The notes under the pieces are model-generated. The model had not been told where the DNA came from. It worked only from the letters and a program-made list of their open reading frames with translations, and searched no databases. From assembly GCA_937926445.1 (NCBI GenBank), contig CALBAK010000089.1, forward strand, positions 1-57,043: a stretch of 57,043 nucleotides of DNA, written 5' to 3'. Origin of the DNA: an uncultured Alphaproteobacteria bacterium. GTDB lineage: Bacteria > Pseudomonadota > Alphaproteobacteria > Geminicoccales > Geminicoccaceae. Position numbers and translations under genes: made by a program. Below are positions 1-57,043 of this stretch, in pieces. Numbering within the stretch: the stretch's first letter is position 1; each line of letters opens with the position of its first letter.

Positions 1-17
1 CATTCTGGAGAACGCCC

Positions 18-419
18 ATGCCGCGTCTCGCCGCCGCCGTCGTCCGAGCCGCGACGCCGGACCGGCCGCTCGACGAGGCGGCGGTCGTCGCCAAGGCGGT
101 GGCGCGCGCCGCCGACCGGCTCGGCCTCGCCAACCGCGAGCTCGCCGGCATCCTAGGGCTCTCCGAAGCCAGCGTCTCGCGCCTGCGCCGCGGCGCCTTC
201 GCGCCCGCGCGCGACAGCAAGGCCTTCGAGCTCGCGGTCCTGTTCGTGCGCCTGTTCCGCGCCCTCGATGCCGTGGTGGGCGGCGACGAGGCGGTGGCGC
301 GCGCCTGGCTCCGCAGCCCCAACACCGCGCTCGAGGCCGTGCCGCTCGAGCGGATGGCCCGCATCACCGGGCTGCTCGATGTCCTGGCCTACCTGGACAG
401 CCGCCGCGCTCTCCTCTGA
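18..419 (+). CDS. Xre/MbcA/ParS-family antitoxin of a RES-Xre pair
   Basis: Antitoxin of a type II toxin-antitoxin module; it should bind and neutralise the RES toxin encoded directly downstream and repress their shared promoter. The 133-residue protein has a helix-turn-helix at about residues 38-60 (core LAGILGLSEASVSRLR) and a C-terminal toxin-binding MbcA/ParS (DUF2384-type) domain with the WLRSPNTAL and GLLDVLAYL segments. Length fits the family. GGAGAA lies a few bases before the ATG. The 3' end overlaps the toxin start. The promoter region is cut off by the window edge. Family assignment is firm; activity is inferred. Confidence 0.88.
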   Translation: MPRLAAAVVRAATPDRPLDEAAVVAKAVARAADRLGLANRELAGILGLSEASVSRLRRGAFAPARDSKAFELAVLFVRLFRALDAVVGGDEAVARAWLRSPNTALEAVPLERMARITGLLDVLAYLDSRRALL

Positions 420-1179
420 GGCCCGCGCCTTCGCGGGCGAGGGCTGGCGGCTCGTGGAGGCGCAGCACCACGTGGCGACCATGAAGCTCGTCGACACGGC
501 CGCCGAGCAGGCGATCCTCGAACAGGCGATCGAGGCCACCAAGCCCCTGGTCCCGCAGCCCTGCCGGCACCTGCACTATCTGTTGGCAGCCCCCTTCCGC
601 TACCGCCCGGCGCCAGTGGGCTCGCGGTTCCGGAAACCCGGCGACCCGCGCGGCGTCCTCTACGCCGCCCGCGCCGAGACCACGGCAGTCGCCGAGATCG
701 CCTTCTGGCGCCTCCTCTTCTTCGCCGAATCGCCGGACACCCCCTGGCCCGGGGCGCCGTTGCAGCTCACCGCCTTCGCGCTCGCGCTCGCGACCGGGCG
801 CAGCCTCGCGCTGGCCGAGCCGCCGCTCGACCGCTACCTCGCCTTCTGGACCGACCCGGTCGACTACGGCCCCACGCAGGATCTGGCCGAAGCGGCGCGC
901 GCCGCGGCCATCGCGCTCCTGCGCTACCCCTCGGTGCGCGATCCTGCGGGCGGGGAGAACCTCGCCGTGCTCGACTGCGCGGCTTTCGCCCGAGCCGAAC
1001 CCGGCGAGCTTCGGACCTGGCATCTGCTGCTCGATCCGAACGGCGCCCGGGCGGTGCGCGAGATGCCGAAGGAGCGGCTCGGCTTCGACCGCACCACCTT
1101 CGCCCGCGATCCGCGGATCGCCACCATGCGCTGGGAGCGGCCGCCGCCGAAGCCGCAGGGGATACGGCCCCGAGCCTGA
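379..1179 (+). CDS. RES-domain toxin (NAD-targeting family)
   Basis: Toxin partner of the preceding Xre antitoxin. Known RES toxins act by depleting cellular NAD+; the substrate here is inferred from family. The RES fold spans about residues 30-230, with conserved blocks GSRFRKPG, GVLYAARAETTAVAEIAF and FFAESPDTPWP carrying the Arg, Tyr and Glu residues typical of the active site. I chose the ATG at 379, which overlaps the antitoxin by 41 bases, because homology to RES proteins already begins before the next ATG at 481 (the TAAALSSEARAFAG and GWRLVEAQH segment is typical of these N-termini). That gives 266 residues. A GTG at 454 is an alternative start. Confidence 0.87.
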   Translation: MSWPTWTAAALSSEARAFAGEGWRLVEAQHHVATMKLVDTAAEQAILEQAIEATKPLVPQPCRHLHYLLAAPFRYRPAPVGSRFRKPGDPRGVLYAARAETTAVAEIAFWRLLFFAESPDTPWPGAPLQLTAFALALATGRSLALAEPPLDRYLAFWTDPVDYGPTQDLAEAARAAAIALLRYPSVRDPAGGENLAVLDCAAFARAEPGELRTWHLLLDPNGARAVREMPKERLGFDRTTFARDPRIATMRWERPPPKPQGIRPRA

Positions 1180-1267
1180 CGGCCTCGCCCCGCACGAGCC
1201 GGCCCCGGCGACCTCGGGGATCCACAGCGACTCTGCTCGCGCAGCCGGTCGGGGCCGACGGCCGGCG

Positions 1268-1295
1268 TTGACACATTGGCCTTCGAACATAAAAT
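1268..1295 (+). promoter_or_regulatory. Sigma-70-type promoter for the 1331 gene
   Basis: TTGACA at 1268-1273 and TAAAAT at 1290-1295 are separated by 16 bases. This is the closest match to the housekeeping consensus seen in the window and sits in an AT-rich island between two GC-rich genes. Predicted transcription starts near 1302, about 29 bases before the ATG at 1331. Confidence 0.7.
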
Positions 1296-1330
1296 AGGAT
1301 TAAAGACCACAAAGCGGCCGGGTAATAAAA

Positions 1331-2635
1331 ATGTCTTCCTCCACCAGCGAACCGCGTCGCCCGGCTTCCGCCGCGCGCGCCGAAGCCTCCCGCCGCAACG
1401 GCGCCCGCTCCCGCGGGCCGGTCACGGCCGCGGGCAAGGCGCGCGCGTCGAGGAACGCGCTCCGCCACGGGCTCACCGCCTCCGTCCACCTCGTCACCCG
1501 CGGCGAGGATCCCGAGGCCCTGACCGCGCTCCGTGAGGGCCTGCGCGAGGAACTCGGCGCCCGCGGCCTGCTCGCCTCCTGCCTCGCCGACCGGCTCGCT
1601 GTCGCGATCTGGAAGCTGGCCCGCGCCGACCGGCTCGAGGCCACCCTCGCCACGATCGAGCCGCGTTGCCCGACCGGCCGGCTCTTTCCCGAACCCGGGC
1701 TGCCCCGCCTGCTCTCGCGACTCCCAGAACTCTCCCTCCTGCTGCGCTACCAGGCCCAGTTCGGCCGCGAGCTGCAGCGCCTCTTGCGCCTGCTGAACGA
1801 TCCCGCCTTCGCTCCTCTGCTCGACGCAGCGGCCGAGCCCGATCCCACCGATCCGGCCGAGGCGGAGGACGCGGCGAGTGCACCGAGCGGGTCGGGCGAG
1901 GTCGCATGGCCCGAAGCGGCGGCCGAATGCACCCCGTTCGGAGCCTCGGCCGATCCGACGCCCGACGCCACGCCGGCGACCGAGGCTCCTGATCCGGCCA
2001 GTGGCTCGGCGCGCGGACCGGCCGTCGTCGACGCGTCGGCCCCACTCGCCGCTCCCCTGCCGCCCGACGCGCAGCCCCCGACCGAGCGGTCCGCCGGCCC
2101 GACCGCGACCCTGCCGAACGGGCGGGCGGATGCGCCCCTCGGGCCCCGAACCGTCGCCGACCGGCTGCTCCTTCGCGGCGATCTCGCGGGTTTCCTCCGC
2201 CTGCAGCGCGACCTCGACCGGTCGCCCGCCGCGTTACGCGAGCTCTTCGCATGCGGCCCGGGCTCCGCTTCCGGATCGCTCCCGCCGGTGGCCGCGGCTG
2301 GGGCGACCGGCCCGGTCGGCGCGCCCGCAGCGAGCCGAGCGTGCCCGCCCCAAAGCGCAGCCGACTCCGCGTTCGCCGAACGGCTTCGAAACGAACCCGA
2401 GCCCACCTTCGCCCCGCCCGCCTCGTCCCCTGCCTCCTTTACCTCGTTCTCGACTTTCGACCCCTCTTCCGTCGTGGTCGGGCCCCGACCCGACCATCCA
2501 GCGTCGTCCTCGGGCGAAGACCCGAGGACCCAGGAGACCCGGATGGCTGGCTCTGCGGCCGACCACGAGGACGGACGCTACGGCCGGGCCGACCCGCCCG
2601 GGCCGCCGGTTGCCCTTCCGGCCCGTCGGCCCTAG
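1331..2635 (+). CDS. Conserved protein of unknown function with NALRHGL N-terminal motif
   Basis: The 434-residue product has a conserved N-terminus (residues 15-50) with SRRNGARSRGPVT, GKARASRNALRHGL; this motif recurs in many uncharacterised proteobacterial and planctomycete proteins, often in multiple copies per genome. Residues 60-160 form a probably helical domain rich in Leu and Arg. From about residue 165 the chain becomes low-complexity, dominated by Pro, Ala, Ser and Glu, and probably disordered. A near-consensus promoter precedes it. It lies between the toxin-antitoxin pair and cysK, on the same strand but with no shared pathway visible. I cannot assign a function. The frame is supported by the N-terminal motif; the tail rests on the open frame alone. 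Confidence 0.7.
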   Translation: MSSSTSEPRRPASAARAEASRRNGARSRGPVTAAGKARASRNALRHGLTASVHLVTRGEDPEALTALREGLREELGARGLLASCLADRLAVAIWKLARADRLEATLATIEPRCPTGRLFPEPGLPRLLSRLPELSLLLRYQAQFGRELQRLLRLLNDPAFAPLLDAAAEPDPTDPAEAEDAASAPSGSGEVAWPEAAAECTPFGASADPTPDATPATEAPDPASGSARGPAVVDASAPLAAPLPPDAQPPTERSAGPTATLPNGRADAPLGPRTVADRLLLRGDLAGFLRLQRDLDRSPAALRELFACGPGSASGSLPPVAAAGATGPVGAPAASRACPPQSAADSAFAERLRNEPEPTFAPPASSPASFTSFSTFDPSSVVVGPRPDHPASSSGEDPRTQETRMAGSAADHEDGRYGRADPPGPPVALPARRP

Positions 2636-2668
2636 AGGCGGGGGCGAGGAGGCTCGGGAGATCCCGCC

Positions 2669-3676
2669 ATGGCCGCCGACATCCGCGCCGATTTCACGAA
2701 GCTCGTCGGCAACACTCCGCTCGTCCGCCTCAAGAAGGCCTCGACCGCCACGGGCTGCGAAATCCTCGCCAAGTGCGAGTTCTTGAACCCTGGCGGTAGT
2801 GTGAAAGACCGGGCGGCGCTCGCCATCGTCGAGGACGCCGAGCGCAAGGGGCTCTTGCGGCCCGGTGGCGTCATCGTCGAAGGCACTGCCGGCAACACGG
2901 GCATCGGCCTGGCACTCGTGGGCAATGTGCGTGGTTATCGCACGGTGATCGTGATGCCCGAGACGCAGAGCCAGGAAAAGAAGGACATGCTCCGGCTCCT
3001 CGGTGCCGACCTTCGCCTCGTGCCGGCCGTACCCTACAAGGACCCCAACAATTACGTGAAGGTCGCGGGTCGGCTCGCCGAAGAGCTCGCCAAAACCGAA
3101 CCCAACGGGGCGATCTGGGCCAACCAGTTCGACAACGTCGCCAACCGCGACGGCCATTACCGCACGACCGGGCCGGAGATCTGGGAGCAGACCGGCGGCC
3201 GGATCGACGCCTTCACCTGTGCCGTGGGCACGGGCGGCACGCTCGCCGGTGTCGCGATGTTCCTCAAGGAGCGCAAGCCCTCGATCCGGATCGTCTGTGC
3301 CGATCCGATGGGGGCCGCGCTCTATTCCTGGTACAAGCGCGGGGTGCTCGAGGCCACGGGCAGCTCGATCACGGAAGGCATCGGCCAGGGCCGGATCACG
3401 AGGAATCTCGAGGGTGCCCCGATCGACGATGCGGTCCAGATCCCGGACGAGGAGGCGCTGCCGATCGTCTTCGATCTGGTCAAGGAGGAAGGGCTCGTCG
3501 TGGGCGGCTCCTCCGGTGTCAACGTGGCGGGTGCGATCCGGGTGGCGAAGGAACTCGGCCCCGGGCACACGGTCGTGACGATCTTGTGCGATTGGGGCAC
3601 GCGCTATCAGAGCCGGCTGTTCAACCCGGCCTTCCTGCGCGAGAAAGGCCTGCCGGTGCCCGCCTGGCTCGCCTGA
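2669..3676 (+). CDS. cysK: Cysteine synthase (O-acetylserine sulfhydrylase)
   Basis: PLP-dependent enzyme making L-cysteine from O-acetylserine and sulfide in the cytoplasm. The PLP lysine is K46 in NPGGSVKDR; the substrate loop EGTAGNTGIG is at about 71-80; GGSSGVNVAGA near residue 290 closes the PLP site. At 335 residues the length matches the family. ATG at 2669 is preceded by GGGAG. The next gene, sseA, also handles sulfur and follows after 44 bases, so the two may be co-transcribed. The TAGNTGIGLA wording is closer to the CBS-like cysteine synthase subgroup than to classical enterobacterial CysK, so a broader beta-replacement activity is possible. Confidence 0.93.
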   Translation: MAADIRADFTKLVGNTPLVRLKKASTATGCEILAKCEFLNPGGSVKDRAALAIVEDAERKGLLRPGGVIVEGTAGNTGIGLALVGNVRGYRTVIVMPETQSQEKKDMLRLLGADLRLVPAVPYKDPNNYVKVAGRLAEELAKTEPNGAIWANQFDNVANRDGHYRTTGPEIWEQTGGRIDAFTCAVGTGGTLAGVAMFLKERKPSIRIVCADPMGAALYSWYKRGVLEATGSSITEGIGQGRITRNLEGAPIDDAVQIPDEEALPIVFDLVKEEGLVVGGSSGVNVAGAIRVAKELGPGHTVVTILCDWGTRYQSRLFNPAFLREKGLPVPAWLA

Positions 3677-3720
3677 TCCGCCCCGCGCGACCGTTTTCCG
3701 AGACCGATCCGGAGCCCCGA

Positions 3721-4554
3721 ATGAGCGCCCTCGTCTCCACCGACTGGCTCGCCGAGCGCCTGACCGCACCCGACGTCCGGGTGGTGGACGCCACCTGGGT
3801 CATGCCCGATTCGGGCAGGAACGCGCGCGCCGAGTACGAAGCCGCGCACATCCCGGGCGCGGTCTATTTCGACATCGACGAGATCTGCGACGAGACGAGC
3901 CCCTATCCGCACATGGTGCCGTCCGCTGCCAAGTTCAGCGCGAAAGTCAGAAAGCTCGGGCTCGGCGACGGCGTGACGGTCGTCGTCTACGACTCGAACC
4001 GGTTCTGCGCCTCGGCCCGGGTCTGGTGGATGTTCCGCCTGTTCGGCCACGAGGCGGTCGTCGTGCTCGACGGCGGCATGGAGCGCTGGAAGGCCGAGGG
4101 CCGGCCGCTCGAAGACCTGCCGGCGCGGCCGCGCGAGCGGCATCTGACCGCCCGACAGAACAATCTCCTGCTGCGCGAACTCGACCAGATGCGCGCCAAC
4201 CTCGCGAGCCGGCGCGAGCAGGTGGTCGACACCCGCTCGGCCGGCCGCTTCCGCGGCGAACTCCCGGAGCCGCGGCCGGGCCTGCGCTCGGGCCACATCC
4301 CGGGCAGCCTCAACGTGCCTTATGCCGATCTGATCGCCGCCGACGGAAGGCTCAAGCCGCCCGCCGAGCTCAGGCCCCTTTTCGTGCGCGCCGGGGTCGA
4401 CCTCGCCCGCCCGATCACCTGCACCTGCGGCTCGGGCGTGTCGGCGGCGGTGGCGGCCCTCGCTCTCTTCGAGCTCGGCCGTTCGGACGTGGCGGTCTAC
4501 GACGGTTCCTGGAGCGAATGGGGTGCCCAGCCCGATACCCCGGTCGAGCGCTGA
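3721..4554 (+). CDS. sseA: 3-mercaptopyruvate sulfurtransferase
   Basis: Two-domain rhodanese-fold enzyme of 277 residues that transfers sulfane sulfur from 3-mercaptopyruvate (or thiosulfate) to acceptors such as cyanide or thiols. The N-terminal inactive rhodanese domain covers about residues 5-125 and the catalytic domain about 155-270. The active-site loop CGSGVSA, with its Cys near residue 236, matches the CG[S/T]GV[T/S]A form of mercaptopyruvate sulfurtransferases rather than the CRxGx[R/T] form of thiosulfate enzymes. The frame is open upstream to 3586, but the ATG at 3721 starts at the family N-terminus (STDWLAERL). It follows cysK and converges with the GNAT gene. Confidence 0.92.
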   Translation: MSALVSTDWLAERLTAPDVRVVDATWVMPDSGRNARAEYEAAHIPGAVYFDIDEICDETSPYPHMVPSAAKFSAKVRKLGLGDGVTVVVYDSNRFCASARVWWMFRLFGHEAVVVLDGGMERWKAEGRPLEDLPARPRERHLTARQNNLLLRELDQMRANLASRREQVVDTRSAGRFRGELPEPRPGLRSGHIPGSLNVPYADLIAADGRLKPPAELRPLFVRAGVDLARPITCTCGSGVSAAVAALALFELGRSDVAVYDGSWSEWGAQPDTPVER

Positions 4555-4603
4555 GTGTGCTGCCGCACGCTGCCGCGCCGACCCGCTCGACGGCCGGGCT
4601 CGA

Positions 4604-5221
4604 TCAGCTCGCCGGCTCGATCAGCGGCACGTGAGGTGCGGCCGTGCGCGGCAAGAGGCCCCCAAGGCGCGGATCCTCGAAGACTTCGACCGCCAGCTTG
4701 TAGGGCCGGAAGCCCGAGCGGAGGTAGAAAGCGAGGGCTCCGGGATGATCGAAGTGGCAGGTGTGTACCCAGATACGTCGCACATCCGGGCGGAAGGCGC
4801 GCTCGAGCGCGCGGGCCATGAGCCAGCGTCCGGCACCGGTCCCGATCGCTTCCGGCACCAGGCCGAAGAAGGCGAGCTCGCATTCCCCGAAGCTGCGGAA
4901 GTCGAGCTCGAGGATGCCGATCGGCTCGCCCGATCGCTCGGGCAGCCAGACCTCGAGGCCCGGATCGTGCAGGACCGCGGCGAGCGCCGCCTCGTCGAGC
5001 AGGAGCCGCGAGCACCAGAGCCAGGACTCGCCGATCCGCCGATAGAGCGCGCGATAGGCCGCGGGATCGGGTCGCTTCCAGAAGCGCAGCGCGAGGTCCG
5101 GTCGGTCGGGGACCGGCCGCGCGGGCGGCGGCGCCCGCACCTCGAGATAGGTCACGAGCGTGGCGAGCCGCCCGGGCGGCAGGTCGAAATAGCCGAGCCC
5201 GTCGAGCACCGGCCGGCTCAA
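4604..5221 (-). CDS. GNAT-family N-acetyltransferase
   Basis: Acetyl-CoA-dependent acetyltransferase fold of 205 residues; substrate unknown. The N-terminal segment GYFDLPPGRLATLVTYLE is typical of an alphaproteobacterial GNAT subgroup. The core is at about residues 45-190, with the acetyl-CoA loop region near PEAIGTGAGRWLMARAL and the C-terminal ALAFYLRSGFRPY motif. I place the start at a TTG overlapping the stop of the upstream hydrolase (TTGA), with GAGGT seven bases before; a GTG at 5209 is the alternative. It is the last gene of the rlpA-to-GNAT minus-strand operon. The same frame stays open to 5815, but that part lies inside the hydrolase gene and is not coding. Confidence 0.82.
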   Translation of the reverse strand: MSRPVLDGLGYFDLPPGRLATLVTYLEVRAPPPARPVPDRPDLALRFWKRPDPAAYRALYRRIGESWLWCSRLLLDEAALAAVLHDPGLEVWLPERSGEPIGILELDFRSFGECELAFFGLVPEAIGTGAGRWLMARALERAFRPDVRRIWVHTCHFDHPGALAFYLRSGFRPYKLAVEVFEDPRLGGLLPRTAAPHVPLIEPAS

Positions 5222-5988
5222 GCCCGTACCTCGAGGACGAGGCCGTCGTGGGCCGGCAGCACACCCGCGGGCAGCCGCTCGCACCAATCGGCGTAGGAGA
5301 GCTCGTGGTTCATGTGGGTGAGGACGGCGCGCTTCGGACCGACCCGCTCGATCCAGGAGAGGGTGAGGGCGAGATGAGCGTGACTGGGGTGCGGCCTTTC
5401 GCGCAGACAGTCGACGATCCAGCACTCGACCCCACGCAGGGTGTCGAAAGCCGAAGCGTCGAGCCCGTCGGTGTCGGTCGCATAGGCGAAGCGGCCGATG
5501 CGGAAACCCCAGCTCTCGCCACGGCCGTGGCGCTGGCGGAAGGGCCGGATCTCGACCCCGGCGACCTCGAAGGGACCGTCGAAGGCGTGCGGCTCGAGTT
5601 CGGGGCGCCAATAGCCGAACTCGCTGCGGCCGCCCTCGAAGACGTACGGAAAGCGGGCGCGGATCCGCTCGAAGACGGTCGCATGGGCGAAGGTCGGGAT
5701 CGCCCGCATGACGATGTTGTTGATCGCCCGCAGATCGTCGATGCCGTGGAGATGGTCGGCGTGGGCGTGGGTGTAGAGCAGCGCGTCGATCGCCGAGATA
5801 CGAGCATCGAGGCATTGCTGACGCAGGTCGGGACCGGTGTCGACCAGGATGCGCACGCCCGCGACCTCGACCAGGATCGAGCAGCGCCGGCGCTTGTCGC
5901 GCGGGTCCGACGAACGGCAGACCCGGCAGTCGCAGCCGATCTGCGGGACGCCCGAGGAGGTGCCGCAGCCCAGGACCGTGACCTTCAT
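5218..5988 (-). CDS. Metallo-beta-lactamase-fold hydrolase (PhnP-like)
   Basis: Zinc-dependent hydrolase of 256 residues, related to phosphoribosyl cyclic phosphodiesterases of the PhnP group. The N-terminus carries GCGTSSGVPQIGCDCRVC, whose cysteines are typical of this subgroup; the metal motif is HAHADHLHG at about residues 75-83; further ligands are in RQRHGRG and the C-terminal LTHMNHE. The true substrate is unknown. The gene overlaps tatD upstream by ATGA and the GNAT gene downstream by TTGA, so all three are translationally coupled. This tatD-MBL pairing after metG recurs in alphaproteobacteria. Confidence 0.9.
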   Translation of the reverse strand: MKVTVLGCGTSSGVPQIGCDCRVCRSSDPRDKRRRCSILVEVAGVRILVDTGPDLRQQCLDARISAIDALLYTHAHADHLHGIDDLRAINNIVMRAIPTFAHATVFERIRARFPYVFEGGRSEFGYWRPELEPHAFDGPFEVAGVEIRPFRQRHGRGESWGFRIGRFAYATDTDGLDASAFDTLRGVECWIVDCLRERPHPSHAHLALTLSWIERVGPKRAVLTHMNHELSYADWCERLPAGVLPAHDGLVLEVRA

Positions 5989-6776
5989 GCGGCCCGCGCC
6001 AAGGGCCGCGCCTTCGTGCAGAGGGCGAAGAAGGCGGCCGTGGTGACCCGCTCGACCTCGGCCACGGCCACGGCCTTGAGCTTCGCCATGACTTCGGCGG
6101 TGTGCACGGTGAAGGCGGGTTCGTTGATCTTGCCGCGGTGCGGGACAGGGGCGAGGTAGGGTGCGTCCGTCTCGAGCAGGCAGCGCTCGAGCGGCACGTC
6201 CTTCACGATCGCCCGGATCTCCTCGGAGCGCTTGAAAGTGAGGATGCCGCCGATGCCGAGATGGAGACCTAGCGCGAGGGCCCGCTCGGCGAGCCGCCGC
6301 GAGGAGCTGAAGCAGTGGATCACGCCGGAAAACGGCCCCTTCGCCATTTCCTCCTCGAGGATGGCGATCGTCGCCTCGTCGGCGTCGCGGGTGTGGACGA
6401 CGAGCGGCAGGCCGGTGATCCGACAGGCCTCGATATGCGTGCGGAAGCTGCGTGCCTGGGCGTCGCGCGGGGCGCGGTCGTAGTAGAAGTCGAGCCCGGT
6501 CTCGCCGATCGCCACGACCTTGGGGTGCCGGGCCGCCTCGATCAGCGGGCCCGGGTCCGAGAGCCCCTCCTCGCCGGCGTGGTGCGGGTGGATGCCTACT
6601 GCCGCCCAGACCTCTGGCCAGCGTTCGGCGATCGCGATCGCCCGCCCCCAGCCCTCGCGCGTGGTGCCGATCGTGAGCATGGCGCCGATGCCGGCTGCAC
6701 GGGCCAGCTCGATCACCTCGGCCTCGCGCTCGGCGAGACCCGGATGGTCGAGGTGGCAGTGACTGTCGACGATCAC
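5985..6776 (-). CDS. tatD: TatD-family metal-dependent deoxyribonuclease
   Basis: TIM-barrel metallohydrolase of 263 residues; TatD proteins act as 3'-5' exonucleases or AP endonucleases in DNA repair and turnover. Metal and active-site motifs are in order: DSHCHLD near the N-terminus, the GETGLDFYY strand, HTRDAD, IHCFSSS and the C-terminal ETDAPYLAPVPHRGK. The start is a GTG that overlaps the metG stop (GTGA), and its own stop overlaps the next ATG (ATGA). A much longer open frame continues upstream to 8489, but it is the shadow of metG. Confidence 0.93.
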   Translation of the reverse strand: MIVDSHCHLDHPGLAEREAEVIELARAAGIGAMLTIGTTREGWGRAIAIAERWPEVWAAVGIHPHHAGEEGLSDPGPLIEAARHPKVVAIGETGLDFYYDRAPRDAQARSFRTHIEACRITGLPLVVHTRDADEATIAILEEEMAKGPFSGVIHCFSSSRRLAERALALGLHLGIGGILTFKRSEEIRAIVKDVPLERCLLETDAPYLAPVPHRGKINEPAFTVHTAEVMAKLKAVAVAEVERVTTAAFFALCTKARPLARAA

Positions 6777-8320
6777 GGCGCGGCCTCGGCGATTCGCGGG
6801 AAGACGCCCTGGGGCCGCGGCAGGGGCGTGCCGGGGACGAGATGCGCCCCCTCGGGACCGAGGCTCGCGAACCGGCGGGCGGGCTCGCTCACGGCGAGCT
6901 GGTCGAGGATGCGCGAGGAGGCCGCCGGCATGAAGGGCAGCGTGGCAGTGGCAACGTGGCGGATCGTCTCGCAGGCTGTCCACAACACCGCCTCGAGCCG
7001 GACCGGGTCGTGCTTGGCGAGCGCCCAGGGGGCCTGGGCGTCGACGTAGCGATTGGCGCGGCCTACGACCTCGAAAATCGCTTCGAGGGCCTTGTGCGGG
7101 GCGATCTCGTCCATGGCCGCTCGAAGCGCCGGTACGATGCCGTGGGCGGCGGCCAGGAGCTCGTCGTCCTCGGGGGCGAGCGTTCCGGGATCGGGTACCC
7201 TCCCCTCGCAATTGCGCTGGACGAGCGTCAGCACCCGCTGGACGAGGTTGCCGTAGTCGTTGGCGAGATCGTGGTTGGCGCGCTTGAGCATGGCGGCGCG
7301 CGAGAAGTCGCCGTCGTTGCCGAAGGGCACCTCGCGCATCAGGAAATACCGGACCTGGTCGAGGCCGTAGCGTTCGACGAGCTCGAACGGGTCGATCACG
7401 TTGCCGAGCGACTTCGAGATCTTCTGGCCCTCGTTGGTCCACCAGCCGTGGGCGAAAACGCGCCGGGGTGGGGGCAGGCCTGCACTCATGAGGAAGGCGG
7501 GCCAATAGACCGCGTGGAAGCGGACGATGTCCTTGCCCACCACGTGCACATCGGCCGGCCAGAAGGTCGCGAAGAGCTCGCCTTCGGTGTCGGGGTAGCC
7601 GAGCGCGCTCAAGTAATTGGTGAGCGCGTCGAGCCAGACGTACATCACGTGCGCCGGATCGCCCGGCACGGGGATGCCCCAGCGGAAGCTCGTGCGGGAG
7701 ACCGACAGGTCCTGGAGCCCGCCCTTGACGAAACTGACCACCTCGTTCCTGCGCGAGGCCGGCATGACGGTCTGCGGGTGACTCTCGTAATAGGCCAGAA
7801 GCCGATCCTGCCAGGCCGAGAGGCGGAAGAAGTAGGAGGGTTCCTCGACCCATTCGACCGGCGCACCCGTCGGGGCCTTGCCGTCGACGAGCTCGCTCTC
7901 GGCGTAGAAGGCCTCGTCGCGCACCGAATACCAGCCGGCATAGGTGCCGAGATAGATGTCGCCGGCTTCGACGAGCTTCTGCCAGAGTGCGGTGACCGCC
8001 CGCTTGTGCCGCTCCTCGGTCGTGCGGATGAAATCGTCCGGGCTCGTGCCCATGACCTCGACCATCCGCCGGAAGCGCTGCGAGACCTCGTCGGTGAAGG
8101 CCTGCGGATCCTTGCCGGCGTCGCGAGCCGCCTTCTCCACCTTTTGGCCGTGTTCGTCGGTTCCGGTCAAAAACCGCACGCGGCGCCCGTCGAGCCGCAT
8201 GAAGCGGGCCAGCACGTCGCAGGCGAGCGTGGTGTAGGCGTGCCCGATGTGCGGGCTGTCGTTGACGTAGTAGATCGGCGAGGTGACGTAGAACGCGTCC
8301 CGCGCGGCCATCGGCCTCAC
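6773..8320 (-). CDS. metG: Methionyl-tRNA synthetase
   Basis: Class I aminoacyl-tRNA synthetase charging tRNA-Met. The HIGH motif is in SPHIGHAYTT near residue 25 and the KMSKS equivalent is KISKSLGNVIDP near residue 300. The anticodon-binding helical domain follows. At 515 residues it lacks the C-terminal tRNA-binding dimerisation domain found in longer MetG proteins, as is usual in this class. I use the GTG at 8320, whose GTGA overlaps the holB stop; an ATG at 8311 with GAGG five bases upstream is an equally credible start. Part of the dacA-tmk-holB-metG-tatD operon. Confidence 0.95.
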   Translation of the reverse strand: MRPMAARDAFYVTSPIYYVNDSPHIGHAYTTLACDVLARFMRLDGRRVRFLTGTDEHGQKVEKAARDAGKDPQAFTDEVSQRFRRMVEVMGTSPDDFIRTTEERHKRAVTALWQKLVEAGDIYLGTYAGWYSVRDEAFYAESELVDGKAPTGAPVEWVEEPSYFFRLSAWQDRLLAYYESHPQTVMPASRRNEVVSFVKGGLQDLSVSRTSFRWGIPVPGDPAHVMYVWLDALTNYLSALGYPDTEGELFATFWPADVHVVGKDIVRFHAVYWPAFLMSAGLPPPRRVFAHGWWTNEGQKISKSLGNVIDPFELVERYGLDQVRYFLMREVPFGNDGDFSRAAMLKRANHDLANDYGNLVQRVLTLVQRNCEGRVPDPGTLAPEDDELLAAAHGIVPALRAAMDEIAPHKALEAIFEVVGRANRYVDAQAPWALAKHDPVRLEAVLWTACETIRHVATATLPFMPAASSRILDQLAVSEPARRFASLGPEGAHLVPGTPLPRPQGVFPRIAEAAP

Positions 8321-9393
8321 TCCGCTCCGGATCGGCTCGCGGCGGCCGGCTCACCCGTGCCGCCCAGGCTCCGGACGAGCGGCAGGAGCGCCTGAACGGG
8401 ATCGAGGTTCGAGGCCTCGATCGAAGCGGCGAGCGCGGCGAGCTTGTCCCACAGGCTCCGGCAGCGATCAAGGCCGAGCGCCCGAGCACGCCGGGCGAGG
8501 AGCTCGGCCTCGCCGGGAACGAGCTCGACCGGGCTCGGCCGGCCCGCGGCGGTCCGCGCGCAGCGATGGAGGAAGGTGGCGAGCAGATCGACGGCCGCCT
8601 CTAGCCCCTCCGCTCGTGCCCGTTCGACGAGTCGATCGACTGCGGAAAGCGCCGCCTCGAGCCTGCCGCCTGCCCGCTCGAGCTCGGCCAGGAGGCCGGC
8701 ATAGGCCTCGAGCCAGCCGCTGCGCTCGGCCGCGAGCGCCCGGCCGGGCAGGCCCCGCGCGAGCTCGACCAGACGGCCCCGCCGCTCGGCGGGAAGTTCG
8801 GGAGCGAGCGCCTCGAGCGCGCGGGCGAGCTCGCCCTGCGGCAGCGGACGGAGGGCGAGGCGGGCGCAGCGCGAGGCGATGGTGGCGGGCAGCAGCCCCG
8901 GCCGCTGTGCCACGATCAGGAAGAGGAGGCCCGCCGGCGGCTCCTCGAGGAGCTTCAGAAGGGCGTTCTCGCCCTCAGAGTTGAGAGCGTCCTCGGCGTC
9001 CTCGATCAGGCAGACCCGGCGGTGGCCCGCGAACCCCGTCTGCTGGAGGCCGCGCAGTGCCTCGCGCACCAGCTCGGCCTCGAGTTCCGCCCGCCGGCCG
9101 CGGACCAGCCCCGTGTGGCGCGGGGCGAGCCGGACGAGGTCGGGGTGGGCGCCCGAGGCCACCTGGCGGAAGAGTGGCCGGCTCGGATCGTCGGCGGCCG
9201 GATCCTCGGGATCACCCTGGAGCCAGCGGCGGGCGAGGCGGAAGGCGAGCGTGGCCTTACCCACCCCGCGCGGGCCCGTGAGCAGCCACGCGTGCGGTGG
9301 CCGGCCCGCCCGCCAGGCACGGGCGAAGGCGGCCTCGGCCCCGGCGTGGCCGAAGAGCCGCGGGTTGGCAGAGGGCTCGGGGGCGTGGCTCAC
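8317..9393 (-). CDS. holB: DNA polymerase III subunit delta'
   Basis: Clamp-loader subunit of 358 residues that opens the beta clamp together with delta and tau/gamma. The AAA+ domain begins near residue 15 (RLFGH), with the P-loop-like GPRGVGKATLAFRLA near residue 40, and the sensor region CLIEDAEDALNSEGENALLK followed by LLEEPPAG; TIASRCARL is the typical SRC motif. The GTG start overlaps the tmk stop (GTGA). The C-terminal third is Ala- and Leu-rich, as expected for the collar domain. The tmk-holB-metG order is widespread in bacteria and supports the call. Confidence 0.92.
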   Translation of the reverse strand: MSHAPEPSANPRLFGHAGAEAAFARAWRAGRPPHAWLLTGPRGVGKATLAFRLARRWLQGDPEDPAADDPSRPLFRQVASGAHPDLVRLAPRHTGLVRGRRAELEAELVREALRGLQQTGFAGHRRVCLIEDAEDALNSEGENALLKLLEEPPAGLLFLIVAQRPGLLPATIASRCARLALRPLPQGELARALEALAPELPAERRGRLVELARGLPGRALAAERSGWLEAYAGLLAELERAGGRLEAALSAVDRLVERARAEGLEAAVDLLATFLHRCARTAAGRPSPVELVPGEAELLARRARALGLDRCRSLWDKLAALAASIEASNLDPVQALLPLVRSLGGTGEPAAASRSGAE

Positions 9394-10031
9394 GGATCGA
9401 GCCCAAGGCGGGCGACGAGCAAGGCCTCGATCTCGGCCGCCACGGCCTCGACCGGGCGGTCGGCGTCGACGAGCACGATGCGCCGGGGCTCGGCCGCGGC
9501 CAGCGTACGGAACCCTTCGCGGACGCGCTCGTGGAACGCCCGCCCCTTGCGCTCGAAGCGGCTGGCTCCGCCAATGTCTTGGCGGCGGGCGAGGCCCGTT
9601 TCGACCGGAACGTCGAGGACGAGGGTGAGGTCGGGAAGGCGGAAGCCCAGGAGCTCGCCCTGCAACCGATCGACGAGCGCGAGCCCGAGCCCGCCCGCGA
9701 GGCCCTGATAGACCCGGGTCGAATCGAGGTAGCGGTCGCAGAGCACCCAGCTGCCGGCGGCGAGTGCTGGCTCGATCACCCGGGCGAGATGCTCGGCCCG
9801 GGCGGCGGCCACGAGGAGGAGCTCGGTGGTGGCGGTCCAGCGCTCGGCCGCGCCTTCGAGGAGCAGGCGGCGGATCGCCTCGGCGCCCTCTGTGCCGCCC
9901 GGCTCGCGCGTCACGCGCACGCGCAGCCCGCGGGCCTCGAGGGCGACCGCCGCACGGGCGATCTGGGTGGATTTGCCGGCCCCCTCGCCGCCTTCGAAGG
10001 TGACGAAGCGGCCGGGCCCGGTGGTGCTCAA
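9390..10031 (-). CDS. tmk: Thymidylate kinase
   Basis: Phosphorylates dTMP to dTDP. The P-loop is FEGGEGAGKSTQ near the N-terminus, the DR[YH] motif is DRYLDSTRVYQG near residue 95, and the lid region contains RRQDIGGASRFERKG. The usual length for the family is about 205-215 residues; 213 here. I place the start at a TTG at 10031, just after the dacA stop at 10037; no ATG or GTG fits the family N-terminus and the Shine-Dalgarno is weak, so translation probably depends on coupling to dacA. The same frame is open to 11252, but that stretch is dacA read in another frame. Confidence 0.92.
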   Translation of the reverse strand: MSTTGPGRFVTFEGGEGAGKSTQIARAAVALEARGLRVRVTREPGGTEGAEAIRRLLLEGAAERWTATTELLLVAAARAEHLARVIEPALAAGSWVLCDRYLDSTRVYQGLAGGLGLALVDRLQGELLGFRLPDLTLVLDVPVETGLARRQDIGGASRFERKGRAFHERVREGFRTLAAAEPRRIVLVDADRPVEAVAAEIEALLVARLGLDP

Positions 10032-10036
10032 GGAGC

Positions 10037-11179
10037 TCAGGCCCCGCCCAGCACGAGATAGCCGAGCGCACCCGTGAGCCGGCCCACGAGCCCGGCCCGC
10101 TCGACCGCCCTGCCGGCCAAGAGCGGCACGGTGAGGGGCAGCCGGCCGGGTACGGCGATTTCGAGCCGCCCGATCTCTTGGCCCTGGGCGATCGGTGCCG
10201 GGAGCGGAGCCTCGTAGCGGGCGACGACCTTGAGATCCTTGCGGGCCTCGCGCCTGATGGTGATCCCGACGAGCTCCTTGGGCACGGCCGGCACGGTGGC
10301 GGCGGCGCCGAGCCAGACCGGCACCTCGACGACGGTCTCGCCGGCCGCGAACAGCTTGTATTCCTGGAACTCGCGGAAGCCGTATTCGAGCAGGAGCTCG
10401 GCCTCGGTGCGGCGCTGGCGCAGGGTCTCGAGGCCGGCGAGCACGGCGATGATCCGCCGCCCGTCCCGCTCGGCCGAGACCACGAGCCCGTAGCCCGCCT
10501 CCTCGGTGTAACCGGTCTTGACGCCGTCCACCCCGGGCACGCCCGCCTGGAGAAGCGGGTTGCGGTTGGGCTGGCGGATCTTGGCGTACTCGAACTCCTT
10601 CTCGCCGTAATATCGGTAGAATCGCGGATGCTCGCGGATGATCCGGCTCGCGAGAGTGGCGAGATCCCGCACGCTCATGAGGTGCTCGGGGTCGGGCAGG
10701 CCGGTGGCGTTCTTGAAGCGGCTGTTGGCGAGGCCGATCTCCTGGGCGCGGCGGTTCATCCGCTCTGCGAAGGCCGATTCGCTGCCGGCGAGCGCCTCGG
10801 CGAACACCACGCAGGCATCGTTGCCGGACTGGACGATCATGCCGCGCAAGAGGTCCTCCACGCGGACCCGCTCGCCGACCTTGACGAACATCTTCGACCC
10901 ACCGGTCCGCCAAGCGCGCTCTGAGACCGGCAAGGTGTCGTCGAGCTTGAGCCGGCCGGCCTCGATCTCCTCGAACACGAGGAGCGCGGTCATGAGCTTG
11001 CTCATCGAGGCCGGCGGCACCGGCAGGTCCGCGTTCTTGGCGAACAGCTCCTGACCGGTCCGGTGATCGATCACGATCGCCGCTCTCGCCGCGGTCTCGA
11101 AGGCCGTGGCAGCACCGGCCGGGGCGAAGAGGGCGAGGAGGAGGAGGAACCGCGAGAAGGAGCGGGCGAAGCGACGCAT
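10037..11179 (-). CDS. dacA: D-alanyl-D-alanine carboxypeptidase (PBP5/6 type)
   Basis: Periplasmic serine peptidase that trims the terminal D-Ala from peptidoglycan pentapeptides. The 380-residue protein has a signal peptide (hydrophobic FLLLLALFAPAGAATA). Active-site motifs are SMSK near residue 60, SGN in QSGND near 120 and KTG in GVKTGYT near 222. A C-terminal PBP5-type beta domain follows, ending in a hydrophobic, probably amphipathic anchor. GGAG precedes the ATG at 11179. It follows the lytic transglycosylase genes mltB and rlpA, so the operon starts with wall remodelling and continues into tmk and holB. Confidence 0.94.
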   Translation of the reverse strand: MRRFARSFSRFLLLLALFAPAGAATAFETAARAAIVIDHRTGQELFAKNADLPVPPASMSKLMTALLVFEEIEAGRLKLDDTLPVSERAWRTGGSKMFVKVGERVRVEDLLRGMIVQSGNDACVVFAEALAGSESAFAERMNRRAQEIGLANSRFKNATGLPDPEHLMSVRDLATLASRIIREHPRFYRYYGEKEFEYAKIRQPNRNPLLQAGVPGVDGVKTGYTEEAGYGLVVSAERDGRRIIAVLAGLETLRQRRTEAELLLEYGFREFQEYKLFAAGETVVEVPVWLGAAATVPAVPKELVGITIRREARKDLKVVARYEAPLPAPIAQGQEIGRLEIAVPGRLPLTVPLLAGRAVERAGLVGRLTGALGYLVLGGA

Positions 11180-11205
11180 CGACGATCTCCGGGGCCGGTC
11201 GGGGC

Positions 11206-12177
11206 TCAGCAGCTGGAGCTCTGGCCGGAGCCGGCGGGCAGCACGACGACATCGGGAAACCCGAGCCTGCGGGCGCGCTCGGCGAGAGCCAGGGCCTCGA
11301 GCCGGTCCTCGGCCGGACCGAGACGGACGCGCATCGCCGCCCGACCGTTCACCAGGACCGGCTCGGTCCGCGCCGGCTCGAGGGCGGCGAGCGTGCGGAC
11401 CGCAGCCCGCCAGCGGACCTCCTCGGTGAAAGTGCCGACTTGGACCCAGTGCGACCCGAGCGGGCAGCGCGCGGCCCCGGGCTCCGGGGCGAAGCTCGCG
11501 AGCCGCACCGCCCCGGCGGCAGAGAACTCGCGGCGCGCGGTCGGCCAAGCGGTCGCCCGCTCGGGTGCAGCGGCCGCGCGGGGCGCCGGTGACGCGGTCG
11601 GCTGTGCGCGGGCGAGGGTGATCGGCCCGGGCTGCGAGGGCACGGGCTCGGGACGGGCGGGTTCGGCGCGGGCGAGGCGGACGGTCGGCTCGGGCGGGGT
11701 GCCGCGAGCCTCGTCGAGCGCGAGGAACTGCACGCGGACGCGCGCGAGACCGCGATCGGCGAAGCCGAGCTCTTTGGCCGCCGCTTGCGAGAGATCGATC
11801 AGCCGATCGCCCACGAAGGGGCCGCGGTCGTTGACGCGGAGCTCGATCGAGCGGCCGTTCTCGAGGTTGGTGACGCGGACCCGGCTCGGCAGCGGCAGGG
11901 TGGGGTGCGCGGCACTGATCCGGTCCTTGTCGAAGATTTCGCCGTTGGCGGTGGGCTTGCCGTGGAAATCGTCGCCGTACCAAGATGCGATGCCGACCCG
12001 ATCGTAGTTCGGGTCGTATTCGGGCACGTAGAGTCGGCCGTTGATCCGGTAGGGCGCACCGAGCTTGTAGACGCCGACGGTCGGTCCACCGCCGCCCTCG
12101 GGTGTCGTCGGCGGCCGGGTCGAACAGGCCGCGGCGAGCATCAGGAGACAGAGGGTGGCGGCTCGGGCAAGCCGCAT
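11206..12177 (-). CDS. rlpA: RlpA-family septal lytic transglycosylase lipoprotein with SPOR domain
   Basis: Outer-membrane lipoprotein that cleaves stripped glycan strands at the septum. The N-terminus MRLARAATLCLLMLAAACST carries a lipobox (LAAAC) near residue 19. The double-psi beta-barrel domain is at about 70-150 (GIASWYGDDFHGKPTANGE and VRVNDRGPFVGDRLIDLS, with the catalytic Asp in NDRGPF). A Pro/Ala-rich linker leads to a C-terminal SPOR domain (HWVQVGTFTE onward). I chose the ATG at 12177, which has GGAGGAGAG upstream and begins the signal peptide, over a start at 12219. Length 323 residues. 26 bases separate it from dacA. Confidence 0.92.
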   Translation of the reverse strand: MRLARAATLCLLMLAAACSTRPPTTPEGGGGPTVGVYKLGAPYRINGRLYVPEYDPNYDRVGIASWYGDDFHGKPTANGEIFDKDRISAAHPTLPLPSRVRVTNLENGRSIELRVNDRGPFVGDRLIDLSQAAAKELGFADRGLARVRVQFLALDEARGTPPEPTVRLARAEPARPEPVPSQPGPITLARAQPTASPAPRAAAAPERATAWPTARREFSAAGAVRLASFAPEPGAARCPLGSHWVQVGTFTEEVRWRAAVRTLAALEPARTEPVLVNGRAAMRVRLGPAEDRLEALALAERARRLGFPDVVVLPAGSGQSSSC

Positions 12178-12211
12178 GCCGGTCTCTCCTCCGATCCGGC
12201 CGGCGGAACGC

Positions 12212-13231
12212 TCAGGCACCGGCCTCCGCCAGCTCGTCGCCGAGCAGTCCTACCGAAAGCGCGAAATAAGTCGAGCGGTTCCAAACCATGAGCGTGCGGA
12301 AGTTGCGGTAGACGAGGAAGGCCGGACCCGCATCGCCGTCCATGCGCAAAAGCGAGGCCTCGATCGAAGCGATCGGCAGCGGTCGACCGTCGAGCGTGCG
12401 CAACCCGCGCCGGTGCCAGGCGGCGAGGTCCTCCCGTCGCTCGAGGCCGAAGAGGGCCGGGTCGAGGCCCGCCGGCACCAGCACCGGGCGACCCCAGCGC
12501 TCGCCGGCATTCCAGCCGGCCCGGGCGAGATAGTGGCTCATGGAGGCGAAAACGTCGGGCAGGCTCGCCCAGATGTCGCGCCGGCCGTCGCCGTCGAAGT
12601 CGACCGCGTAGGCGAGATAGGTCGTGGGCATGAACTGGCATTGACCCATGGCCCCCGCCCAGGAGCCCAGGAGCCGGTCGGGATGGCGGTCGCCGCGCTC
12701 GAGGATCTCGAGGGCGGCCAGGAGCTCGCGGCGGAAGAGCTCGGCCCGCCTTCCCTCGAAGGCGAGCGTGGCGAGCGCGTCGATCACCCGGTAGCTCCCC
12801 GTGGAGGTCCCGTAGCTCGATTCGATCCCCCAGAGCGCCACGAGCACCGCCGGCGGCACGCCGAAGCGGGCCCGGACCCGCTCGAGCAGCGGCCGATGTT
12901 CGGTCACGAGCTCCCGGCCGCGGCGGATCCTGGCCTCGCTCACCACCCTGGTGCGGTATTCGGCGAAGCTGAGCCGCCGCTCGGGCTGACGGCGGTCGGC
13001 CTCGATCACCGACTCGAGCGGGCGGACGCCGCGGAAGGCCCGCTCGAGGGTGGCAGCCGAGATCCCGCGGGCGCGAGCCTCGGCGCGGAGCTCGGCGAGC
13101 CAGACCTCGAAGGAGACGACGTCGCGGCCGTTCGCCGGCCCGGCGGCGAGGAGGTCGGCACAGCCGACCCCGAGGAGCCCGAGAAACCTGCGTCTGGAAC
13201 GGCACGGCAAAGGCCAGCTCCCTTCGCGCAT
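12212..13231 (-). CDS. mltB: Lytic murein transglycosylase (MltB-like)
   Basis: Peptidoglycan lytic transglycosylase of 339 residues. The catalytic Glu is in ALWGIESSYGT near residue 133, with AGAMGQCQFMPTTYL and DFDGDGRRDIW typical of the MltB/SLT-type fold. The N-terminus has SRRRFLGLLG followed by a hydrophobic stretch, which fits a twin-arginine signal rather than the lipobox of enterobacterial MltB; the Cys in VGCADLL could alternatively be lipidated. It is the first gene of the operon that runs mltB, rlpA, dacA, tmk and onward, with 34 bases to rlpA. Confidence 0.9.
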   Translation of the reverse strand: MREGSWPLPCRSRRRFLGLLGVGCADLLAAGPANGRDVVSFEVWLAELRAEARARGISAATLERAFRGVRPLESVIEADRRQPERRLSFAEYRTRVVSEARIRRGRELVTEHRPLLERVRARFGVPPAVLVALWGIESSYGTSTGSYRVIDALATLAFEGRRAELFRRELLAALEILERGDRHPDRLLGSWAGAMGQCQFMPTTYLAYAVDFDGDGRRDIWASLPDVFASMSHYLARAGWNAGERWGRPVLVPAGLDPALFGLERREDLAAWHRRGLRTLDGRPLPIASIEASLLRMDGDAGPAFLVYRNFRTLMVWNRSTYFALSVGLLGDELAEAGA

Positions 13232-13296
13232 CGGTCCGATCGGCCGCTAGTCTAGGCGGCCGCGGCCGATCCCGGAACCGCGACGGAACGTGGCCC

Positions 13297-13614
13297 TCAA
13301 TAGATCGTGGTGAGGTAACGGGTTCCGGAGCTCGAGCCCTCGACGACGACGCGGGCGGCGAAGGTGCCAGCGGTCCCGGCCGTGGCACCGGGCACGGCCG
13401 AGCCGGTCCTCGCCCGCACGCCGCTCTCGCACGGGACGATCTCGGTCCCGAGGCCCGAGGGGGCGAGGACGCGGCAGCTCTCGACCACCTCGACGGTGAC
13501 GGCGAGCGAGCCCGTGCCGGTTTCGGCTGCGGTCGGGCCGACAGAGGCCGTGCCGGCGAGGGCGAAGAGGACGCAGAGCGTGTGCCGGCGGTGGTCGGTC
13601 GCGGTTTCGGGCAT
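13297..13614 (-). CDS. Small secreted protein, possibly spore-coat-U-like
   Basis: 105-residue protein with an N-terminal signal sequence (LCVLFALAGTASVGPTAAE) and a beta-rich, Gly/Thr/Val-rich mature part. The segment LAVTVEVVESCRV resembles the start of SCPU-type pilin-like domains, which are often secreted through chaperone-usher systems, but the domain would be short here and no usher is nearby. Two cysteines (SC and PCESG) could form a disulfide. ATG at 13614 has GGAGGA before it; longer starts are poorer. Function unknown; the fold suggestion is weak. Confidence 0.55.
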   Translation of the reverse strand: MPETATDHRRHTLCVLFALAGTASVGPTAAETGTGSLAVTVEVVESCRVLAPSGLGTEIVPCESGVRARTGSAVPGATAGTAGTFAARVVVEGSSSGTRYLTTIY

Positions 13615-13760
13615 GGCGTTTCCTCCGCGCGGCGGCGCGTGGCCGCCGCGTCCGGGCCACATCCTAGCGCGGAGCCGGCGGGGATGTGTGAAACGCCGGC
13701 AACCATGCCTCGAACGGCGGTGGTCTACCGTGGGTTATGCACGGTCGAGCAGACGAGAGG

Positions 13761-13790
13761 CAAAAAGAAAGCCGGGGCTCGCGCCCCGGC
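13761..13790 (-). terminator. Intrinsic terminator of the small RNA
   Basis: Read leftward, an 8-bp perfect stem GCCGGGGC/GCCCCGGC with a four-base loop is followed by TTTCTTTTT. This is the clearest rho-independent terminator in the window. Confidence 0.8.
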
Positions 13791-13846
13791 CAGTGGTAGG
13801 GAGGAAACGCCTCAAGTCGGGTGTCACAGGGGAAACCCATGAACAC
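13761..13846 (-). ncRNA. Candidate alpha-r8/mmgR-type small RNA
   Basis: About 86 nt, transcribed leftward. Three elements are visible in order: a 5' hairpin with GGGT/ACCC arms (13819-13838), an unpaired segment containing TTTCCTCCCT (complement of 13798-13807), and a GC-rich terminator stem GCCGGGGC/GCCCCGGC (13771-13790) followed by TTTCTTTTT. From memory, the ten-base sequence is identical to the conserved single-stranded heart motif of the alphaproteobacterial alpha-r8 sRNA family, whose Sinorhizobium member MmgR limits polyhydroxybutyrate accumulation. A promoter lies at the right distance. The 5' end is inferred from the promoter. No protein frame here looks real. Confidence 0.75.
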
Positions 13847-13852
13847 GCCACC

Positions 13853-13881
13853 TATATGCTACAGGTTGAAAAAGCGCGCAA
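13853..13881 (-). promoter_or_regulatory. Promoter of the small RNA
   Basis: Read leftward: TTGCGC (complement of 13876-13881), 17 bases, CATATA (complement of 13853-13858). Transcription should begin near 13846, which fits the 5' edge of the predicted RNA. Confidence 0.5.
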
Positions 13882-13884
13882 GAG

Positions 13885-14057
13885 AAAAACGCTTACGGGT
13901 GTACGTTTTTGTCGAACTATCGCGTTCAACTTTAAGAGCCGTTTAATAAAATTTTAGAGAACTCGTGGATCGCTCCCGGGACCGAGGTGAACGGTCGACG
14001 GAAAGAGACGGAGAATCAACCTTTTGGCGAACCGGTGCCACGTCTCGCCCGAGCCGG
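13885..14057. other. AT-rich intergenic stretch with an inverted repeat
   Basis: Between the sRNA promoter and the end of the DUF1467 gene I see no coding frame. An inverted repeat AAAAACG (13885-13891) / CGTTTTT (13904-13910) with a 12-base spacer lies just upstream of the sRNA promoter and could be an operator or a weak terminator. The stretch 13920-13960 is unusually AT-rich for this genome. Confidence 0.4.
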
Positions 14058-14303
14058 TCAGCCGGGCGGCGGCGGACGCAGACTCAGGAGATCGCTCTCC
14101 ACCAGGAGCTTGATGACGAAGGTGGCGAGCAGCGCGAGCACGGTGGTGACGGCGAACTTGAGCAACAGGCGCGGCTTGGCCGGGGCGGAGGGCACGGTGC
14201 CGGGTGGCGGTGCATCCGACGGTTGAGCACCCCAGGGCAGGACCATGAAGAGGATCAGCCACCAGGCGACGGAGAAGGTGACGATGCCCTGGTAGAGGGT
14301 CAT
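14058..14303 (-). CDS. DUF1467-family small membrane protein
   Basis: 81-residue protein with two membrane helices: residues 7-24 (IVTFSVAWWLILFMVLPWG) and about 46-65 (LLKFAVTTVLALLATFVI). The WWLILFMVLPWG segment and a Pro-rich, Ala-rich linker are characteristic of DUF1467, found almost only in alphaproteobacteria directly after mce and before proS. No function is known. It is the last gene of the nuo-to-DUF1467 run, 12 bases after mce. proS is not adjacent here. Confidence 0.85.
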   Translation of the reverse strand: MTLYQGIVTFSVAWWLILFMVLPWGAQPSDAPPPGTVPSAPAKPRLLLKFAVTTVLALLATFVIKLLVESDLLSLRPPPPG

Positions 14304-14315
14304 AACCAGGTGCGC

Positions 14316-14720
14316 TCAGGCCTGCTCCAGCTCGACGAGCGTACCGCAGAAATCCTTCGGGTGGAGAAACAGAACGGGCTTGCCGTGGGCACCGATCTTG
14401 GGTTCGCCGTCGCCCAACACCCGCGCCCCTTTCGCCCGCAGCCGGTCGCGCGCCGCCAGGATGTCCTCGACCTCGAAGCAGAGATGGTGGATGCCACCCG
14501 CGGGGTTGCGTTCGAGGAAGGCGGCGATCGGCGACCGCTCGCCGAGCACGCCCAAAAGCTCGACCTTGGTGTTCGGCAGCTCGACGAAGACCGTGCGCAC
14601 CCCGTGCTCGGGTTGATCGACGATCTCGGAGACGCGGCCGCCGAGCGCGTCGCGGTAGAGGGTGCGGGCGGCCTCGAGGTCGGGCACGGCGATGGCGACG
14701 TGGTTGAGCCTGCCGATCAT
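14316..14720 (-). CDS. mce: Methylmalonyl-CoA epimerase
   Basis: VOC-fold metalloenzyme of 134 residues that interconverts (R)- and (S)-methylmalonyl-CoA in propionyl-CoA metabolism. Metal ligands are visible in LNHVAIAV (His), GGIHHLCFEVED (His) and the C-terminal LVELEQA (Glu). HPKDFCGTLVELE is the family signature end. The ATG overlaps the RNase J stop (ATGA). The placement after rnj is conserved in alphaproteobacteria although the genes share no pathway. Confidence 0.93.
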   Translation of the reverse strand: MIGRLNHVAIAVPDLEAARTLYRDALGGRVSEIVDQPEHGVRTVFVELPNTKVELLGVLGERSPIAAFLERNPAGGIHHLCFEVEDILAARDRLRAKGARVLGDGEPKIGAHGKPVLFLHPKDFCGTLVELEQA

Positions 14721-16417
14721 CGGGTGGGTGCTCCTTCTTCCGCGTCCTCGAGCCTGGCGAGCGTCTCGGCATCCAGCCGCGTGATCTGGACCTGGACGAG
14801 CGGGCGGCGGTCGCGCGGCAGCTCGAGCCCCTGGCGGACCGCTACCCGGACCGCCTCCTCGACCTCGGCATCGTCGAGCACCGCCTCGTCGTCGAGCGCC
14901 TCGACCGCCTCGCCGATCGCCGTCTCGACTTCCCCGCGCAGCTTCTCGAGCCGGGCCGGCTCGATCACACCGGGTGCCGAGAGGCGCGGAGTCGCGAGCA
15001 GGCTGCCCTGCTCGTCGAGCACGAGGCTCACGCTCACGACCCCGTTGCCGGCCAGCCGGCGGCGGGTGCGGAACAGCTCGTCGGCCACGTCGACCAGGTT
15101 GCCGCCGTCGACCGCCAGACGCCCCACCGGCACCTTTCCCACGACCGCGGCCGGCCCCGGGGCGAGCCGGACCAGGTCGCCGTCGCCCACGAGCAGCGCC
15201 TGTTCGACCCCGAGCTTCTTGGCGAGCCGAACGTGCGCCTGGAGATGGCGTGCCTCGCCGTGCACCGGCACGACGATCTCGGGACGGATCCAGCGGTACA
15301 TCTGCTCGAGCTCGTCGCGGCAGGGATGGCCCGAGACGTGGACGAAATGGTCCTCCTCGGTGATCACCTCCACCCCCTGAGCGACGAGCTGGTTGTGGAG
15401 GTCGAAGAGCACCCGCTCGTTGCCGGGGATGATCTTGGCCGAAAAGATCACCGTGTCGCCGGGCTCGAGACGAAGGCGCGGATGGCCGCCGGCGGCGATC
15501 CGCTGCAATGCACTCCTGGCCTCGCCCTGGCTACCGGTCACCAGCGCCACGACCCGATGGCGCGGCAGCTCCTGGAGCTCGCGTTCGTCGCCGAGCGGCG
15601 GCAGGTCCTGTAGATAGCCGACCTCGCGGGCCGCCTCGAGCATCCGCCGCATCGAGCGACCGATGACGAAGGGCCGCCTGCCGGCCGCCACACCTGCGAG
15701 GATCGCGGTCTCCATGCGCACGATGTTGGAGGCGAAGGTGGTGAGCACGATCCGGTTGGGCTGCGCTGCGACCAGCTGCATGAGGCTGTCGCGGACCTCG
15801 GCCTCGGAGCCCGAGGACCCGGCCGAGAGCACGTTCGTGCTGTCGCCGATCATCGCGAGGATCCGGCCCTGGCCGGCCTCTTCGAGGCCTTCCCGGTCGG
15901 TGGTCGGTCCCAACAGCGGTGCGGGATCGAGCTTCCAGTCGCCGGTGTGGAGGAGCCGGCCGGCCGGGGTCGCGATCAAGAGTGCATTGGCCTCGGGGAT
16001 CGAATGCGTGACGTGCAGGAAGCGGCAGCGGAACGGACCGATCGAGAAGTCGCGTCGCGGCTCGACCTCGCGGATCGCCTCGCCGGCCGAGACGCCGGCA
16101 TCGAGCAGTTTGCGGCGGAGCACGGCGGCGGCGAAGCGGGTGCACCAGATCGGGCAACCGAGACGCGGCCACAAATAGGGCACGGCCCCCAGATGGTCCT
16201 CGTGAGCATGGGTGAGGACGAGGCCCGCGAGCTTGTCCTTCTCGGCCTCGAGGAAGCGGGGGTCGGGCAGCACGATGTCGGCGCCGGGCAGCCGGTCGTC
16301 GGCGAAGCCGATGCCGAGATCGACCAGGAGCCAGCGCTCGCCGTAACCGTAGAGATAGGCGTTCATGCCGATCTCGCCGACCCCGCCCAGGGCGACGAAG
16401 CGGAGCTCCTCGGCCAT
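14717..16417 (-). CDS. rnj: Ribonuclease J
   Basis: Beta-CASP metallo-beta-lactamase RNase of 566 residues with 5'-3' exonuclease and possibly endonuclease activity in mRNA decay and rRNA maturation. The zinc motif is LTHAHEDHLGAVP near residue 74; further ligands are HVTHSIPE and LLHTGDWKLD; the beta-CASP part has FASNIVRM and GSQGE, and the C-terminal HVSGH and PVHGE motifs complete the site. A C-terminal oligomerisation domain follows. The ATG at 16417 shares a base with the coaX stop (TGATG). The frame is open further upstream, but the family N-terminus (LRFVALGGVGEIGMN) fixes the start. Confidence 0.95.
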   Translation of the reverse strand: MAEELRFVALGGVGEIGMNAYLYGYGERWLLVDLGIGFADDRLPGADIVLPDPRFLEAEKDKLAGLVLTHAHEDHLGAVPYLWPRLGCPIWCTRFAAAVLRRKLLDAGVSAGEAIREVEPRRDFSIGPFRCRFLHVTHSIPEANALLIATPAGRLLHTGDWKLDPAPLLGPTTDREGLEEAGQGRILAMIGDSTNVLSAGSSGSEAEVRDSLMQLVAAQPNRIVLTTFASNIVRMETAILAGVAAGRRPFVIGRSMRRMLEAAREVGYLQDLPPLGDERELQELPRHRVVALVTGSQGEARSALQRIAAGGHPRLRLEPGDTVIFSAKIIPGNERVLFDLHNQLVAQGVEVITEEDHFVHVSGHPCRDELEQMYRWIRPEIVVPVHGEARHLQAHVRLAKKLGVEQALLVGDGDLVRLAPGPAAVVGKVPVGRLAVDGGNLVDVADELFRTRRRLAGNGVVSVSLVLDEQGSLLATPRLSAPGVIEPARLEKLRGEVETAIGEAVEALDDEAVLDDAEVEEAVRVAVRQGLELPRDRRPLVQVQITRLDAETLARLEDAEEGAPTR

Positions 16418-17214
16418 CAGCGGCGCTCCGCTTTGCCGGCGCGCACCCGCTCGCGGTTGCGCTCGTAGATCTCGAGCAGGCCCGCCATGGTGAGGTCGCG
16501 GTCGAGATGGTCGAAGAGGCCGGCGCGTTTGTAGAAGAGCGGGGCGAGCCCGCCCGTGGCGATCACGGTCATGGGCCCGCCGTGCTCCTCGACGATGCGC
16601 CGCACGAGCCCCTCGATGAGGCCGACATAGCCCCAGAAAATGCCCGACTGCATGGCCTGGATCGTCGAGCGGCCGATCACCCGCTCGGGCGGCTCGATCG
16701 CGATCCGCGGCAGCTTGGCAGCGGCGCGGGCGAGCGCGTCGATCGACAGATTGATGCCCGGGGCGATGGCCCCACCGCGATAGGTGCCCTCCCGGTCGAC
16801 CACGTCGAACGTGGTGGCGGTGCCGAAATCGACGATCACGAGCGGCGGGTCGTAGCGGGCGAGTGCCGCCACCGCGTTCACCACCCGGTCGGCGCCGACT
16901 TCGGTCGGGTTCTCGAGGTCGATACGAATCGGATAGTCGAGATCCTCGCCCACCACGAACGCCTCGCAGGCGAAGAAGTCGCGGCTCATGCGCCGCAGCG
17001 GCAGGACCGCGGGCGGCACCACCGAGGCAATCACCACCGCCCCGACCTCGTCCGGTCCGAAGCCCTCGAGCCCCATGAGCTGGATCAGAAGCGCAGCGTA
17101 TTCCTCGCTGGTCCGCTCGCGGTTGGTCGAGAGGCGCCATTGCCCGACCTGCTCGCGCTCGCGGTAGAGTGCGAAGACCGTGTTGGTGTTGCCGACGTCG
17201 ATCGCGAGCAGCAT
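16417..17214 (-). CDS. coaX: Type III pantothenate kinase
   Basis: First committed step of coenzyme A synthesis: ATP-dependent phosphorylation of pantothenate by the feedback-resistant type III enzyme. The ASKHA-fold motifs are DVGNTNTVFALY at the N-terminus, PTEVGADRVVNAVAA near residue 100, DFGTATTFDVV near 125 and GGAIAPGI near 145. At 265 residues it fits the family. The ATG at 17214 begins the DVGNTN strand directly. It is 38 bases after birA, its usual neighbour in alphaproteobacteria. Confidence 0.95.
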   Translation of the reverse strand: MLLAIDVGNTNTVFALYREREQVGQWRLSTNRERTSEEYAALLIQLMGLEGFGPDEVGAVVIASVVPPAVLPLRRMSRDFFACEAFVVGEDLDYPIRIDLENPTEVGADRVVNAVAALARYDPPLVIVDFGTATTFDVVDREGTYRGGAIAPGINLSIDALARAAAKLPRIAIEPPERVIGRSTIQAMQSGIFWGYVGLIEGLVRRIVEEHGGPMTVIATGGLAPLFYKRAGLFDHLDRDLTMAGLLEIYERNRERVRAGKAERR

Positions 17215-17252
17215 GGTCGAGAGCTCCGCCCCGGCGGCGGCCGGGCGCGTCC

Positions 17253-18086
17253 TCATAGCCGGCCGGCGCCTCGGCTTGAAGACTCCGCTGCAATTGCGAA
17301 GGCCGCCTCGACCCCCTCCGCTCCCGCGCCGGGCGGCGGATCGAGAAACAGCTCTCCCGTGCCGAACCGCTCGAGGCACCCCGTCGGGCTCTCGAGCAGG
17401 ATCGAGCCGTCACGGCCGAGATCGGCGAGCCGGCCTTCGTGGGCCGCCCCACCGACCACGAGCCGGACCGGCTCGCCGATCCCCACGGCCCGGGCGAGCC
17501 AGGCCTCGCGCAGAGCCGCGAAGCCACCCTCGCGCCAGCGGGCGTAGCGGGCTTCGAGCGGGCCGCAGAGCACTTCGAGGAAGGCCTCGATGCCGGGTGC
17601 TGGCTCTTCGAGGCCGGTAAGCGAGGTCGCGGGCCGGTCCAGATCCACGGGATGGTGCGCGAGGTTGACACCGATGCCGAGGATCAGGGCATCGCAACGT
17701 CCGTCCGCGCCGCCGATCGCCTCCGGCAGGATGCCGGCGAGCTTGGCGCGGCCCACGAGCACGTCGTTCGGCCATTTGACCCGGGGTCGAAGGCGGCCCG
17801 CGGTGAGCGCTTCGATCGCCTCGGCCACGGCGAGTGCCGCCACGAGCGAGAGGGTGGCGCATTCGGCGAGCGGGCGGTCCGGTCGGAGCAGGAGCGAGCC
17901 GTGGAAATTGCCGCGCGGCGACCGCCAGCTCCGCCCCAGCCGGCCGCGCCCGGCGGTCTGCTCCTCGGCCAGGATCCACAAGCCCTCCGGCTCGCCGAGC
18001 TCGGCGGCCGTGCGGGCGCGATCGTTGGTGCTCGGGAGAGAGGCGTGCCGCTCGAGGCGGAAGCGGAGGACGGGCGCGCCCGTCAT
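17253..18086 (-). CDS. birA: Biotin-[acetyl-CoA carboxylase] ligase, no DNA-binding domain
   Basis: Attaches biotin to the biotin carboxyl carrier protein through biotinyl-5'-AMP. The catalytic motifs are LPSTNDRA, EEQTAGRGRLGRSWRSP near residue 42, KWPNDVLVGRAKLAGIL near 110 and the LILGIGVNL strand. The N-terminal winged helix of bifunctional BirA is absent, so it should not act as the biotin repressor. 277 residues, with a C-terminal SH3-like cap and a Gly/Ala-rich tail. The ATG overlaps the nuoN stop (ATGA), joining it to the complex I operon. Confidence 0.93.
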   Translation of the reverse strand: MTGAPVLRFRLERHASLPSTNDRARTAAELGEPEGLWILAEEQTAGRGRLGRSWRSPRGNFHGSLLLRPDRPLAECATLSLVAALAVAEAIEALTAGRLRPRVKWPNDVLVGRAKLAGILPEAIGGADGRCDALILGIGVNLAHHPVDLDRPATSLTGLEEPAPGIEAFLEVLCGPLEARYARWREGGFAALREAWLARAVGIGEPVRLVVGGAAHEGRLADLGRDGSILLESPTGCLERFGTGELFLDPPPGAGAEGVEAAFAIAAESSSRGAGRL

Positions 18087-19564
18087 CGCCCGGGCACGGC
18101 CACGGCCGAAGACGCCAGGCTCGAGGCCGCACCGGCCGCGGCCTCGAAAAGCGGTCCGGGGAGGACCACGAAGCCCAGGATCGCGATCGCCGAAAGCGCG
18201 GTCACGAGGCGAAGGCCGGTTGCGGTCGGCACGTCGAAGGGCTCGCCCGGGGGATCGAAATAGACGAGCTTGACGATCCGCAAATAATAATAGGCGCCGA
18301 CCACGCTCGCGAGCAGCCCCAGAACCGCGAGCCAGGTGAGCTCGGCCCGGACCGCGGCCAGGAAGACGAAATATTTGCCGAAGAAGCCGGCGAGCGGCGG
18401 GATGCCGGCGAGCGAGAACATGAAGATCGCGAGGCCGGCGGCCATGAGCGGGTGGCGGGTGGAGAGCCCGGCGAGCTCCTCGATCCGCTCGACATACGTA
18501 CCCTGCCGGCGCATCGCGAGGATGCAGCCGAAGGTGCCGAGCGTCATGGCGAGATAGATGGCCATGTAGACGAGGGCCGCCTCGACCCCCTCACGCGTTC
18601 CCGCCGCCACGCCGACGAGCGCGAAGCCGATATTGGCGATGCCCGAATAAGCCATGAGCCGCTTGATGTTGCTCTGGACGAGGCCGGCCAGCGAGCCGAG
18701 CAGCATGGACGCGAGTGCCACCAACGCCACGACCTGCTGCCATTGCGCGGCCCAATCGGCCATCGGCCCCATGAGGAGGCGGAGCGTGAGGCCGACCGCC
18801 GCGACCTTGGGCGCGGCGGCGAGGAAGGCAGTGACCGAGGTGGGCGCGCCCTCGTACACGTCGGGCGTCCACATGTGGAAGGGCACCGCGGCGAGCTTGA
18901 AGGCGAGGCCCGCGATCACGAAGACGAGGCCCACGACGGCGCCGGTCGGCACCCCACCCGCACTACCCGGCCCGAAGCCTTCGGCGAGCGTGGCGAAGGC
19001 GAGCGTGCCCGTGAAGCCGTAGACCAGCGAGCAGCCGTAAAGCAGCATGCCCGAGGCCAGCGCGCCGAGCACGAAATATTTGAGGCCGGCCTCGGTCGAG
19101 CGGAGCTGGTCGCGCTGGAAGGCGGCCATGACGTAGAGCGGGAGGCTCTGCAGCTCGAGGGCCATGTAGAGGCCGAGGAGCGAGTCGGCACGCACCATGA
19201 GGCTCATGCCGAGCCCGGCGAAGAGGGCGAGGAGCGGCAGCTCGAAACGGTCGATCCGCTCGTCCTCCTGGTAGGTATCGGCCAAGAGGATGCTCGCGGC
19301 GGCGCCGACCAGGACGAGGACCTCGAGGAAGGCGGCCATGGCGTCGAAACGGAAATGGCCGCCGAGCAGGGTCCGCGGCGTGCGGTCCAGCACGCCCGCG
19401 ATCGCCGCGGCGACGAGGAGAGTGAGGACCGCGAGCGGGGCCACGACCCGGCTGGCCCCGTCCCGTTCGCGGAGCGCTCCGACGACGAGGAGCACGAGGC
19501 CGGAGGCGAGCAGGAAGAGCTGGGGCAGGAGCGGCACGAGGTCGGGGAGCGGGCTCGAGGGCAT
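18083..19564 (-). CDS. nuoN: NADH-quinone oxidoreductase subunit N
   Basis: Antiporter-like membrane subunit of respiratory complex I, 493 residues with about 14 predicted helices. The proton-channel region includes FHMWTPDVYEGAPTSVTAFL and KRLMAYSGIANIGF, in which the Lys and the conserved helix-breaking Pro are typical of NuoL/M/N. Last of the 14 nuo genes, nine bases after nuoM, and coupled to birA. The complementary strand is open for over 3 kb across nuoN and nuoM but has no plausible protein. Confidence 0.95.
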   Translation of the reverse strand: MPSSPLPDLVPLLPQLFLLASGLVLLVVGALRERDGASRVVAPLAVLTLLVAAAIAGVLDRTPRTLLGGHFRFDAMAAFLEVLVLVGAAASILLADTYQEDERIDRFELPLLALFAGLGMSLMVRADSLLGLYMALELQSLPLYVMAAFQRDQLRSTEAGLKYFVLGALASGMLLYGCSLVYGFTGTLAFATLAEGFGPGSAGGVPTGAVVGLVFVIAGLAFKLAAVPFHMWTPDVYEGAPTSVTAFLAAAPKVAAVGLTLRLLMGPMADWAAQWQQVVALVALASMLLGSLAGLVQSNIKRLMAYSGIANIGFALVGVAAGTREGVEAALVYMAIYLAMTLGTFGCILAMRRQGTYVERIEELAGLSTRHPLMAAGLAIFMFSLAGIPPLAGFFGKYFVFLAAVRAELTWLAVLGLLASVVGAYYYLRIVKLVYFDPPGEPFDVPTATGLRLVTALSAIAILGFVVLPGPLFEAAAGAASSLASSAVAVPGR

Positions 19565-19573
19565 GGGGCCGCC

Positions 19574-21112
19574 TCAACGGAGCTGGAGGGCGAGCCGGCC
19601 GGGGCCGGTGGCACCGATCTCCGCCAGCACCCGGTCGACCGAGGCGGCCATGGGATCGGTGAAGAAGGAGGGGTAGATCCCCATGAGGAGGACGAGGAGG
19701 ACGAGCGGCGCGAAGGCCAGCACCTCGTTGGCTCGCAGGTCCTTGATGCCGGCGAGCGCGCTCTTCTCGAGGGCGCCGAAGACGACCCGGCGATAGAGCC
19801 AGAGCATGTAGGCGGCGCCGAGCACCATGCCGGTGGCGGCCAGGAGCGCCACCAAGGAGCCCGAGGCCGGGATCGCCGGGCTCTCGGGCGTGATCGCGAA
19901 GATGCCGACGATCACCAGGATCTCGCCCACGAAGCCCGAGGTGCCGGGCAGGCCCACCGAAGCCAGCATGAAGAGCATGAAAAGGGTGGCATAGACCGGC
20001 ATCCGTTCGGCGAGGCCGCCATAGGCGGCGATCTCGCGCGAATGGATCCGGTCGTAAACGACCCCAACGACCATGAAGAGGGCCGCGCTCACGAGGCCGT
20101 GGCTCAACATCTGGACGATCGCGCCGGTGAGGCCGAGCGCGTTGGCGGTGAAGCAGCCGATCGTGACGATGCCCATGTGGGCGACCGAGCTGTAGGCGAT
20201 CAGCTTCTTCATGTCGGTCTGCACGAGCGCAACGAGCGAGGTGTAGACGATCGCCACGATCGAGAGGGCGAAGACGAGCGGAGCGAAGAAGGCCGAGGCC
20301 TCGGGCAGCATGGGCAGGGAAAAGCGAAGGAAGCCGTAGCCACCGAGCTTCAAGAGCACACCCGCGAGCAGGACCGAGCCGGCGGTCGGCGCCTCGACAT
20401 GGGCGTCGGGCAGCCAGGTGTGCAAGGGCCACATCGGCACTTTCACGGCGAAGGAGGCGAAGAGCGCGAGCCAGAGCCAGGTCTGCATCGCCACCGGGAA
20501 GTCGTGCCGGGTGAGCTCGGGGATCGAGGTGGTGCCGGCCTCGCGGACCATGACGACGATCGCCACGAGGAAGAGCACGGAGCCCGCGAGGGTGTAGAGG
20601 AAGAACTTGAAGGCCGAGTAGATCCGCCGCGGCCCGCCCCAGATCCCGATGATCAGATACATCGGAATCAGGATGCCCTCAAAGAAAATATAGAAGAGGA
20701 CGATATCGAGGGCGCAGAACGTCCCGACCATGAGGGTGTCCATGATCAGGAAGGTGATCATGTACTCCTTGACGCGCTGCTCGACCGAGAACCAGGAGCC
20801 GACGACGACGACAACCGTGAGGAGGGTGGAGAGGAGGACGAGCCAGAGCGAGATGCCGTCCACGCCCATGTGGTAGCGGATGCCGAGCGGCTCGAGCCAG
20901 CTCGCCTGCTCGACGAGCTGATAGCCGCCCTGGACCGGGTCGAAATTGGCCCAGATCATGAGCGAGAGGACGAAGGTCGCGAGCGCCGTCCAGAGCGCCA
21001 CCGCACGCGCGTTCTGGGCGACGATCGCCTCCTCGCCGCGGACGAACAGGATGAAGGCGACGCCCACGAGCGGCAGGAAGGTCGTGAGAGAGAGAAGCGG
21101 CCAGTCGCTCAT
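19574..21112 (-). CDS. nuoM: NADH-quinone oxidoreductase subunit M
   Basis: Antiporter-like proton-pumping subunit of complex I, 512 residues, multi-pass. Family signatures are MGVDGISLWLVLLST, FFEGILIPMYLIIGIWGG, KVPMWPLHTWLPDAHVEAPTAGS (split by the channel helix break) and KKLIAYSSVAHMG. The ATG follows nuoL by four bases. Sequence and length match alphaproteobacterial NuoM without visible damage. Confidence 0.95.
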   Translation of the reverse strand: MSDWPLLSLTTFLPLVGVAFILFVRGEEAIVAQNARAVALWTALATFVLSLMIWANFDPVQGGYQLVEQASWLEPLGIRYHMGVDGISLWLVLLSTLLTVVVVVGSWFSVEQRVKEYMITFLIMDTLMVGTFCALDIVLFYIFFEGILIPMYLIIGIWGGPRRIYSAFKFFLYTLAGSVLFLVAIVVMVREAGTTSIPELTRHDFPVAMQTWLWLALFASFAVKVPMWPLHTWLPDAHVEAPTAGSVLLAGVLLKLGGYGFLRFSLPMLPEASAFFAPLVFALSIVAIVYTSLVALVQTDMKKLIAYSSVAHMGIVTIGCFTANALGLTGAIVQMLSHGLVSAALFMVVGVVYDRIHSREIAAYGGLAERMPVYATLFMLFMLASVGLPGTSGFVGEILVIVGIFAITPESPAIPASGSLVALLAATGMVLGAAYMLWLYRRVVFGALEKSALAGIKDLRANEVLAFAPLVLLVLLMGIYPSFFTDPMAASVDRVLAEIGATGPGRLALQLR

Positions 21113-21116
21113 CGGC

Positions 21117-23042
21117 TCAGCCTCCGAGCAGGAACAGGTAGAGACCGACGAGCAGCACCACGCCGATCAGCATGGCAAAGGCGTAATGGTAGAGATAGCC
21201 GGTCTGCAGCTGGACCGTGCGCGCACCACCGGCGAGCGCCGTGCGCGCCACCCCGTCCGGCCCGAAGCGATCGATGATACCGACATCGCCACCCTGCCAG
21301 AAGATCCTGCCGAGAGCGAGCGCCGGGCGGACGAAGAGACGGTCGTAGAGCTCGTCGAAATACCATTTGTTGAAGAGGAAGGTGTGCAGGGGCCGCAGGG
21401 CCGCGACGGTCCGCTCGGGCAGATCGGGACTCTTCACGTAGAAGAGCCAGGAGAGGCCGAGGCCCGTGGCCATGGCGAGGGTGGGGGCGAGCTTCACGAG
21501 GAAAGGCACCTCGTGCATCGCGTGCAGCACGTGATTGTCGGGCCCCGTGAGGATCGCCCCGCCCCACCAGGCACCCTCGGCGTCGAGCATGCCCTTGCCG
21601 AGCCAGCCCGCGAAGAGTGCCCCGAGCGCCAGCACCCCGAGCGGCACGGTCATGACGGGCGGGCTCTCGTGGACGTGCTCCATCACATGGTGGTCGGCCC
21701 GCGGCTCACCGTAGAAGGTCATGAACATCAGCCTTCCCGAGTAGAAGGCGGTCAGGACGGCAGCCAGAAGGCCGAGCCAGAAGGCGTAGAGGTGGAAGGC
21801 GTTGTGCGAGGCCCAAGCTGCCTCGAGGATGGCGTCCTTCGAGAAGAAGCCGGCGGTACCCGGGAAGCCCACGAGCGCGAGCGTGCCGATCCACATCATC
21901 GCCCAGGTGATCTTGATCTTGTCGGCGAGCCCGCCCATCCGCCGCATGTCCTGCTCGTCGGACATGGCGTGGATCACCGAACCGGCCCCCAAGAACAGAA
22001 GTGCTTTGAAGAAAGCGTGCGTCATCAGATGGAAGATGCCGGCGGCATACGCCCCGACGCCGCAGGCGAAGAACATGTAGCCGAGCTGCGAGCAGGTCGA
22101 ATAAGCGATCACCCGTTTGATGTCGAACTGGGTGAGACCGACCGTGGCGGCGAAGAAGGCGGTCGAAGCGCCCACGACCGTGACGACCGCGAGTGCCGTG
22201 GGCGCGAGCTCGTAGACCGGCGAGAAACGGGCGACGAGGAAGACCCCGGCCGTGACCATGGTGGCCGCGTGGATGAGCGCCGAGACCGGGGTCGGGCCCT
22301 CCATCGCATCCGGCAGCCAGGTGTGCAGGCCGAGCTGGGCGGATTTGCCCATGGCACCGACGAAGAGCAGGAGCGCCACAAGGGTGAGCGCGTCCGCCGT
22401 GATGCCGAACACGGTGACGGTCTTGCCGGCGTGGGCGCCCGCCTCGGTGAAGATCACGTCGTATTGGATGCTGTCGAAGAGCAGGAAGCAGAGGGCCACG
22501 CCCAGGGCCAGGCCGAAATCGCCCACCCGGTTGACGATGAAGGCCTTGATCGCGGCCGCACAGGCCGAGGGCCGGGTGTACCAGAAGCCGATCAGGAGGT
22601 AGGAGGCGACGCCTACGCCCTCCCAGCCGAAATAGAGCTGCAGGAGATTGTCGCTCGTCACCAGCATCAACATCATGAAGGTGAAGAGCGAGAGATAGCT
22701 CATGAAGCGCGGCACACTCGGATCGTGCGCCATGTAACCGATCGAATAGATATGGATGAAACAGGAGACGAAGCTCACCACGAACATCATGACCGTGGAG
22801 AGCGTGTCGACGCGGAGCGCCCAGTCGACCTCCAGGCCGCCGACATCGACCCAGCGCAGCACGGGCACCTTGAAGGCCGGATCACCCAGGTAGAGAAAGA
22901 GACCGATCACCGAGCAGGTCGCCGAGACGACCATGAGGCCACAGGTGACGAGCTGGGCGCCGCGGTCGCCGAGCCGGCGGCCGAACAGGCCGGCCAAGAG
23001 CGCACCGAGCGCAGGGCTGAAGACCAGGATCAGATGCAGCAC
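21117..23042 (-). CDS. nuoL: NADH-quinone oxidoreductase subunit L
   Basis: Largest antiporter-like subunit of complex I, 641 residues, carrying the long lateral helix at its C-terminus. Signatures are FIHIYSIGYMAHDPSVPRF, GWEGVGVASYLLIGFW, LGLHTWLPDAMEGPTPVSAL, KRVIAYSTCSQLGYMFFACG and, near residue 335, HAFFKALLFLGAGSVIHAM. It starts with GTG (23042) six bases after nuoK. Length is within the 610-690 range of the family. Confidence 0.95.
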   Translation of the reverse strand: MLHLILVFSPALGALLAGLFGRRLGDRGAQLVTCGLMVVSATCSVIGLFLYLGDPAFKVPVLRWVDVGGLEVDWALRVDTLSTVMMFVVSFVSCFIHIYSIGYMAHDPSVPRFMSYLSLFTFMMLMLVTSDNLLQLYFGWEGVGVASYLLIGFWYTRPSACAAAIKAFIVNRVGDFGLALGVALCFLLFDSIQYDVIFTEAGAHAGKTVTVFGITADALTLVALLLFVGAMGKSAQLGLHTWLPDAMEGPTPVSALIHAATMVTAGVFLVARFSPVYELAPTALAVVTVVGASTAFFAATVGLTQFDIKRVIAYSTCSQLGYMFFACGVGAYAAGIFHLMTHAFFKALLFLGAGSVIHAMSDEQDMRRMGGLADKIKITWAMMWIGTLALVGFPGTAGFFSKDAILEAAWASHNAFHLYAFWLGLLAAVLTAFYSGRLMFMTFYGEPRADHHVMEHVHESPPVMTVPLGVLALGALFAGWLGKGMLDAEGAWWGGAILTGPDNHVLHAMHEVPFLVKLAPTLAMATGLGLSWLFYVKSPDLPERTVAALRPLHTFLFNKWYFDELYDRLFVRPALALGRIFWQGGDVGIIDRFGPDGVARTALAGGARTVQLQTGYLYHYAFAMLIGVVLLVGLYLFLLGG

Positions 23043-23048
23043 GACGCC

Positions 23049-23360
23049 TCAGCCCCGCATCAGGTTGATGTCCTCGACCTCGATACTGCCGCGGTTGCGG
23101 AAGTAGACGACGACGATGGCGAGCCCGATAGCCGCCTCCGCCGCCGCCACGGTCAAGACGAACATGGCGAACACCTGGCCCGCGAGATCGCCGAGCGCCA
23201 CGCTGAACGCTACGAAGTTGATGTTGACGGCCAGGAGGATCAGCTCGATCGACATCAAGATGACGATTACGTTCTTACGGTTCAAGAAGATCCCGAACAC
23301 GCCGATCGTGAAGAGCGTGGCGGCCAGCGTCGAATAGTGGCCGAGCGGGATCGCGCCCAT
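23049..23360 (-). CDS. nuoK: NADH-quinone oxidoreductase subunit K
   Basis: Three-helix membrane subunit (103 residues) linking the antiporter modules to the quinone end of complex I. The two buried carboxylates of the E-channel are in [13 protein letters not shown] (Glu) and [14 protein letters not shown] (Glu). The ATG at 23360 overlaps the nuoJ stop (TGATG); a GTG one codon earlier is possible. Confidence 0.95.
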
Positions 23361-23962
23361 CACACCCCCTTGCCCGGCTCGACCCGCTCGAGGACCAGGG
23401 TCTCGGCGGGCCTGCGGTGGACCTGGCGGGCGATGTCCTGGCGCTTGACGCCGACCCGCTCGCGCAACGTGAGCGCGATCGCGCCGATGATGGCGACCAG
23501 GAGCACGACGCCCGCGATCTGGAAGACGAGGAAATGCTCGGTGTAGAGCAATCGGCCGAGTGCTCGAGTGTTGTCCATGCCCTCGAGCGTGGAAGCACCC
23601 GCCGCGACCGGCTCGCGGAGCGCCCAGCTGCCGCCGACCAGGATGAGCTCGGCCAACAGCACGAGCCCGACCAGCGCTCCAACCGGCAAATAGTTTATGA
23701 AGCCCTCGCGCAGACGCACGAAGTTGATATCCAACATCATCACCACGAACATGAATAGCACTGCCACCGCACCCACGTAGACGACGACGAGCACCATCGC
23801 CAGGAACTCGGCGCCGATCAGGACGAACAGGCCGGCCGCATTGAAGAAGCAGAGGATCAAGAACAGTACCGAGTGGACCGGGTTGCGGGCACCAATCACC
23901 ATGACCGCGGAGCCCACGGCCACGAGGGCGAGCAGCCAGAAGACGAAAAGCTCGACGGTCAA
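23360..23962 (-). CDS. nuoJ: NADH-quinone oxidoreductase subunit J
   Basis: Five-helix membrane subunit of complex I, 200 residues, with the pi-bulge helix region [26 protein letters not shown] that takes part in coupling. I start it at a TTG (23962) five bases after GGGGAGG, because no ATG or GTG fits the family N-terminus [15 protein letters not shown]. The frame is open to 24124, which is inside nuoI. 16 bases after nuoI. Confidence 0.93.
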
Positions 23963-23978
23963 GGCCTCCTCCCCCGGC

Positions 23979-24467
23979 TCAGCGGTACGGCGCGTCGCGC
24001 TCGAGGTTGGCGGCGATCTCGCGCTCCCAGCGCTCGCCGTTCGCGAGGAGCTTCTCCTTGGTGTAGAAGAGTTCGGCCCGGGTCTCGGCGGCGAAGGCGT
24101 CGTTCGGGCCCTCGACGATCGCATCGACCGGGCAGGCTTCCTCGCAGAAGCCGCAATAGATGCATTTGGTCATATCGATGTCGTAGCGGGTCGTGCGCCG
24201 GCTGCCGTCGGCCCGGGGCTCGCTCTCGATCGTGATGGCCTGGGCGGGGCAGATCGCCTCGCAGAGCTTGCAGGCGATGCAGCGCTCCTCGCCGTTGGGA
24301 TAGCGGCGCAGCGCGTGCTCGCCACGGAAGCGGGGCGAGAGCGGGCCGCGCTCGTAGGGATAGTTGAGGGTGACCTTGCGCTTGAACATGTAGCGGAAGG
24401 TCATGGCGAAGCCCTTGACGAGCTCCTGCCAGAGGACCGTCCGTGCCACCCGGTCGAGCGTCGCCAT
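23979..24467 (-). CDS. nuoI: NADH-quinone oxidoreductase subunit I
   Basis: Peripheral-arm ferredoxin-like subunit (162 residues) carrying clusters N6a and N6b on the electron path to quinone. Two 4Fe-4S motifs are visible: [12 protein letters not shown] near residue 62 and [12 protein letters not shown] near 102. The ATG at 24467 gives the family start [11 protein letters not shown]; a longer open frame to 24572 runs into nuoH and is not used. 11 bases after nuoH. Confidence 0.95.
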
Positions 24468-24478
24468 TTCCTTCCTCC

Positions 24479-25501
24479 TCAGCCGGCCCCGCCCTGTGCC
24501 AGGTCGAAGGCCAGCACGACCCCGGCGGTGAGCACCACCCAGCCGAGCGAGAGCGGCAACAACACCTTCCACCCCAAGCGCATGAGCTGGTCGTAGCGGT
24601 AGCGCGGCAGGGTCGCCCGCGCCCAGATGAACACGAACAGCACGAGGCAGATCTTGAGGATCAGCCAGAGCGGCCCCGGGATCCAGGTGAGGGGCCAGAT
24701 CGGAAGCGGTGGCAGCCAGCCGCCCAGGAAGAGCACGCTCGCGATCGCGCTCATGAGGATCATGTTGGCGTATTCGCCCAGGAAGAAGAGGGCGAAGGTC
24801 ATCGAGCTGTACTCGACGTTGTAGCCCGTGACCAGCGAGGCCTCATCTTCCGGCAGATCGAACGGATGCCGGTTGGTCTCGGCCAGGATCGCGACCAGGA
24901 AGATCAAGAACATGGGGAAGTGCCAGAAGACGTACCAGCCCTGCTCGGCCTGGGCGCGAACGATCGCCGACAGGTTCAAGGAGCCGGCGCTGATCAGAAC
25001 GGAGATGATGATCAGCCCGATCGCGATCTCGTACGAGACCATCTGGGCCGAGGAGCGGAGCGCACCGAGAAAGGCGTAGCGCGAGTTCGAGGCCCACCCG
25101 GCCATGATGATGCCGTAGACGCCGAGCGAGCTCACCGCGAAGAGATAGAGCACCCCCACATTGATGTCCGCCAAGACGATGCCGTTACCGAACGGGATCA
25201 CGGCCCAGCCGATCAACGCCAGGATGAAGGTGATCATGGGCGCCAGGACGAAGACGACCTTGTTGGCGCCGGTCGGGATGACCGTTTCCTTGAGAAACAG
25301 CTTGAGGCCATCGGCGAGGGGTTGGAGGAGACCGTAGGGGCCGACGGTCATCGGTCCCTGGCGCAGCTGCATGGCCGCGATGATCTTCCGCTCCGCGTAG
25401 GTGAGGTAGGCCACCGCGAGCAAGAGCGGCACGACGACGAGCAGGATCTGGAAGACCAGGACGGTCACCGGCCAGATCGTGGTGCTGAAAGCGTCAACCA
25501 T
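24479..25501 (-). CDS. nuoH: NADH-quinone oxidoreductase subunit H
   Basis: Membrane subunit forming the quinone chamber of complex I, 340 residues with eight helices. Signatures are [20 protein letters not shown], the acidic loop [20 protein letters not shown] and [18 protein letters not shown] (Glu residues of the E-channel). The start overlaps the end of nuoG by eight bases. Confidence 0.95.
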
Positions 25502-27557
25502 GGGTACCGGTCGCCGCTCGGTCGCGCGCGGCCGCGAGCGCGCTGCATTCGGCCATCACCGCGGAAGCACGGCTGATCGGGCAGGTCCGCCAATAGTCGC
25601 GGACCGGCGAGACGAAGGGTGCGGGATCGACCGGCCCGGGCCGGCCGAAACTTCCCCATTCCGCCCGCCGGATCCGGTCCGGCTCGGCAAGCTGCGGGGC
25701 GAGTTCGGCCATCCGCTCGCGTACACGGGCGAGCGTATCGAGCGGCACGAGCGCACCCATGGCCTCGGAGAGCGCGCGCAGGATCCGCCAGTCCTCCTTG
25801 GCTTCGCCGGGCGGGAAGACGGCGAGCCGGCCGCGCTGCGGCCGCCCCTCGAGATTGACCCAGGTGGCGTTCTTCTCGGTATAGGCCGCGCCCGGCAGGA
25901 TCACGCTCGCGATCGGCGCGGTCCGATCGCCGTGGGTACCGAGATAGACGACGAAAGCCTTCTCGAGCCGCTTGGGGTCGATCTCGTCGACCCCGATCGC
26001 GAAGACGAGCTCGATCTCCCCCCGCTCGATGCCGTCGAGAATGCCGGCCAGATCGCGGCCGCCCCGACCCGGCACGAGGCCGAGCTCGAGACCGCCGACC
26101 CGGGCGGCCGCGGTGTGCAGGAGGTTGAAGCCGTTCCAGCCCTCGCGCACGAGCCGGGCGTTCTCGGCCAGGCGATGGGCGAGGGCCAGCACCGCCGCAC
26201 CGTCCGGCCGGGCGATCGCCCCCGTGCCCAGGATCAGCATGGGCCGCTCGACCGAGGCCAGCCGCTCGGCGAAGGAGTGGCGGCCGTTCGCGAGCTCTTC
26301 GAGGGTCGCGGGTCCCGCACCCAGGTCCTGGACCGGGTAGGTGAGGTCGAAGAGTGCACCGATCCGCGCCACGACGAAGCCGCCCCGCCGCCAGCGCTTG
26401 CGGATGCGGGCGTTGACGAGCGGCGCTTCCCAGCGCGGATTGGTGCCGACCAGGAGGCAGAGGTCGGCCTGCTCGATGCCGGCGATCGTGGTGTTGAAGA
26501 GATACTGCGCGCGTGGCGTGGTCTCGAGCGGCGCACCGTCCTGCCGGCAGTCGAGATGCGGCGTGCCGAGCCGGGCGGCGAGCTCCTTGACGAGCACCAT
26601 GGTCTCGCAATCGGCCTGATCGCCCACGAGGAAGGCGATCCGATCGGCTGCGAGGCCGCGGGCGCGCTCGGCCACCGCGGCGAGTGCCGTCTTCCAGTCG
26701 ACCGGCTCGAGCTTCCCGTCGCGGCGGACCATGGGCACGTCGAGCCGCCGCTTCTTGAGACCGTCGTAGGCGAAGCGGCTCTTGTCGGCGAGCCACTCCT
26801 CGTTAACGTCCTCGTGGAGCCGCGGCAGGATCCGCATGACCTCGTTGCCGCGACTGTCGATCCGGATCGAAGAGCCGACCGCGTCCAAGACGTCGATCGA
26901 TTCGGTCTTTTTGAGCTCCCAGGTACGAGCCCGGTACTCGTAGGGCTTGGAGTTGAGGGCACCGACCGGACAGAGGTCGATGATGTTGCCCTGAAGTTCC
27001 GAGCTCAAGGCCGCCTCGACCCAGGTCGTGATCTCCATGTGCTCGCCGCGGTGGACGGCGCCGAGCTCCTCCACGCCCGCGATCTCGTTCAAGAACCGGA
27101 TACAGCGCGTGCAGTGGATGCAGCGCGTCATGTGCGTGGAGATCAGAGGCCCGAGATATTTGTCGGCGACCGGCCGCTTGTTCTCCTTGAAGCGGCTCTT
27201 GTCCGGGCCGTAGAAGAGCGTGAGGTCCTGGAGGTCGCACTCGCCACCCTGATCGCAGATCGGGCAATCGAGCGGGTGGTTGATCAACAGGAGCTCGAGC
27301 ACACCTTTCCTGGCCTTGTGTACGGTCGGGCTGTTGGTGTGGACCACCATGCCGTCGGCCGCCGGCAAGGCACAGGAGGCCTGCGGCTTCGGCATCTTCT
27401 CGACTTCGACCAGGCACATCCGGCAATTGCCGGCGATGTTGAGGCGCGGGTGGAAGCAGAAGACCGGGATCTCGCGGCCCGCCGCCTCGCAGGCCTGCAG
27501 CACGGTCGAGCCCGGCGGGACCTCGACGAGCTGCCCGTCGATCGTGAGCTTGGGCAT
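25494..27557 (-). CDS. nuoG: NADH-quinone oxidoreductase subunit G
   Basis: Peripheral-arm subunit (687 residues) carrying several Fe-S clusters. The N-terminal 2Fe-2S domain has [15 protein letters not shown] and later CALP; the His-Cys-ligated 4Fe-4S region has [18 protein letters not shown]; the third cluster is [14 protein letters not shown]. The C-terminal part is the catalytically inactive molybdopterin-oxidoreductase-like domain, which starts near residue 215. Ten bases after nuoF. Length fits alphaproteobacterial NuoG. Confidence 0.95.
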
Positions 27558-27567
27558 ACCCGCCTCC

Positions 27568-28851
27568 TCAGGCCGCCTGCCGGGCGAGGAGCTTGCGGTC
27601 GCGGATGCGCCGCTCGAGCTCGCCGCGGAAATGCCGAATGAGGCCCTGGACCGGCCAGGCCGCGGCGTCGCCGAGGGCGCAGATCGTGTGGCCCTCGATC
27701 TCCTTGGTGACGTCGAGCAGCTGGTCGATCTCGGCGAGCTCCGCCTCGCCCTCGGCCATCCGCTCCATCATCCGCCAGAGCCAACCGGTGCCCTCGCGGC
27801 AGGGCGTACACTGACCACAGGATTCGTGCATGTAGAAGCGCGACAGCCGGGCGATCGCCTTCACGATGTCGGTCGAGCGGTCCATGACGATCACGCCGGC
27901 CGTACCGAGCCCCGACTGGACTTCGCGCAAGGAATCGAAGTCCATTCTGACCGTGTCGCAGATCTCCTTGGGGATGAGCGGCACGGAGCTGCCGCCCGGG
28001 ATGACGGCCAAGAGATTGTCCCAACCGCCCCGGACCCCGCCCGCGTGCTTCTCGAGCAGGGTCTTCAGGGGGATGCCCATCTCCTCTTCGACCGTGCACG
28101 GCCGGTTCACGTGGCCCGAGATGCAGAAGATCTTGGTACCCGTGTTGTTGGGCCGGCCGAGACCTGCGAACCAGGCGGCGCCGCGGCGGAAGATCGTGGG
28201 TGCCACCGCGATCGTCTCGACATTGTTGACCGTTGTCGGCCGGCCGTAGAGGCCGACCGCGGCCGGGAAGGGAGGCTTGAGGCGCGGCTGGCCCTTCTTG
28301 CCCTCGAGGCTCTCGAGGAGCCCCGTCTCCTCGCCGCAAATGTAGGCGCCGGCGCCGCGGTGCAGGTAGAGCTCGAAATCGTAGCCCGAGCCGCAGGCGT
28401 TCTTGCCGAGGAGCCCGGCCGCGTAGGCCTCGTCGATCGCCGCCTGGAGGATCTTCGCCTCCTGCACGAACTCGCCGCGGATGTAGATGTAGCCCGCGGT
28501 GCAGCCCATCGCCGCCCCGGCCAGAAGGCAGCCCTCGATCAGCTTGTGCGGCTCGTTGCGGATGATTTCCCGGTCCTTGCAGGTGCCGGGCTCGGATTCG
28601 TCGGCGTTGACTACGAGATAGACGGGCCCGTCGGCCTGCTTGGGCATGAAGGACCATTTGAGGCCGGTCGGGAAGCCGGCGCCGCCCCGACCGCGGAGCC
28701 CCGAAACCTTCATCTCGTTGACGAGCCAATCGCGGCCCTTGAGAATGATGTCCTTGGTGCCGTCCCAGTCGCCGCGCCGGCGGGCGGCCTCGAGGTTCCA
28801 GGGCCGCTCGCCGTAGAGATTGGTGAAGATCCGGTCGCGATCGTGCAGCAT
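27568..28851 (-). CDS. nuoF: NADH-quinone oxidoreductase subunit F
   Basis: NADH-oxidising flavoprotein subunit, 427 residues. NADH and FMN motifs are [16 protein letters not shown] near residue 52 and [19 protein letters not shown] near 170; the N3 4Fe-4S cluster is bound by [11 protein letters not shown] near 350 and a distal Cys in HTICALGD. The ATG shares a base with the nuoE stop (TGATG). The frame is open further upstream but the family start [14 protein letters not shown] fixes it. Confidence 0.95.
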
Positions 28852-29480
28852 CACTCGCCCACTTCGAACAGGGTGGTCTTGCCGCCCGCCGGCATCGAGC
28901 CCTTGCGACCCGATTGCGGCCCCGGCTTCGGTCGCTCCCCCCGCACGACGGCCTCGAGCACCGCTCTGGCGGTCTCGTACGTGAGATCTTCGTAGAAATG
29001 GTCGTCGATCCACAGCACCGGCGCGTTGGCGCAAGCGCCCAGGCATTCGAACTCGCGCAAGAAGAAGCGGCCGTCGGGCGAGCTCTGGCCGGGCTCGCAG
29101 CCCAGCACTTCGCGAGCCGCCCGGAGCACCGCGTCCGAGCCGCACAGCCAGCAGGGGGTGGTGGTGCACACCCGCACCTGCACGCGCCCCACGGGCTCGA
29201 TGTTGAACATGTCGTAGAAAGTGGCGACCTCGTAGACCCGAATCCGGGCCATGCCGAGAAAGTCCGCCACATAGTCGAGCGCCGCCTTGGGCAACCAGCC
29301 GCCGTGCTGGGCCTGGGCGAGGTGGAGGAGCGGTAGCACGGCGCTCGCCTGCCGGCCCGCGGGGTAGCGAGCGAGAATCCGCTTCGCCTCCTCGAGGTTC
29401 TCGGCCGTGAAGGCGAAAGTCGCGACATCCGGCGCCATGGCACCGTAGGGCTGCTTCGGCCCGAGCGAAGGCCCGCTCAT
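28851..29480 (-). CDS. nuoE: NADH-quinone oxidoreductase subunit E
   Basis: Thioredoxin-fold subunit (209 residues) holding the off-path 2Fe-2S cluster N1a, with the ligand pattern Cys-x4-Cys in [11 protein letters not shown] near residue 105 and Cys-x3-Cys in CLGACANAP near 146. The C-terminal 25 residues (Lys/Gly/Pro-rich) extend beyond the fold, as is common in alphaproteobacteria. The ATG overlaps the nuoD stop (ATGA). Confidence 0.94.
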
Positions 29481-30655
29481 CGGTCGATCTCCCCGAAAAC
29501 GATGTCGAGCGAGCCGATGATCGCCACCACGTCGGCGAGCTGATGGCCCTTGCTCATGAAGTCGAGGGCCTGGAGGTGAACGTAGCCGGGTGAGCGGATC
29601 TTGCAGCGATAGGGCCGGTTGGTGCCGTCCGAGACCAAATAGACCCCGAACTCGCCCTTGCCGCTTTCGACCGCGGCGTAGACCTCGCCCTCCGGCACCC
29701 GCACGCCCTCGGTGTAGAGCTTGAAGTGGTGGATCAGCGCCTCCATCGAGCTCTTCATGAGGGCTCGGGGCGGCGGGGTGATCTTCTGGTCCTGGACGCG
29801 GACCGGCCCTTCCGGCATCTGCGCGAGGCACTGGCGCATGATCTTCAACGATTCGCGGATCTCGGCCATCCGCACGAGATAGCGATCGTAACAGTCGCCG
29901 TTCTTACCGACCGGGATCAGGAAATCCATCCGGTCGTAGACCTCGTACGGTTGCGCTTTGCGGAGATCCCAAGGGATTCCCGAGGCGCGCAGCATCGGCC
30001 CGCTGAAGCCCCAGTCGAGCGCGTCCTTGGCCTCGACCTTGCCGATGTCGACCGTCCGCTGCTTGAAGATGCGGTTCTCGGTCAAGAGTTCGTCCATGTC
30101 GTCGAGCTTGGGAACGAACTGGTCGATCCAGGCAGCGATCCGCTCCTCGAGGCCGTCCGGCAGGTCGCGCGCCACACCGCCGAAGCGGTAGTAATTGGCG
30201 TGCATGCGCGCGCCCGAGACCGCCTCGTAGAAGCCCATGAGCTTCTCGCGCTCCTCGAACATCCAAAGGAGCGGTGTCATGGCGCCCACGTCCAGCGCCA
30301 TCGTCGTCACGTTGAGGAGATGGTTGAGGATGCGGGTGATCTCGTCGAACAGCACACGGATGTACTGGGCGCGGATGGGCACCTCGCAGCCCAGGAGCCG
30401 CTCGACCGCGAGCACGTAGGCGTGCTCTTGGCAGAGCATCGAGCAATAGTCGAGACGGTCGAAATAGGGGATGTTCTGCAGGTAGGGGCGGTACTCGATC
30501 AGCTTCTCGGTGCCGCGGTGCAACAGGCCGATGTGCGGGTCGGCCCGCTCCACCACCTCGCCGTCCATCTCGAGAACGAGGCGGAGCACGCCGTGCGCGG
30601 CGGGGTGCTGCGGGCCGAAATTGATCGCGAAGGTCTCGAGCCTGGTCTCGGCCAT
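29477..30655 (-). CDS. nuoD: NADH-quinone oxidoreductase subunit D
   Basis: 49-kDa-type subunit (392 residues) lining the quinone site with NuoB. Signatures are [21 protein letters not shown] near the N-terminus (first 20 residues of that block include the quinone-site HPAAHG), [13 protein letters not shown], and [18 protein letters not shown]-like [18 protein letters not shown]. Unlike the tight packing elsewhere in the operon, 101 bases separate it from nuoC. Confidence 0.94.
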
Positions 30656-30756
30656 GGCCGATCGTCATCCTCCTCGAGAGCGCCCCCGGCGGGCTGCATC
30701 GGCCGGCAGCGGCCCTACCGCAAGCCGCTCCGCACGCGGCGACGCGCCGCAGCCGC

Positions 30757-31383
30757 TCAGCGTGTCGCCTTCTCGTCGCCCGGCAGCACGCCGCCTCCGC
30801 CCTCCCAGGGGCTCAGGAAGTCGAAAGTGCGGAAGTCCTGGCGGAGCTTGACCGGCTCGTAGACCACCCGCTTCTGCTCGTCGTCGTAGCGCAGCTCGAC
30901 ATGGCCAGTCAGCGGAAAGTCCTTGCGCAAGGGATGGCCCTCGAAGCCGTAGTCGGTCAGGATCCGGCGCAGGTCGGGATGGTCGGCGAAGTAGATGCCG
31001 TACATGTCCCAGGCCTCGCGCTCGAACCAGCCAGCGGTGGAAAACAGCTCGACGACCGAGGGCACCGGGGTGCTCTCGTCGGTTTCCACCTTGACGCGGA
31101 TGCGCTGGTTGTTCTTGAGCGAGAGCAGGTGATAGACGACCTCGAAGCGCCGCTCGCGCTCCGGGTAATCCACGCCGCAGAGATCGACCAGCTCCTTGAA
31201 GAGCATGTTCGGATCGTCGCGCAAGAAGGCGAGCACCCGGCGGATCGCGGCGGCCGGCACGGTGATCGTGAGCTCGCCGCGAGCGATCCGGGCGGCGAGC
31301 AGATGGTCGCCCAAGACCGGCTCGATCAGGCTCAAGAGGTCCCTGAGCGCGGCTTCGCGCTCGGTCAGGCTCTCGACCGGCAT
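30757..31383 (-). CDS. nuoC: NADH-quinone oxidoreductase subunit C
   Basis: 30-kDa-type peripheral-arm subunit of complex I, 208 residues, not fused to NuoD. The conserved block runs [20 protein letters not shown], then [20 protein letters not shown] and [21 protein letters not shown] at 31383 starts [10 protein letters not shown]. The region between its stop and nuoD shows no gene. Confidence 0.94.
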
Positions 31384-31394
31384 CCGCCCTCCCC

Positions 31395-31925
31395 TCAGCG
31401 CAGGATCGTCGCCGTGCGACGGATCTTCCGCTGCAGCAGGAAAATTCCGTAGACCAGGGCCTCGGCCGTCGGCGGACAGCCGGGCACGTAGACGTCGACC
31501 GGGACGATGCGGTCGCAGCCGCGCACCACCGAGTAGCTGTAGTGGTAATAGCCACCACCGTTGGCGCAGGATCCCATCGAGATGACGTAGCGGGGCTCGG
31601 CCATCTGGTCGTAGACCTTGCGCAGCGCGGGCGCCATCTTGTTGCAGAGCGTGCCGGCCACGATCATCACGTCCGACTGGCGGGGACTGGGTCGGAAGAC
31701 GAGGCCGAAGCGGTCGAGATCGTAGCGCGAGGCCGCCGCGTGCATCATCTCGACGGCACAGCAGGCGAGGCCGAAGGTCATGGGCCAGAGCGAGCCCGAG
31801 CGGGCCCAGCCCACGAGCTCGTCGAGCTTGGCGACGAGGAAGCCCTTGTCGCGGACCTCGGCCTCGACGCCTTCGAAGAAGGGATCGATGCGTGGCCGGG
31901 CGGCGAGGGCGGCGTCGGTGCTCAT
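31395..31925 (-). CDS. nuoB: NADH-quinone oxidoreductase subunit B
   Basis: PSST-type subunit (176 residues) that binds the terminal cluster N2, which reduces quinone. The ligands are the tandem cysteines in [10 protein letters not shown] near residue 58, GSCANGGG near 122 and [10 protein letters not shown] near 152. ATG at 31925 has GGGAG seven bases upstream; a GTG two codons earlier is less likely. Two bases separate it from nuoA. Confidence 0.95.
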
Positions 31926-31927
31926 GC

Positions 31928-32293
31928 TCACTCCCACTCGAGGGCACCCTTCTGCCATTCGTAGATGAAACCGACGGTCAAGACGGCAAGGAAGAGCACC
32001 ATCGACCAGAAGCCGAACGGGCCGATGTCGCCCAGCGCCACCGCCCAGGGGAACAGGAAGGCCACCTCGAGGTCGAAGATGATGAAGAGGATGGCGACCA
32101 GGTAGAAGCGCACGTCGAAGCGCTGGCGGGCGTCGCCGAAAGGCGCGAAACCGCACTCGTAGGCCGAGAGCTTCTCGCGGTCGGGATGCTGGGGTGCGAC
32201 CAGGAGCGAGGCCAGCACGATCACCACCGCCAGGCCCACCGCGATCCCGAGGAAGACCAGGATCGGCAGGTACTCGGCCAGATAGCCGTTCAT
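31928..32293 (-). CDS. nuoA: NADH-quinone oxidoreductase subunit A
   Basis: Three-helix membrane subunit of complex I, 121 residues, first gene of the 14-gene nuo operon. The conserved loop [21 protein letters not shown] between helices 1 and 2 (residues 44-64) and [13 protein letters not shown] are diagnostic. Transcription probably starts at the promoter at 32357-32385. Confidence 0.95.
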
Positions 32294-32356
32294 CCGCTCT
32301 CGCCCTCGTTGGCGCCCTCGCGCTCGTCGGCCACCGCCCGGATCGGCGCGGCGCGG

Positions 32357-32385
32357 ACCTTAGGCTTGTGCGGCGCGAAAGCCAA
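32357..32385 (-). promoter_or_regulatory. Candidate promoter of the nuo operon
   Basis: Read leftward: TTGGCT (complement of 32380-32385), 17 bases, TAAGGT (complement of 32357-32362). Start predicted near 32350, 57 bases before the nuoA ATG. Match to sigma-70 is moderate. Confidence 0.45.
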
Positions 32386-32450
32386 GCCGTGCGGGCCGCG
32401 ACCGAAAGCAGCGTAGGCAAGCGGCGTTGGCAGGGGTCTCGACCGCGGGA

Positions 32451-32527
32451 TGGCGAGGACGACGGGACTTGAACCCGCGACCTCCGGCGTGACAGGCCGG
32501 CGCTCTGACCAGCTGAGCTACGTCCCC
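32451..32527 (-). tRNA. tRNA-Asp (GTC)
   Basis: 77 nt including an encoded CCA end (complement of 32451-32453). Acceptor arms GGGGACG/CGTCCTC, D-arm GCTC...GAGC, anticodon stem CCGGC/GCCGG with loop CTGTCAC (anticodon GTC) and T-arm GCGGG TTCAAGT CCCGT all fold correctly. It lies upstream of nuoA on the same strand. Confidence 0.96.
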
Positions 32528-32579
32528 CTGCGGTCCGGCGGCATGTAGGCGGCGATCCGCTACCTGTCAATCGCACGCC

Positions 32580-33843
32580 TTGGCGCCGCCGCGTCGCCCG
32601 GCTAGTTCCCTGCCGGTGTCCCGCCGAAGCCTCGACCTCGCCCTGCTCCTCCCGAGCCTCCTGGTCTCGCTCCTTCTCTTCGAGGGAGCCGCTCGCCTGC
32701 TCGGGCTTTCCTGGCCCGTCTTCTATCGACCCGATGCGGTGCTGGACGAAGTCCCGATCCCGCGTGCCGAGGGCTGGGACCGATCGGAAAACCCGGTCTA
32801 CGTGCGCTTCAACGCCTTCGGCATGCACGATCGCCCGCGTCGGATCGAGCGCCCCCGAACGCTTTCCGCATCGCCCTGCTCGGCGACTCCTACGTGGAAG
32901 GGAAACGAGTACCCCTCGAAGCCACGGTCGGCGCTGTCCTCGAGCAGGAACTCGCGCGTTGTCCCGCATTCGCGGGTCGCATCGTCGAGTTGTTGAACTT
33001 CGGCGTGGCCGGATAAGGGACGACGCAAGAACTCTTGATGTTCGAAGAGCGGGCGCGCCTGTTCTCTTCCGACCTCGTCGTCCTCGCGTTCTTTTTGGGA
33101 AACGACGTGCGCAACAACAGCATCGAACTGCAGGGCCCCGCCAAACCGCATTTCGTCGAACGCGACGGGGAGCTCGTCCTCGACCGCTCGTTCGCCCGTG
33201 GATTCGGCAACGCGGTGCGCACGAGCGCACTCGGGCGCGCTTTCTGCGAGCTCGCCCCGATCTGCGTTCGGTTCAGCTCCTCCTCGCGGCCGCCCGCGCG
33301 CAGCGAGAGCGGCAGGTGGCGACGCGTCGCGCCGAGGAAGAGCGGACCGCAGCCGTGCGGGCTCGGACTCCCGGCTTCGAGCCCGGCCTCGACCACCGGA
33401 TCTACCTCGAGCCGCCGCCTCCCGTTTGACAGCGTGCGTGGACGGTTACCGAACGGATCCTCGCGCGCCTGGCCACGCGCGTGCACGAAAGCGGCGCCGA
33501 TTTCCTGCTCGCGAGCTCCGGTGCAGGTATCGAGGTGCATCCCTAACCGGCCGTGCGCGCCGCCTTCGCCACCGCCCTGGGAGTCCGCGATCTCGATGCG
33601 GCCGCCCGCCGCCTCGCGGCCTTCGCCGCGCGGGAGGCGGTCGACCATCTCGCGCCGACGCCCCTGTTGTGCGCCCACGCCGAAGGGACCGGTCGCCGTG
33701 TCCACGGTTTTCTGGGCGCGACACCGTGTGGCGGGCACTGGAACGAGGAAGGTCACAGGGTGGCCGGTCCCGCCATCGCCGCCCATATCTGCGGGCGTAC
33801 CGAAGCTCGGGCTCGGCTTGCCGGACCTCGCCCGAACAGCTAG
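32580..33843 (+). pseudogene. Decayed SGNH/GDSL-type hydrolase
   Basis: Remains of a roughly 410-residue membrane-anchored esterase-like protein, broken in at least five places. The first part reads in one frame (N-terminal hydrophobic anchor [20 protein letters not shown] to about 32860). The catalytic block [20 protein letters not shown] continues after a one-base shift. A TAA at about 33014-33016 interrupts GVAG[17 protein letters not shown] where the family has Tyr. Reading continues through [12 protein letters not shown], shifts again near 33250, and meets TGA near 33428 and TAA near 33545. The distal HWNEEGHRVAG block with the catalytic His survives. It sits between two tRNA genes. Confidence 0.85.
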
Positions 33844-33857
33844 GGCGTGCGGGTCAC

Positions 33858-33932
33858 ACGGGCGTAGCTCAGGGGTAGAGCGCGACGCTTACACCGTCGA
33901 TGTCGGGGGTTCGAATCCCTCCGCCCGTACCA
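33858..33932 (+). tRNA. tRNA-Val (TAC)
   Basis: 75 nt with encoded CCA. Acceptor arms ACGGGCG/CGCCCGT, D-arm GCTC AGGGGTA GAGC, anticodon stem CGACG/CGTCG with loop CTTACAC (anticodon TAC) and T-arm GGGGG TTCGAAT CCCTC fold canonically. It lies 14 bases after the end of the pseudogene. Confidence 0.96.
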
Positions 33933-34396
33933 GTCCCGGCGCCGGTGCCCGCCAGCCGCGCGAGCTCCTGCCCGAGCCGGCGCCGCAAGGGTGCGAGCGG
34001 TCCGTCCAGGCGCACCGGCTCGCCGTCGCCGAGCCGGGTCAGGATCGCCGCACCGTGCGCCGGGTCGAGTTCGGCCTCGAGGAGCGGGCCGAGCGCCAGC
34101 GACCGACCTTCCAGCCGGCGCAGCCGGCCGATCGGCTCGGCCGGCGGCCCCCAGCCCGAGAGCGCCGCCTCGGCGAGCCCGGGAAGCCGCGGCCGCGTGC
34201 GGAACAGGGCCACGAGCCGGCCGGCGGTCCCCGGCTGGTGCTCCCAGAGCGCGCCCCACACCCCGGGCGCGCGCAACTCCTCTACCATCTGGGCGAAGGC
34301 TCGGGCCGCCGATGCGGTCGGCACGAGCCGGAGCTCTCCCTCGCCCTCCACGGCTGCCGGCAGCATCCGAGCCGGCACGATCCACGGCACGCTCAT
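33869..34396 (-). CDS. Hypothetical protein whose frame runs antisense through tRNA-Val
   Basis: 175-residue open frame starting at an ATG (34396). Residues 1-150 have a protein-like composition (for example SVPWIVPARMLPAAVEGEGE and GVWGALWEHQPGTAGRLVAL) and no close family that I recognise. The last 20 or so residues (GIRTPDIDGVSVALYP) are simply the antisense of the tRNA-Val gene, a well-known annotation artefact. Either the gene has lost its own stop codon or the frame is fortuitous. No Shine-Dalgarno or operon partner supports it strongly. Confidence 0.4.
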   Translation of the reverse strand: MSVPWIVPARMLPAAVEGEGELRLVPTASAARAFAQMVEELRAPGVWGALWEHQPGTAGRLVALFRTRPRLPGLAEAALSGWGPPAEPIGRLRRLEGRSLALGPLLEAELDPAHGAAILTRLGDGEPVRLDGPLAPLRRRLGQELARLAGTGAGTGTGGGIRTPDIDGVSVALYP

Positions 34397-34451
34397 CGAG
34401 CGCCTCCCGTCCCGAGGTCGTTCCCCGGGCCCTTCCCTGGCGTTCCACAGC

Positions 34452-34473
34452 GAAAAGCTCTCGACAGCTTTTC
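34452..34473. repeat. Inverted repeat, possible operator upstream of the ATPase gene
   Basis: GAAAAGCT (34452-34459) and AGCTTTTC (34466-34473) form a perfect 8-bp dyad with a six-base spacer in an otherwise GC-rich divergent intergenic region. It overlaps the -35 hexamer of a possible rightward promoter (TCGACA at 34461-34466, 16 bases, TTTAAG at 34483-34488). The short downstream CTATTTAG is not a convincing U-tract, and divergent genes need no terminator here, so I favour a regulator-binding site. Confidence 0.45.
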
Positions 34474-34589
34474 TATTTAGGGTTTAAGAGCCCGAGTGGG
34501 CAACAGCGAAGGCCGTGCTGCGGGCGCGAAAGGCTCGACGCCTCGCCGGCGCTGCGCGGCTCGGCTAGCCTGCTGGCCGGCCGAAGCCC

Positions 34590-37500
34590 GTGACGACCGG
34601 AGCTCCCGAGCGAGCCGTGCCCTCGACCCGCCGCGACCCGCGCCGCATCACGCCCGTGCACACGGCCGTGCCTGGCCGGTTACGGGTCAAAGTCGCGGGC
34701 CTCAAGGGCTGCGCCCACACGGCCCGCGCGCTCGAGCGCGGGGCCGCGGCCCACGAGCGGATCGCGCGCGTCCGTGCCAACCCGGTGACCGGTTCGCTGC
34801 TGATCGAGCATCATCGAAACCTCGATCTCGGCGCGCTTCTCAGCTGGCTCGAGGGGCTGCTCGATCGGCTGCCGCAGCTGCTCGCGGCGGCCGCCGACGC
34901 GCCTCCGGCACGAGCCGCACCGGTGTCCGCCGACCCGCCCGCGGGCCCGGCCTGGCACACGCTCTCGGCCGAAGAGTGCGCGGCCCGCCTCGGCACCGAT
35001 CCCGAGCGTGGCCTCGCCGGCGCCGAAGCGCGCGCCCGGCTCGCCCGCGACGGCCCCAACAGCCTGCCGGCGGCACGCACCCGCTCCGAGCTCGCCATCC
35101 TGGCCGATCAGCTCGTCTCCCTGCCGGTCGGCCTCTTGGCGGTCTCCGCCGCGGTCTCACTGGTGACCGGCGGGCTCGCCGATGCGGTCGTGATCCTGGG
35201 CGTGGTCGGCCTCAACGCCACGATCGGCTGGTACACCGAGAGCCGCGCCGAGCGGATCATCGCCAGCCTCGAGACGAGCGAACCGCGGCCCGCCGCCGTC
35301 CTCCGCGACGGCATGGCCCGGCAGGTCCCGGCCGAAGAGATCGTCCGCGGCGATCTGTTGCTGCTCGAGCCCGGCGAGCGGATCGCAGCCGACGCCCGGC
35401 TCGTGGCCGAGGACGGGCTCACGGTCGACGAGAGTACGCTCACCGGCGAGAGCCTGCCCGTGCGGAAGCGGGTCGCGGCCTCGCGCGATCCGATGGTGCC
35501 GATCGGCGACCGCACCTGCCTCGTCTATCGCGGCAGCGTGGTCACCGGCGGCTCCGGCCGAGCGATCGTGGTCGCCACGGGTGCGCAGAGCGAGGCCGGC
35601 CGGATCCAGGCCCTCCTCGGCAGCGTCGCTCCACCACCCACACCGCTGCAGCAGCGCCTCGACGATCTCGGCCGCCGGCTCGTGCTCCTGAGTGCCGGTG
35701 TGTGCATCGGGATCTTCGGCATGGGCCTGCTGCGCGGCCTGGGGCTTCTGCCGATGCTCTCGACCGCGGTCTCGCTCGCGGTGGCGGCTCTGCCCGAGGG
35801 CCTGCCGGCAGTGGCCACCACCACCCTGGCACTCGGGATCGGCCGGATGCGCGAGAAGGGTGTCCTCGTGCGTAAGCTCGCCGCGATCGAGACTCTGGGC
35901 TCGGTCCAGGTGCTCTGCTTCGACAAGACCGGGACCTTGACCCAGAACCGCATGGCGGTGGGCGCGGTCGGTCTGGGCTGTGGCCCGGCCTATCGGCGCG
36001 GCAACGACGTCGACTCCCTGTTGGGGCCCGCCGGGGCACGATCACCTGCCGCGGCCGATCTCTTGGCGGTAGCGGCCCTCTGCAGCGAGGTCGAGCTCGA
36101 CGGCGACGGGCCCGAAGCCGCCCTCGACGGCTCGCCGACCGAGACGGCCCTCGTCCGCCTGGCCCTCGAGGCCGGGCTCGACGTCCACGGCCTGCGGCAC
36201 GCCCGCCCGCTCCTCCGGCTCGTGCCGCGGAGCGAGGAGCGGCCCTGGATGGCGAGCGTCCACGCGCTGCCGGGCGACCGCCGACTGATCGCCGTCAAGG
36301 GCAGCCCGGCCGCCGTCCTCGAGCGCTGTGCCTTGGTCCAGGAGCGGGACGGGCTCGTGCCGCTCGACGCCGACCGCCGGCGGCGGGCGCTCGCCATGAA
36401 CGAATCGATGGCGACCGAGGGCCTGCGCGTCCTGGGCTTCGCGATCGCCGAACGGTCGACCGGCGAGCCCGCCGCGATCGAGGGTCTCGTCTGGCTCGGC
36501 CTCGTGGGGCTCGCCGACCCGATCCGGCCGGGCATGAAGGAGCTGATCCGCACCTTCCACGAAGCCGGCATTCGCACCGTGATGATCACGGGCGATCAGA
36601 GTGCCACGGCCTATGCGATCGCGCGCGAACTCGCGCTCGCCGGCGAGGACGAGATCGAGATCCTCGACAGCACCCGGCTCGACCGGCTCGAGCCCGCCAT
36701 GCTCGAGGCGCTCGCCCCGAGTGTGCACGTCTTCGCGCGGGTGAGCCCATCGCACAAGCTCGCGATCGTCCGGGCCCTGCAGCGCAGGGGCCTCGTGGTC
36801 GCGATGACCGGCGACGGGGTCAACGACGGGCCGGCCTTGAAAGCCGCGGATGTCGGGGTGGCGATGGGCAAGGGCGGCACCGAGGTGGCGCGCGAGATCG
36901 CCGACGTCGTACTCGCCGACGACGAGCTCGCGACCATGGCGACCGCCGTCGCCGAGGGCCGCACCATCTACGCCGACATCAAGAAGGCGGTGCGCTATCT
37001 CTTGTCGACCAACCTCTCCGAAATCGCGGTCACCGCGGCGGGCGTGGCGGTCGGGGCGGGTGCGATCGTGAACCCGATCCAACTCTTGTGGCTCAACCTC
37101 GTCTCCGACGTCCTGCCGGCTCTGGCGCTGGCCCTCGAGCCCGCCGAGCCCGATGTCCTCGAGCGGCCGCCGCGCGATCCGCGCACGCCCTTCACCACCG
37201 GCCGCGAGCTCGCCCGCTTCAGCCGCGAAGGCGTGGTCATCAGCGCCGGAGCACTCGCCGCCTGGGGCGCGGCCCGCGCGCTCCATGGGCCGGCCTCGCC
37301 GATCGCCGGCACGGTCGCCTTCCACACCGTCACGACCGCCCAGCTCCTGCACGCGCTCGCCTGCCGCAGCGACCGCCGCAGCGTGCTGCCCGGCGGCCCG
37401 CCGCTCGCCCGCAACCGGTGGCTCGAGATCGCCCTGCCGGCGAGCGGTGCCCTCCAGCTCGCCACCCTGGTCGTGCCACCCCTGCGCAACCTCCTGGGCC

Positions 37501-37619
37501 TGGCCCCGCTCGGCCCGCTCGAGCTCGCCCTCGTGGCGGGCGGCAGCGTCGCGCCGCTCCTCCTGAACGACGCCCTCAAGCCCGCGAGCACGTCATCGGA
37601 CGGGAGTCCGCCGTCATGA
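34590..37619 (+). CDS. P2-type cation-transporting ATPase with N-terminal HMA2-like domain
   Basis: 1009-residue P-type ATPase. An HMA2-like ferredoxin-fold domain without CxxC metal cysteines is at about residues 20-95 (VHTAVPGRLRVKV and VRANPVTGSLLIEHH). The P-type N-terminal domain follows from about 130. Core motifs are TGES near 290, PEGLPA with Glu403 in M4, the phosphorylated Asp445 in DKTGTLT, the nucleotide-binding KGSP, MITGDQ and MTGDGVNDGPALKAADVG. The M5 STNLSE and M6 LNLVSD blocks keep carboxamide and acidic residues like those of SERCA Ca2+ sites, so Ca2+ or Mn2+ is the likeliest ion; this is inference. It starts at GTG and its stop overlaps the next ATG (ATGA). Confidence 0.88.
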   Translation: MTTGAPERAVPSTRRDPRRITPVHTAVPGRLRVKVAGLKGCAHTARALERGAAAHERIARVRANPVTGSLLIEHHRNLDLGALLSWLEGLLDRLPQLLAAAADAPPARAAPVSADPPAGPAWHTLSAEECAARLGTDPERGLAGAEARARLARDGPNSLPAARTRSELAILADQLVSLPVGLLAVSAAVSLVTGGLADAVVILGVVGLNATIGWYTESRAERIIASLETSEPRPAAVLRDGMARQVPAEEIVRGDLLLLEPGERIAADARLVAEDGLTVDESTLTGESLPVRKRVAASRDPMVPIGDRTCLVYRGSVVTGGSGRAIVVATGAQSEAGRIQALLGSVAPPPTPLQQRLDDLGRRLVLLSAGVCIGIFGMGLLRGLGLLPMLSTAVSLAVAALPEGLPAVATTTLALGIGRMREKGVLVRKLAAIETLGSVQVLCFDKTGTLTQNRMAVGAVGLGCGPAYRRGNDVDSLLGPAGARSPAAADLLAVAALCSEVELDGDGPEAALDGSPTETALVRLALEAGLDVHGLRHARPLLRLVPRSEERPWMASVHALPGDRRLIAVKGSPAAVLERCALVQERDGLVPLDADRRRRALAMNESMATEGLRVLGFAIAERSTGEPAAIEGLVWLGLVGLADPIRPGMKELIRTFHEAGIRTVMITGDQSATAYAIARELALAGEDEIEILDSTRLDRLEPAMLEALAPSVHVFARVSPSHKLAIVRALQRRGLVVAMTGDGVNDGPALKAADVGVAMGKGGTEVAREIADVVLADDELATMATAVAEGRTIYADIKKAVRYLLSTNLSEIAVTAAGVAVGAGAIVNPIQLLWLNLVSDVLPALALALEPAEPDVLERPPRDPRTPFTTGRELARFSREGVVISAGALAAWGAARALHGPASPIAGTVAFHTVTTAQLLHALACRSDRRSVLPGGPPLARNRWLEIALPASGALQLATLVVPPLRNLLGLAPLGPLELALVAGGSVAPLLLNDALKPASTSSDGSPPS

Positions 37620-38803
37620 TGCAGGACTTCGTCTTCACCTCCGAATCGGTCACCGCCGGCCATCCCGACAAGCTGTGCGATCGGATCAGCGACGCGATCG
37701 TCGACCGCTTCCTCGCGCTGGACCCGTTCGCCCGCGTCGAGGCCGAATGCGCGGTGGCGACCGGCACGCTCTTCCTCGCCTGCCGCTTCGCCTCGGCCGT
37801 ACGGCTCGACTTGCCGAGCATCGCACGCGAGACGATCGCGCAAGCGGGCTATACGGGCGGTGCGTTCGACGCCGCGTCCTGCTCGATCCTCACGAGCCTC
37901 GCCGAGAGCACGACCGCGGCCCGGCTCGAGCTCGACGAGACGGAGCTCGACGATGCCGGGATCGAGGCGATCCCGGCCACCCATCAGGTGACCGCCTTCG
38001 GCTTCGCCTGCCGGCAGACCCCCGAGCTCATGCCGCTGCCTATCGTCCTCGCCCACAGGCTCGCCCGAGGTCTCGAGCGGGCGCGGGCCGAACTGCCCTG
38101 GCTGATGCCCGACGGCAAGGTCCAGGTCGCGGTCGAATATCGCGCGCGGCGGCCTTTCCGCATATACGCCCTCGCCCTGACCGCGGCCCTCGACCCCGAC
38201 CGGCGACCCGCTACGGGCGAGCTCGACGAGGCTCTGCGGGCGGGGGTGATCGAGCCCTGCCTCGCCGAGGTCGAGCCGCGACCGGATCCGGCCACCCGCA
38301 TCCTGGTCAATCCGGGCGGTCCGTTCCTGGTCGGCGGTCCGGCCCGGCATGCCGGGCTGACCGGCCGCAAGACCGCCATCGACACCTATGGGGAGTATGC
38401 CCGCCACAGCGGCGCGGCTCTCTCGGGCAAGGATCCGGCGCGGATCGACCGGATCGGCGCCTATGCCGCGCGCTGGGCCGCCAAGAACGTGGTCGCAACC
38501 GGGCTCGCCGAGAGCTGCGAAGTCCAGCTCTCCTGGACGATCGGCCTCGCTCGGCCGGTGAGCCTCGCGGTCGAGACCTTCGGCACCGGCAGGATCGGCG
38601 AAGAAGCGATTGCACAGCGGCTCGAGCGGGTGTTCGATTTCCGCCCCGCGGCGATCGTCCGCGCCTTCGACCTGCGCCGTCTGAGCGTCCGGAACCCGGG
38701 CGGCTTCTTCGCGAGGCTCGCCGCCTACGGCCAGGTCGGCCGCACCGACCTCGACCTGCCCTGGGAGCGGCTCGATCGGGTCGAGGCGCTGGCCACGGGC
38801 TGA
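37616..38803 (+). CDS. Divergent S-adenosylmethionine synthetase paralogue
   Basis: 395 residues, clearly homologous to MetK over its full length: FTSESVTAGHPDKL at the N-terminus, PDGKVQVAVEY, GLTGRKTAIDTYG, SGKDPARIDR, GAYAARWAAKNVV and VETFGTG. Two highly conserved positions differ. The GAGDQG loop is replaced by PATHQV, placing His123 where E. coli MetK has Asp118, and GDAGLTGRK reads RHAGLTGRK, placing His245 where E. coli has Asp238. Both aspartates contact the methionine substrate. The ATP- and phosphate-handling residues (GHPDK, PDxK, GRK) remain. It is translationally coupled to the ATPase, unlike a housekeeping metK. Altered substrate or a regulatory role is likely. Confidence 0.85.
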   Translation: MMQDFVFTSESVTAGHPDKLCDRISDAIVDRFLALDPFARVEAECAVATGTLFLACRFASAVRLDLPSIARETIAQAGYTGGAFDAASCSILTSLAESTTAARLELDETELDDAGIEAIPATHQVTAFGFACRQTPELMPLPIVLAHRLARGLERARAELPWLMPDGKVQVAVEYRARRPFRIYALALTAALDPDRRPATGELDEALRAGVIEPCLAEVEPRPDPATRILVNPGGPFLVGGPARHAGLTGRKTAIDTYGEYARHSGAALSGKDPARIDRIGAYAARWAAKNVVATGLAESCEVQLSWTIGLARPVSLAVETFGTGRIGEEAIAQRLERVFDFRPAAIVRAFDLRRLSVRNPGGFFARLAAYGQVGRTDLDLPWERLDRVEALATG

Positions 38804-38808
38804 GGGGC

Positions 38809-39618
38809 TCAGCCGGTCCCCCCTGCTTCGTCCGACGCAGAGGCGGCGGGCGCCGCGGGTGACGTCTCGGCGGCCGGCTCGGCTTCGGCCGCCGGCTTGC
38901 GCCGACGCACCGGCGCCTTGCGGACCGGCTCGGCCGGCTTTTGCTCGGCTTTCGCCACCCGCCTTGCCCGGCGGACCGGCTTCTCGACCGGCGCTCTGGG
39001 CTCAGCCGGCGGCGCCGCCTCGGCCGGCGTCGGTCGCCGCAGCACGAGCTCGCTCACCGAGCGGATCACGCCGGTGAGGGTGCCCAACAGGTCCTTGACC
39101 GCGCCCGCCGCGGCCCCGCCGATCCCGCCCACCGCCTCGAGCCCGGCCGCGGCGGCGGCCCGGGCGATCTCGGCCGTCCGGCTACCGGCTACCGCGGCGG
39201 CATCGAGCGCGCCGTCGATCGCCCGCCGCGCCACCGTGGCGACGTCGGTGCCGGTCCGCTGCGCCGCCTCGATCGCCGCGCGTACAACCGTCGCCGCCGC
39301 GCCGGCGACGTCGCCGCCGACGTCGGCCACGCCCAGGACCGCGCCCTTGGCCGCGGCGCGCGCCGTGATCAGCAGCCCGCCCGCTTCCTCGGCCGCGGCC
39401 ATGGCCGCGCGCGCCGCGTCGCGGGCGATGCCGAGCGCCTCGGCCGCGGCCCGCCCGGTGGCCCTCGCCCCCTCCCGGACCCGCGTCCGGACGAGCTCGG
39501 CGATCTCCTCTTCGCTCCTGGCGACCTTCTCGAGCTCGCCCGCGACCGCCGTCTCGAGCGCGGCGTCGCTCGCCGGCGCCTCGCCGGCGCCCGCCACCGG
39601 CTCGTTCGCGTCCTGCAT
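38809..39618 (-). CDS. Ala-rich amphipathic-helix protein with basic tail (phasin/apolipoprotein-like)
   Basis: 269 residues in three parts: an acidic N-terminus with EEEIAELV; a long region (about 45-190) of Ala/Val/Gly-rich amphipathic helices with charged faces (such as TVVRAAIEAAQRTGTDVATV and ARRAIDGALDAAAVAG), similar in style to phasins and apolipoproteins that coat lipid surfaces; and a C-terminal Lys/Arg/Pro/Ala-rich tail (VRRARRVAKAEQKPAEPVRK) like the nucleoid-binding tails of PhaF/AlgP-type proteins. ATG at 39618 has GGGGA upstream; a TTG at 39651 is weaker. It is convergent with the MetK paralogue and downstream of the HMA2-like gene. No enzyme motif is visible. Confidence 0.65.
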   Translation of the reverse strand: MQDANEPVAGAGEAPASDAALETAVAGELEKVARSEEEIAELVRTRVREGARATGRAAAEALGIARDAARAAMAAAEEAGGLLITARAAAKGAVLGVADVGGDVAGAAATVVRAAIEAAQRTGTDVATVARRAIDGALDAAAVAGSRTAEIARAAAAAGLEAVGGIGGAAAGAVKDLLGTLTGVIRSVSELVLRRPTPAEAAPPAEPRAPVEKPVRRARRVAKAEQKPAEPVRKAPVRRRKPAAEAEPAAETSPAAPAASASDEAGGTG

Positions 39619-39696
39619 CGGTTTTCCCCTTTCCCGACCGTCTCCGCTCAAAATAAGCAGCGGCCGGGACGGGCAGAAGACACGTCGCCTCGGTAA

Positions 39697-40161
39697 TCAG
39701 CGGCCACCGCGGGCGAGGCTCGAGGCGTACCACAACAAGCTCACCGCCGGCCCGGCGAGCTGGCCGCGGAGCGCCTGCACCCCGGCCAGGAGGAGGAGCG
39801 CCAGGAGTGCGGCGCCCTTGAGGTCGAGCTCGCCCGCGGTCGCTCGTCGCAACCCCGCATCCACCCGCTCGGCGCGCTCGGACAGACGAAGGGCGAGCGG
39901 GATTTCGCATGGCTGCGGATTCGCGACGCAGATCAAGCCGCGGGCGGCGAGCTCGCCCAGGAGCCGCTCGAGCGGGCCATCGTGACGGATCAGGAGGCTG
40001 CCGGTGAGCGGGTTCGCGTCGACCGCCCGGATGCTTTCCACGAGCGCGAGCTCGACCGCCACTGCATCGAACCAATCGCGCTCGCCCCGCCTGCCGTCGA
40101 TCTTGAGCCGCACCCGACCCGGTAGCCGGTGGACGAGCCGCGCCGGCTCCGGTTCAGCCAT
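39697..40161 (-). CDS. HMA2-domain membrane protein
   Basis: 154 residues. An HMA2-like domain occupies about residues 8-70 (LVHRLPGRVRLKIDG and VDANPLTGSLLIRHDG), followed by a predicted membrane helix (LLALLLLAGVQALRGQLAG) and a short basic end. The ANPxTGSLLIxH segment matches the N-terminal domain of the nearby P-type ATPase almost residue for residue. CxxC metal ligands are absent, so binding of soft metals is unlikely. The ATG overlaps the end of the DUF5132-like gene by eight bases. Confidence 0.78.
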   Translation of the reverse strand: MAEPEPARLVHRLPGRVRLKIDGRRGERDWFDAVAVELALVESIRAVDANPLTGSLLIRHDGPLERLLGELAARGLICVANPQPCEIPLALRLSERAERVDAGLRRATAGELDLKGAALLALLLLAGVQALRGQLAGPAVSLLWYASSLARGGR

Positions 40162-40465
40162 CCGCCGCGTCCTCGCCGGCCGCCGATGCCGCCGCGGCCG
40201 CAGCAGCGCCGCCGGCGGCGGTCTCCCGGGCGAGCTCGGCGCGTGCTTCCGCGAGCATGTCCTCGGCCACCTCCGCGAGCTCGGCCACGGTCTCGCGGGT
40301 CGTCTCGTAGGCGAGGATCGCCCCCTTGATCGCCGCCTTGGCGATCGGCCGACCGACCCGCGCGATGGTCGGTAACAGCACCGGCGCGAGTGCCAGGGTC
40401 GCCACGCCCACGAGCAGGGCCGTAGCGACCACGTCGCCGCGTCCGTTGAGCGATCCGAACGCCAT
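40154..40465 (-). CDS. DUF5132-like small membrane protein
   Basis: 103 residues: one N-terminal membrane helix (ATALLVGVATLALAPVLLP), a short cytoplasmic segment GRPIAKAAIKGAILAYETTR typical of DUF5132, then a charged helix (ETVAELAEVAEDMLAEARAE) and an Ala-rich tail. DUF5132 proteins usually occur beside HMA2 proteins and P-type ATPases; function unknown. ATG at 40465 has GAGGGGA upstream. Divergent from the 71-residue gene. Confidence 0.72.
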   Translation of the reverse strand: MAFGSLNGRGDVVATALLVGVATLALAPVLLPTIARVGRPIAKAAIKGAILAYETTRETVAELAEVAEDMLAEARAELARETAAGGAAAAAAASAAGEDAADG

Positions 40466-40566
40466 GTCGGTTCCCCTCGAATGCCGATCGGGGTTGCGCA
40501 CCACGACCCGGCGGCGCGATGGAATGCCACGCCCGGCGGCGGGGCCGCAAGCGCGTGCGGGCGGCT

Positions 40567-40572
40567 TATGAT
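40567..40572 (+). promoter_or_regulatory. Possible -10 element of the 71-residue gene
   Basis: TATGAT, five of six bases matching the consensus, lies 51 bases upstream of the ATG at 40624 in a GC-rich divergent intergenic region. No good -35 hexamer is visible. Confidence 0.3.
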
Positions 40573-40623
40573 GGCGTCGCGGCGCGCGACCGGCGCGACT
40601 TCGCAGCGGAGGAGACGCGGATC

Positions 40624-40839
40624 ATGGCGCTCAGCGAGCAGGCCCCCCAGGAAAGCGCCCGAATCGTCATCGAAACGTCACAGGGGCGCCACGAATTCGT
40701 CTTCGAGCAGGCGGAAGTGAGCACGGTGACCTCGGCCCAAGTCGTCGTCCTCCTGAGCAATGCCAAGGGCGAACGGGCTCGCGCCGTGCTGCCCAAGGCG
40801 ATGCTACGGAAGGTCGCGAGCCTGAAGCTGCTCTGGTGA
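40624..40839 (+). CDS. Small conserved-looking protein of unknown function
   Basis: 71 residues, soluble, mixed alpha/beta composition: acidic N-terminus, ARIVIETSQGRHEFVFEQAE strand pair, then VVVLLSNAKGERARAVLPKA and a C-terminal LKLLW. GGAG is eight bases before the ATG. Its stop overlaps the GTG of the EcsC-family gene (GTGA), so the two are translationally coupled. I do not recognise a family; its place in the ATPase/HMA2 locus suggests a part in the same process. Confidence 0.6.
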   Translation: MALSEQAPQESARIVIETSQGRHEFVFEQAEVSTVTSAQVVVLLSNAKGERARAVLPKAMLRKVASLKLLW

Positions 40840-41708
40840 TCGTCCCGGTTCCGATCGCGCCTCGCCCGGCCTCGCCACCGGTCGCCTCGCTGCCGGCCGA
40901 GGCGCTGGCCGAGCTCGAGCGCGCTTGGCTCGCGCTCGAGCGGCCCAGCTTCGCCGCGCAGCTGTCGAGCATCCTGGGAACACCGCTCGAGCAGATCTTG
41001 CGGCTCTTGCCGGCCGACTGGTCGAACCGCCTGCGCGGGGCGGCCGAGGCGGCGGTGGTGCGGGCCTACGACCTGGCGGCCGCGACGCTCGACGGGGGCG
41101 GACCCACGGGCCACAGGCTCGCTGCCGCGGCCAGCGGCGCGCTCGGCGGTTTCTTCGGCCTGCCCGCCCTCCTCCTCGAGCTGCCCACCACGACGATCCT
41201 GATGATGCGGGCGATCGCCGACGTGGCGCGGTCCAAGGGCGAGGATCCGGCGAGCCCCAGGACGCGGCTCGCTTGTGTCAAAGTGTTCGCCCTCGGCGGC
41301 CGGACCCGGGCCGACGATTACGCCGAGCTCGGCTATTACGAGCTGCGGCTCGGGCTCGCCTGGCAGTTCACGCGCGTGCCCGCCCTCGAGGCCGGGGCCG
41401 CGCCGGCCTTGCCGCAGCCGATCGGGCTGTTGCGGGCGATCGGCGCCCGGTTCGGAGTGGTCGTCACCGACAAGGCCGCGGCGCAGGCCGTGCCGGTCTT
41501 GGGGGCGATCGCCGGTGCGGCGGTCAACGCCCTCTTCATGGACCACTTCCTGAGCGTGGCGGACGGCCATTTCACGGTCCGCCGGCTCGAGCGGACCTTC
41601 GGCCGGGCGACGGTCGAGGCCGCCTATCGGGCGATCGGCGCACGCCTCGGCAACCCGCGGCCCTTCAAGCAAACACCACGACGGAGGCGAAATAGACCAA
41701 AAGCGTGA
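40836..41708 (+). CDS. EcsC-family protein
   Basis: 290 residues with the EcsC signature: a Gly/Ala-rich amphipathic helical segment (AAAASGALGGFFGLPALLLEL followed by TTTILMMRAIADVARSKGED) and a second one near the C-terminus (GVVVTDKAAAQAVPVLGAIA, GAAVNALFMDHF). EcsC proteins are membrane-associated with no known activity; the founding member lies in an ABC transporter operon in Bacillus. It starts with GTG coupled to the 71-residue gene. The last 15 residues (RRRRNRPKA) lie in a 44-base convergent overlap with the MgtE-like gene. Confidence 0.85.
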   Translation: MIVPVPIAPRPASPPVASLPAEALAELERAWLALERPSFAAQLSSILGTPLEQILRLLPADWSNRLRGAAEAAVVRAYDLAAATLDGGGPTGHRLAAAASGALGGFFGLPALLLELPTTTILMMRAIADVARSKGEDPASPRTRLACVKVFALGGRTRADDYAELGYYELRLGLAWQFTRVPALEAGAAPALPQPIGLLRAIGARFGVVVTDKAAAQAVPVLGAIAGAAVNALFMDHFLSVADGHFTVRRLERTFGRATVEAAYRAIGARLGNPRPFKQTPRRRRNRPKA

Positions 41709-42639
41709 GCAGATCCTGCACCACGGTCGCGACCGGCCCGCTGCCGTAGGCCGGATCGAGGCCGAGTCGGCTCAAGATCCAGGGGAACAGCAGGCCGATG
41801 CCCGAAGCCGTGGCACCGGCCGCGAACAACGCCACCGCGACCGCGGCGGCCAATCCCGCGCTCGCGCCGAGCCACAAGGCGGCGGGGAGCACGGCGAGCC
41901 CCAAGAGTGCGCCGAGTATCGCCCCGGTGGCGAGCTCGCCCCACAGCAGGCGCCCGAGCGGCGCGTGCTCGAGCGAAAGGCCGCGCACCGTCACGGCCTC
42001 GCTCTGGGTGCCGATCGCATCGGCGAGATAGACGATCGAGGGCACGAAGAACGCGATCGCGACCTCCGCCTGCAGCCGCGCTTCGAAGCCGGCCATCACG
42101 CCGGCGGCGAGGATGCTGCCGGCGAAGCCCACGAGGAGCCAGGGCAGTCGGTTGCGGACACGGCGGGCGGGTGGCAGGGCGAGCGCCCCGAGGGCGTGGT
42201 TGGCCGACCCCACGATGCCGGTGAACCGGCGCAGATCTTCTTCGTGCTCGCGTAACAACACGTCGACCAGGGCCGTGGGTGGCACCACGCCGAGAAAGCG
42301 CCGCTCCGGGTCGACCACCGGGACCGCCGCCAGGCGGTGCTGGTGCGCCACGATCGCCACCCGCTCCTGGTCGGTCTCGGCGTCGACGGTCGGCGGCGGC
42401 GGGCGCATGAGGGCGCTCAGAGTCGCATCGCGCGCCGCGGCGAGCAGCTCTCCGGTCGGCACCACACCGAGGAGCCGGCCCGCGTCGTCGACGACCCATA
42501 CGGGGTCGACGAGCGCGTGACGGCCGGTCGAGAGCCGGGCCACGAGCTCCGCCACCGGCTCCCCTTCGGCGCCGATCGGCACGCGGGTCTCGAGGTGCGC
42601 CCGCGCGGTCTCGGCGATCGGGGGCGAACGCTCGTCCAT
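41665..42639 (-). CDS. MgtE-type magnesium transporter lacking the N domain
   Basis: 324 residues. Tandem CBS domains (about residues 15-130, with [19 protein letters not shown] and [20 protein letters not shown]) precede the MgtE membrane domain of five helices ([49 protein letters not shown] and the final [20 protein letters not shown]). The acidic N-terminal MgtE domain that senses Mg2+ is missing, so gating must rely on the CBS pair. ATG at 42639 has GGAGGAGCGGG upstream. It faces the EcsC gene and completes the ion-handling locus. Confidence 0.88.
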
Positions 42640-42803
42640 GGTCCCGCTCCTCCTTCCGGCCCACTTCCGGCCCGCGCTCCACCGGCCGGCGATCCACCCG
42701 CCGCGCCCGGGCGATCGTTCCGCCCCTTCGCAGCGCACCATGGCAGCGGCGTGACGGGCGTGCTATCGCCCGCGCCGTCGCGCCACCGCATCGGGGGATA
42801 CCC

Positions 42804-44417
42804 GTGCCCTCTGTCGAGCTACCCGGGGTCGCGATCCGCGGCCCGATGCTGCCCGGCTTCGAGCGTGTGCTGACGTCCGAGGCGCTGGCCTTCGTCGTCG
42901 ACCTCGAACGGCGCTTCGGTGGCGAGCGGCGACGGCTGCTCGCCGCTCGGGCCGCCCGACAGGCGCGCCTCGATGCCGGCGAGCTGCCCGACTTCCTGCC
43001 CGACACCGCGCACATCCGTGCGGCCGATTGGAAAGTCTGGCCGGTCCCCGCCGACCTGCAGGATCGGCGGGTCGAGATCACGGGTCCAGTCGACCGCAAG
43101 ATGGTGATCAACGCGCTCAACTCGGGCGCCTCCTGCTACATGGCGGACTTCGAGGACGCGACCACGCCGAGTTGGGCCAACCAGGTCTCGGGCCAACTCA
43201 ACCTGATGGACGCCGTCCGTCGCACGATAAGCTTCGACGATCCGCAGACCGGCAAGGCCTACCGCCTCGCCGAGAAGACCGCCGTGCTGCTCGTCCGGCC
43301 GCGCGGCTGGCACCTGCCCGAAGCGCACCTCCTGGTCGACGGCGAGCCGATGTCGGGTGCCTTGTTCGACTTCGGCCTCTTCTTCTTCCACAATGCGCGA
43401 GAACTCGTGGCGCGCGGCAGCGGCCCCTATTTCTATCTGCCCAAACTCGAGAGCCACCTCGAAGCGCGGCTGTGGAACACCGTGTTCCACCACGCCCAGA
43501 GCCGGCTCGGTCTGCCGGTCGGCACGATCAAGGCCACGGTGCTGATCGAGACGATCCTCGCCACCTTCGAGCTCGACGAGATCTTGTGGGAGCTGCGCGA
43601 GCACTGCGCCGGGCTCAACTGCGGCCGCTGGGACTATATTTTCAGCTACATCAAGAAGCTCCGTGCGCATCCCGATCGGGTCCTCCCCGACCGCGCCCAG
43701 GTCACGATGACCGTGCCCTTCATGCGCGCCTATTCGCGGCTCGTGATCAAGACCTGCCACCGGCGTGGCGCACACGCGATGGGCGGCATGGCGGCGCAGA
43801 TCCCGATCCGCCACGACCCGGCCAAGAACGAGGCGGCGCTCGCCCGGGTGCGCGCCGACAAGGAGCGCGAGGCGACCGACGGCCACGACGGCACCTGGGT
43901 GGCGCATCCGGGTCTCGTGCCCGTGGCCAAGGAAGTCTTCGACCGGCTGATGCCCGGCCCCAACCAGGTGAACAGCGACAAGCAGCGCGACTTCGCCACG
44001 ACCGCCGCGGAGCTGCTGGCCCCGCCGCCCGGGACCGTCACGGAGGCGGGGCTCCGGACCAACTGCTCGGTGGCGATCGGTTACATCGAGGCGTGGCTGC
44101 GGGGCATCGGCTGTGTGCCCTTGAACGACCTGATGGAAGACGCTGCCACCGCCGAAATCAGTCGTGCCCAGCTCTGGCAGTGGCGTCGCCACGGCGCCCG
44201 TCTCGAGGACGGTCGCCTCGTCGACACGGCGCTGATCCGCCGCATCGTCCAAGAAGAGCTCGAGCGGATCCGGCGCGAGCTCGGCGCCGACCGGTTCGCC
44301 TCCGGTCGCTACACCGATGCCGCGCGGCTCCTCCTCGAGCTCGTCGAGCGCGACCCGTTCGAGGAGTTCCTCACCCTGCCGGCATACGAACGGATCTTGG
44401 CCGAGGAGCGAGGCTGA
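42804..44417 (+). CDS. aceB: Malate synthase A
   Basis: Glyoxylate-bypass enzyme (537 residues) condensing glyoxylate with acetyl-CoA to malate. Diagnostic blocks are [21 protein letters not shown] near residue 110, [62 protein letters not shown] near 270 and [13 protein letters not shown]. The catalytic Arg and Asp positions look intact. It starts with GTG. Isocitrate lyase is not in the window. It is the isoform A length, not the 720-residue GlcB. Confidence 0.95.
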
Positions 44418-44520
44418 GCGCGGGGGCGATCGTCGGCCGGCCACCCCTGGACGCGGCGGGCGCCGCGGACGATCTCTGAGCCGGCCGCCGGACGACGGCG
44501 GTCGCAGAGGAGCGTCGGAT

Positions 44521-45090
44521 ATGTTCGCTCGCGGCCTCGGCCTCGCCGCGGCAGCTCTCGCGGTACTGGGCGGCGCCGGTGCAGGCGCCGAGCCGCCCGC
44601 CTGGACGGTCGATCCGGCGAACAGCCGGCTCGCCTTCACCGCGCTTCAGGGGGCGCAGGTGATCGAGGGCAGCTTCGCCCGCTGGACGGCCGCCATCCGC
44701 TTCGACCCCGCCGATCTCGCGGACTCGGTCGTGGAAGTCGCGGTCGACCCGACGAGCGTCGTCACGGGCGATCCCAACCGCGACAAGCAGGCGCAGGCAG
44801 CGGAGTTCTTCGACAGCACGCGGCACCGCGAGGCGCGGTATCGTACGCTCGCTTTCGAGGCGAAGGGCGACGGGCTCTACGAGGTCGTCGCCGAACTGTC
44901 GCTCAAGGGCGTCACACGTCCGATCCGCCATCCCGCACGTATCAACGTTGCGGACGGGCGAGCGGTGGCCTCGGGCGAGGTGGTGCTGCGCCGGCGCGAT
45001 TTCGGCTTCGGATCGGGTGTGTTCGACAGTGAGCAGATCCTCGGTCCCGAGATCCGGGTCCGCTTCCTGGTCCAGGCGAGCCGGCCGTGA
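44521..45090 (+). CDS. YceI-family periplasmic lipocalin-like protein
   Basis: 189 residues: signal peptide (LGLAAAALAVLGGAGAGAE), then the YceI beta-barrel (WTVDPANSRLAFTALQGAQV, FDSTRHREARYRTLAFEAKG, LSLKGVTRPIRHPARI, RRRDFGFGSGVF). Family members bind polyisoprenoid chains such as ubiquinone-8. GAGGAG precedes the ATG. The stop overlaps the GTG of the cytochrome b561 gene (GTGA), a common pairing that points to quinone-linked periplasmic redox chemistry. Confidence 0.9.
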   Translation: MFARGLGLAAAALAVLGGAGAGAEPPAWTVDPANSRLAFTALQGAQVIEGSFARWTAAIRFDPADLADSVVEVAVDPTSVVTGDPNRDKQAQAAEFFDSTRHREARYRTLAFEAKGDGLYEVVAELSLKGVTRPIRHPARINVADGRAVASGEVVLRRRDFGFGSGVFDSEQILGPEIRVRFLVQASRP

Positions 45091-45647
45091 GCTGGCGCAG
45101 CGGCCCGAACGGTTGGGGCCGAGCGATCCGGCTCCTGCACTGGGCCACGGCGCTGCTGGTGCTCGGTCAGTGGCTGCTCGGCCGCACCATGACGAGCCTG
45201 GGCCCCGAGGCGCTGGCAGAGAAATTCGTCCTCTACCAGCGGCACAAATCGCTCGGTATGCTGATCCTACTGCTCACCATCCTGCGGCTCGGCTGGCGGC
45301 TCGTCGACCGAGCCCGGCCCGAGCATCCGCCGAGCGTGCCGGGCTGGCAACGGTGGGCCGCGTCCACGAGCCACGCGCTCCTCTACCTGCTGCTGCTCGC
45401 GATGCCGGTGACGGGCTTCCTCGCGGCCGCCGCCTCGCCGCTCGGCATCCCGACGGTGCTCTTCGGGTTTCTTCCGGTGCCGCACCCGATCGGCCCGGAC
45501 CCGGCCCTCGAGGCGCTGCTGCTGCGGGCCCATCGGCTGCAGGGCTGGGCGCTCGCGGGTCTCTCTGCACTGCACGTAGCGGCGGCCCTCAAGCACCATT
45601 GGGTCGACCGGGATCCGGTGTTGCGGCGGATGGTGCGGGGTGGCTGA
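45087..45647 (+). CDS. Cytochrome b561-family membrane protein
   Basis: 186 residues with four membrane helices. Heme-ligand histidines are in RLLHWATALLVLGQW (helix 1), QRHKSLGMLILLL (helix 2), STSHALLYLLLL (helix 3) and LRAHRLQGWALAGLSALHVA (helix 4). Proteins of this type move electrons between quinol and periplasmic acceptors. GTG start coupled to the preceding YceI gene. Substrate unknown; the YceI partners suggest a quinone carrier. Confidence 0.9.
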   Translation: MSWRSGPNGWGRAIRLLHWATALLVLGQWLLGRTMTSLGPEALAEKFVLYQRHKSLGMLILLLTILRLGWRLVDRARPEHPPSVPGWQRWAASTSHALLYLLLLAMPVTGFLAAAASPLGIPTVLFGFLPVPHPIGPDPALEALLLRAHRLQGWALAGLSALHVAAALKHHWVDRDPVLRRMVRGG

Positions 45648-45806
45648 CACCGGTTTCCGGGACGATTTCGTGGTCACAGGGCCCGTGCTAGAGGCGTCGA
45701 TGGGTTGCAGAGAATTCACGTCCGCCGGGCAGCGCGGGACAGCCAGCGGACCGGCAGGGAAGAAAGCGGGAAGCGCCATGAGCCAGCCGTCCCGTCGGGG
45801 CGTCGT

Positions 45807-46940
45807 ATGAACGCGGTCCAGCGAGCTTCCCGGGCCCGGGTGGTCGCGGCCGAACGGGTGCTGTCCGGCGGCGGCTCCTGTCTTCTGCACGGCGAAGCCG
45901 GGGCGATCCTGGTCCGTGCTGTCGAGCCGCTCGACGAGGCCGCACTCGCCGACTGGCTCGCCGAGAATGCGCGCTGCACGCTCCTGATCACCGGAACGCG
46001 CGCCCAGGCGCTCGGTCTCGCCGTGCCTGCGGCGAGCTGCGCCGCGCTCGAGCTCGGCCGGCCGATCGCCGCGGCCGCGCTGCTCGCCTTGGTCGGCCCC
46101 GGTCTGCCGGTCGACGGCGGACGGGGACTGCCCGAGGGCTGCACGCTGCGGCTCGGCAACCGCATCGAAGAGGCTGCGGTGGACCTCGCCAAGCGGGCCG
46201 GGCTCATGCCGGCGGTGCTCGCGCGGCCCGTGGGTCCCGAGGCGCGCGGGGACGTCAGCGTCGAGGCCGAGGCGATCCTCGCCCGCTCGCGCGACGATCT
46301 CGCCACGCTGCGCCCCGTGGTCGAGGCGCGGCTGCCGATCGCCGCCACCGAGCGGGGCCGGCTCGTCCTGTTCCGCTCGGCTTCGGGGGCGGTCGAACAT
46401 CTGGCCTTCCTCGTGGGCGACCCGGCGGGCGTTCCCGCCCCGCTCGTGCGGCTGCACTCCGAATGTTTCACGGGCGACGTGTTCGGCTCGCTGCGCTGCG
46501 ACTGCGGCGAGCAACTCGATGCGGCGCTCGCCCAGATGGCCGAGGAGGGGGCCGGCGTGCTCGTCTATCTGCGCCAGGAAGGGCGCGGTATCGGCCTCCT
46601 CAACAAGCTGCGGGCCTACCGGCTGCAGGACCAGGGCCTCGATACGGTCGATGCCAACACGCATCTGGGCTTCCTGCCCGACGAGCGCGACTATGCCTTC
46701 GCCGCCGCCATGTTGCGAATGCTCGGCATCGAGCGGCTGCGGTTGATCACCAACAATCCGGAAAAGCTCCACGCGCTCGCCCGACACGGTGTGAGCGTCG
46801 TCGAGCGCGTGCCTTCGAGCGTGCCCGCCAACCAGCACAATCTCTTCTACCTCGAGACCAAGGCCCGCCGCAGCGGCCATCTCTTGCGGGCGCTGGGCTC
46901 CGGCATGGGCGGGGTTCCCGTCGGCCGCGGCAGAGGCTGA
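45807..46940 (+). CDS. ribA: GTP cyclohydrolase II with N-terminal extension
   Basis: 377 residues. The C-terminal GCHII domain (about 190-370) has all key motifs: the zinc site [20 protein letters not shown], the [18 protein letters not shown] loop, and [11 protein letters not shown]. It opens GTP to 2,5-diamino-6-ribosylamino-pyrimidinone 5'-phosphate with loss of formate. The N-terminal 180 residues are not a functional RibB domain: they lack its acidic metal loop. Neighbours (RibD-type reductase, PTPS-like protein, glycosyl- and methyltransferase) suggest a dedicated pathway rather than riboflavin supply. ATG at 45807 chosen; the frame is open to 45705 with no better start. Confidence 0.9.
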
Positions 46941-46951
46941 GGAGATCCGCC

Positions 46952-47548
46952 ATGGCGCCCGTTCGCCCGCTCCACCTCCTGGCCGCCTCGGGAATTCTCC
47001 TGCTCGCGGGGGTCGAGCCGGTTTCGGCCGAGCCGCGCCGCTACCGGATCGACCCCGAGCATTTCGCGATCGGCTTCGAAGCGACCCACATCGGCTATTC
47101 GAGCGTTCTCGGTCAGTTCTTGAAGGCCGAGGGGCATTTCGTGTTCGACGAGACCACCCGCACTCTCCACGAGGTCGAGATCCGGGTCGACGCACGGAGC
47201 GTCTTCACCAATCACGAGGCTCGTGACGGCCATCTGCGGTCGGCCGACTTCCTGGACGCAGAGGCGCATCCGGCGATCGTCTTCCGGATGACCCGGGCGA
47301 TCCCGAAGAGCGAGACCACGGGCGTGGTCGAAGGCGATCTCACCTTCCGCGGCAAGACGCTGCCGCTCTCGGTCGAGGTGACGCTCAACAAGATCGGCAA
47401 GTATCCCTGGGGCGAGAACTGGGTCGTGGGTGTGAGTGCTCGGACGACCGTTCAACGCTCCCTCTGGGGCAGCACTTACGCGGTCGACAACGGCTGGGTT
47501 GCCGACTTCGTCCCGATCCGCGTCGAGCTCGAGGCGATCCGCGAGTGA
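46952..47548 (+). CDS. Second YceI-family periplasmic protein
   Basis: 198 residues: signal peptide (LLAASGILLLAGVEPVSAE) and YceI barrel (RIDPEHFAIGFEATHIGYSS, AEGHFVFDETT, LRSADFLDAEAHPAIVFRMT, GDLTFRGKTLPLSVEVTLNK, SARTTVQRSLWG). It is closer to the classical YceI pattern (HxxIxFEVxHxGxS-like opening) than the copy at 44521, so the two are not recent duplicates. 11 bases after ribA; its stop overlaps the next GTG (GTGA). Confidence 0.92.
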   Translation: MAPVRPLHLLAASGILLLAGVEPVSAEPRRYRIDPEHFAIGFEATHIGYSSVLGQFLKAEGHFVFDETTRTLHEVEIRVDARSVFTNHEARDGHLRSADFLDAEAHPAIVFRMTRAIPKSETTGVVEGDLTFRGKTLPLSVEVTLNKIGKYPWGENWVVGVSARTTVQRSLWGSTYAVDNGWVADFVPIRVELEAIRE

Positions 47549-49185
47549 ACGGCGCGTCGGCCCCGATCGCCGCGGTTCGAACCAGAAGCGGCGAGGCGCG
47601 CTTCGCGCGGGCCTGGGAGCGGCTCCTCGCCTGCGCGCACGAGGGCGCCGATCCGGCCGAGCTGCCGCTCGACGGGCTGGGGCCAGACCAGCAGCGGCTG
47701 TTGGCCGCCTATCGCGAGCTTCTCGCTCCCTCCCCGGACGGGATCCGGGTGGTGGCGCATCTGGGGCAGAGCCTCGACGGCCGGATCGCGACCGAGCCCG
47801 GCCATTCGAGTCACGTCACCGGCGAGGCCGATTTCGTCCACATGCACCGGCTGCGGGCGCTCTCGGACGCCGTGCTCGTGGGTGCAGGAACCGTCGCGCA
47901 CGACGATCCGCGGCTCACCGTCCGGCTCGTGCCCGGGCCGAGCCCCTTGCGCGTGATCCTCGATCCCGATCGCCGGCTCGGCCCCGACTACCGGGTGTTC
48001 CGGGAGCGGCCGCCGCCCACGCTCCTGCTCTGCCGCGCCGACCGGCAGGATGCCGCGCGGCTCGGCGAGGCCGAGATCCTGGGACTGCCGGTCGAGGACG
48101 GGACGGTGCAGCCGCGGCGCGTGCTCGATGCGCTGCGCGCGCGGGGCGTCCGGCGGCTCTTCGTCGAGGGCGGTGGGGTGACCGTCTCCCGCTTCCTCGC
48201 CGCCGGTTGTCTCGACCTCCTCCATCTCTGCGTCGCCCCGGTCATCATCGGCTCGGGCCGCGACGCGCTCTGCCTGCCGGCGATCGCGCGGATGGACCAG
48301 GCGATCCGCCTCGCCCCCGAGGTCCTGCCGCTCGGCGGCGACTGGCTGTTCCTCTGCCGCCTGAGGCGCGCGCCCCTGGCCCCGCGGCAGACGCAGGAGG
48401 TCGCGATGGCCCACGCGGCAACCGCAGCGGCCGGTCGCGATCAGCTGCAGCCGCTCCTGGCGCCATGAGGCGACGGCGCTCGCCCGCTCGGGGGCGATCG
48501 CGGCTGCGGCCGCGGCCCAGCCTTCGACGAGCGCCGCCTGGAAGGCCCGATCTTCGGGCCCGGCCGTCCAGTCGGAGCGCTCGAGCCGCGGCCGGTCGCC
48601 CGCAGCGTCGAGCGACCTCGCCAGGGCGAAGGCCGCCTCGGGCCCGAGCGCCGGGCCGAATCCCTTGTCGGTCCGCTGGTGGCGGTTGACGAGGTCGATC
48701 ACCGCACCGTCGAGCGGGTGCGGCGGCTCGAGGACGACCCGGCCGTCGTAGGTGAGCACGGCGAGGAGTGCGAGGTCGCGCTCGAGCACGATCCGCACGA
48801 GCCGGTCGAGCCACGCGGCCGACACGAGATCGAGAAGTGCCGAGCAGGTGACGAGATCGACCGGTTCCGCGAGCGCCGCTTCGAGCTCCGCCACGAGATC
48901 GGCCCGGCGATAGGCCGCCGCGATCCTGTCGCCACGGGGAAGTCGGGGCTCGCCCGCCGCGATCAGAGCGGGGTCGAGCTCGACGAGGGTCCAACACTGG
49001 GCACCGGGCAGACGTGGGGCGAGGTGGCGCAGATTGGCCCCCGTGCCGGCGCCGAGATCGACGATGCGGAGAGGCTCTCCCCGGCCTTCGGCCCAGCGAG
49101 CGAGCTCTTCCTCGAGCACACGAGCCCGCGCGACCCCGTCGAAGGGAGCGCGCAGCGCGAGCCAATCGGCGGAGAAGCCGCTCAC
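47476..49185 (-). CDS. SAM-dependent methyltransferase with run-on reading frame
   Basis: Residues 1-270 form a class I methyltransferase: motif I IVDLGAGTGANLRHLAPRLP near 42, TLVELDPALIAAGEPRL, DLVTCSALLDLVSAAWLDRL, then a C-terminal cap ending at GHRDLLRLP. Homologues of this kind normally end there, at about 48380. Here no stop follows and the frame continues for about 300 residues antisense to the whole RibD-type gene, with the composition of a shadow frame. So the translated product may carry a long unstructured tail, or the stop was lost. The ATG overlaps the glycosyltransferase stop (ATGA). Substrate unknown; context suggests methylation of a pterin-like glycoside. Confidence 0.75.
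   Translation of the reverse strand: MSGFSADWLALRAPFDGVARARVLEEELARWAEGRGEPLRIVDLGAGTGANLRHLAPRLPGAQCWTLVELDPALIAAGEPRLPRGDRIAAAYRRADLVAELEAALAEPVDLVTCSALLDLVSAAWLDRLVRIVLERDLALLAVLTYDGRVVLEPPHPLDGAVIDLVNRHQRTDKGFGPALGPEAAFALARSLDAAGDRPRLERSDWTAGPEDRAFQAALVEGWAAAAAAIAPERASAVASWRQERLQLIATGRCGCRVGHRDLLRLPRGQGRAPQAAEEQPVAAERQDLGGEADRLVHPRDRRQAERVAARADDDRGDAEMEEVETTGGEEAGDGHPTALDEEPPDAPRAQRIEHAPRLHRPVLDRQSQDLGLAEPRGILPVGAAEQERGRRPLPEHPVVGAEPAIGIEDHAQGARPGHEPDGEPRIVVRDGSCTHEHGVRERPQPVHVDEIGLAGDVTRMAGLGRDPAVEALPQMRHHPDPVRGGSEKLAIGGQQPLLVWPQPVERQLGRIGALVRAGEEPLPGPREARLAASGSNRGDRGRRAVHSRIASSSTRIGTKSATQPLSTA
47545..48468 (+). CDS. RibD C-terminal-type reductase
   Basis: 307 residues with the dihydrofolate-reductase-like fold of RibD reductases: VVAHLGQSLDGRIATEPGHS near residue 72, AVLVGAGTVAHDDPRLTVR near 108, RVILDPDRRLG and RRLFVEGGGVTVSRFLAAG near 205, CVAPVIIGSG near 232. 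No deaminase domain is fused. It should reduce a ribosylamino-pyrimidine or a related pteridine precursor with NADPH. The functional fold ends near residue 275; the remaining tail lies opposite the methyltransferase frame. GTG start coupled to the YceI gene. Confidence 0.88.
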   Translation: MNGASAPIAAVRTRSGEARFARAWERLLACAHEGADPAELPLDGLGPDQQRLLAAYRELLAPSPDGIRVVAHLGQSLDGRIATEPGHSSHVTGEADFVHMHRLRALSDAVLVGAGTVAHDDPRLTVRLVPGPSPLRVILDPDRRLGPDYRVFRERPPPTLLLCRADRQDAARLGEAEILGLPVEDGTVQPRRVLDALRARGVRRLFVEGGGVTVSRFLAAGCLDLLHLCVAPVIIGSGRDALCLPAIARMDQAIRLAPEVLPLGGDWLFLCRLRRAPLAPRQTQEVAMAHAATAAAGRDQLQPLLAP

Positions 49186-50258
49186 GGGTCCAAGGCGGCG
49201 CGCAGGAAGGCTTCGGCGCGCTCGGCCTGGCGGGGCCAGCTCGGCAGCCCGGCCCGGGCCGCGATCGCACCCGCCCGCAGCCGGGCGCGCGAGCCCGGAT
49301 CACCGATCGCCCGGGCGAGGGCTTTGGCGAGGGCGGCTTCGTCTTCGGGCGGCACGAGGAGGGCGGCCTCGGCCGGCAGCCAGTCGGCGACCGCCCCGCC
49401 GGCCGCGGCCAGGATCGGCAAACCGCGGGCGAGGGCTTCGGCGAGCGCCATGCCGTAGCCCTCGTAGCCCGAGGCCGAAACGAACAGATCGGCCCGGTCG
49501 AAGGCGGCCTCGAGCGCTTCGCCGGCGAGCTCGCCCGAGAGCACGACCCGATCGTGAAGGCCCGTCTCGGCGATGGCAGCGCGCAGTGCGGCCGCCGCCT
49601 CGGCCGAACGGTCCAGGGCCCCCACGATCTCGAGCCGCCAGGGAAGCGCGCGAAGCCCGCCGAGCAGCCGCACGAGCCGGTCGAGGCGCTTTCTCGGGAT
49701 CACCGAGCCCACCGCCAGGAGCCGCACTCCCGGTCCGCTGGAGCCCCGGGCGAGCGGCGCGGGGTCGGTCCCGGGCTCGATCACCCCGATCCGCTCCGGG
49801 GCGACCCCGAACTCGGTCGCGAGCGTTCGTGCCGTCGTGGTCGAGGTGCAGAGGATCCGCCGCGGCCAGCGCAGCGCCGCCCGCTCGCTCTCGACGAGTC
49901 GGGCCGCGGTCGCCGGATCGAGCCCCTGCTCGTAGGCCAAGGGGTGGTGGACGAGCCCCAGGAGCCGCAGCCGGCGGCTCTCGCGCTCGGCCGCCTCGGG
50001 AAGTACACCCAGGGCGAGCCCGTCCACGAGGAGGAGCGTGCCGTCGGGCAGCGCCGCGAAGGCGGCCTCGCTCGCCGCCCGCACGGCGGCGTCCGGAAAG
50101 GGGAAGCCGTCCGGCAGCCTCAGCCAATCGACCCGCCAGCCGCGCCCGCGCAGCCCCTCGGCGAGCCTGCGATCGTAGATGGTGCCGCCCGTGCGCAGCT
50201 CCGGATCGCAGGGCACGGCCAGGACGAGGCAGCGATCCGCCGGCGCGGGTCGCGTCAA
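49182..50258 (-). CDS. Group 1 (GT4-like) glycosyltransferase
   Basis: 358 residues with a GT-B fold. The C-terminal donor domain has LAVGSVIPRKRLDRLVRLLG near residue 195 and the E-x7-E motif in SGYEGYGMALAEALARGLPI near 280. The N-terminal half contains VPCDPELRTGGTIYDRRLAE and VHHPLAYEQGL. I start it at a TTG overlapping the stop of the PTPS-like gene (TTGA); no better start exists. Placement between the PTPS-like and methyltransferase genes suggests that it glycosylates a pteridine or pyrimidine product. Confidence 0.87.
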   Translation of the reverse strand: MTRPAPADRCLVLAVPCDPELRTGGTIYDRRLAEGLRGRGWRVDWLRLPDGFPFPDAAVRAASEAAFAALPDGTLLLVDGLALGVLPEAAERESRRLRLLGLVHHPLAYEQGLDPATAARLVESERAALRWPRRILCTSTTTARTLATEFGVAPERIGVIEPGTDPAPLARGSSGPGVRLLAVGSVIPRKRLDRLVRLLGGLRALPWRLEIVGALDRSAEAAAALRAAIAETGLHDRVVLSGELAGEALEAAFDRADLFVSASGYEGYGMALAEALARGLPILAAAGGAVADWLPAEAALLVPPEDEAALAKALARAIGDPGSRARLRAGAIAARAGLPSWPRQAERAEAFLRAALDP

Positions 50259-50656
50259 GGCAACGGGCCCTCGAAGGCCGCCCAGGCCACGTCGCTCTCG
50301 GCGAGCTCGACCTCGAGGCTCACGAGCCCTCCGGCGTGCGGCCCGAGCCGGCCCTCGCGGATCGCGGCGCGGATCGTCTCCCATATCCAGCGCGCGAGGT
50401 ACTCCGTCGTGGTGTTGACGCCCGCGAATTCGGGCATCTCGTCGAGATTGCGGAAGGCGATCGCCCGCAGGGTCTCGGCCAGGACCTCGTGGGCTCGGCC
50501 GATGTCGACGACGATGCCGTCCGGGTCGAGCTCGGGCCTGCGGAACTCGACGTCGACGAGGTAAGTGGCACCGTGCAGCCGCTGCGCCGGCCCGAACACC
50601 TCGCCTCGAAAACTGTGGGCGATCATCACCCGATCGCGGACCCGGACCTTGTACAC
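50255..50656 (-). CDS. 6-pyruvoyltetrahydropterin synthase-like protein with altered active site
   Basis: 133 residues of the PTPS/QueD T-fold. MIAHSFRGEVF holds the first zinc His. The usual HGH pair is reduced to LHGATY, so one zinc His is lost, and the catalytic Cys four residues before the first His of that motif (CxRLHGH in QueD) is Ala (AQRLHG). DPDGIVVDIGRAHEVL and FAGVNTTTEYLARWIWETI are conserved. It may bind a pterin without classical PTPS chemistry. Starts with GTG after GAAGGAGGG. Coupled to the glycosyltransferase. Confidence 0.85.
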   Translation of the reverse strand: MYKVRVRDRVMIAHSFRGEVFGPAQRLHGATYLVDVEFRRPELDPDGIVVDIGRAHEVLAETLRAIAFRNLDEMPEFAGVNTTTEYLARWIWETIRAAIREGRLGPHAGGLVSLEVELAESDVAWAAFEGPLP

Positions 50657-50668
50657 GCTCCCTCCTTC

Positions 50669-51673
50669 TCAGCCGCCGTCGCTCCGGCGGTAGTCGATAC
50701 GGATGCAGCCGCGGCGCGGTTCGCGCAGGAGCTCGGGCAGCCGCGCGGGCGCGGCCTCGAACGGCACGAGCTCGTCGAGCAGTGCCTCGAATGCCGGGTC
50801 GGCCAACAGCTCGAGCGCCTTGGCGAGCCGGCGCCGATGCGGCCAGCGCGGCCGCATCGCGGCGGCCACCGCGCCCACCTGGGAGGAGACGAGCCGCAGG
50901 CGCCGGCTGTGGAACGCCCCGCCGAGCGGCACCGCGGCCGATGCCGCCCCGTACCAGGAGAGGACGAGCACGCAGGCCTCCTCGCCCACGGCCTCGAGCG
51001 CAACCGCGAGCGCCTCGGGCCTTCCCGTGGCCTCGATCGCGACATCCTGCTCGCCCGGCGCCGCCTCGGGAAGGGCGAAGGCGCAGCCCAGTGCCGAGGC
51101 CGTGGCGGCAGCCGCCGGATCGCGATCGACGAGAGTGACCTCCGCTCCGGGCAGCCGGGCCGCGAGCCGAGCAGCGCAGGCGCCGACCACGCCGGCCCCG
51201 AGCACGAGGATCCGCATGCCCGGCAGAGCCGGCGCGTCCCAGAGCGCGTTCAGAGCCGTCTCGAGATTGGCGGCGAGCACCGCGCGCTCGACCGGTACGC
51301 CCTCGGGGACCGGCAGGACCGATTCGGCCGGGACCACGAAGCCGCTCTGATGCGGATGCAGGCAGAAGACGGTGCGGCCCAGGAGCTCGCTCGGGCCCGC
51401 TTCGACCACGCCCACGGCGCAATAGCCGTACTTGACGGGGAACGGGAAGGCGCCCGCCTGATGCGGGCAGCGCATCCGCGCCCGCTCGGAGGCCGGCACG
51501 CGACCCGCGGCCACGAGCGCCTCGGTGCCGCGGCTGACGCCCGAGAGGAGGGTGCGCACGCGCACCTCGCCCGGCCCCGGCTCGCGGAGGCTCTCCTCGA
51601 GGAGGGCGGCGGCGAAGGGGCGCGTCCACCAGAGCGCGCGGGCGGTGCGGGCGGCGGGATCGGTTGCGGCCAT
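50669..51673 (-). CDS. Medium-chain (zinc-type fold) dehydrogenase, catalytic zinc site not conserved
   Basis: 334 residues of the MDR superfamily. The nucleotide-binding segment is ILVLGAGVVGACAARLAARL near residue 170. LLSGVSRGTEALV replaces the usual CGVCGSD, so the first catalytic zinc cysteine is missing, and no GHE motif follows; CPHQAGAFPFPVKYGY stands there instead. This is the pattern of MDR proteins found beside the PTPS-like genes in alphaproteobacteria. ATG at 51673 chosen; ATG at 51691 is possible. First gene of the four-gene minus-strand run with the PTPS-like protein, glycosyltransferase and methyltransferase. Confidence 0.83.
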   Translation of the reverse strand: MAATDPAARTARALWWTRPFAAALLEESLREPGPGEVRVRTLLSGVSRGTEALVAAGRVPASERARMRCPHQAGAFPFPVKYGYCAVGVVEAGPSELLGRTVFCLHPHQSGFVVPAESVLPVPEGVPVERAVLAANLETALNALWDAPALPGMRILVLGAGVVGACAARLAARLPGAEVTLVDRDPAAAATASALGCAFALPEAAPGEQDVAIEATGRPEALAVALEAVGEEACVLVLSWYGAASAAVPLGGAFHSRRLRLVSSQVGAVAAAMRPRWPHRRRLAKALELLADPAFEALLDELVPFEAAPARLPELLREPRRGCIRIDYRRSDGG

Positions 51674-51691
51674 GCGGGCGGCGGCTAGCAT
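51664..51691 (+). promoter_or_regulatory. Candidate promoter of ybaK
   Basis: TTGCGG (51664-51669), 16 bases, TAGCAT (51686-51691), pointing right; start predicted near 51698. It overlaps the start codon region of the divergent dehydrogenase gene. Confidence 0.4.
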
Positions 51692-51727
51692 GCGTGCGAG
51701 GGCGACGCCAGGGGAGCGGAGCCTCGG

Positions 51728-52210
51728 ATGGCACGACCGGTGCGACCGCCTGGGGGAACACCGGCCGCGCGATTGCTGGACCGGGCGCGGATCGCCTACC
51801 GCGCGCACGTCTACACCTTCCTCCGCGAGGATGGCACAATCGCCCGGGCCCTGGGTGTGGAGCCGGCCCGCCTGCTCAAATGCTTGATCGTGCGCACGCG
51901 CGAGGGGAGCCTCGCGTCGGTGCTCCTGGCCGCCGACCGCACGCTCGACCTCGAGGCGGCGGCACGGGCGCTCGGGACCAAGCGGGTCGCGCTCGCCCCA
52001 CTGGCCGAGGCCGAGCGGGCGACCGGCTACGTCAAGGGCGGCATCGGCCCGTTCGGTCAGCGCCGCGCTCTACCTCTCCTGATCGACCGCGCCGCCCTCG
52101 CGCATGCGACAGTGCTCGTCAACGGCGGCCGCCGCGGCCTCCAGCTCGAGCTTTCGCCGACCGACCTCCTCGCCATCACCGCCGCCCGGGTGGCCGATCT
52201 CGGCCGCTGA
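51728..52210 (+). CDS. ybaK: YbaK/EbsC-type aminoacyl-tRNA deacylase
   Basis: 160 residues; YbaK hydrolyses mischarged Cys-tRNA(Pro) in trans. The fold is covered end to end, with HVYTFLREDGTIARALGVEP near residue 27, LLKCLIVRTREG, AARALGTKRVALAPLAEAER near 80, the glycine-rich GYVKGGIGPFGQRRALPLLI near 100 and VLVNGGRRGLQLELSPTDLL. The key Lys is in LKCLIV. ATG at 51728 follows GGAGCGGAGCC at some distance. It stands alone between the dehydrogenase and TRAP genes. Confidence 0.93.
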   Translation: MARPVRPPGGTPAARLLDRARIAYRAHVYTFLREDGTIARALGVEPARLLKCLIVRTREGSLASVLLAADRTLDLEAAARALGTKRVALAPLAEAERATGYVKGGIGPFGQRRALPLLIDRAALAHATVLVNGGRRGLQLELSPTDLLAITAARVADLGR

Positions 52211-52218
52211 GCCGGTGC

Positions 52219-52247
52219 TTGCCGCTCGCGCCTCGCTCCGATAGCGT
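52219..52247 (+). promoter_or_regulatory. Candidate promoter of the TRAP operon
   Basis: TTGCCG (52219-52224), 17 bases, TAGCGT (52242-52247). Start predicted near 52254, about 59 bases before the dctP ATG. Confidence 0.4.
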
Positions 52248-52312
52248 CCGGGCCGAGGATCGGGCGGCGAGGAGTGTCGACCCCCGACGCACAGACGAGG
52301 GAGGCTTTCCGG

Positions 52313-53302
52313 ATGGTGGCGAGACGGATCGCGATCGGCGCGGTCGTGGTGGCGGCGCTCGCATGGGGCGCGCCCGCGCGGGCGGCGATCGAACTCAAGA
52401 TCAACGGGCTGCACGCGCCCGATCACGCGCTCTCCATGACCCACGACTTCTTCGCCGAGCGCGTCGAGCAGCTGACCAAGGGCGAGATCCGGCTCGACGT
52501 CCACCACGCTCGCGGTCTCGGTGATGCGGTCGAATCGGTGCAGTCGATCCGCAACGGCACGATCGCCTTCTTCACGGTCTCTTCCGCGAACCTCTCGCAG
52601 GTCGACCCGCGGATGGACATGTTCTCGTTGCCGTTTCTCTTCAAGAACGCGAAGCACTATTGGTGGTATCTGACATCCGATCGGGCACGCGAGTTCGTGA
52701 AGCCCCTCGAAGAAAAAGGCATCGTCGTGCTCGGCTTCATGGACAGCGGGGCCAGGAGCTTCTTCGCCAAAGAAGAAATCACTGATCCGACCAAGCTCGC
52801 CGGCAAGAAGATCCGCACCATGGCGAGCCCGGTCCAGATCGCCATGATGGAAGCCTTCGGCGGCACCGGCGTGCCCGTCGCCTGGGGCGAACTCTACAAC
52901 GCGCTGCAGACGGGCGTCGTCGACGGTGCGGAGAACAATCCGCCCTCGGTCCGCTCGATGAAATTCTACGAGGTGACCAAGGTTCTGGTGCTCAACGAGC
53001 ACGCGCGAATCCCCGACATCCTGATCGCGTCCAAGCGGGTGATGGATCGCCTGAAGCCGGAACATCGGGCGGCCATCTTCCAGGCCGGCCGCGAGGCCGA
53101 GGCCTATATGCGCGGCGCCTGGGCAGCCGACGAGAAGGCCTCTTTGGCGTTCCTCAAGAGCCTGCCCGACTTCAAGGTGATCGAGAACGTCGACAAGAAG
53201 CCCTTCCTCGAGAAGGTCTCCGCACTGCTCGACCGCGAGGCCAAACGGCTGGGTGTCGAGCAGGAGGTGAAGTACCTCCTGGAGACGCAGAAGAATTTCT
53301 GA
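52313..53302 (+). CDS. dctP: TRAP transporter substrate-binding protein
   Basis: Periplasmic receptor (329 residues) of a tripartite ATP-independent transporter. Signal peptide at 1-25 (IAIGAVVVAALAWGAPARAA). Family blocks: HALSMTHDFFAERVEQLTKG, SLPFLFKNAKHYW, LAGKKIRTMASPVQIAMMEA with the carboxylate-binding Arg near residue 170, and LQTGVVDGAENNPPS near 210. These point to an organic acid ligand; C4-dicarboxylates or sugar acids are both possible. ATG at 52313 has GAGGGAGG upstream and begins the signal peptide; a GTG at 52274 is not needed. Confidence 0.92.
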   Translation: MVARRIAIGAVVVAALAWGAPARAAIELKINGLHAPDHALSMTHDFFAERVEQLTKGEIRLDVHHARGLGDAVESVQSIRNGTIAFFTVSSANLSQVDPRMDMFSLPFLFKNAKHYWWYLTSDRAREFVKPLEEKGIVVLGFMDSGARSFFAKEEITDPTKLAGKKIRTMASPVQIAMMEAFGGTGVPVAWGELYNALQTGVVDGAENNPPSVRSMKFYEVTKVLVLNEHARIPDILIASKRVMDRLKPEHRAAIFQAGREAEAYMRGAWAADEKASLAFLKSLPDFKVIENVDKKPFLEKVSALLDREAKRLGVEQEVKYLLETQKNF

Positions 53303-53309
53303 AGCCTGA

Positions 53310-53323
53310 GCTCCGGCCGGAGC
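53310..53323. repeat. 14-base palindrome between dctP and dctQ
   Basis: GCTCCGG/CCGGAGC, perfect, starting eight bases after the dctP stop. Such intercistronic hairpins often stabilise the dctP part of the transcript, giving receptor excess; there is no T-run, so it is not an intrinsic terminator. Confidence 0.4.
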
Positions 53324-53352
53324 CGCCCACCGAACCCGGCCAATCCGCTAGC

Positions 53353-53868
53353 GTGCGCAGCTTCAACCGCTTCTGCGATCTCGTCGGGCTCGTGGCGCGC
53401 GCCTGGACCCTGCTCCTGGCGACCGCACTTTTCGCCGTGGTGATCGCCACCGTCGTCTTGCGCGGGACGATCGGCAAGGTGCCCTCCTGGTCGGAAGAGG
53501 TCCCGCGCTACCTCCTGATCTGGGTCGGATTCCTGGCCGCCGCTTGCGGTGTCGACCTCAAGGAACACATCGCCCTCGAGCTTTTGATCGAGAAGGCGAA
53601 GGGCCGGCTCGCTACGTCGTTGGCTTCGCTCGTCGATCTCGCGATCTTGGCCTTCGGCGTCGTCATGCTGGTCCACGGGGTCGGCTTCGTCCGGGAATTC
53701 GGCGCGGATTTCATGGAATCCATCCCCTATCGCAACGTCTGGTACTACAGCGCCCTGCCGATCGCGGGGGGCCTGATCGTCCTCTTCGCGCTGCGCGACC
53801 TCCTCAATCTCTGGTTCGCCCCGGCGTTGCGTACCCGCCGCCTCGAGCTCGTCACGACCCCCGATTGA
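53353..53868 (+). CDS. dctQ: TRAP transporter small permease
   Basis: Four-helix membrane subunit (171 residues). Helices at about 12-32, 48-68, 87-108 and 130-150; the signature SWSEEVPRYLLIWVGFLAAA (helix 2 entry) and LKEHIALELLIE are typical of DctQ. GTG start, 50 bases after dctP, six bases before dctM. Confidence 0.92.
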   Translation: MRSFNRFCDLVGLVARAWTLLLATALFAVVIATVVLRGTIGKVPSWSEEVPRYLLIWVGFLAAACGVDLKEHIALELLIEKAKGRLATSLASLVDLAILAFGVVMLVHGVGFVREFGADFMESIPYRNVWYYSALPIAGGLIVLFALRDLLNLWFAPALRTRRLELVTTPD

Positions 53869-53874
53869 TCGACG

Positions 53875-55182
53875 ATGATCGTCCTCCTGCTCGTGGGATC
53901 GTTCGTCGTGTTGATGCTCCTGGGCGTCCCGATCGCCTTCGCGATCGGGCTCGCAGCGGCCCTCGCGAGCCTGGGTTACGCCTGGCTCGGCAATCCGTTC
54001 GTCATCGACGAGGTCACCCTCGTCCAGAAGATGCTCTTCGGCATCAACAGCTTCCCGCTCCTGGCCGTGATCTTCTTCGTCTTCACGGGTGCCGTGATGG
54101 CGCACGGCGGCGTCGCCAAGCGCCTGGTCGCCATGGCGGAGGTGCTGGTCGGCCGCTTCCCGGGCGGCCTCGCCCAGATCAACGTCCTTTCCTCGATGTT
54201 CTTCGGCGGGGTCTCGGGCTCGGCCGTAGCGGACGTTTCGAGCATCGGCCGAATGATGATCGGCGCCATGGTGGCCGACGGCTATTCCAAACCCTTCGCG
54301 ACCGCCATCACGCTCGCTTCGGCCGTGATGGGGCCGATCATCCCGCCCTCGATCGCGATGATCCTCTTCGCGTATCTGGCCGGCAACGTCTCCGTGGGCG
54401 GCCTGCTGTTGGGCGGGGTCGTACCCGGGATTCTGATCGGCCTCGGGCTGTTGGCCGCGGCTTATGTCCACGGCCGGCTCTACCACCCGACCCGCACCCC
54501 CGCCCTGCCGCGCGGCGAGAAGCTGCGGCGGATCGGCTCCGGGCTCGCGGGGCTCTTCACCCTGGTCATCATCCTGGGCGGCATCACCTTCGGCTTCACG
54601 ACCGCGACCGAGGCCGGTGCGATCGCCGCCCTTTACGCCCTCTTCCTCACGATCGTCGTCTATCGCGAGATCTCCTGGCGCGATCTGCCGCGGATCATGT
54701 GGGAGACCTGCCTCACCACCTCGGTCGTCCTCTTCTTGATCGCCACCACCTCCGTCTTCAGCTTCATCCTCGCTTACGAGAAGGTCCCCATCTGGATCGC
54801 CGAGAACTTCCTCGCCCTCGCCCAGGACCGCTGGCTGCTGCTCGTCCTCCTCAACCTGCTGCTGCTCGTCACCGGCATGGTCGTCGACATGACGCCGGCC
54901 TTGATCATGATCGTGCCGATCATTCTGCCATTGGCCCAGAAGCTCGGGATCGACCTCGTGCATCTGGGCGTGATCATGGTCGTCAACCTCGCCTTCGGGC
55001 TCGTCACCCCTCCCGTCGGCACCTCGCTCTTCGTCGGCTGCCGGATCGCGGGCCTGCCGATCACCGCCGTGATCCGGCCGATGGCGCCCTTGCTCGCGAT
55101 CATGGTCGCAACACTTTTTCTCGTGACCTTCGTCCCCGAGCTCGTGCTCTGGCTGCCGCGCCGGTTCGGCTTCGTGAGCTGA
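53875..55182 (+). CDS. dctM: TRAP transporter large permease
   Basis: Twelve-helix sodium-coupled permease subunit, 435 residues. Signatures are FGGVSGSAVADVSSIGRMMI near residue 118, GPIIPPSIAMILFAYLAGNV near 160, TTATEAGAIAALYALFL near 240 and the C-terminal LVTPPVGTSLFVGCRIAGL. It completes an intact dctPQM system in one operon. Confidence 0.95.
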   Translation: MIVLLLVGSFVVLMLLGVPIAFAIGLAAALASLGYAWLGNPFVIDEVTLVQKMLFGINSFPLLAVIFFVFTGAVMAHGGVAKRLVAMAEVLVGRFPGGLAQINVLSSMFFGGVSGSAVADVSSIGRMMIGAMVADGYSKPFATAITLASAVMGPIIPPSIAMILFAYLAGNVSVGGLLLGGVVPGILIGLGLLAAAYVHGRLYHPTRTPALPRGEKLRRIGSGLAGLFTLVIILGGITFGFTTATEAGAIAALYALFLTIVVYREISWRDLPRIMWETCLTTSVVLFLIATTSVFSFILAYEKVPIWIAENFLALAQDRWLLLVLLNLLLLVTGMVVDMTPALIMIVPIILPLAQKLGIDLVHLGVIMVVNLAFGLVTPPVGTSLFVGCRIAGLPITAVIRPMAPLLAIMVATLFLVTFVPELVLWLPRRFGFVS

Positions 55183-55225
55183 GCCCCGCCCCGCCGGGTC
55201 CGAGCCGCCGAGACGGACCCCGGCC

Positions 55226-56203
55226 ATGCCCGCCCCCTCCTGCTCGCCTCGCTCCTTGCCCTCCTCGCGGCCGCGCTGCCCGCAGCCGCATCGGCCGACG
55301 GCCTGCCTCGACCGTTCCGCTGCGGCGAGCGGACGATCGAGGTCACCCTGACCGAGGGCGGCCTCCCGCTGCTCGCCGGCTTCGAGCGCGTGCCGCTCGT
55401 CGCGGTCCCCGCGGCCTCGGGCGAGCGCTACGAGAAGCCGGGCGATCCCGGGACCTGGTTCGATGGCAAGGGCGCGGGCGGTCGTGAGCCTCGCCGGTGA
55501 GACCTTGCCCGATCGTTCGGCCGAGCCGTTTCGCGCCCGCGGCAACGAGCCCTTCTGGTCGCTCCGGCTCGGCGAGGACGAGCTCCGCCTCGAGCGGCTC
55601 GGGCAGGCGCCGCGCATCGTGGCGCCGCCGCCCGCTGCCCGAATCGAGGCCGGCGTGCACGCGTTCGAGGCGGCGCTCGACGGCAGGGCGCTCCGGCTGC
55701 GGATCGAGCCCACCCCCTGCACCGACACGATGACGGGCATGCCGCATCCGGCGACCGTGCGCCTCGAGCTCGGTGGCGAGCGCCCCGTGGGCTGCGGCGG
55801 CGATCCGGGCTCGCTCCTGCGCGCCGCAGCTCGCACCGAGAACGCGCTCGACGGCGCGTCACTGCCGGCGCAACGGCCGCTCGAGCTCCATTTCGGCACC
55901 GACGGCCGCGTCCCGGGCCAGGCCCCCTGCAACCGGATCGTGGGTTCCTATCGGCTCTCGGGCGAGGAGCTGCGGCTCGGCCCGGTCGCGAGCACGATGA
56001 TGGCCTCCGAGGAGCCGATGATGGCGGCCGAGCGGCGCAATGTCGAGTCGCGCGAGGCGGTCCGCCGGTTCGAGCTCGCGCCCGCGGGTGAGCTCGTCTT
56101 GGTCGCCGAGGGCGGGGCCCGGATCGCCCTCGTCCCCCGACGCTCGCTGCCGGCCGGGGACGCTTGGCATTTTCGCTGCCAGGGGTATGTTAGCGAAGGT
56201 TGA
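55226..56203 (+). pseudogene. Frameshifted secreted COG3650/META-domain-like protein
   Basis: The signal peptide (LLLASLLALLAAALPAAASA), FRCGERTIEVTLTEG and VPAASGERYEKPGDPGTWFD read in the frame starting near 55228, while the remainder (VVSLAGETLPDR, ARGNEPFWSLRLGED, CNRIVGSYRLSGEELRLGP and the META-type end) reads in another frame from 55463. The switch is near 55470, in the run gcgggcgg. The only ATG near the signal peptide (55226) is also one base out of register, at a run of five Cs (55233-55237). Both shifts sit at homopolymers, so assembly error is a real alternative to decay. The intact product would be a periplasmic heat-shock/META-type protein. Confidence 0.7.
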
Positions 56204-56241
56204 TCGAGATCTATCTACCAAGATTTGAAAAGGACCGCGCG

Positions 56242-56457
56242 ATGCAGGCGACGCTGACCCTCGTCCTCTGTCTCTTGGCCGCCCCCGACCAGTGCGAGGT
56301 TCGCCAGAAGCGCGTCGATGCGCAGGCCTGCTTCTATGGCGGGGCGAACACGATCGCGGCCGAGACCCCGGCCGGTTTCCGCACCGTCCACGCCCGCTGC
56401 GACCCGGATCACAAGGGAAGTCTCGCCCCGGCCGAGGCCGGCCGTCGGACTGGCTGA
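56242..56457 (+). CDS. Small secreted hypothetical protein
   Basis: 71 residues starting at an ATG with AAAAGGA upstream. A short hydrophobic N-terminus (MQATLTLVLCLLAAPDQCE) suggests export. Four cysteines (LC, QC, AC, RC) could form two disulfides in the periplasm. It looks like the small alphaproteobacterial proteins with a CLL-x-C and ACF pattern, but I cannot name a family. A TTG at 56200 would give 85 residues. Confidence 0.5.
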   Translation: MQATLTLVLCLLAAPDQCEVRQKRVDAQACFYGGANTIAAETPAGFRTVHARCDPDHKGSLAPAEAGRRTG

Positions 56458-56784
56458 GTTTTTTCCTCGGCGGTGGGTCCCGCCGCCGCCCGCCCGCCTT
56501 CCTCTCGGGACCGGCGCGTCCGTGTCGAAGCGGCAGGGTGCCGATTCTTTCCGTTAGTGGCCTCGCCGTCGGGTTCGGGCGTCGTGACGAGGCGGGGAGT
56601 CTCCCCTTTCTCTTTCTCCGGCCGAGACCGAAGCCAAGGGTCGCACCACGGGAGCTGCGAGGCGCACGACGCTGTGTCTCGATCCCTTCCCTGTCAGGGC
56701 AGAGTGCTGAACTCGAGTCGTCCAAGCGGATCAAGCTGGGCGACGACGTCTTAATCCCTTCTTCGTCAGGGCAGAGTGCTGAAG

Positions 56785-56856
56785 CAATTGTCCAACGGAC
56801 AATCGTTCGGACGGCGAAGATCTTAATCCCTTCTTCGTCAGGGCAGAGTGCTGAAG
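56785..56856. repeat. Duplicated spacer-repeat unit inside the CRISPR array, copy 1
   Basis: The 35-base spacer at 56785-56819 is identical to that at 57004-57038. The repeat after each copy begins with A instead of G (56820 and 57039), so the variant travelled with the spacer. This marks a segmental duplication of array units, not independent acquisition. Confidence 0.9.
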
Positions 56857-57003
56857 GTCGTAAGCCCCGGCGCAATCTCTCAGGTGGTGGCAGGGTCTTA
56901 ATCCCTTCTTCGTCAGGGCAGAGTGCTGAAGTCTTGGCGGCGGCTGATTTGTCTCTCCTCCCGGTCGTCTTAATCCCTTCTTCGTCAGGGCAGAGTGCTG
57001 AAG

Positions 57004-57043
57004 CAATTGTCCAACGGACAATCGTTCGGACGGCGAAGATCTT
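57004..57043. repeat. Duplicated spacer-repeat unit, copy 2 (cut by the window edge)
   Basis: Spacer 57004-57038 is base-for-base the same as 56785-56819, and the partial repeat that follows shares the A-for-G first base. The window ends here, so the extent of the duplication is unknown. Confidence 0.9.

Follow-up and report, generated by a model that had tools for sequence, protein, structure and literature searches.

A widespread PTPS-IV-centred gene cassette with a putative biosynthetic route from GTP in a Geminicoccaceae bacterium

A GTP-derived ring is combined with methyl transfer in the toxoflavin pathway and with glycosyl transfer in the cyanobacterial pterin glycosides, the latter starting from GTP cyclohydrolase I; in the archaeal/fungal-type riboflavin branch, reduction precedes deamination. 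The cassette described here resembles the first two in its GTP-derived ring and methyl or glycosyl transfer, and the third in its stand-alone reductase. It differs in that the toxoflavin pathway has, to our knowledge, neither a PTPS-IV protein nor an MDR-family dehydrogenase, in the cyclohydrolase from which the cyanobacterial glycosides start, and in that no deaminase, lumazine synthase or riboflavin synthase was seen in the cassettes read. PTPS-IV is a subfamily of COG0720 with an FGPAQ signature (PMC5445326, PMC5041015), and PF00925 and PF01872 had been described among its genomic neighbours by 2017 (PMC5445326). Signature and neighbourhood are the same in our locus, but the sections of these papers on PTPS-IV name no product and none of the MDR, glycosyltransferase (GT4), methyltransferase, CDP-alcohol phosphotransferase and flippase partners found in loci of this type.

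We analysed a stretch of 57,043 nucleotides (the window; contig CALBAK010000089.1) from an uncultured alphaproteobacterium of the Geminicoccaceae. Every gene that an earlier note had named at positions 45807–51673 was confirmed, as were the two converging, coupled runs, with ribA, YceI and RibD_C genes facing those for the methyltransferase, GT4, the PTPS-like protein and the MDR enzyme (Table 1). As read from the sequence with the chosen start codons, GTGA overlaps join the YceI and RibD_C genes and the GT4 and methyltransferase genes, a TTGA overlap joins the PTPS and GT4 genes, and 12 bases separate the PTPS and MDR genes. The methyltransferase gene lacks the stop codon of its relatives, and its 3′ end overlaps the RibD_C gene in antisense. 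Cytochrome b561, a possible member, also lies within three plasmid cassettes; most of the eight loci that carry it within 6 kb of PTPS-IV belong to the window's own genus or family.

Table 1. Cassette genes and possible members, in window coordinates.
Feature	Coordinates	Strand	Basis
ribA, GTP cyclohydrolase II with N-terminal extension	45807..46940	+	residue check and family search
YceI-family protein, recurrent partner	46952..47548	+	28/98 loci, 26 of these within 6 kb
Stand-alone RibD_C reductase, without deaminase domain	47545..48468	+	PF01872 only
Class I SAM methyltransferase	48363..49185	-	homology stops near 48363; frame open to 47476
GT4 glycosyltransferase	49182..50258	-	nearest solved relatives 6kih (Tll1590) and 7qsg (D-inositol 3-phosphate glycosyltransferase)
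PTPS-IV protein, FGPAQ signature	50255..50656	-	alignment; fold equal to 3d7j
MDR-family dehydrogenase, distantly BchC-like	50669..51673	-	BchC resemblance 45.2 bits, far below cut-off
Second YceI gene, possible member	44512..45090	+	beside ribA in same-genus loci
Cytochrome b561, possible member	45087..45647	+	10/98 loci, 8 within 6 kb

The PTPS-like protein does belong to the PTPS family, but it is a PTPS-IV member rather than a canonical enzyme. Aligned by MAFFT with a QueD-like protein (genome G018), it has Ala24 in place of the catalytic Cys, HGA in place of HGH, with loss of one zinc His, and a replaced Asp-His pair, and retains the C-terminal anchor Glu120; the CxxxHGH motif and Asp-His pair of QueD and canonical PTPS are thus both absent. 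It carries FGPAQ, which is invariant in 20 of 20 aligned PTPS-IV members including this one, and has PF00925 and PF01872 neighbours. The nearest solved structure by both sequence and fold was 3d7j (SCO6650 of Streptomyces coelicolor), and searches of viral structures returned distant QueD-like matches only. PTPS-IV genes were confirmed in at least 593 genome stretches.

Unlike bifunctional RibD, the reductase has no deaminase domain, and its domain is related to archaeal-type reductases. Its nearest solved structures are 6p8c (E 3.2e-40) and 2azn (E 1.2e-34), which are diaminopyrimidine or RibD-type reductases; against the archaeal equivalog TIGR01508 it scored 114.3 bits, below the cut-off of 186.45. 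Among 40 relatives, own genome included, a RibD_C match above 280 bits occurred in 17 of 22 PTPS-IV genomes and in none of the other 18. The co-occurrence profiling that the earlier note had called for gave the same picture: across 190 genomes of the class, PTPS-IV was found in 23 and this reductase in 21, 20 of which had both, and the CDP-alcohol phosphotransferase in 12, 11 of them shared with PTPS-IV (Fisher tests, run without correction for kinship). Some of the PTPS-IV genomes without a cluster-type reductase (5 of 22 relatives and 3 of 23 in the class) are incomplete, while G017 and G217 are complete.

Conservation was scored in 98 loci, the window among them; the 80 that are named were the top matches to the window family in a larger scan, and remote members fall outside the sample. 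The order MDR, PTPS-IV, glycosyltransferase, methyltransferase on one strand was kept in 81 of the 88 loci with enough flank to score it. Counted as matches in the available flanks, some of which are short, the partners were MDR (96), glycosyltransferase (91), methyltransferase (89), RibD_C (74) and RibA (46), so that RibD_C gave no match in 24 loci and RibA none in 52; both are only partly linked to the core. The linkage suggested between glycosyltransferase, PTPS-like gene and ribA accordingly stands for the first two, which are nearly always linked, and falls short for RibA. Malate synthase, tRNA-editing and DctP (TRAP) genes flank the set but matched in only 6, 5 and 6 of the 98 loci and were rejected as members; since such flanking genes recur so rarely whereas the core order persists, the linkage is not due to chance. 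Also rejected were the DNA ligase and MBL genes that lie past the methyltransferase gene, which matched in 2 and 3 of these loci. MdoG and MdoH, with 18 loci each, lay at 6–10 kb in all and in 14 of these, respectively, and were left as context. Near-complete sets were found on 8 of 10 plasmids read, PTPS-IV alone on the other two; RibA accompanied the core on five and RibD_C on seven. The linkage, which the earlier note had mentioned for other alphaproteobacteria, is conserved far beyond that class.

On balance, we think it probable that the window holds one member of a widespread, horizontally mobile, PTPS-IV-centred biosynthetic cassette that follows a GTP-derived route in which RibA does double duty. 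Building on the observed gene content, order, co-occurrence and residue states, we infer the reactions (the first of them from protein family and residues), a step order and a product. RibA would convert GTP to 2,5-diamino-6-ribosylamino-4(3H)-pyrimidinone 5′-phosphate, and RibD_C would reduce the ribosyl to a ribityl chain without earlier deamination, so that the 2-amino-4-oxo ring would stay. PTPS-IV may bind this ring through its conserved Glu and catalyse something other than the PTPS reaction, be it a ring closure, a condensation or chemistry on the side chain. The MDR enzyme would oxidize a hydroxyl, GT4 would add a sugar, plausibly to the polyol at its phosphorylated end, and the methyltransferase, for which sequence comparison with the PDB gave weak matches only, would methylate the product. 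Here RibA very probably supplies riboflavin synthesis as well, the housekeeping cluster having a RibBX-type fusion only. The product is most likely a 2-amino-retaining ribityl-pyrimidine or pteridine glycoside, possibly in lipid-linked form; a pterin ring might be rebuilt. The proposal that GTP is turned into a glycosylated, methylated metabolite thus gains from the conserved linkage and the RibD_C/PTPS-IV co-occurrence, and probably loses its dedicated RibA in this genome. We found no paper on a product of the cassette in the openly licensed literature, in line with the earlier note's statement that none is described.

The lipid-linked form could arise if the CDP-alcohol phosphotransferase joined the GTP-derived head group to a lipid. 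The conjugate would receive its sugar, the flippase-like protein would carry it to the other side of the membrane, and YceI and cytochrome b561 would act on it in the periplasm. Consistent with this, the phosphotransferase was found in 64 of 98 loci, always within 6 kb, together with flippase-like (36), YceI (28) and sulfatase-like (28) genes, and Agrobacterium and Rhizobium plasmid sets include sulfatase-like, flippase-like, phosphotransferase and cytochrome b561 genes. However, phosphotransferase and flippase-like genes are absent from the window, no cluster-type phosphotransferase was found in the window's genus (best score 37.6 bits, in its own genome) or in 34 of the 98 loci, the designation as sulfatase-like is weak (below the Pfam cut-off or no match), and FkbM and OPG-type genes often or only occur 6–10 kb from PTPS-IV. 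We regard this reading as doubtful. Slightly more doubtful is its fullest version, a new class of membrane-anchored redox or signalling lipid whose GTP-derived head group, a 2-amino-ribityl-pyrimidine or pterin, would be glycosylated, methylated and attached by the CDP-alcohol phosphotransferase. The molecule would be flipped outward, with YceI as its carrier and cytochrome b561 serving it, and the window's lineage would use a reduced form of it.

Alternatively, ribA and the reductase gene might be relocated housekeeping genes for riboflavin supply, beside unrelated genes, for example for envelope glycan synthesis. The window RibA has the three zinc Cys, the Arg and a Tyr at the position of E. 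coli Tyr105, and is the only GTP cyclohydrolase II (GCHII) with catalytic residues found in its genome. Other riboflavin genes are indeed absent locally, but the housekeeping cluster, sought as the earlier note advised, was found elsewhere in the genome (G000:C28), with ribD, ribE, a RibBX-type fusion, ribH and nusB together (ribE, ribH and nusB named from sequence, without family search). This fusion, the only other PF00925 protein found, lacks the three zinc Cys and the checked Arg and matches the description of RibBX as a RibB fusion whose GCHII-like part has lost the residues for zinc binding and ring opening (PMC10012899). Because it is the only other copy, the window RibA probably also serves riboflavin and is thus not dedicated to the cassette; a sole GCHII in the genome, in effect the case here, had been named in the earlier note as evidence against its pathway. 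The cluster RibA of Endozoicomonas (G048) is likewise the sole catalytic-looking GCHII found in its genome, and many PTPS-IV loci gave no RibA or RibD_C match. Yet nine of ten other cluster-RibA genomes checked have a further catalytic GCHII, and the cluster RibA therefore looks dedicated there. Variovorax and Derxia were rejected as cases without a catalytic GCHII, their low-scoring copies retaining the catalytic residues. Moreover, a complete RibD (deaminase plus reductase, read from its sequence) is already present in the housekeeping cluster, RibD_C is nearly confined to PTPS-IV genomes, and RibA and RibD_C travel with the core on plasmids, all of which makes riboflavin supply as the sole role improbable.

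With Tyr at its switch position, the window RibA should yield the deformylated product. There, five cluster RibAs from actinobacteria carry Met, His or Cys instead, and two Streptomyces plasmid clusters have Met. SCO6655 of Streptomyces coelicolor is said, in work by Spoonamore from 2006, to keep the formyl group owing to Met120, unlike what is expected of the window enzyme with its Tyr. A creatininase-family gene lies near PTPS-IV in 35 of the 98 loci. Such a gene is in the locus of all five switch-altered actinobacterial RibAs and in 22 of 46 loci with Tyr; given the latter, a strict rule coupling creatininase to switch loss was rejected. The family includes the formamidase BrbF of Sinorhizobium meliloti, of which two distant homologues are described as failing to complement (PMC9478397). 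By analogy, the creatininase-family protein may deformylate the GCHII product and is a candidate for that role in the loci that carry it, unlike the window, in which creatininase had no match.

The oxidoreductases and a ring-binding PTPS fold would also fit a set of genes that salvages or repairs damaged flavins or pterins, but many clusters have an additional enzyme that opens GTP, which is a de novo entry step, and we consider this reading very unlikely. We give almost no credence to a deazaflavin F420 or queuosine pathway, suggested by a statement marked as unpublished in PMC5041015 and by the RefSeq name 6-carboxytetrahydropterin synthase, a queuosine label that PTPS-IV bears in 8 of the 10 plasmid records read. 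The F420 link was rejected because the F420 ligase (PF01996) occurs in only 5 of 30 PTPS-IV genomes and not in the window's own, so that F420 is a poor assignment for these bacteria, and the queuosine link because the QueD catalytic residues are lost in the window protein, the sole PTPS-family match of its genome.

Collectively, the GTP-derived route would join the PTPS-IV subfamily, structure 3d7j, the reportedly formyl-retaining Streptomyces GCHII paralogue and the stand-alone RibD reductase in one testable pathway. The gene set is conserved across the loci examined as well as on plasmids, around a subfamily often encountered in genomes; if the route is true, its common, GTP-derived metabolite would attract broad interest.

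The seven genes were found as the earlier note had described them, in two converging runs: ribA, YceI and a stand-alone RibD C-terminal reductase (RibDC) on the plus strand, facing genes for a methyltransferase (MT), a GT4 glycosyltransferase (GT), a PTPS-like protein and an MDR dehydrogenase on the minus strand, with 4-base start/stop overlaps at YceI/RibD, GT/MT and PTPS/GT. The MT frame lacks the stop of its relatives (∼274 aa) and runs for 569 aa antisense through the RibD gene, reflecting either a true stop loss or an assembly error. Upstream of ribA, a YceI gene is paired with one for cytochrome b561; a cytochrome b561 gene, confirmed by Pfam, is also part of the Rhizobium, Agrobacterium and Thiodictyon plasmid cassettes.

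Coordinates of the features discussed
Feature	Sequence	Position	Strand
Cassette	window	45807-51673	
YceI–cytochrome b561 pair	window	44512-45647	
MT open frame	window	47476-49185	-
Lone PTPS-IV gene	Streptomyces plasmid L248	10001-10426	
Lone PTPS-IV gene	Streptomyces plasmid L252	9001-9399	

The PTPS-like protein shares an invariant FGPAQ string with 19 aligned relatives. In PMC5445326, this string is the PTPS-IV signature, and the families PF00925 (GTP cyclohydrolase II, GCHII) and PF01872 (RibD C-terminal) are seen near PTPS-IV genes; the neighbourhood of the cassette is thus partly in print since 2017. An AlphaFold model of the window protein (pLDDT 92.9) matched 3d7j, S. coelicolor SCO6650, with a TM score of 0.96, and the PTPS-IV sequence profile found the same structure (E 6e-62). 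Aligned by MAFFT with a QueD-like protein of a family member, the window protein has Ala24 in place of the catalytic Cys and Ala30 in place of the second His of HGH, and the Asp-His pair is absent; the C-terminal Glu (E120), the ring anchor of PTPS enzymes, is invariant. A queuosine role was rejected on the missing QueD catalytic residues, despite which the annotations of L247-L252, L254 and L256 call PTPS-IV a 6-carboxytetrahydropterin synthase and give it a queuosine GO term. A role in archaeal F420 synthesis is mentioned as unpublished in PMC5041015; an F420 role was rejected here, F420 ligase being present in 5 of 30 PTPS-IV genomes and absent from the window's own.

The locus is widely conserved. 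Of the 40 genomes that make up the relatives set, own genome counted, 22 have PTPS-IV, and a scan of genome contigs gave at least 598 pattern matches, at least 593 of them confirmed. The best 80 of these ≥ 593 loci come from alpha-, beta- and gammaproteobacteria, actinobacteria, Gemmatimonadetes, Acidobacteria, Nannocystaceae, Kofleriaceae and one deltaproteobacterium. With these 80 included, 98 loci were compared (window included, four duplicates removed). MDR, PTPS-IV, GT and MT keep strand and order in 81 of the 88 with enough flank (exceptions: L034, L046, L061, L071, L072, L113 and L121). Partner families were assigned by Pfam on representatives. The sulfatase-like label is weak, since two representatives scored 22.2 and 23.1 bits, under the cut-off of 25, and two others gave no match; the MdoH label rests on a GT2 match and record annotation. 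In gammaproteobacteria and Gemmatimonadota (L065, L082, L104, L111, L120 and others), OpgG/OpgH-like glucan synthesis genes recur at a distance of 6-10 kb from PTPS-IV.

Partner genes at 98 PTPS-IV loci (E ≤ 1e-6; at most ∼10 kb per side, at some loci less, so that counts are lower bounds)
Partner	Loci	Within 6 kb of PTPS-IV
MDR	96	96
GT	91	90
MT	89	88
RibDC	74	74
RibA	46	45
CDP-alcohol phosphotransferase	64	64
Flippase-like LPG_synthase_TM	36	35
Creatininase	35	35
YceI	28	26
Sulfatase-like	28	18
FkbM	26	12
MdoH-like	18	4
MdoG	18	0
Cytochrome b561	10	8

Co-occurrence at genome level bore out the linkage. Among 190 genomes of the class, with a limited number of candidates scored in each, PTPS-IV was present in 23; cluster-type RibDC was nearly confined to these (20 of 21 carriers), as was the CDP-alcohol phosphotransferase (11 of 12). 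The sole exception to both was G170, a genome 74% complete, which carries the two on one contig without PTPS-IV. Within the set of 40 relatives, 17/22 PTPS-IV genomes versus 0/18 others have a RibDC scoring above 280 bits, and 12/22 versus 0/18 a phosphotransferase above 170 bits. Fisher tests of co-occurrence gave p = 7e-23, 7e-11, 3e-7 and 1e-4, with kinship ignored. Because RibA and RibDC are also paired apart from the core in two genomes (G013, G014), and RibA sits beside the phosphotransferase in a third (G008), the association points to function rather than accident. PTPS-IV was also found on 20 plasmid records. Of ten examined for gene content, eight carry MDR, GT and MT (Streptomyces fungicidicus, S. 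globisporus [unannotated], a mobilizable 59 kb Microbacterium plasmid, Thiodictyon, Methylosinus, Palleronia, Agrobacterium and Rhizobium), seven RibDC, six the phosphotransferase, and five each RibA and the flippase-like gene; two Streptomyces plasmids bear PTPS-IV without the cassette.

The earlier note named a sole GCHII in the genome as evidence against its reading. In the own genome this is in effect the case: the window RibA, with three zinc Cys, Arg and Tyr all retained, appears to be the only catalytic GCHII found there. The second of its two PF00925 proteins is a RibB fusion between ribE and ribH that has lost Cys and Arg and lacks the Tyr; RibBX fusions likewise lack such residues, according to PMC10012899. 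Ten other genomes with a cluster RibA were examined, cluster and further copies being separated by hand-matched positions. Nine (three Halomonas and relatives, two Actinoplanes, two Actinomadura, Methyloversatilis and an acidobacterium) have a further GCHII with these residues elsewhere; Endozoicomonas, the tenth, resembles the window genome in that its other copy is without them. These residue patterns suggest a dedicated cluster RibA in most of the ten, but in the window lineage it is likely to serve both cassette and riboflavin synthesis. The non-riboflavin reading gains separate support from a 2010 S. coelicolor model (PMC2853524), which places SCO6655 among genes whose expression opposes predicted riboflavin flux, tempered by the presence of its paralogue SCO2687 in the same set. 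G006 (locus L158), from the same family and complete, shows a single PF00925 protein, which is of RibBX type without catalytic residues. Variovorax and Derxia (L257, L258, L259; G050, G051, G056) lack an ordinary RibA and have a low-scoring GCHII type of ∼400 aa with zinc Cys, Arg and Tyr kept, which may be their GTP-opening enzyme.

Across 51 RibAs (46 loci, five plasmids), Cys and Arg are always kept. The switch position is Tyr in 46 and Met (two), His (two) or Cys (one) in the remaining five, all actinobacterial; a creatininase gene is in the locus for 5/5 of the latter versus 22/46 with Tyr. Met at this position reportedly leaves the formyl group in place (Spoonamore, 2006). PMC9478397 reports a formamidase of the creatininase family that takes this group off. 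We infer that GTP may be opened by two enzymes in the non-Tyr clusters.

Cluster RibDC has no deaminase domain, is nearest by profile to 6p8c and 2azn, and falls below the archaeal equivalog cut-off; it reads AHLGQSLDG where the complete RibD elsewhere in the own genome has KVAASLDG. Since the set includes no deaminase and the PTPS fold keeps its anchoring Glu, we infer a pathway substrate that retains the 2-amino group. The MDR resembles BchC with a low score. In a profile search, the closest structures to the GT are 6kih (Tll1590, a sucrose-phosphate synthase) and 7qsg (D-inositol 3-phosphate glycosyltransferase). Because these enzymes accept phosphorylated sugars or polyols, ribityl phosphate is a plausible acceptor by analogy. 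The cluster-type CDP-alcohol phosphotransferase is missing from the window genus (best score in the own genome, 37.6 bits), and extra seeds, flippase and creatininase among them, found no match in a search of the window. Recurrent membrane-type partner genes suggest a lipid-linked product in many lineages. The gene arrangement in the earlier note is thus confirmed, and its proposed route, in which RibA opens GTP, the RibD-type reductase acts, and rebuilding, glycosylation and methylation yield a specialised metabolite, is partly supported: the conserved cassette appears to encode a real, widespread and uncharacterised GTP-derived pathway, but in the own genome RibA is probably not dedicated to it.
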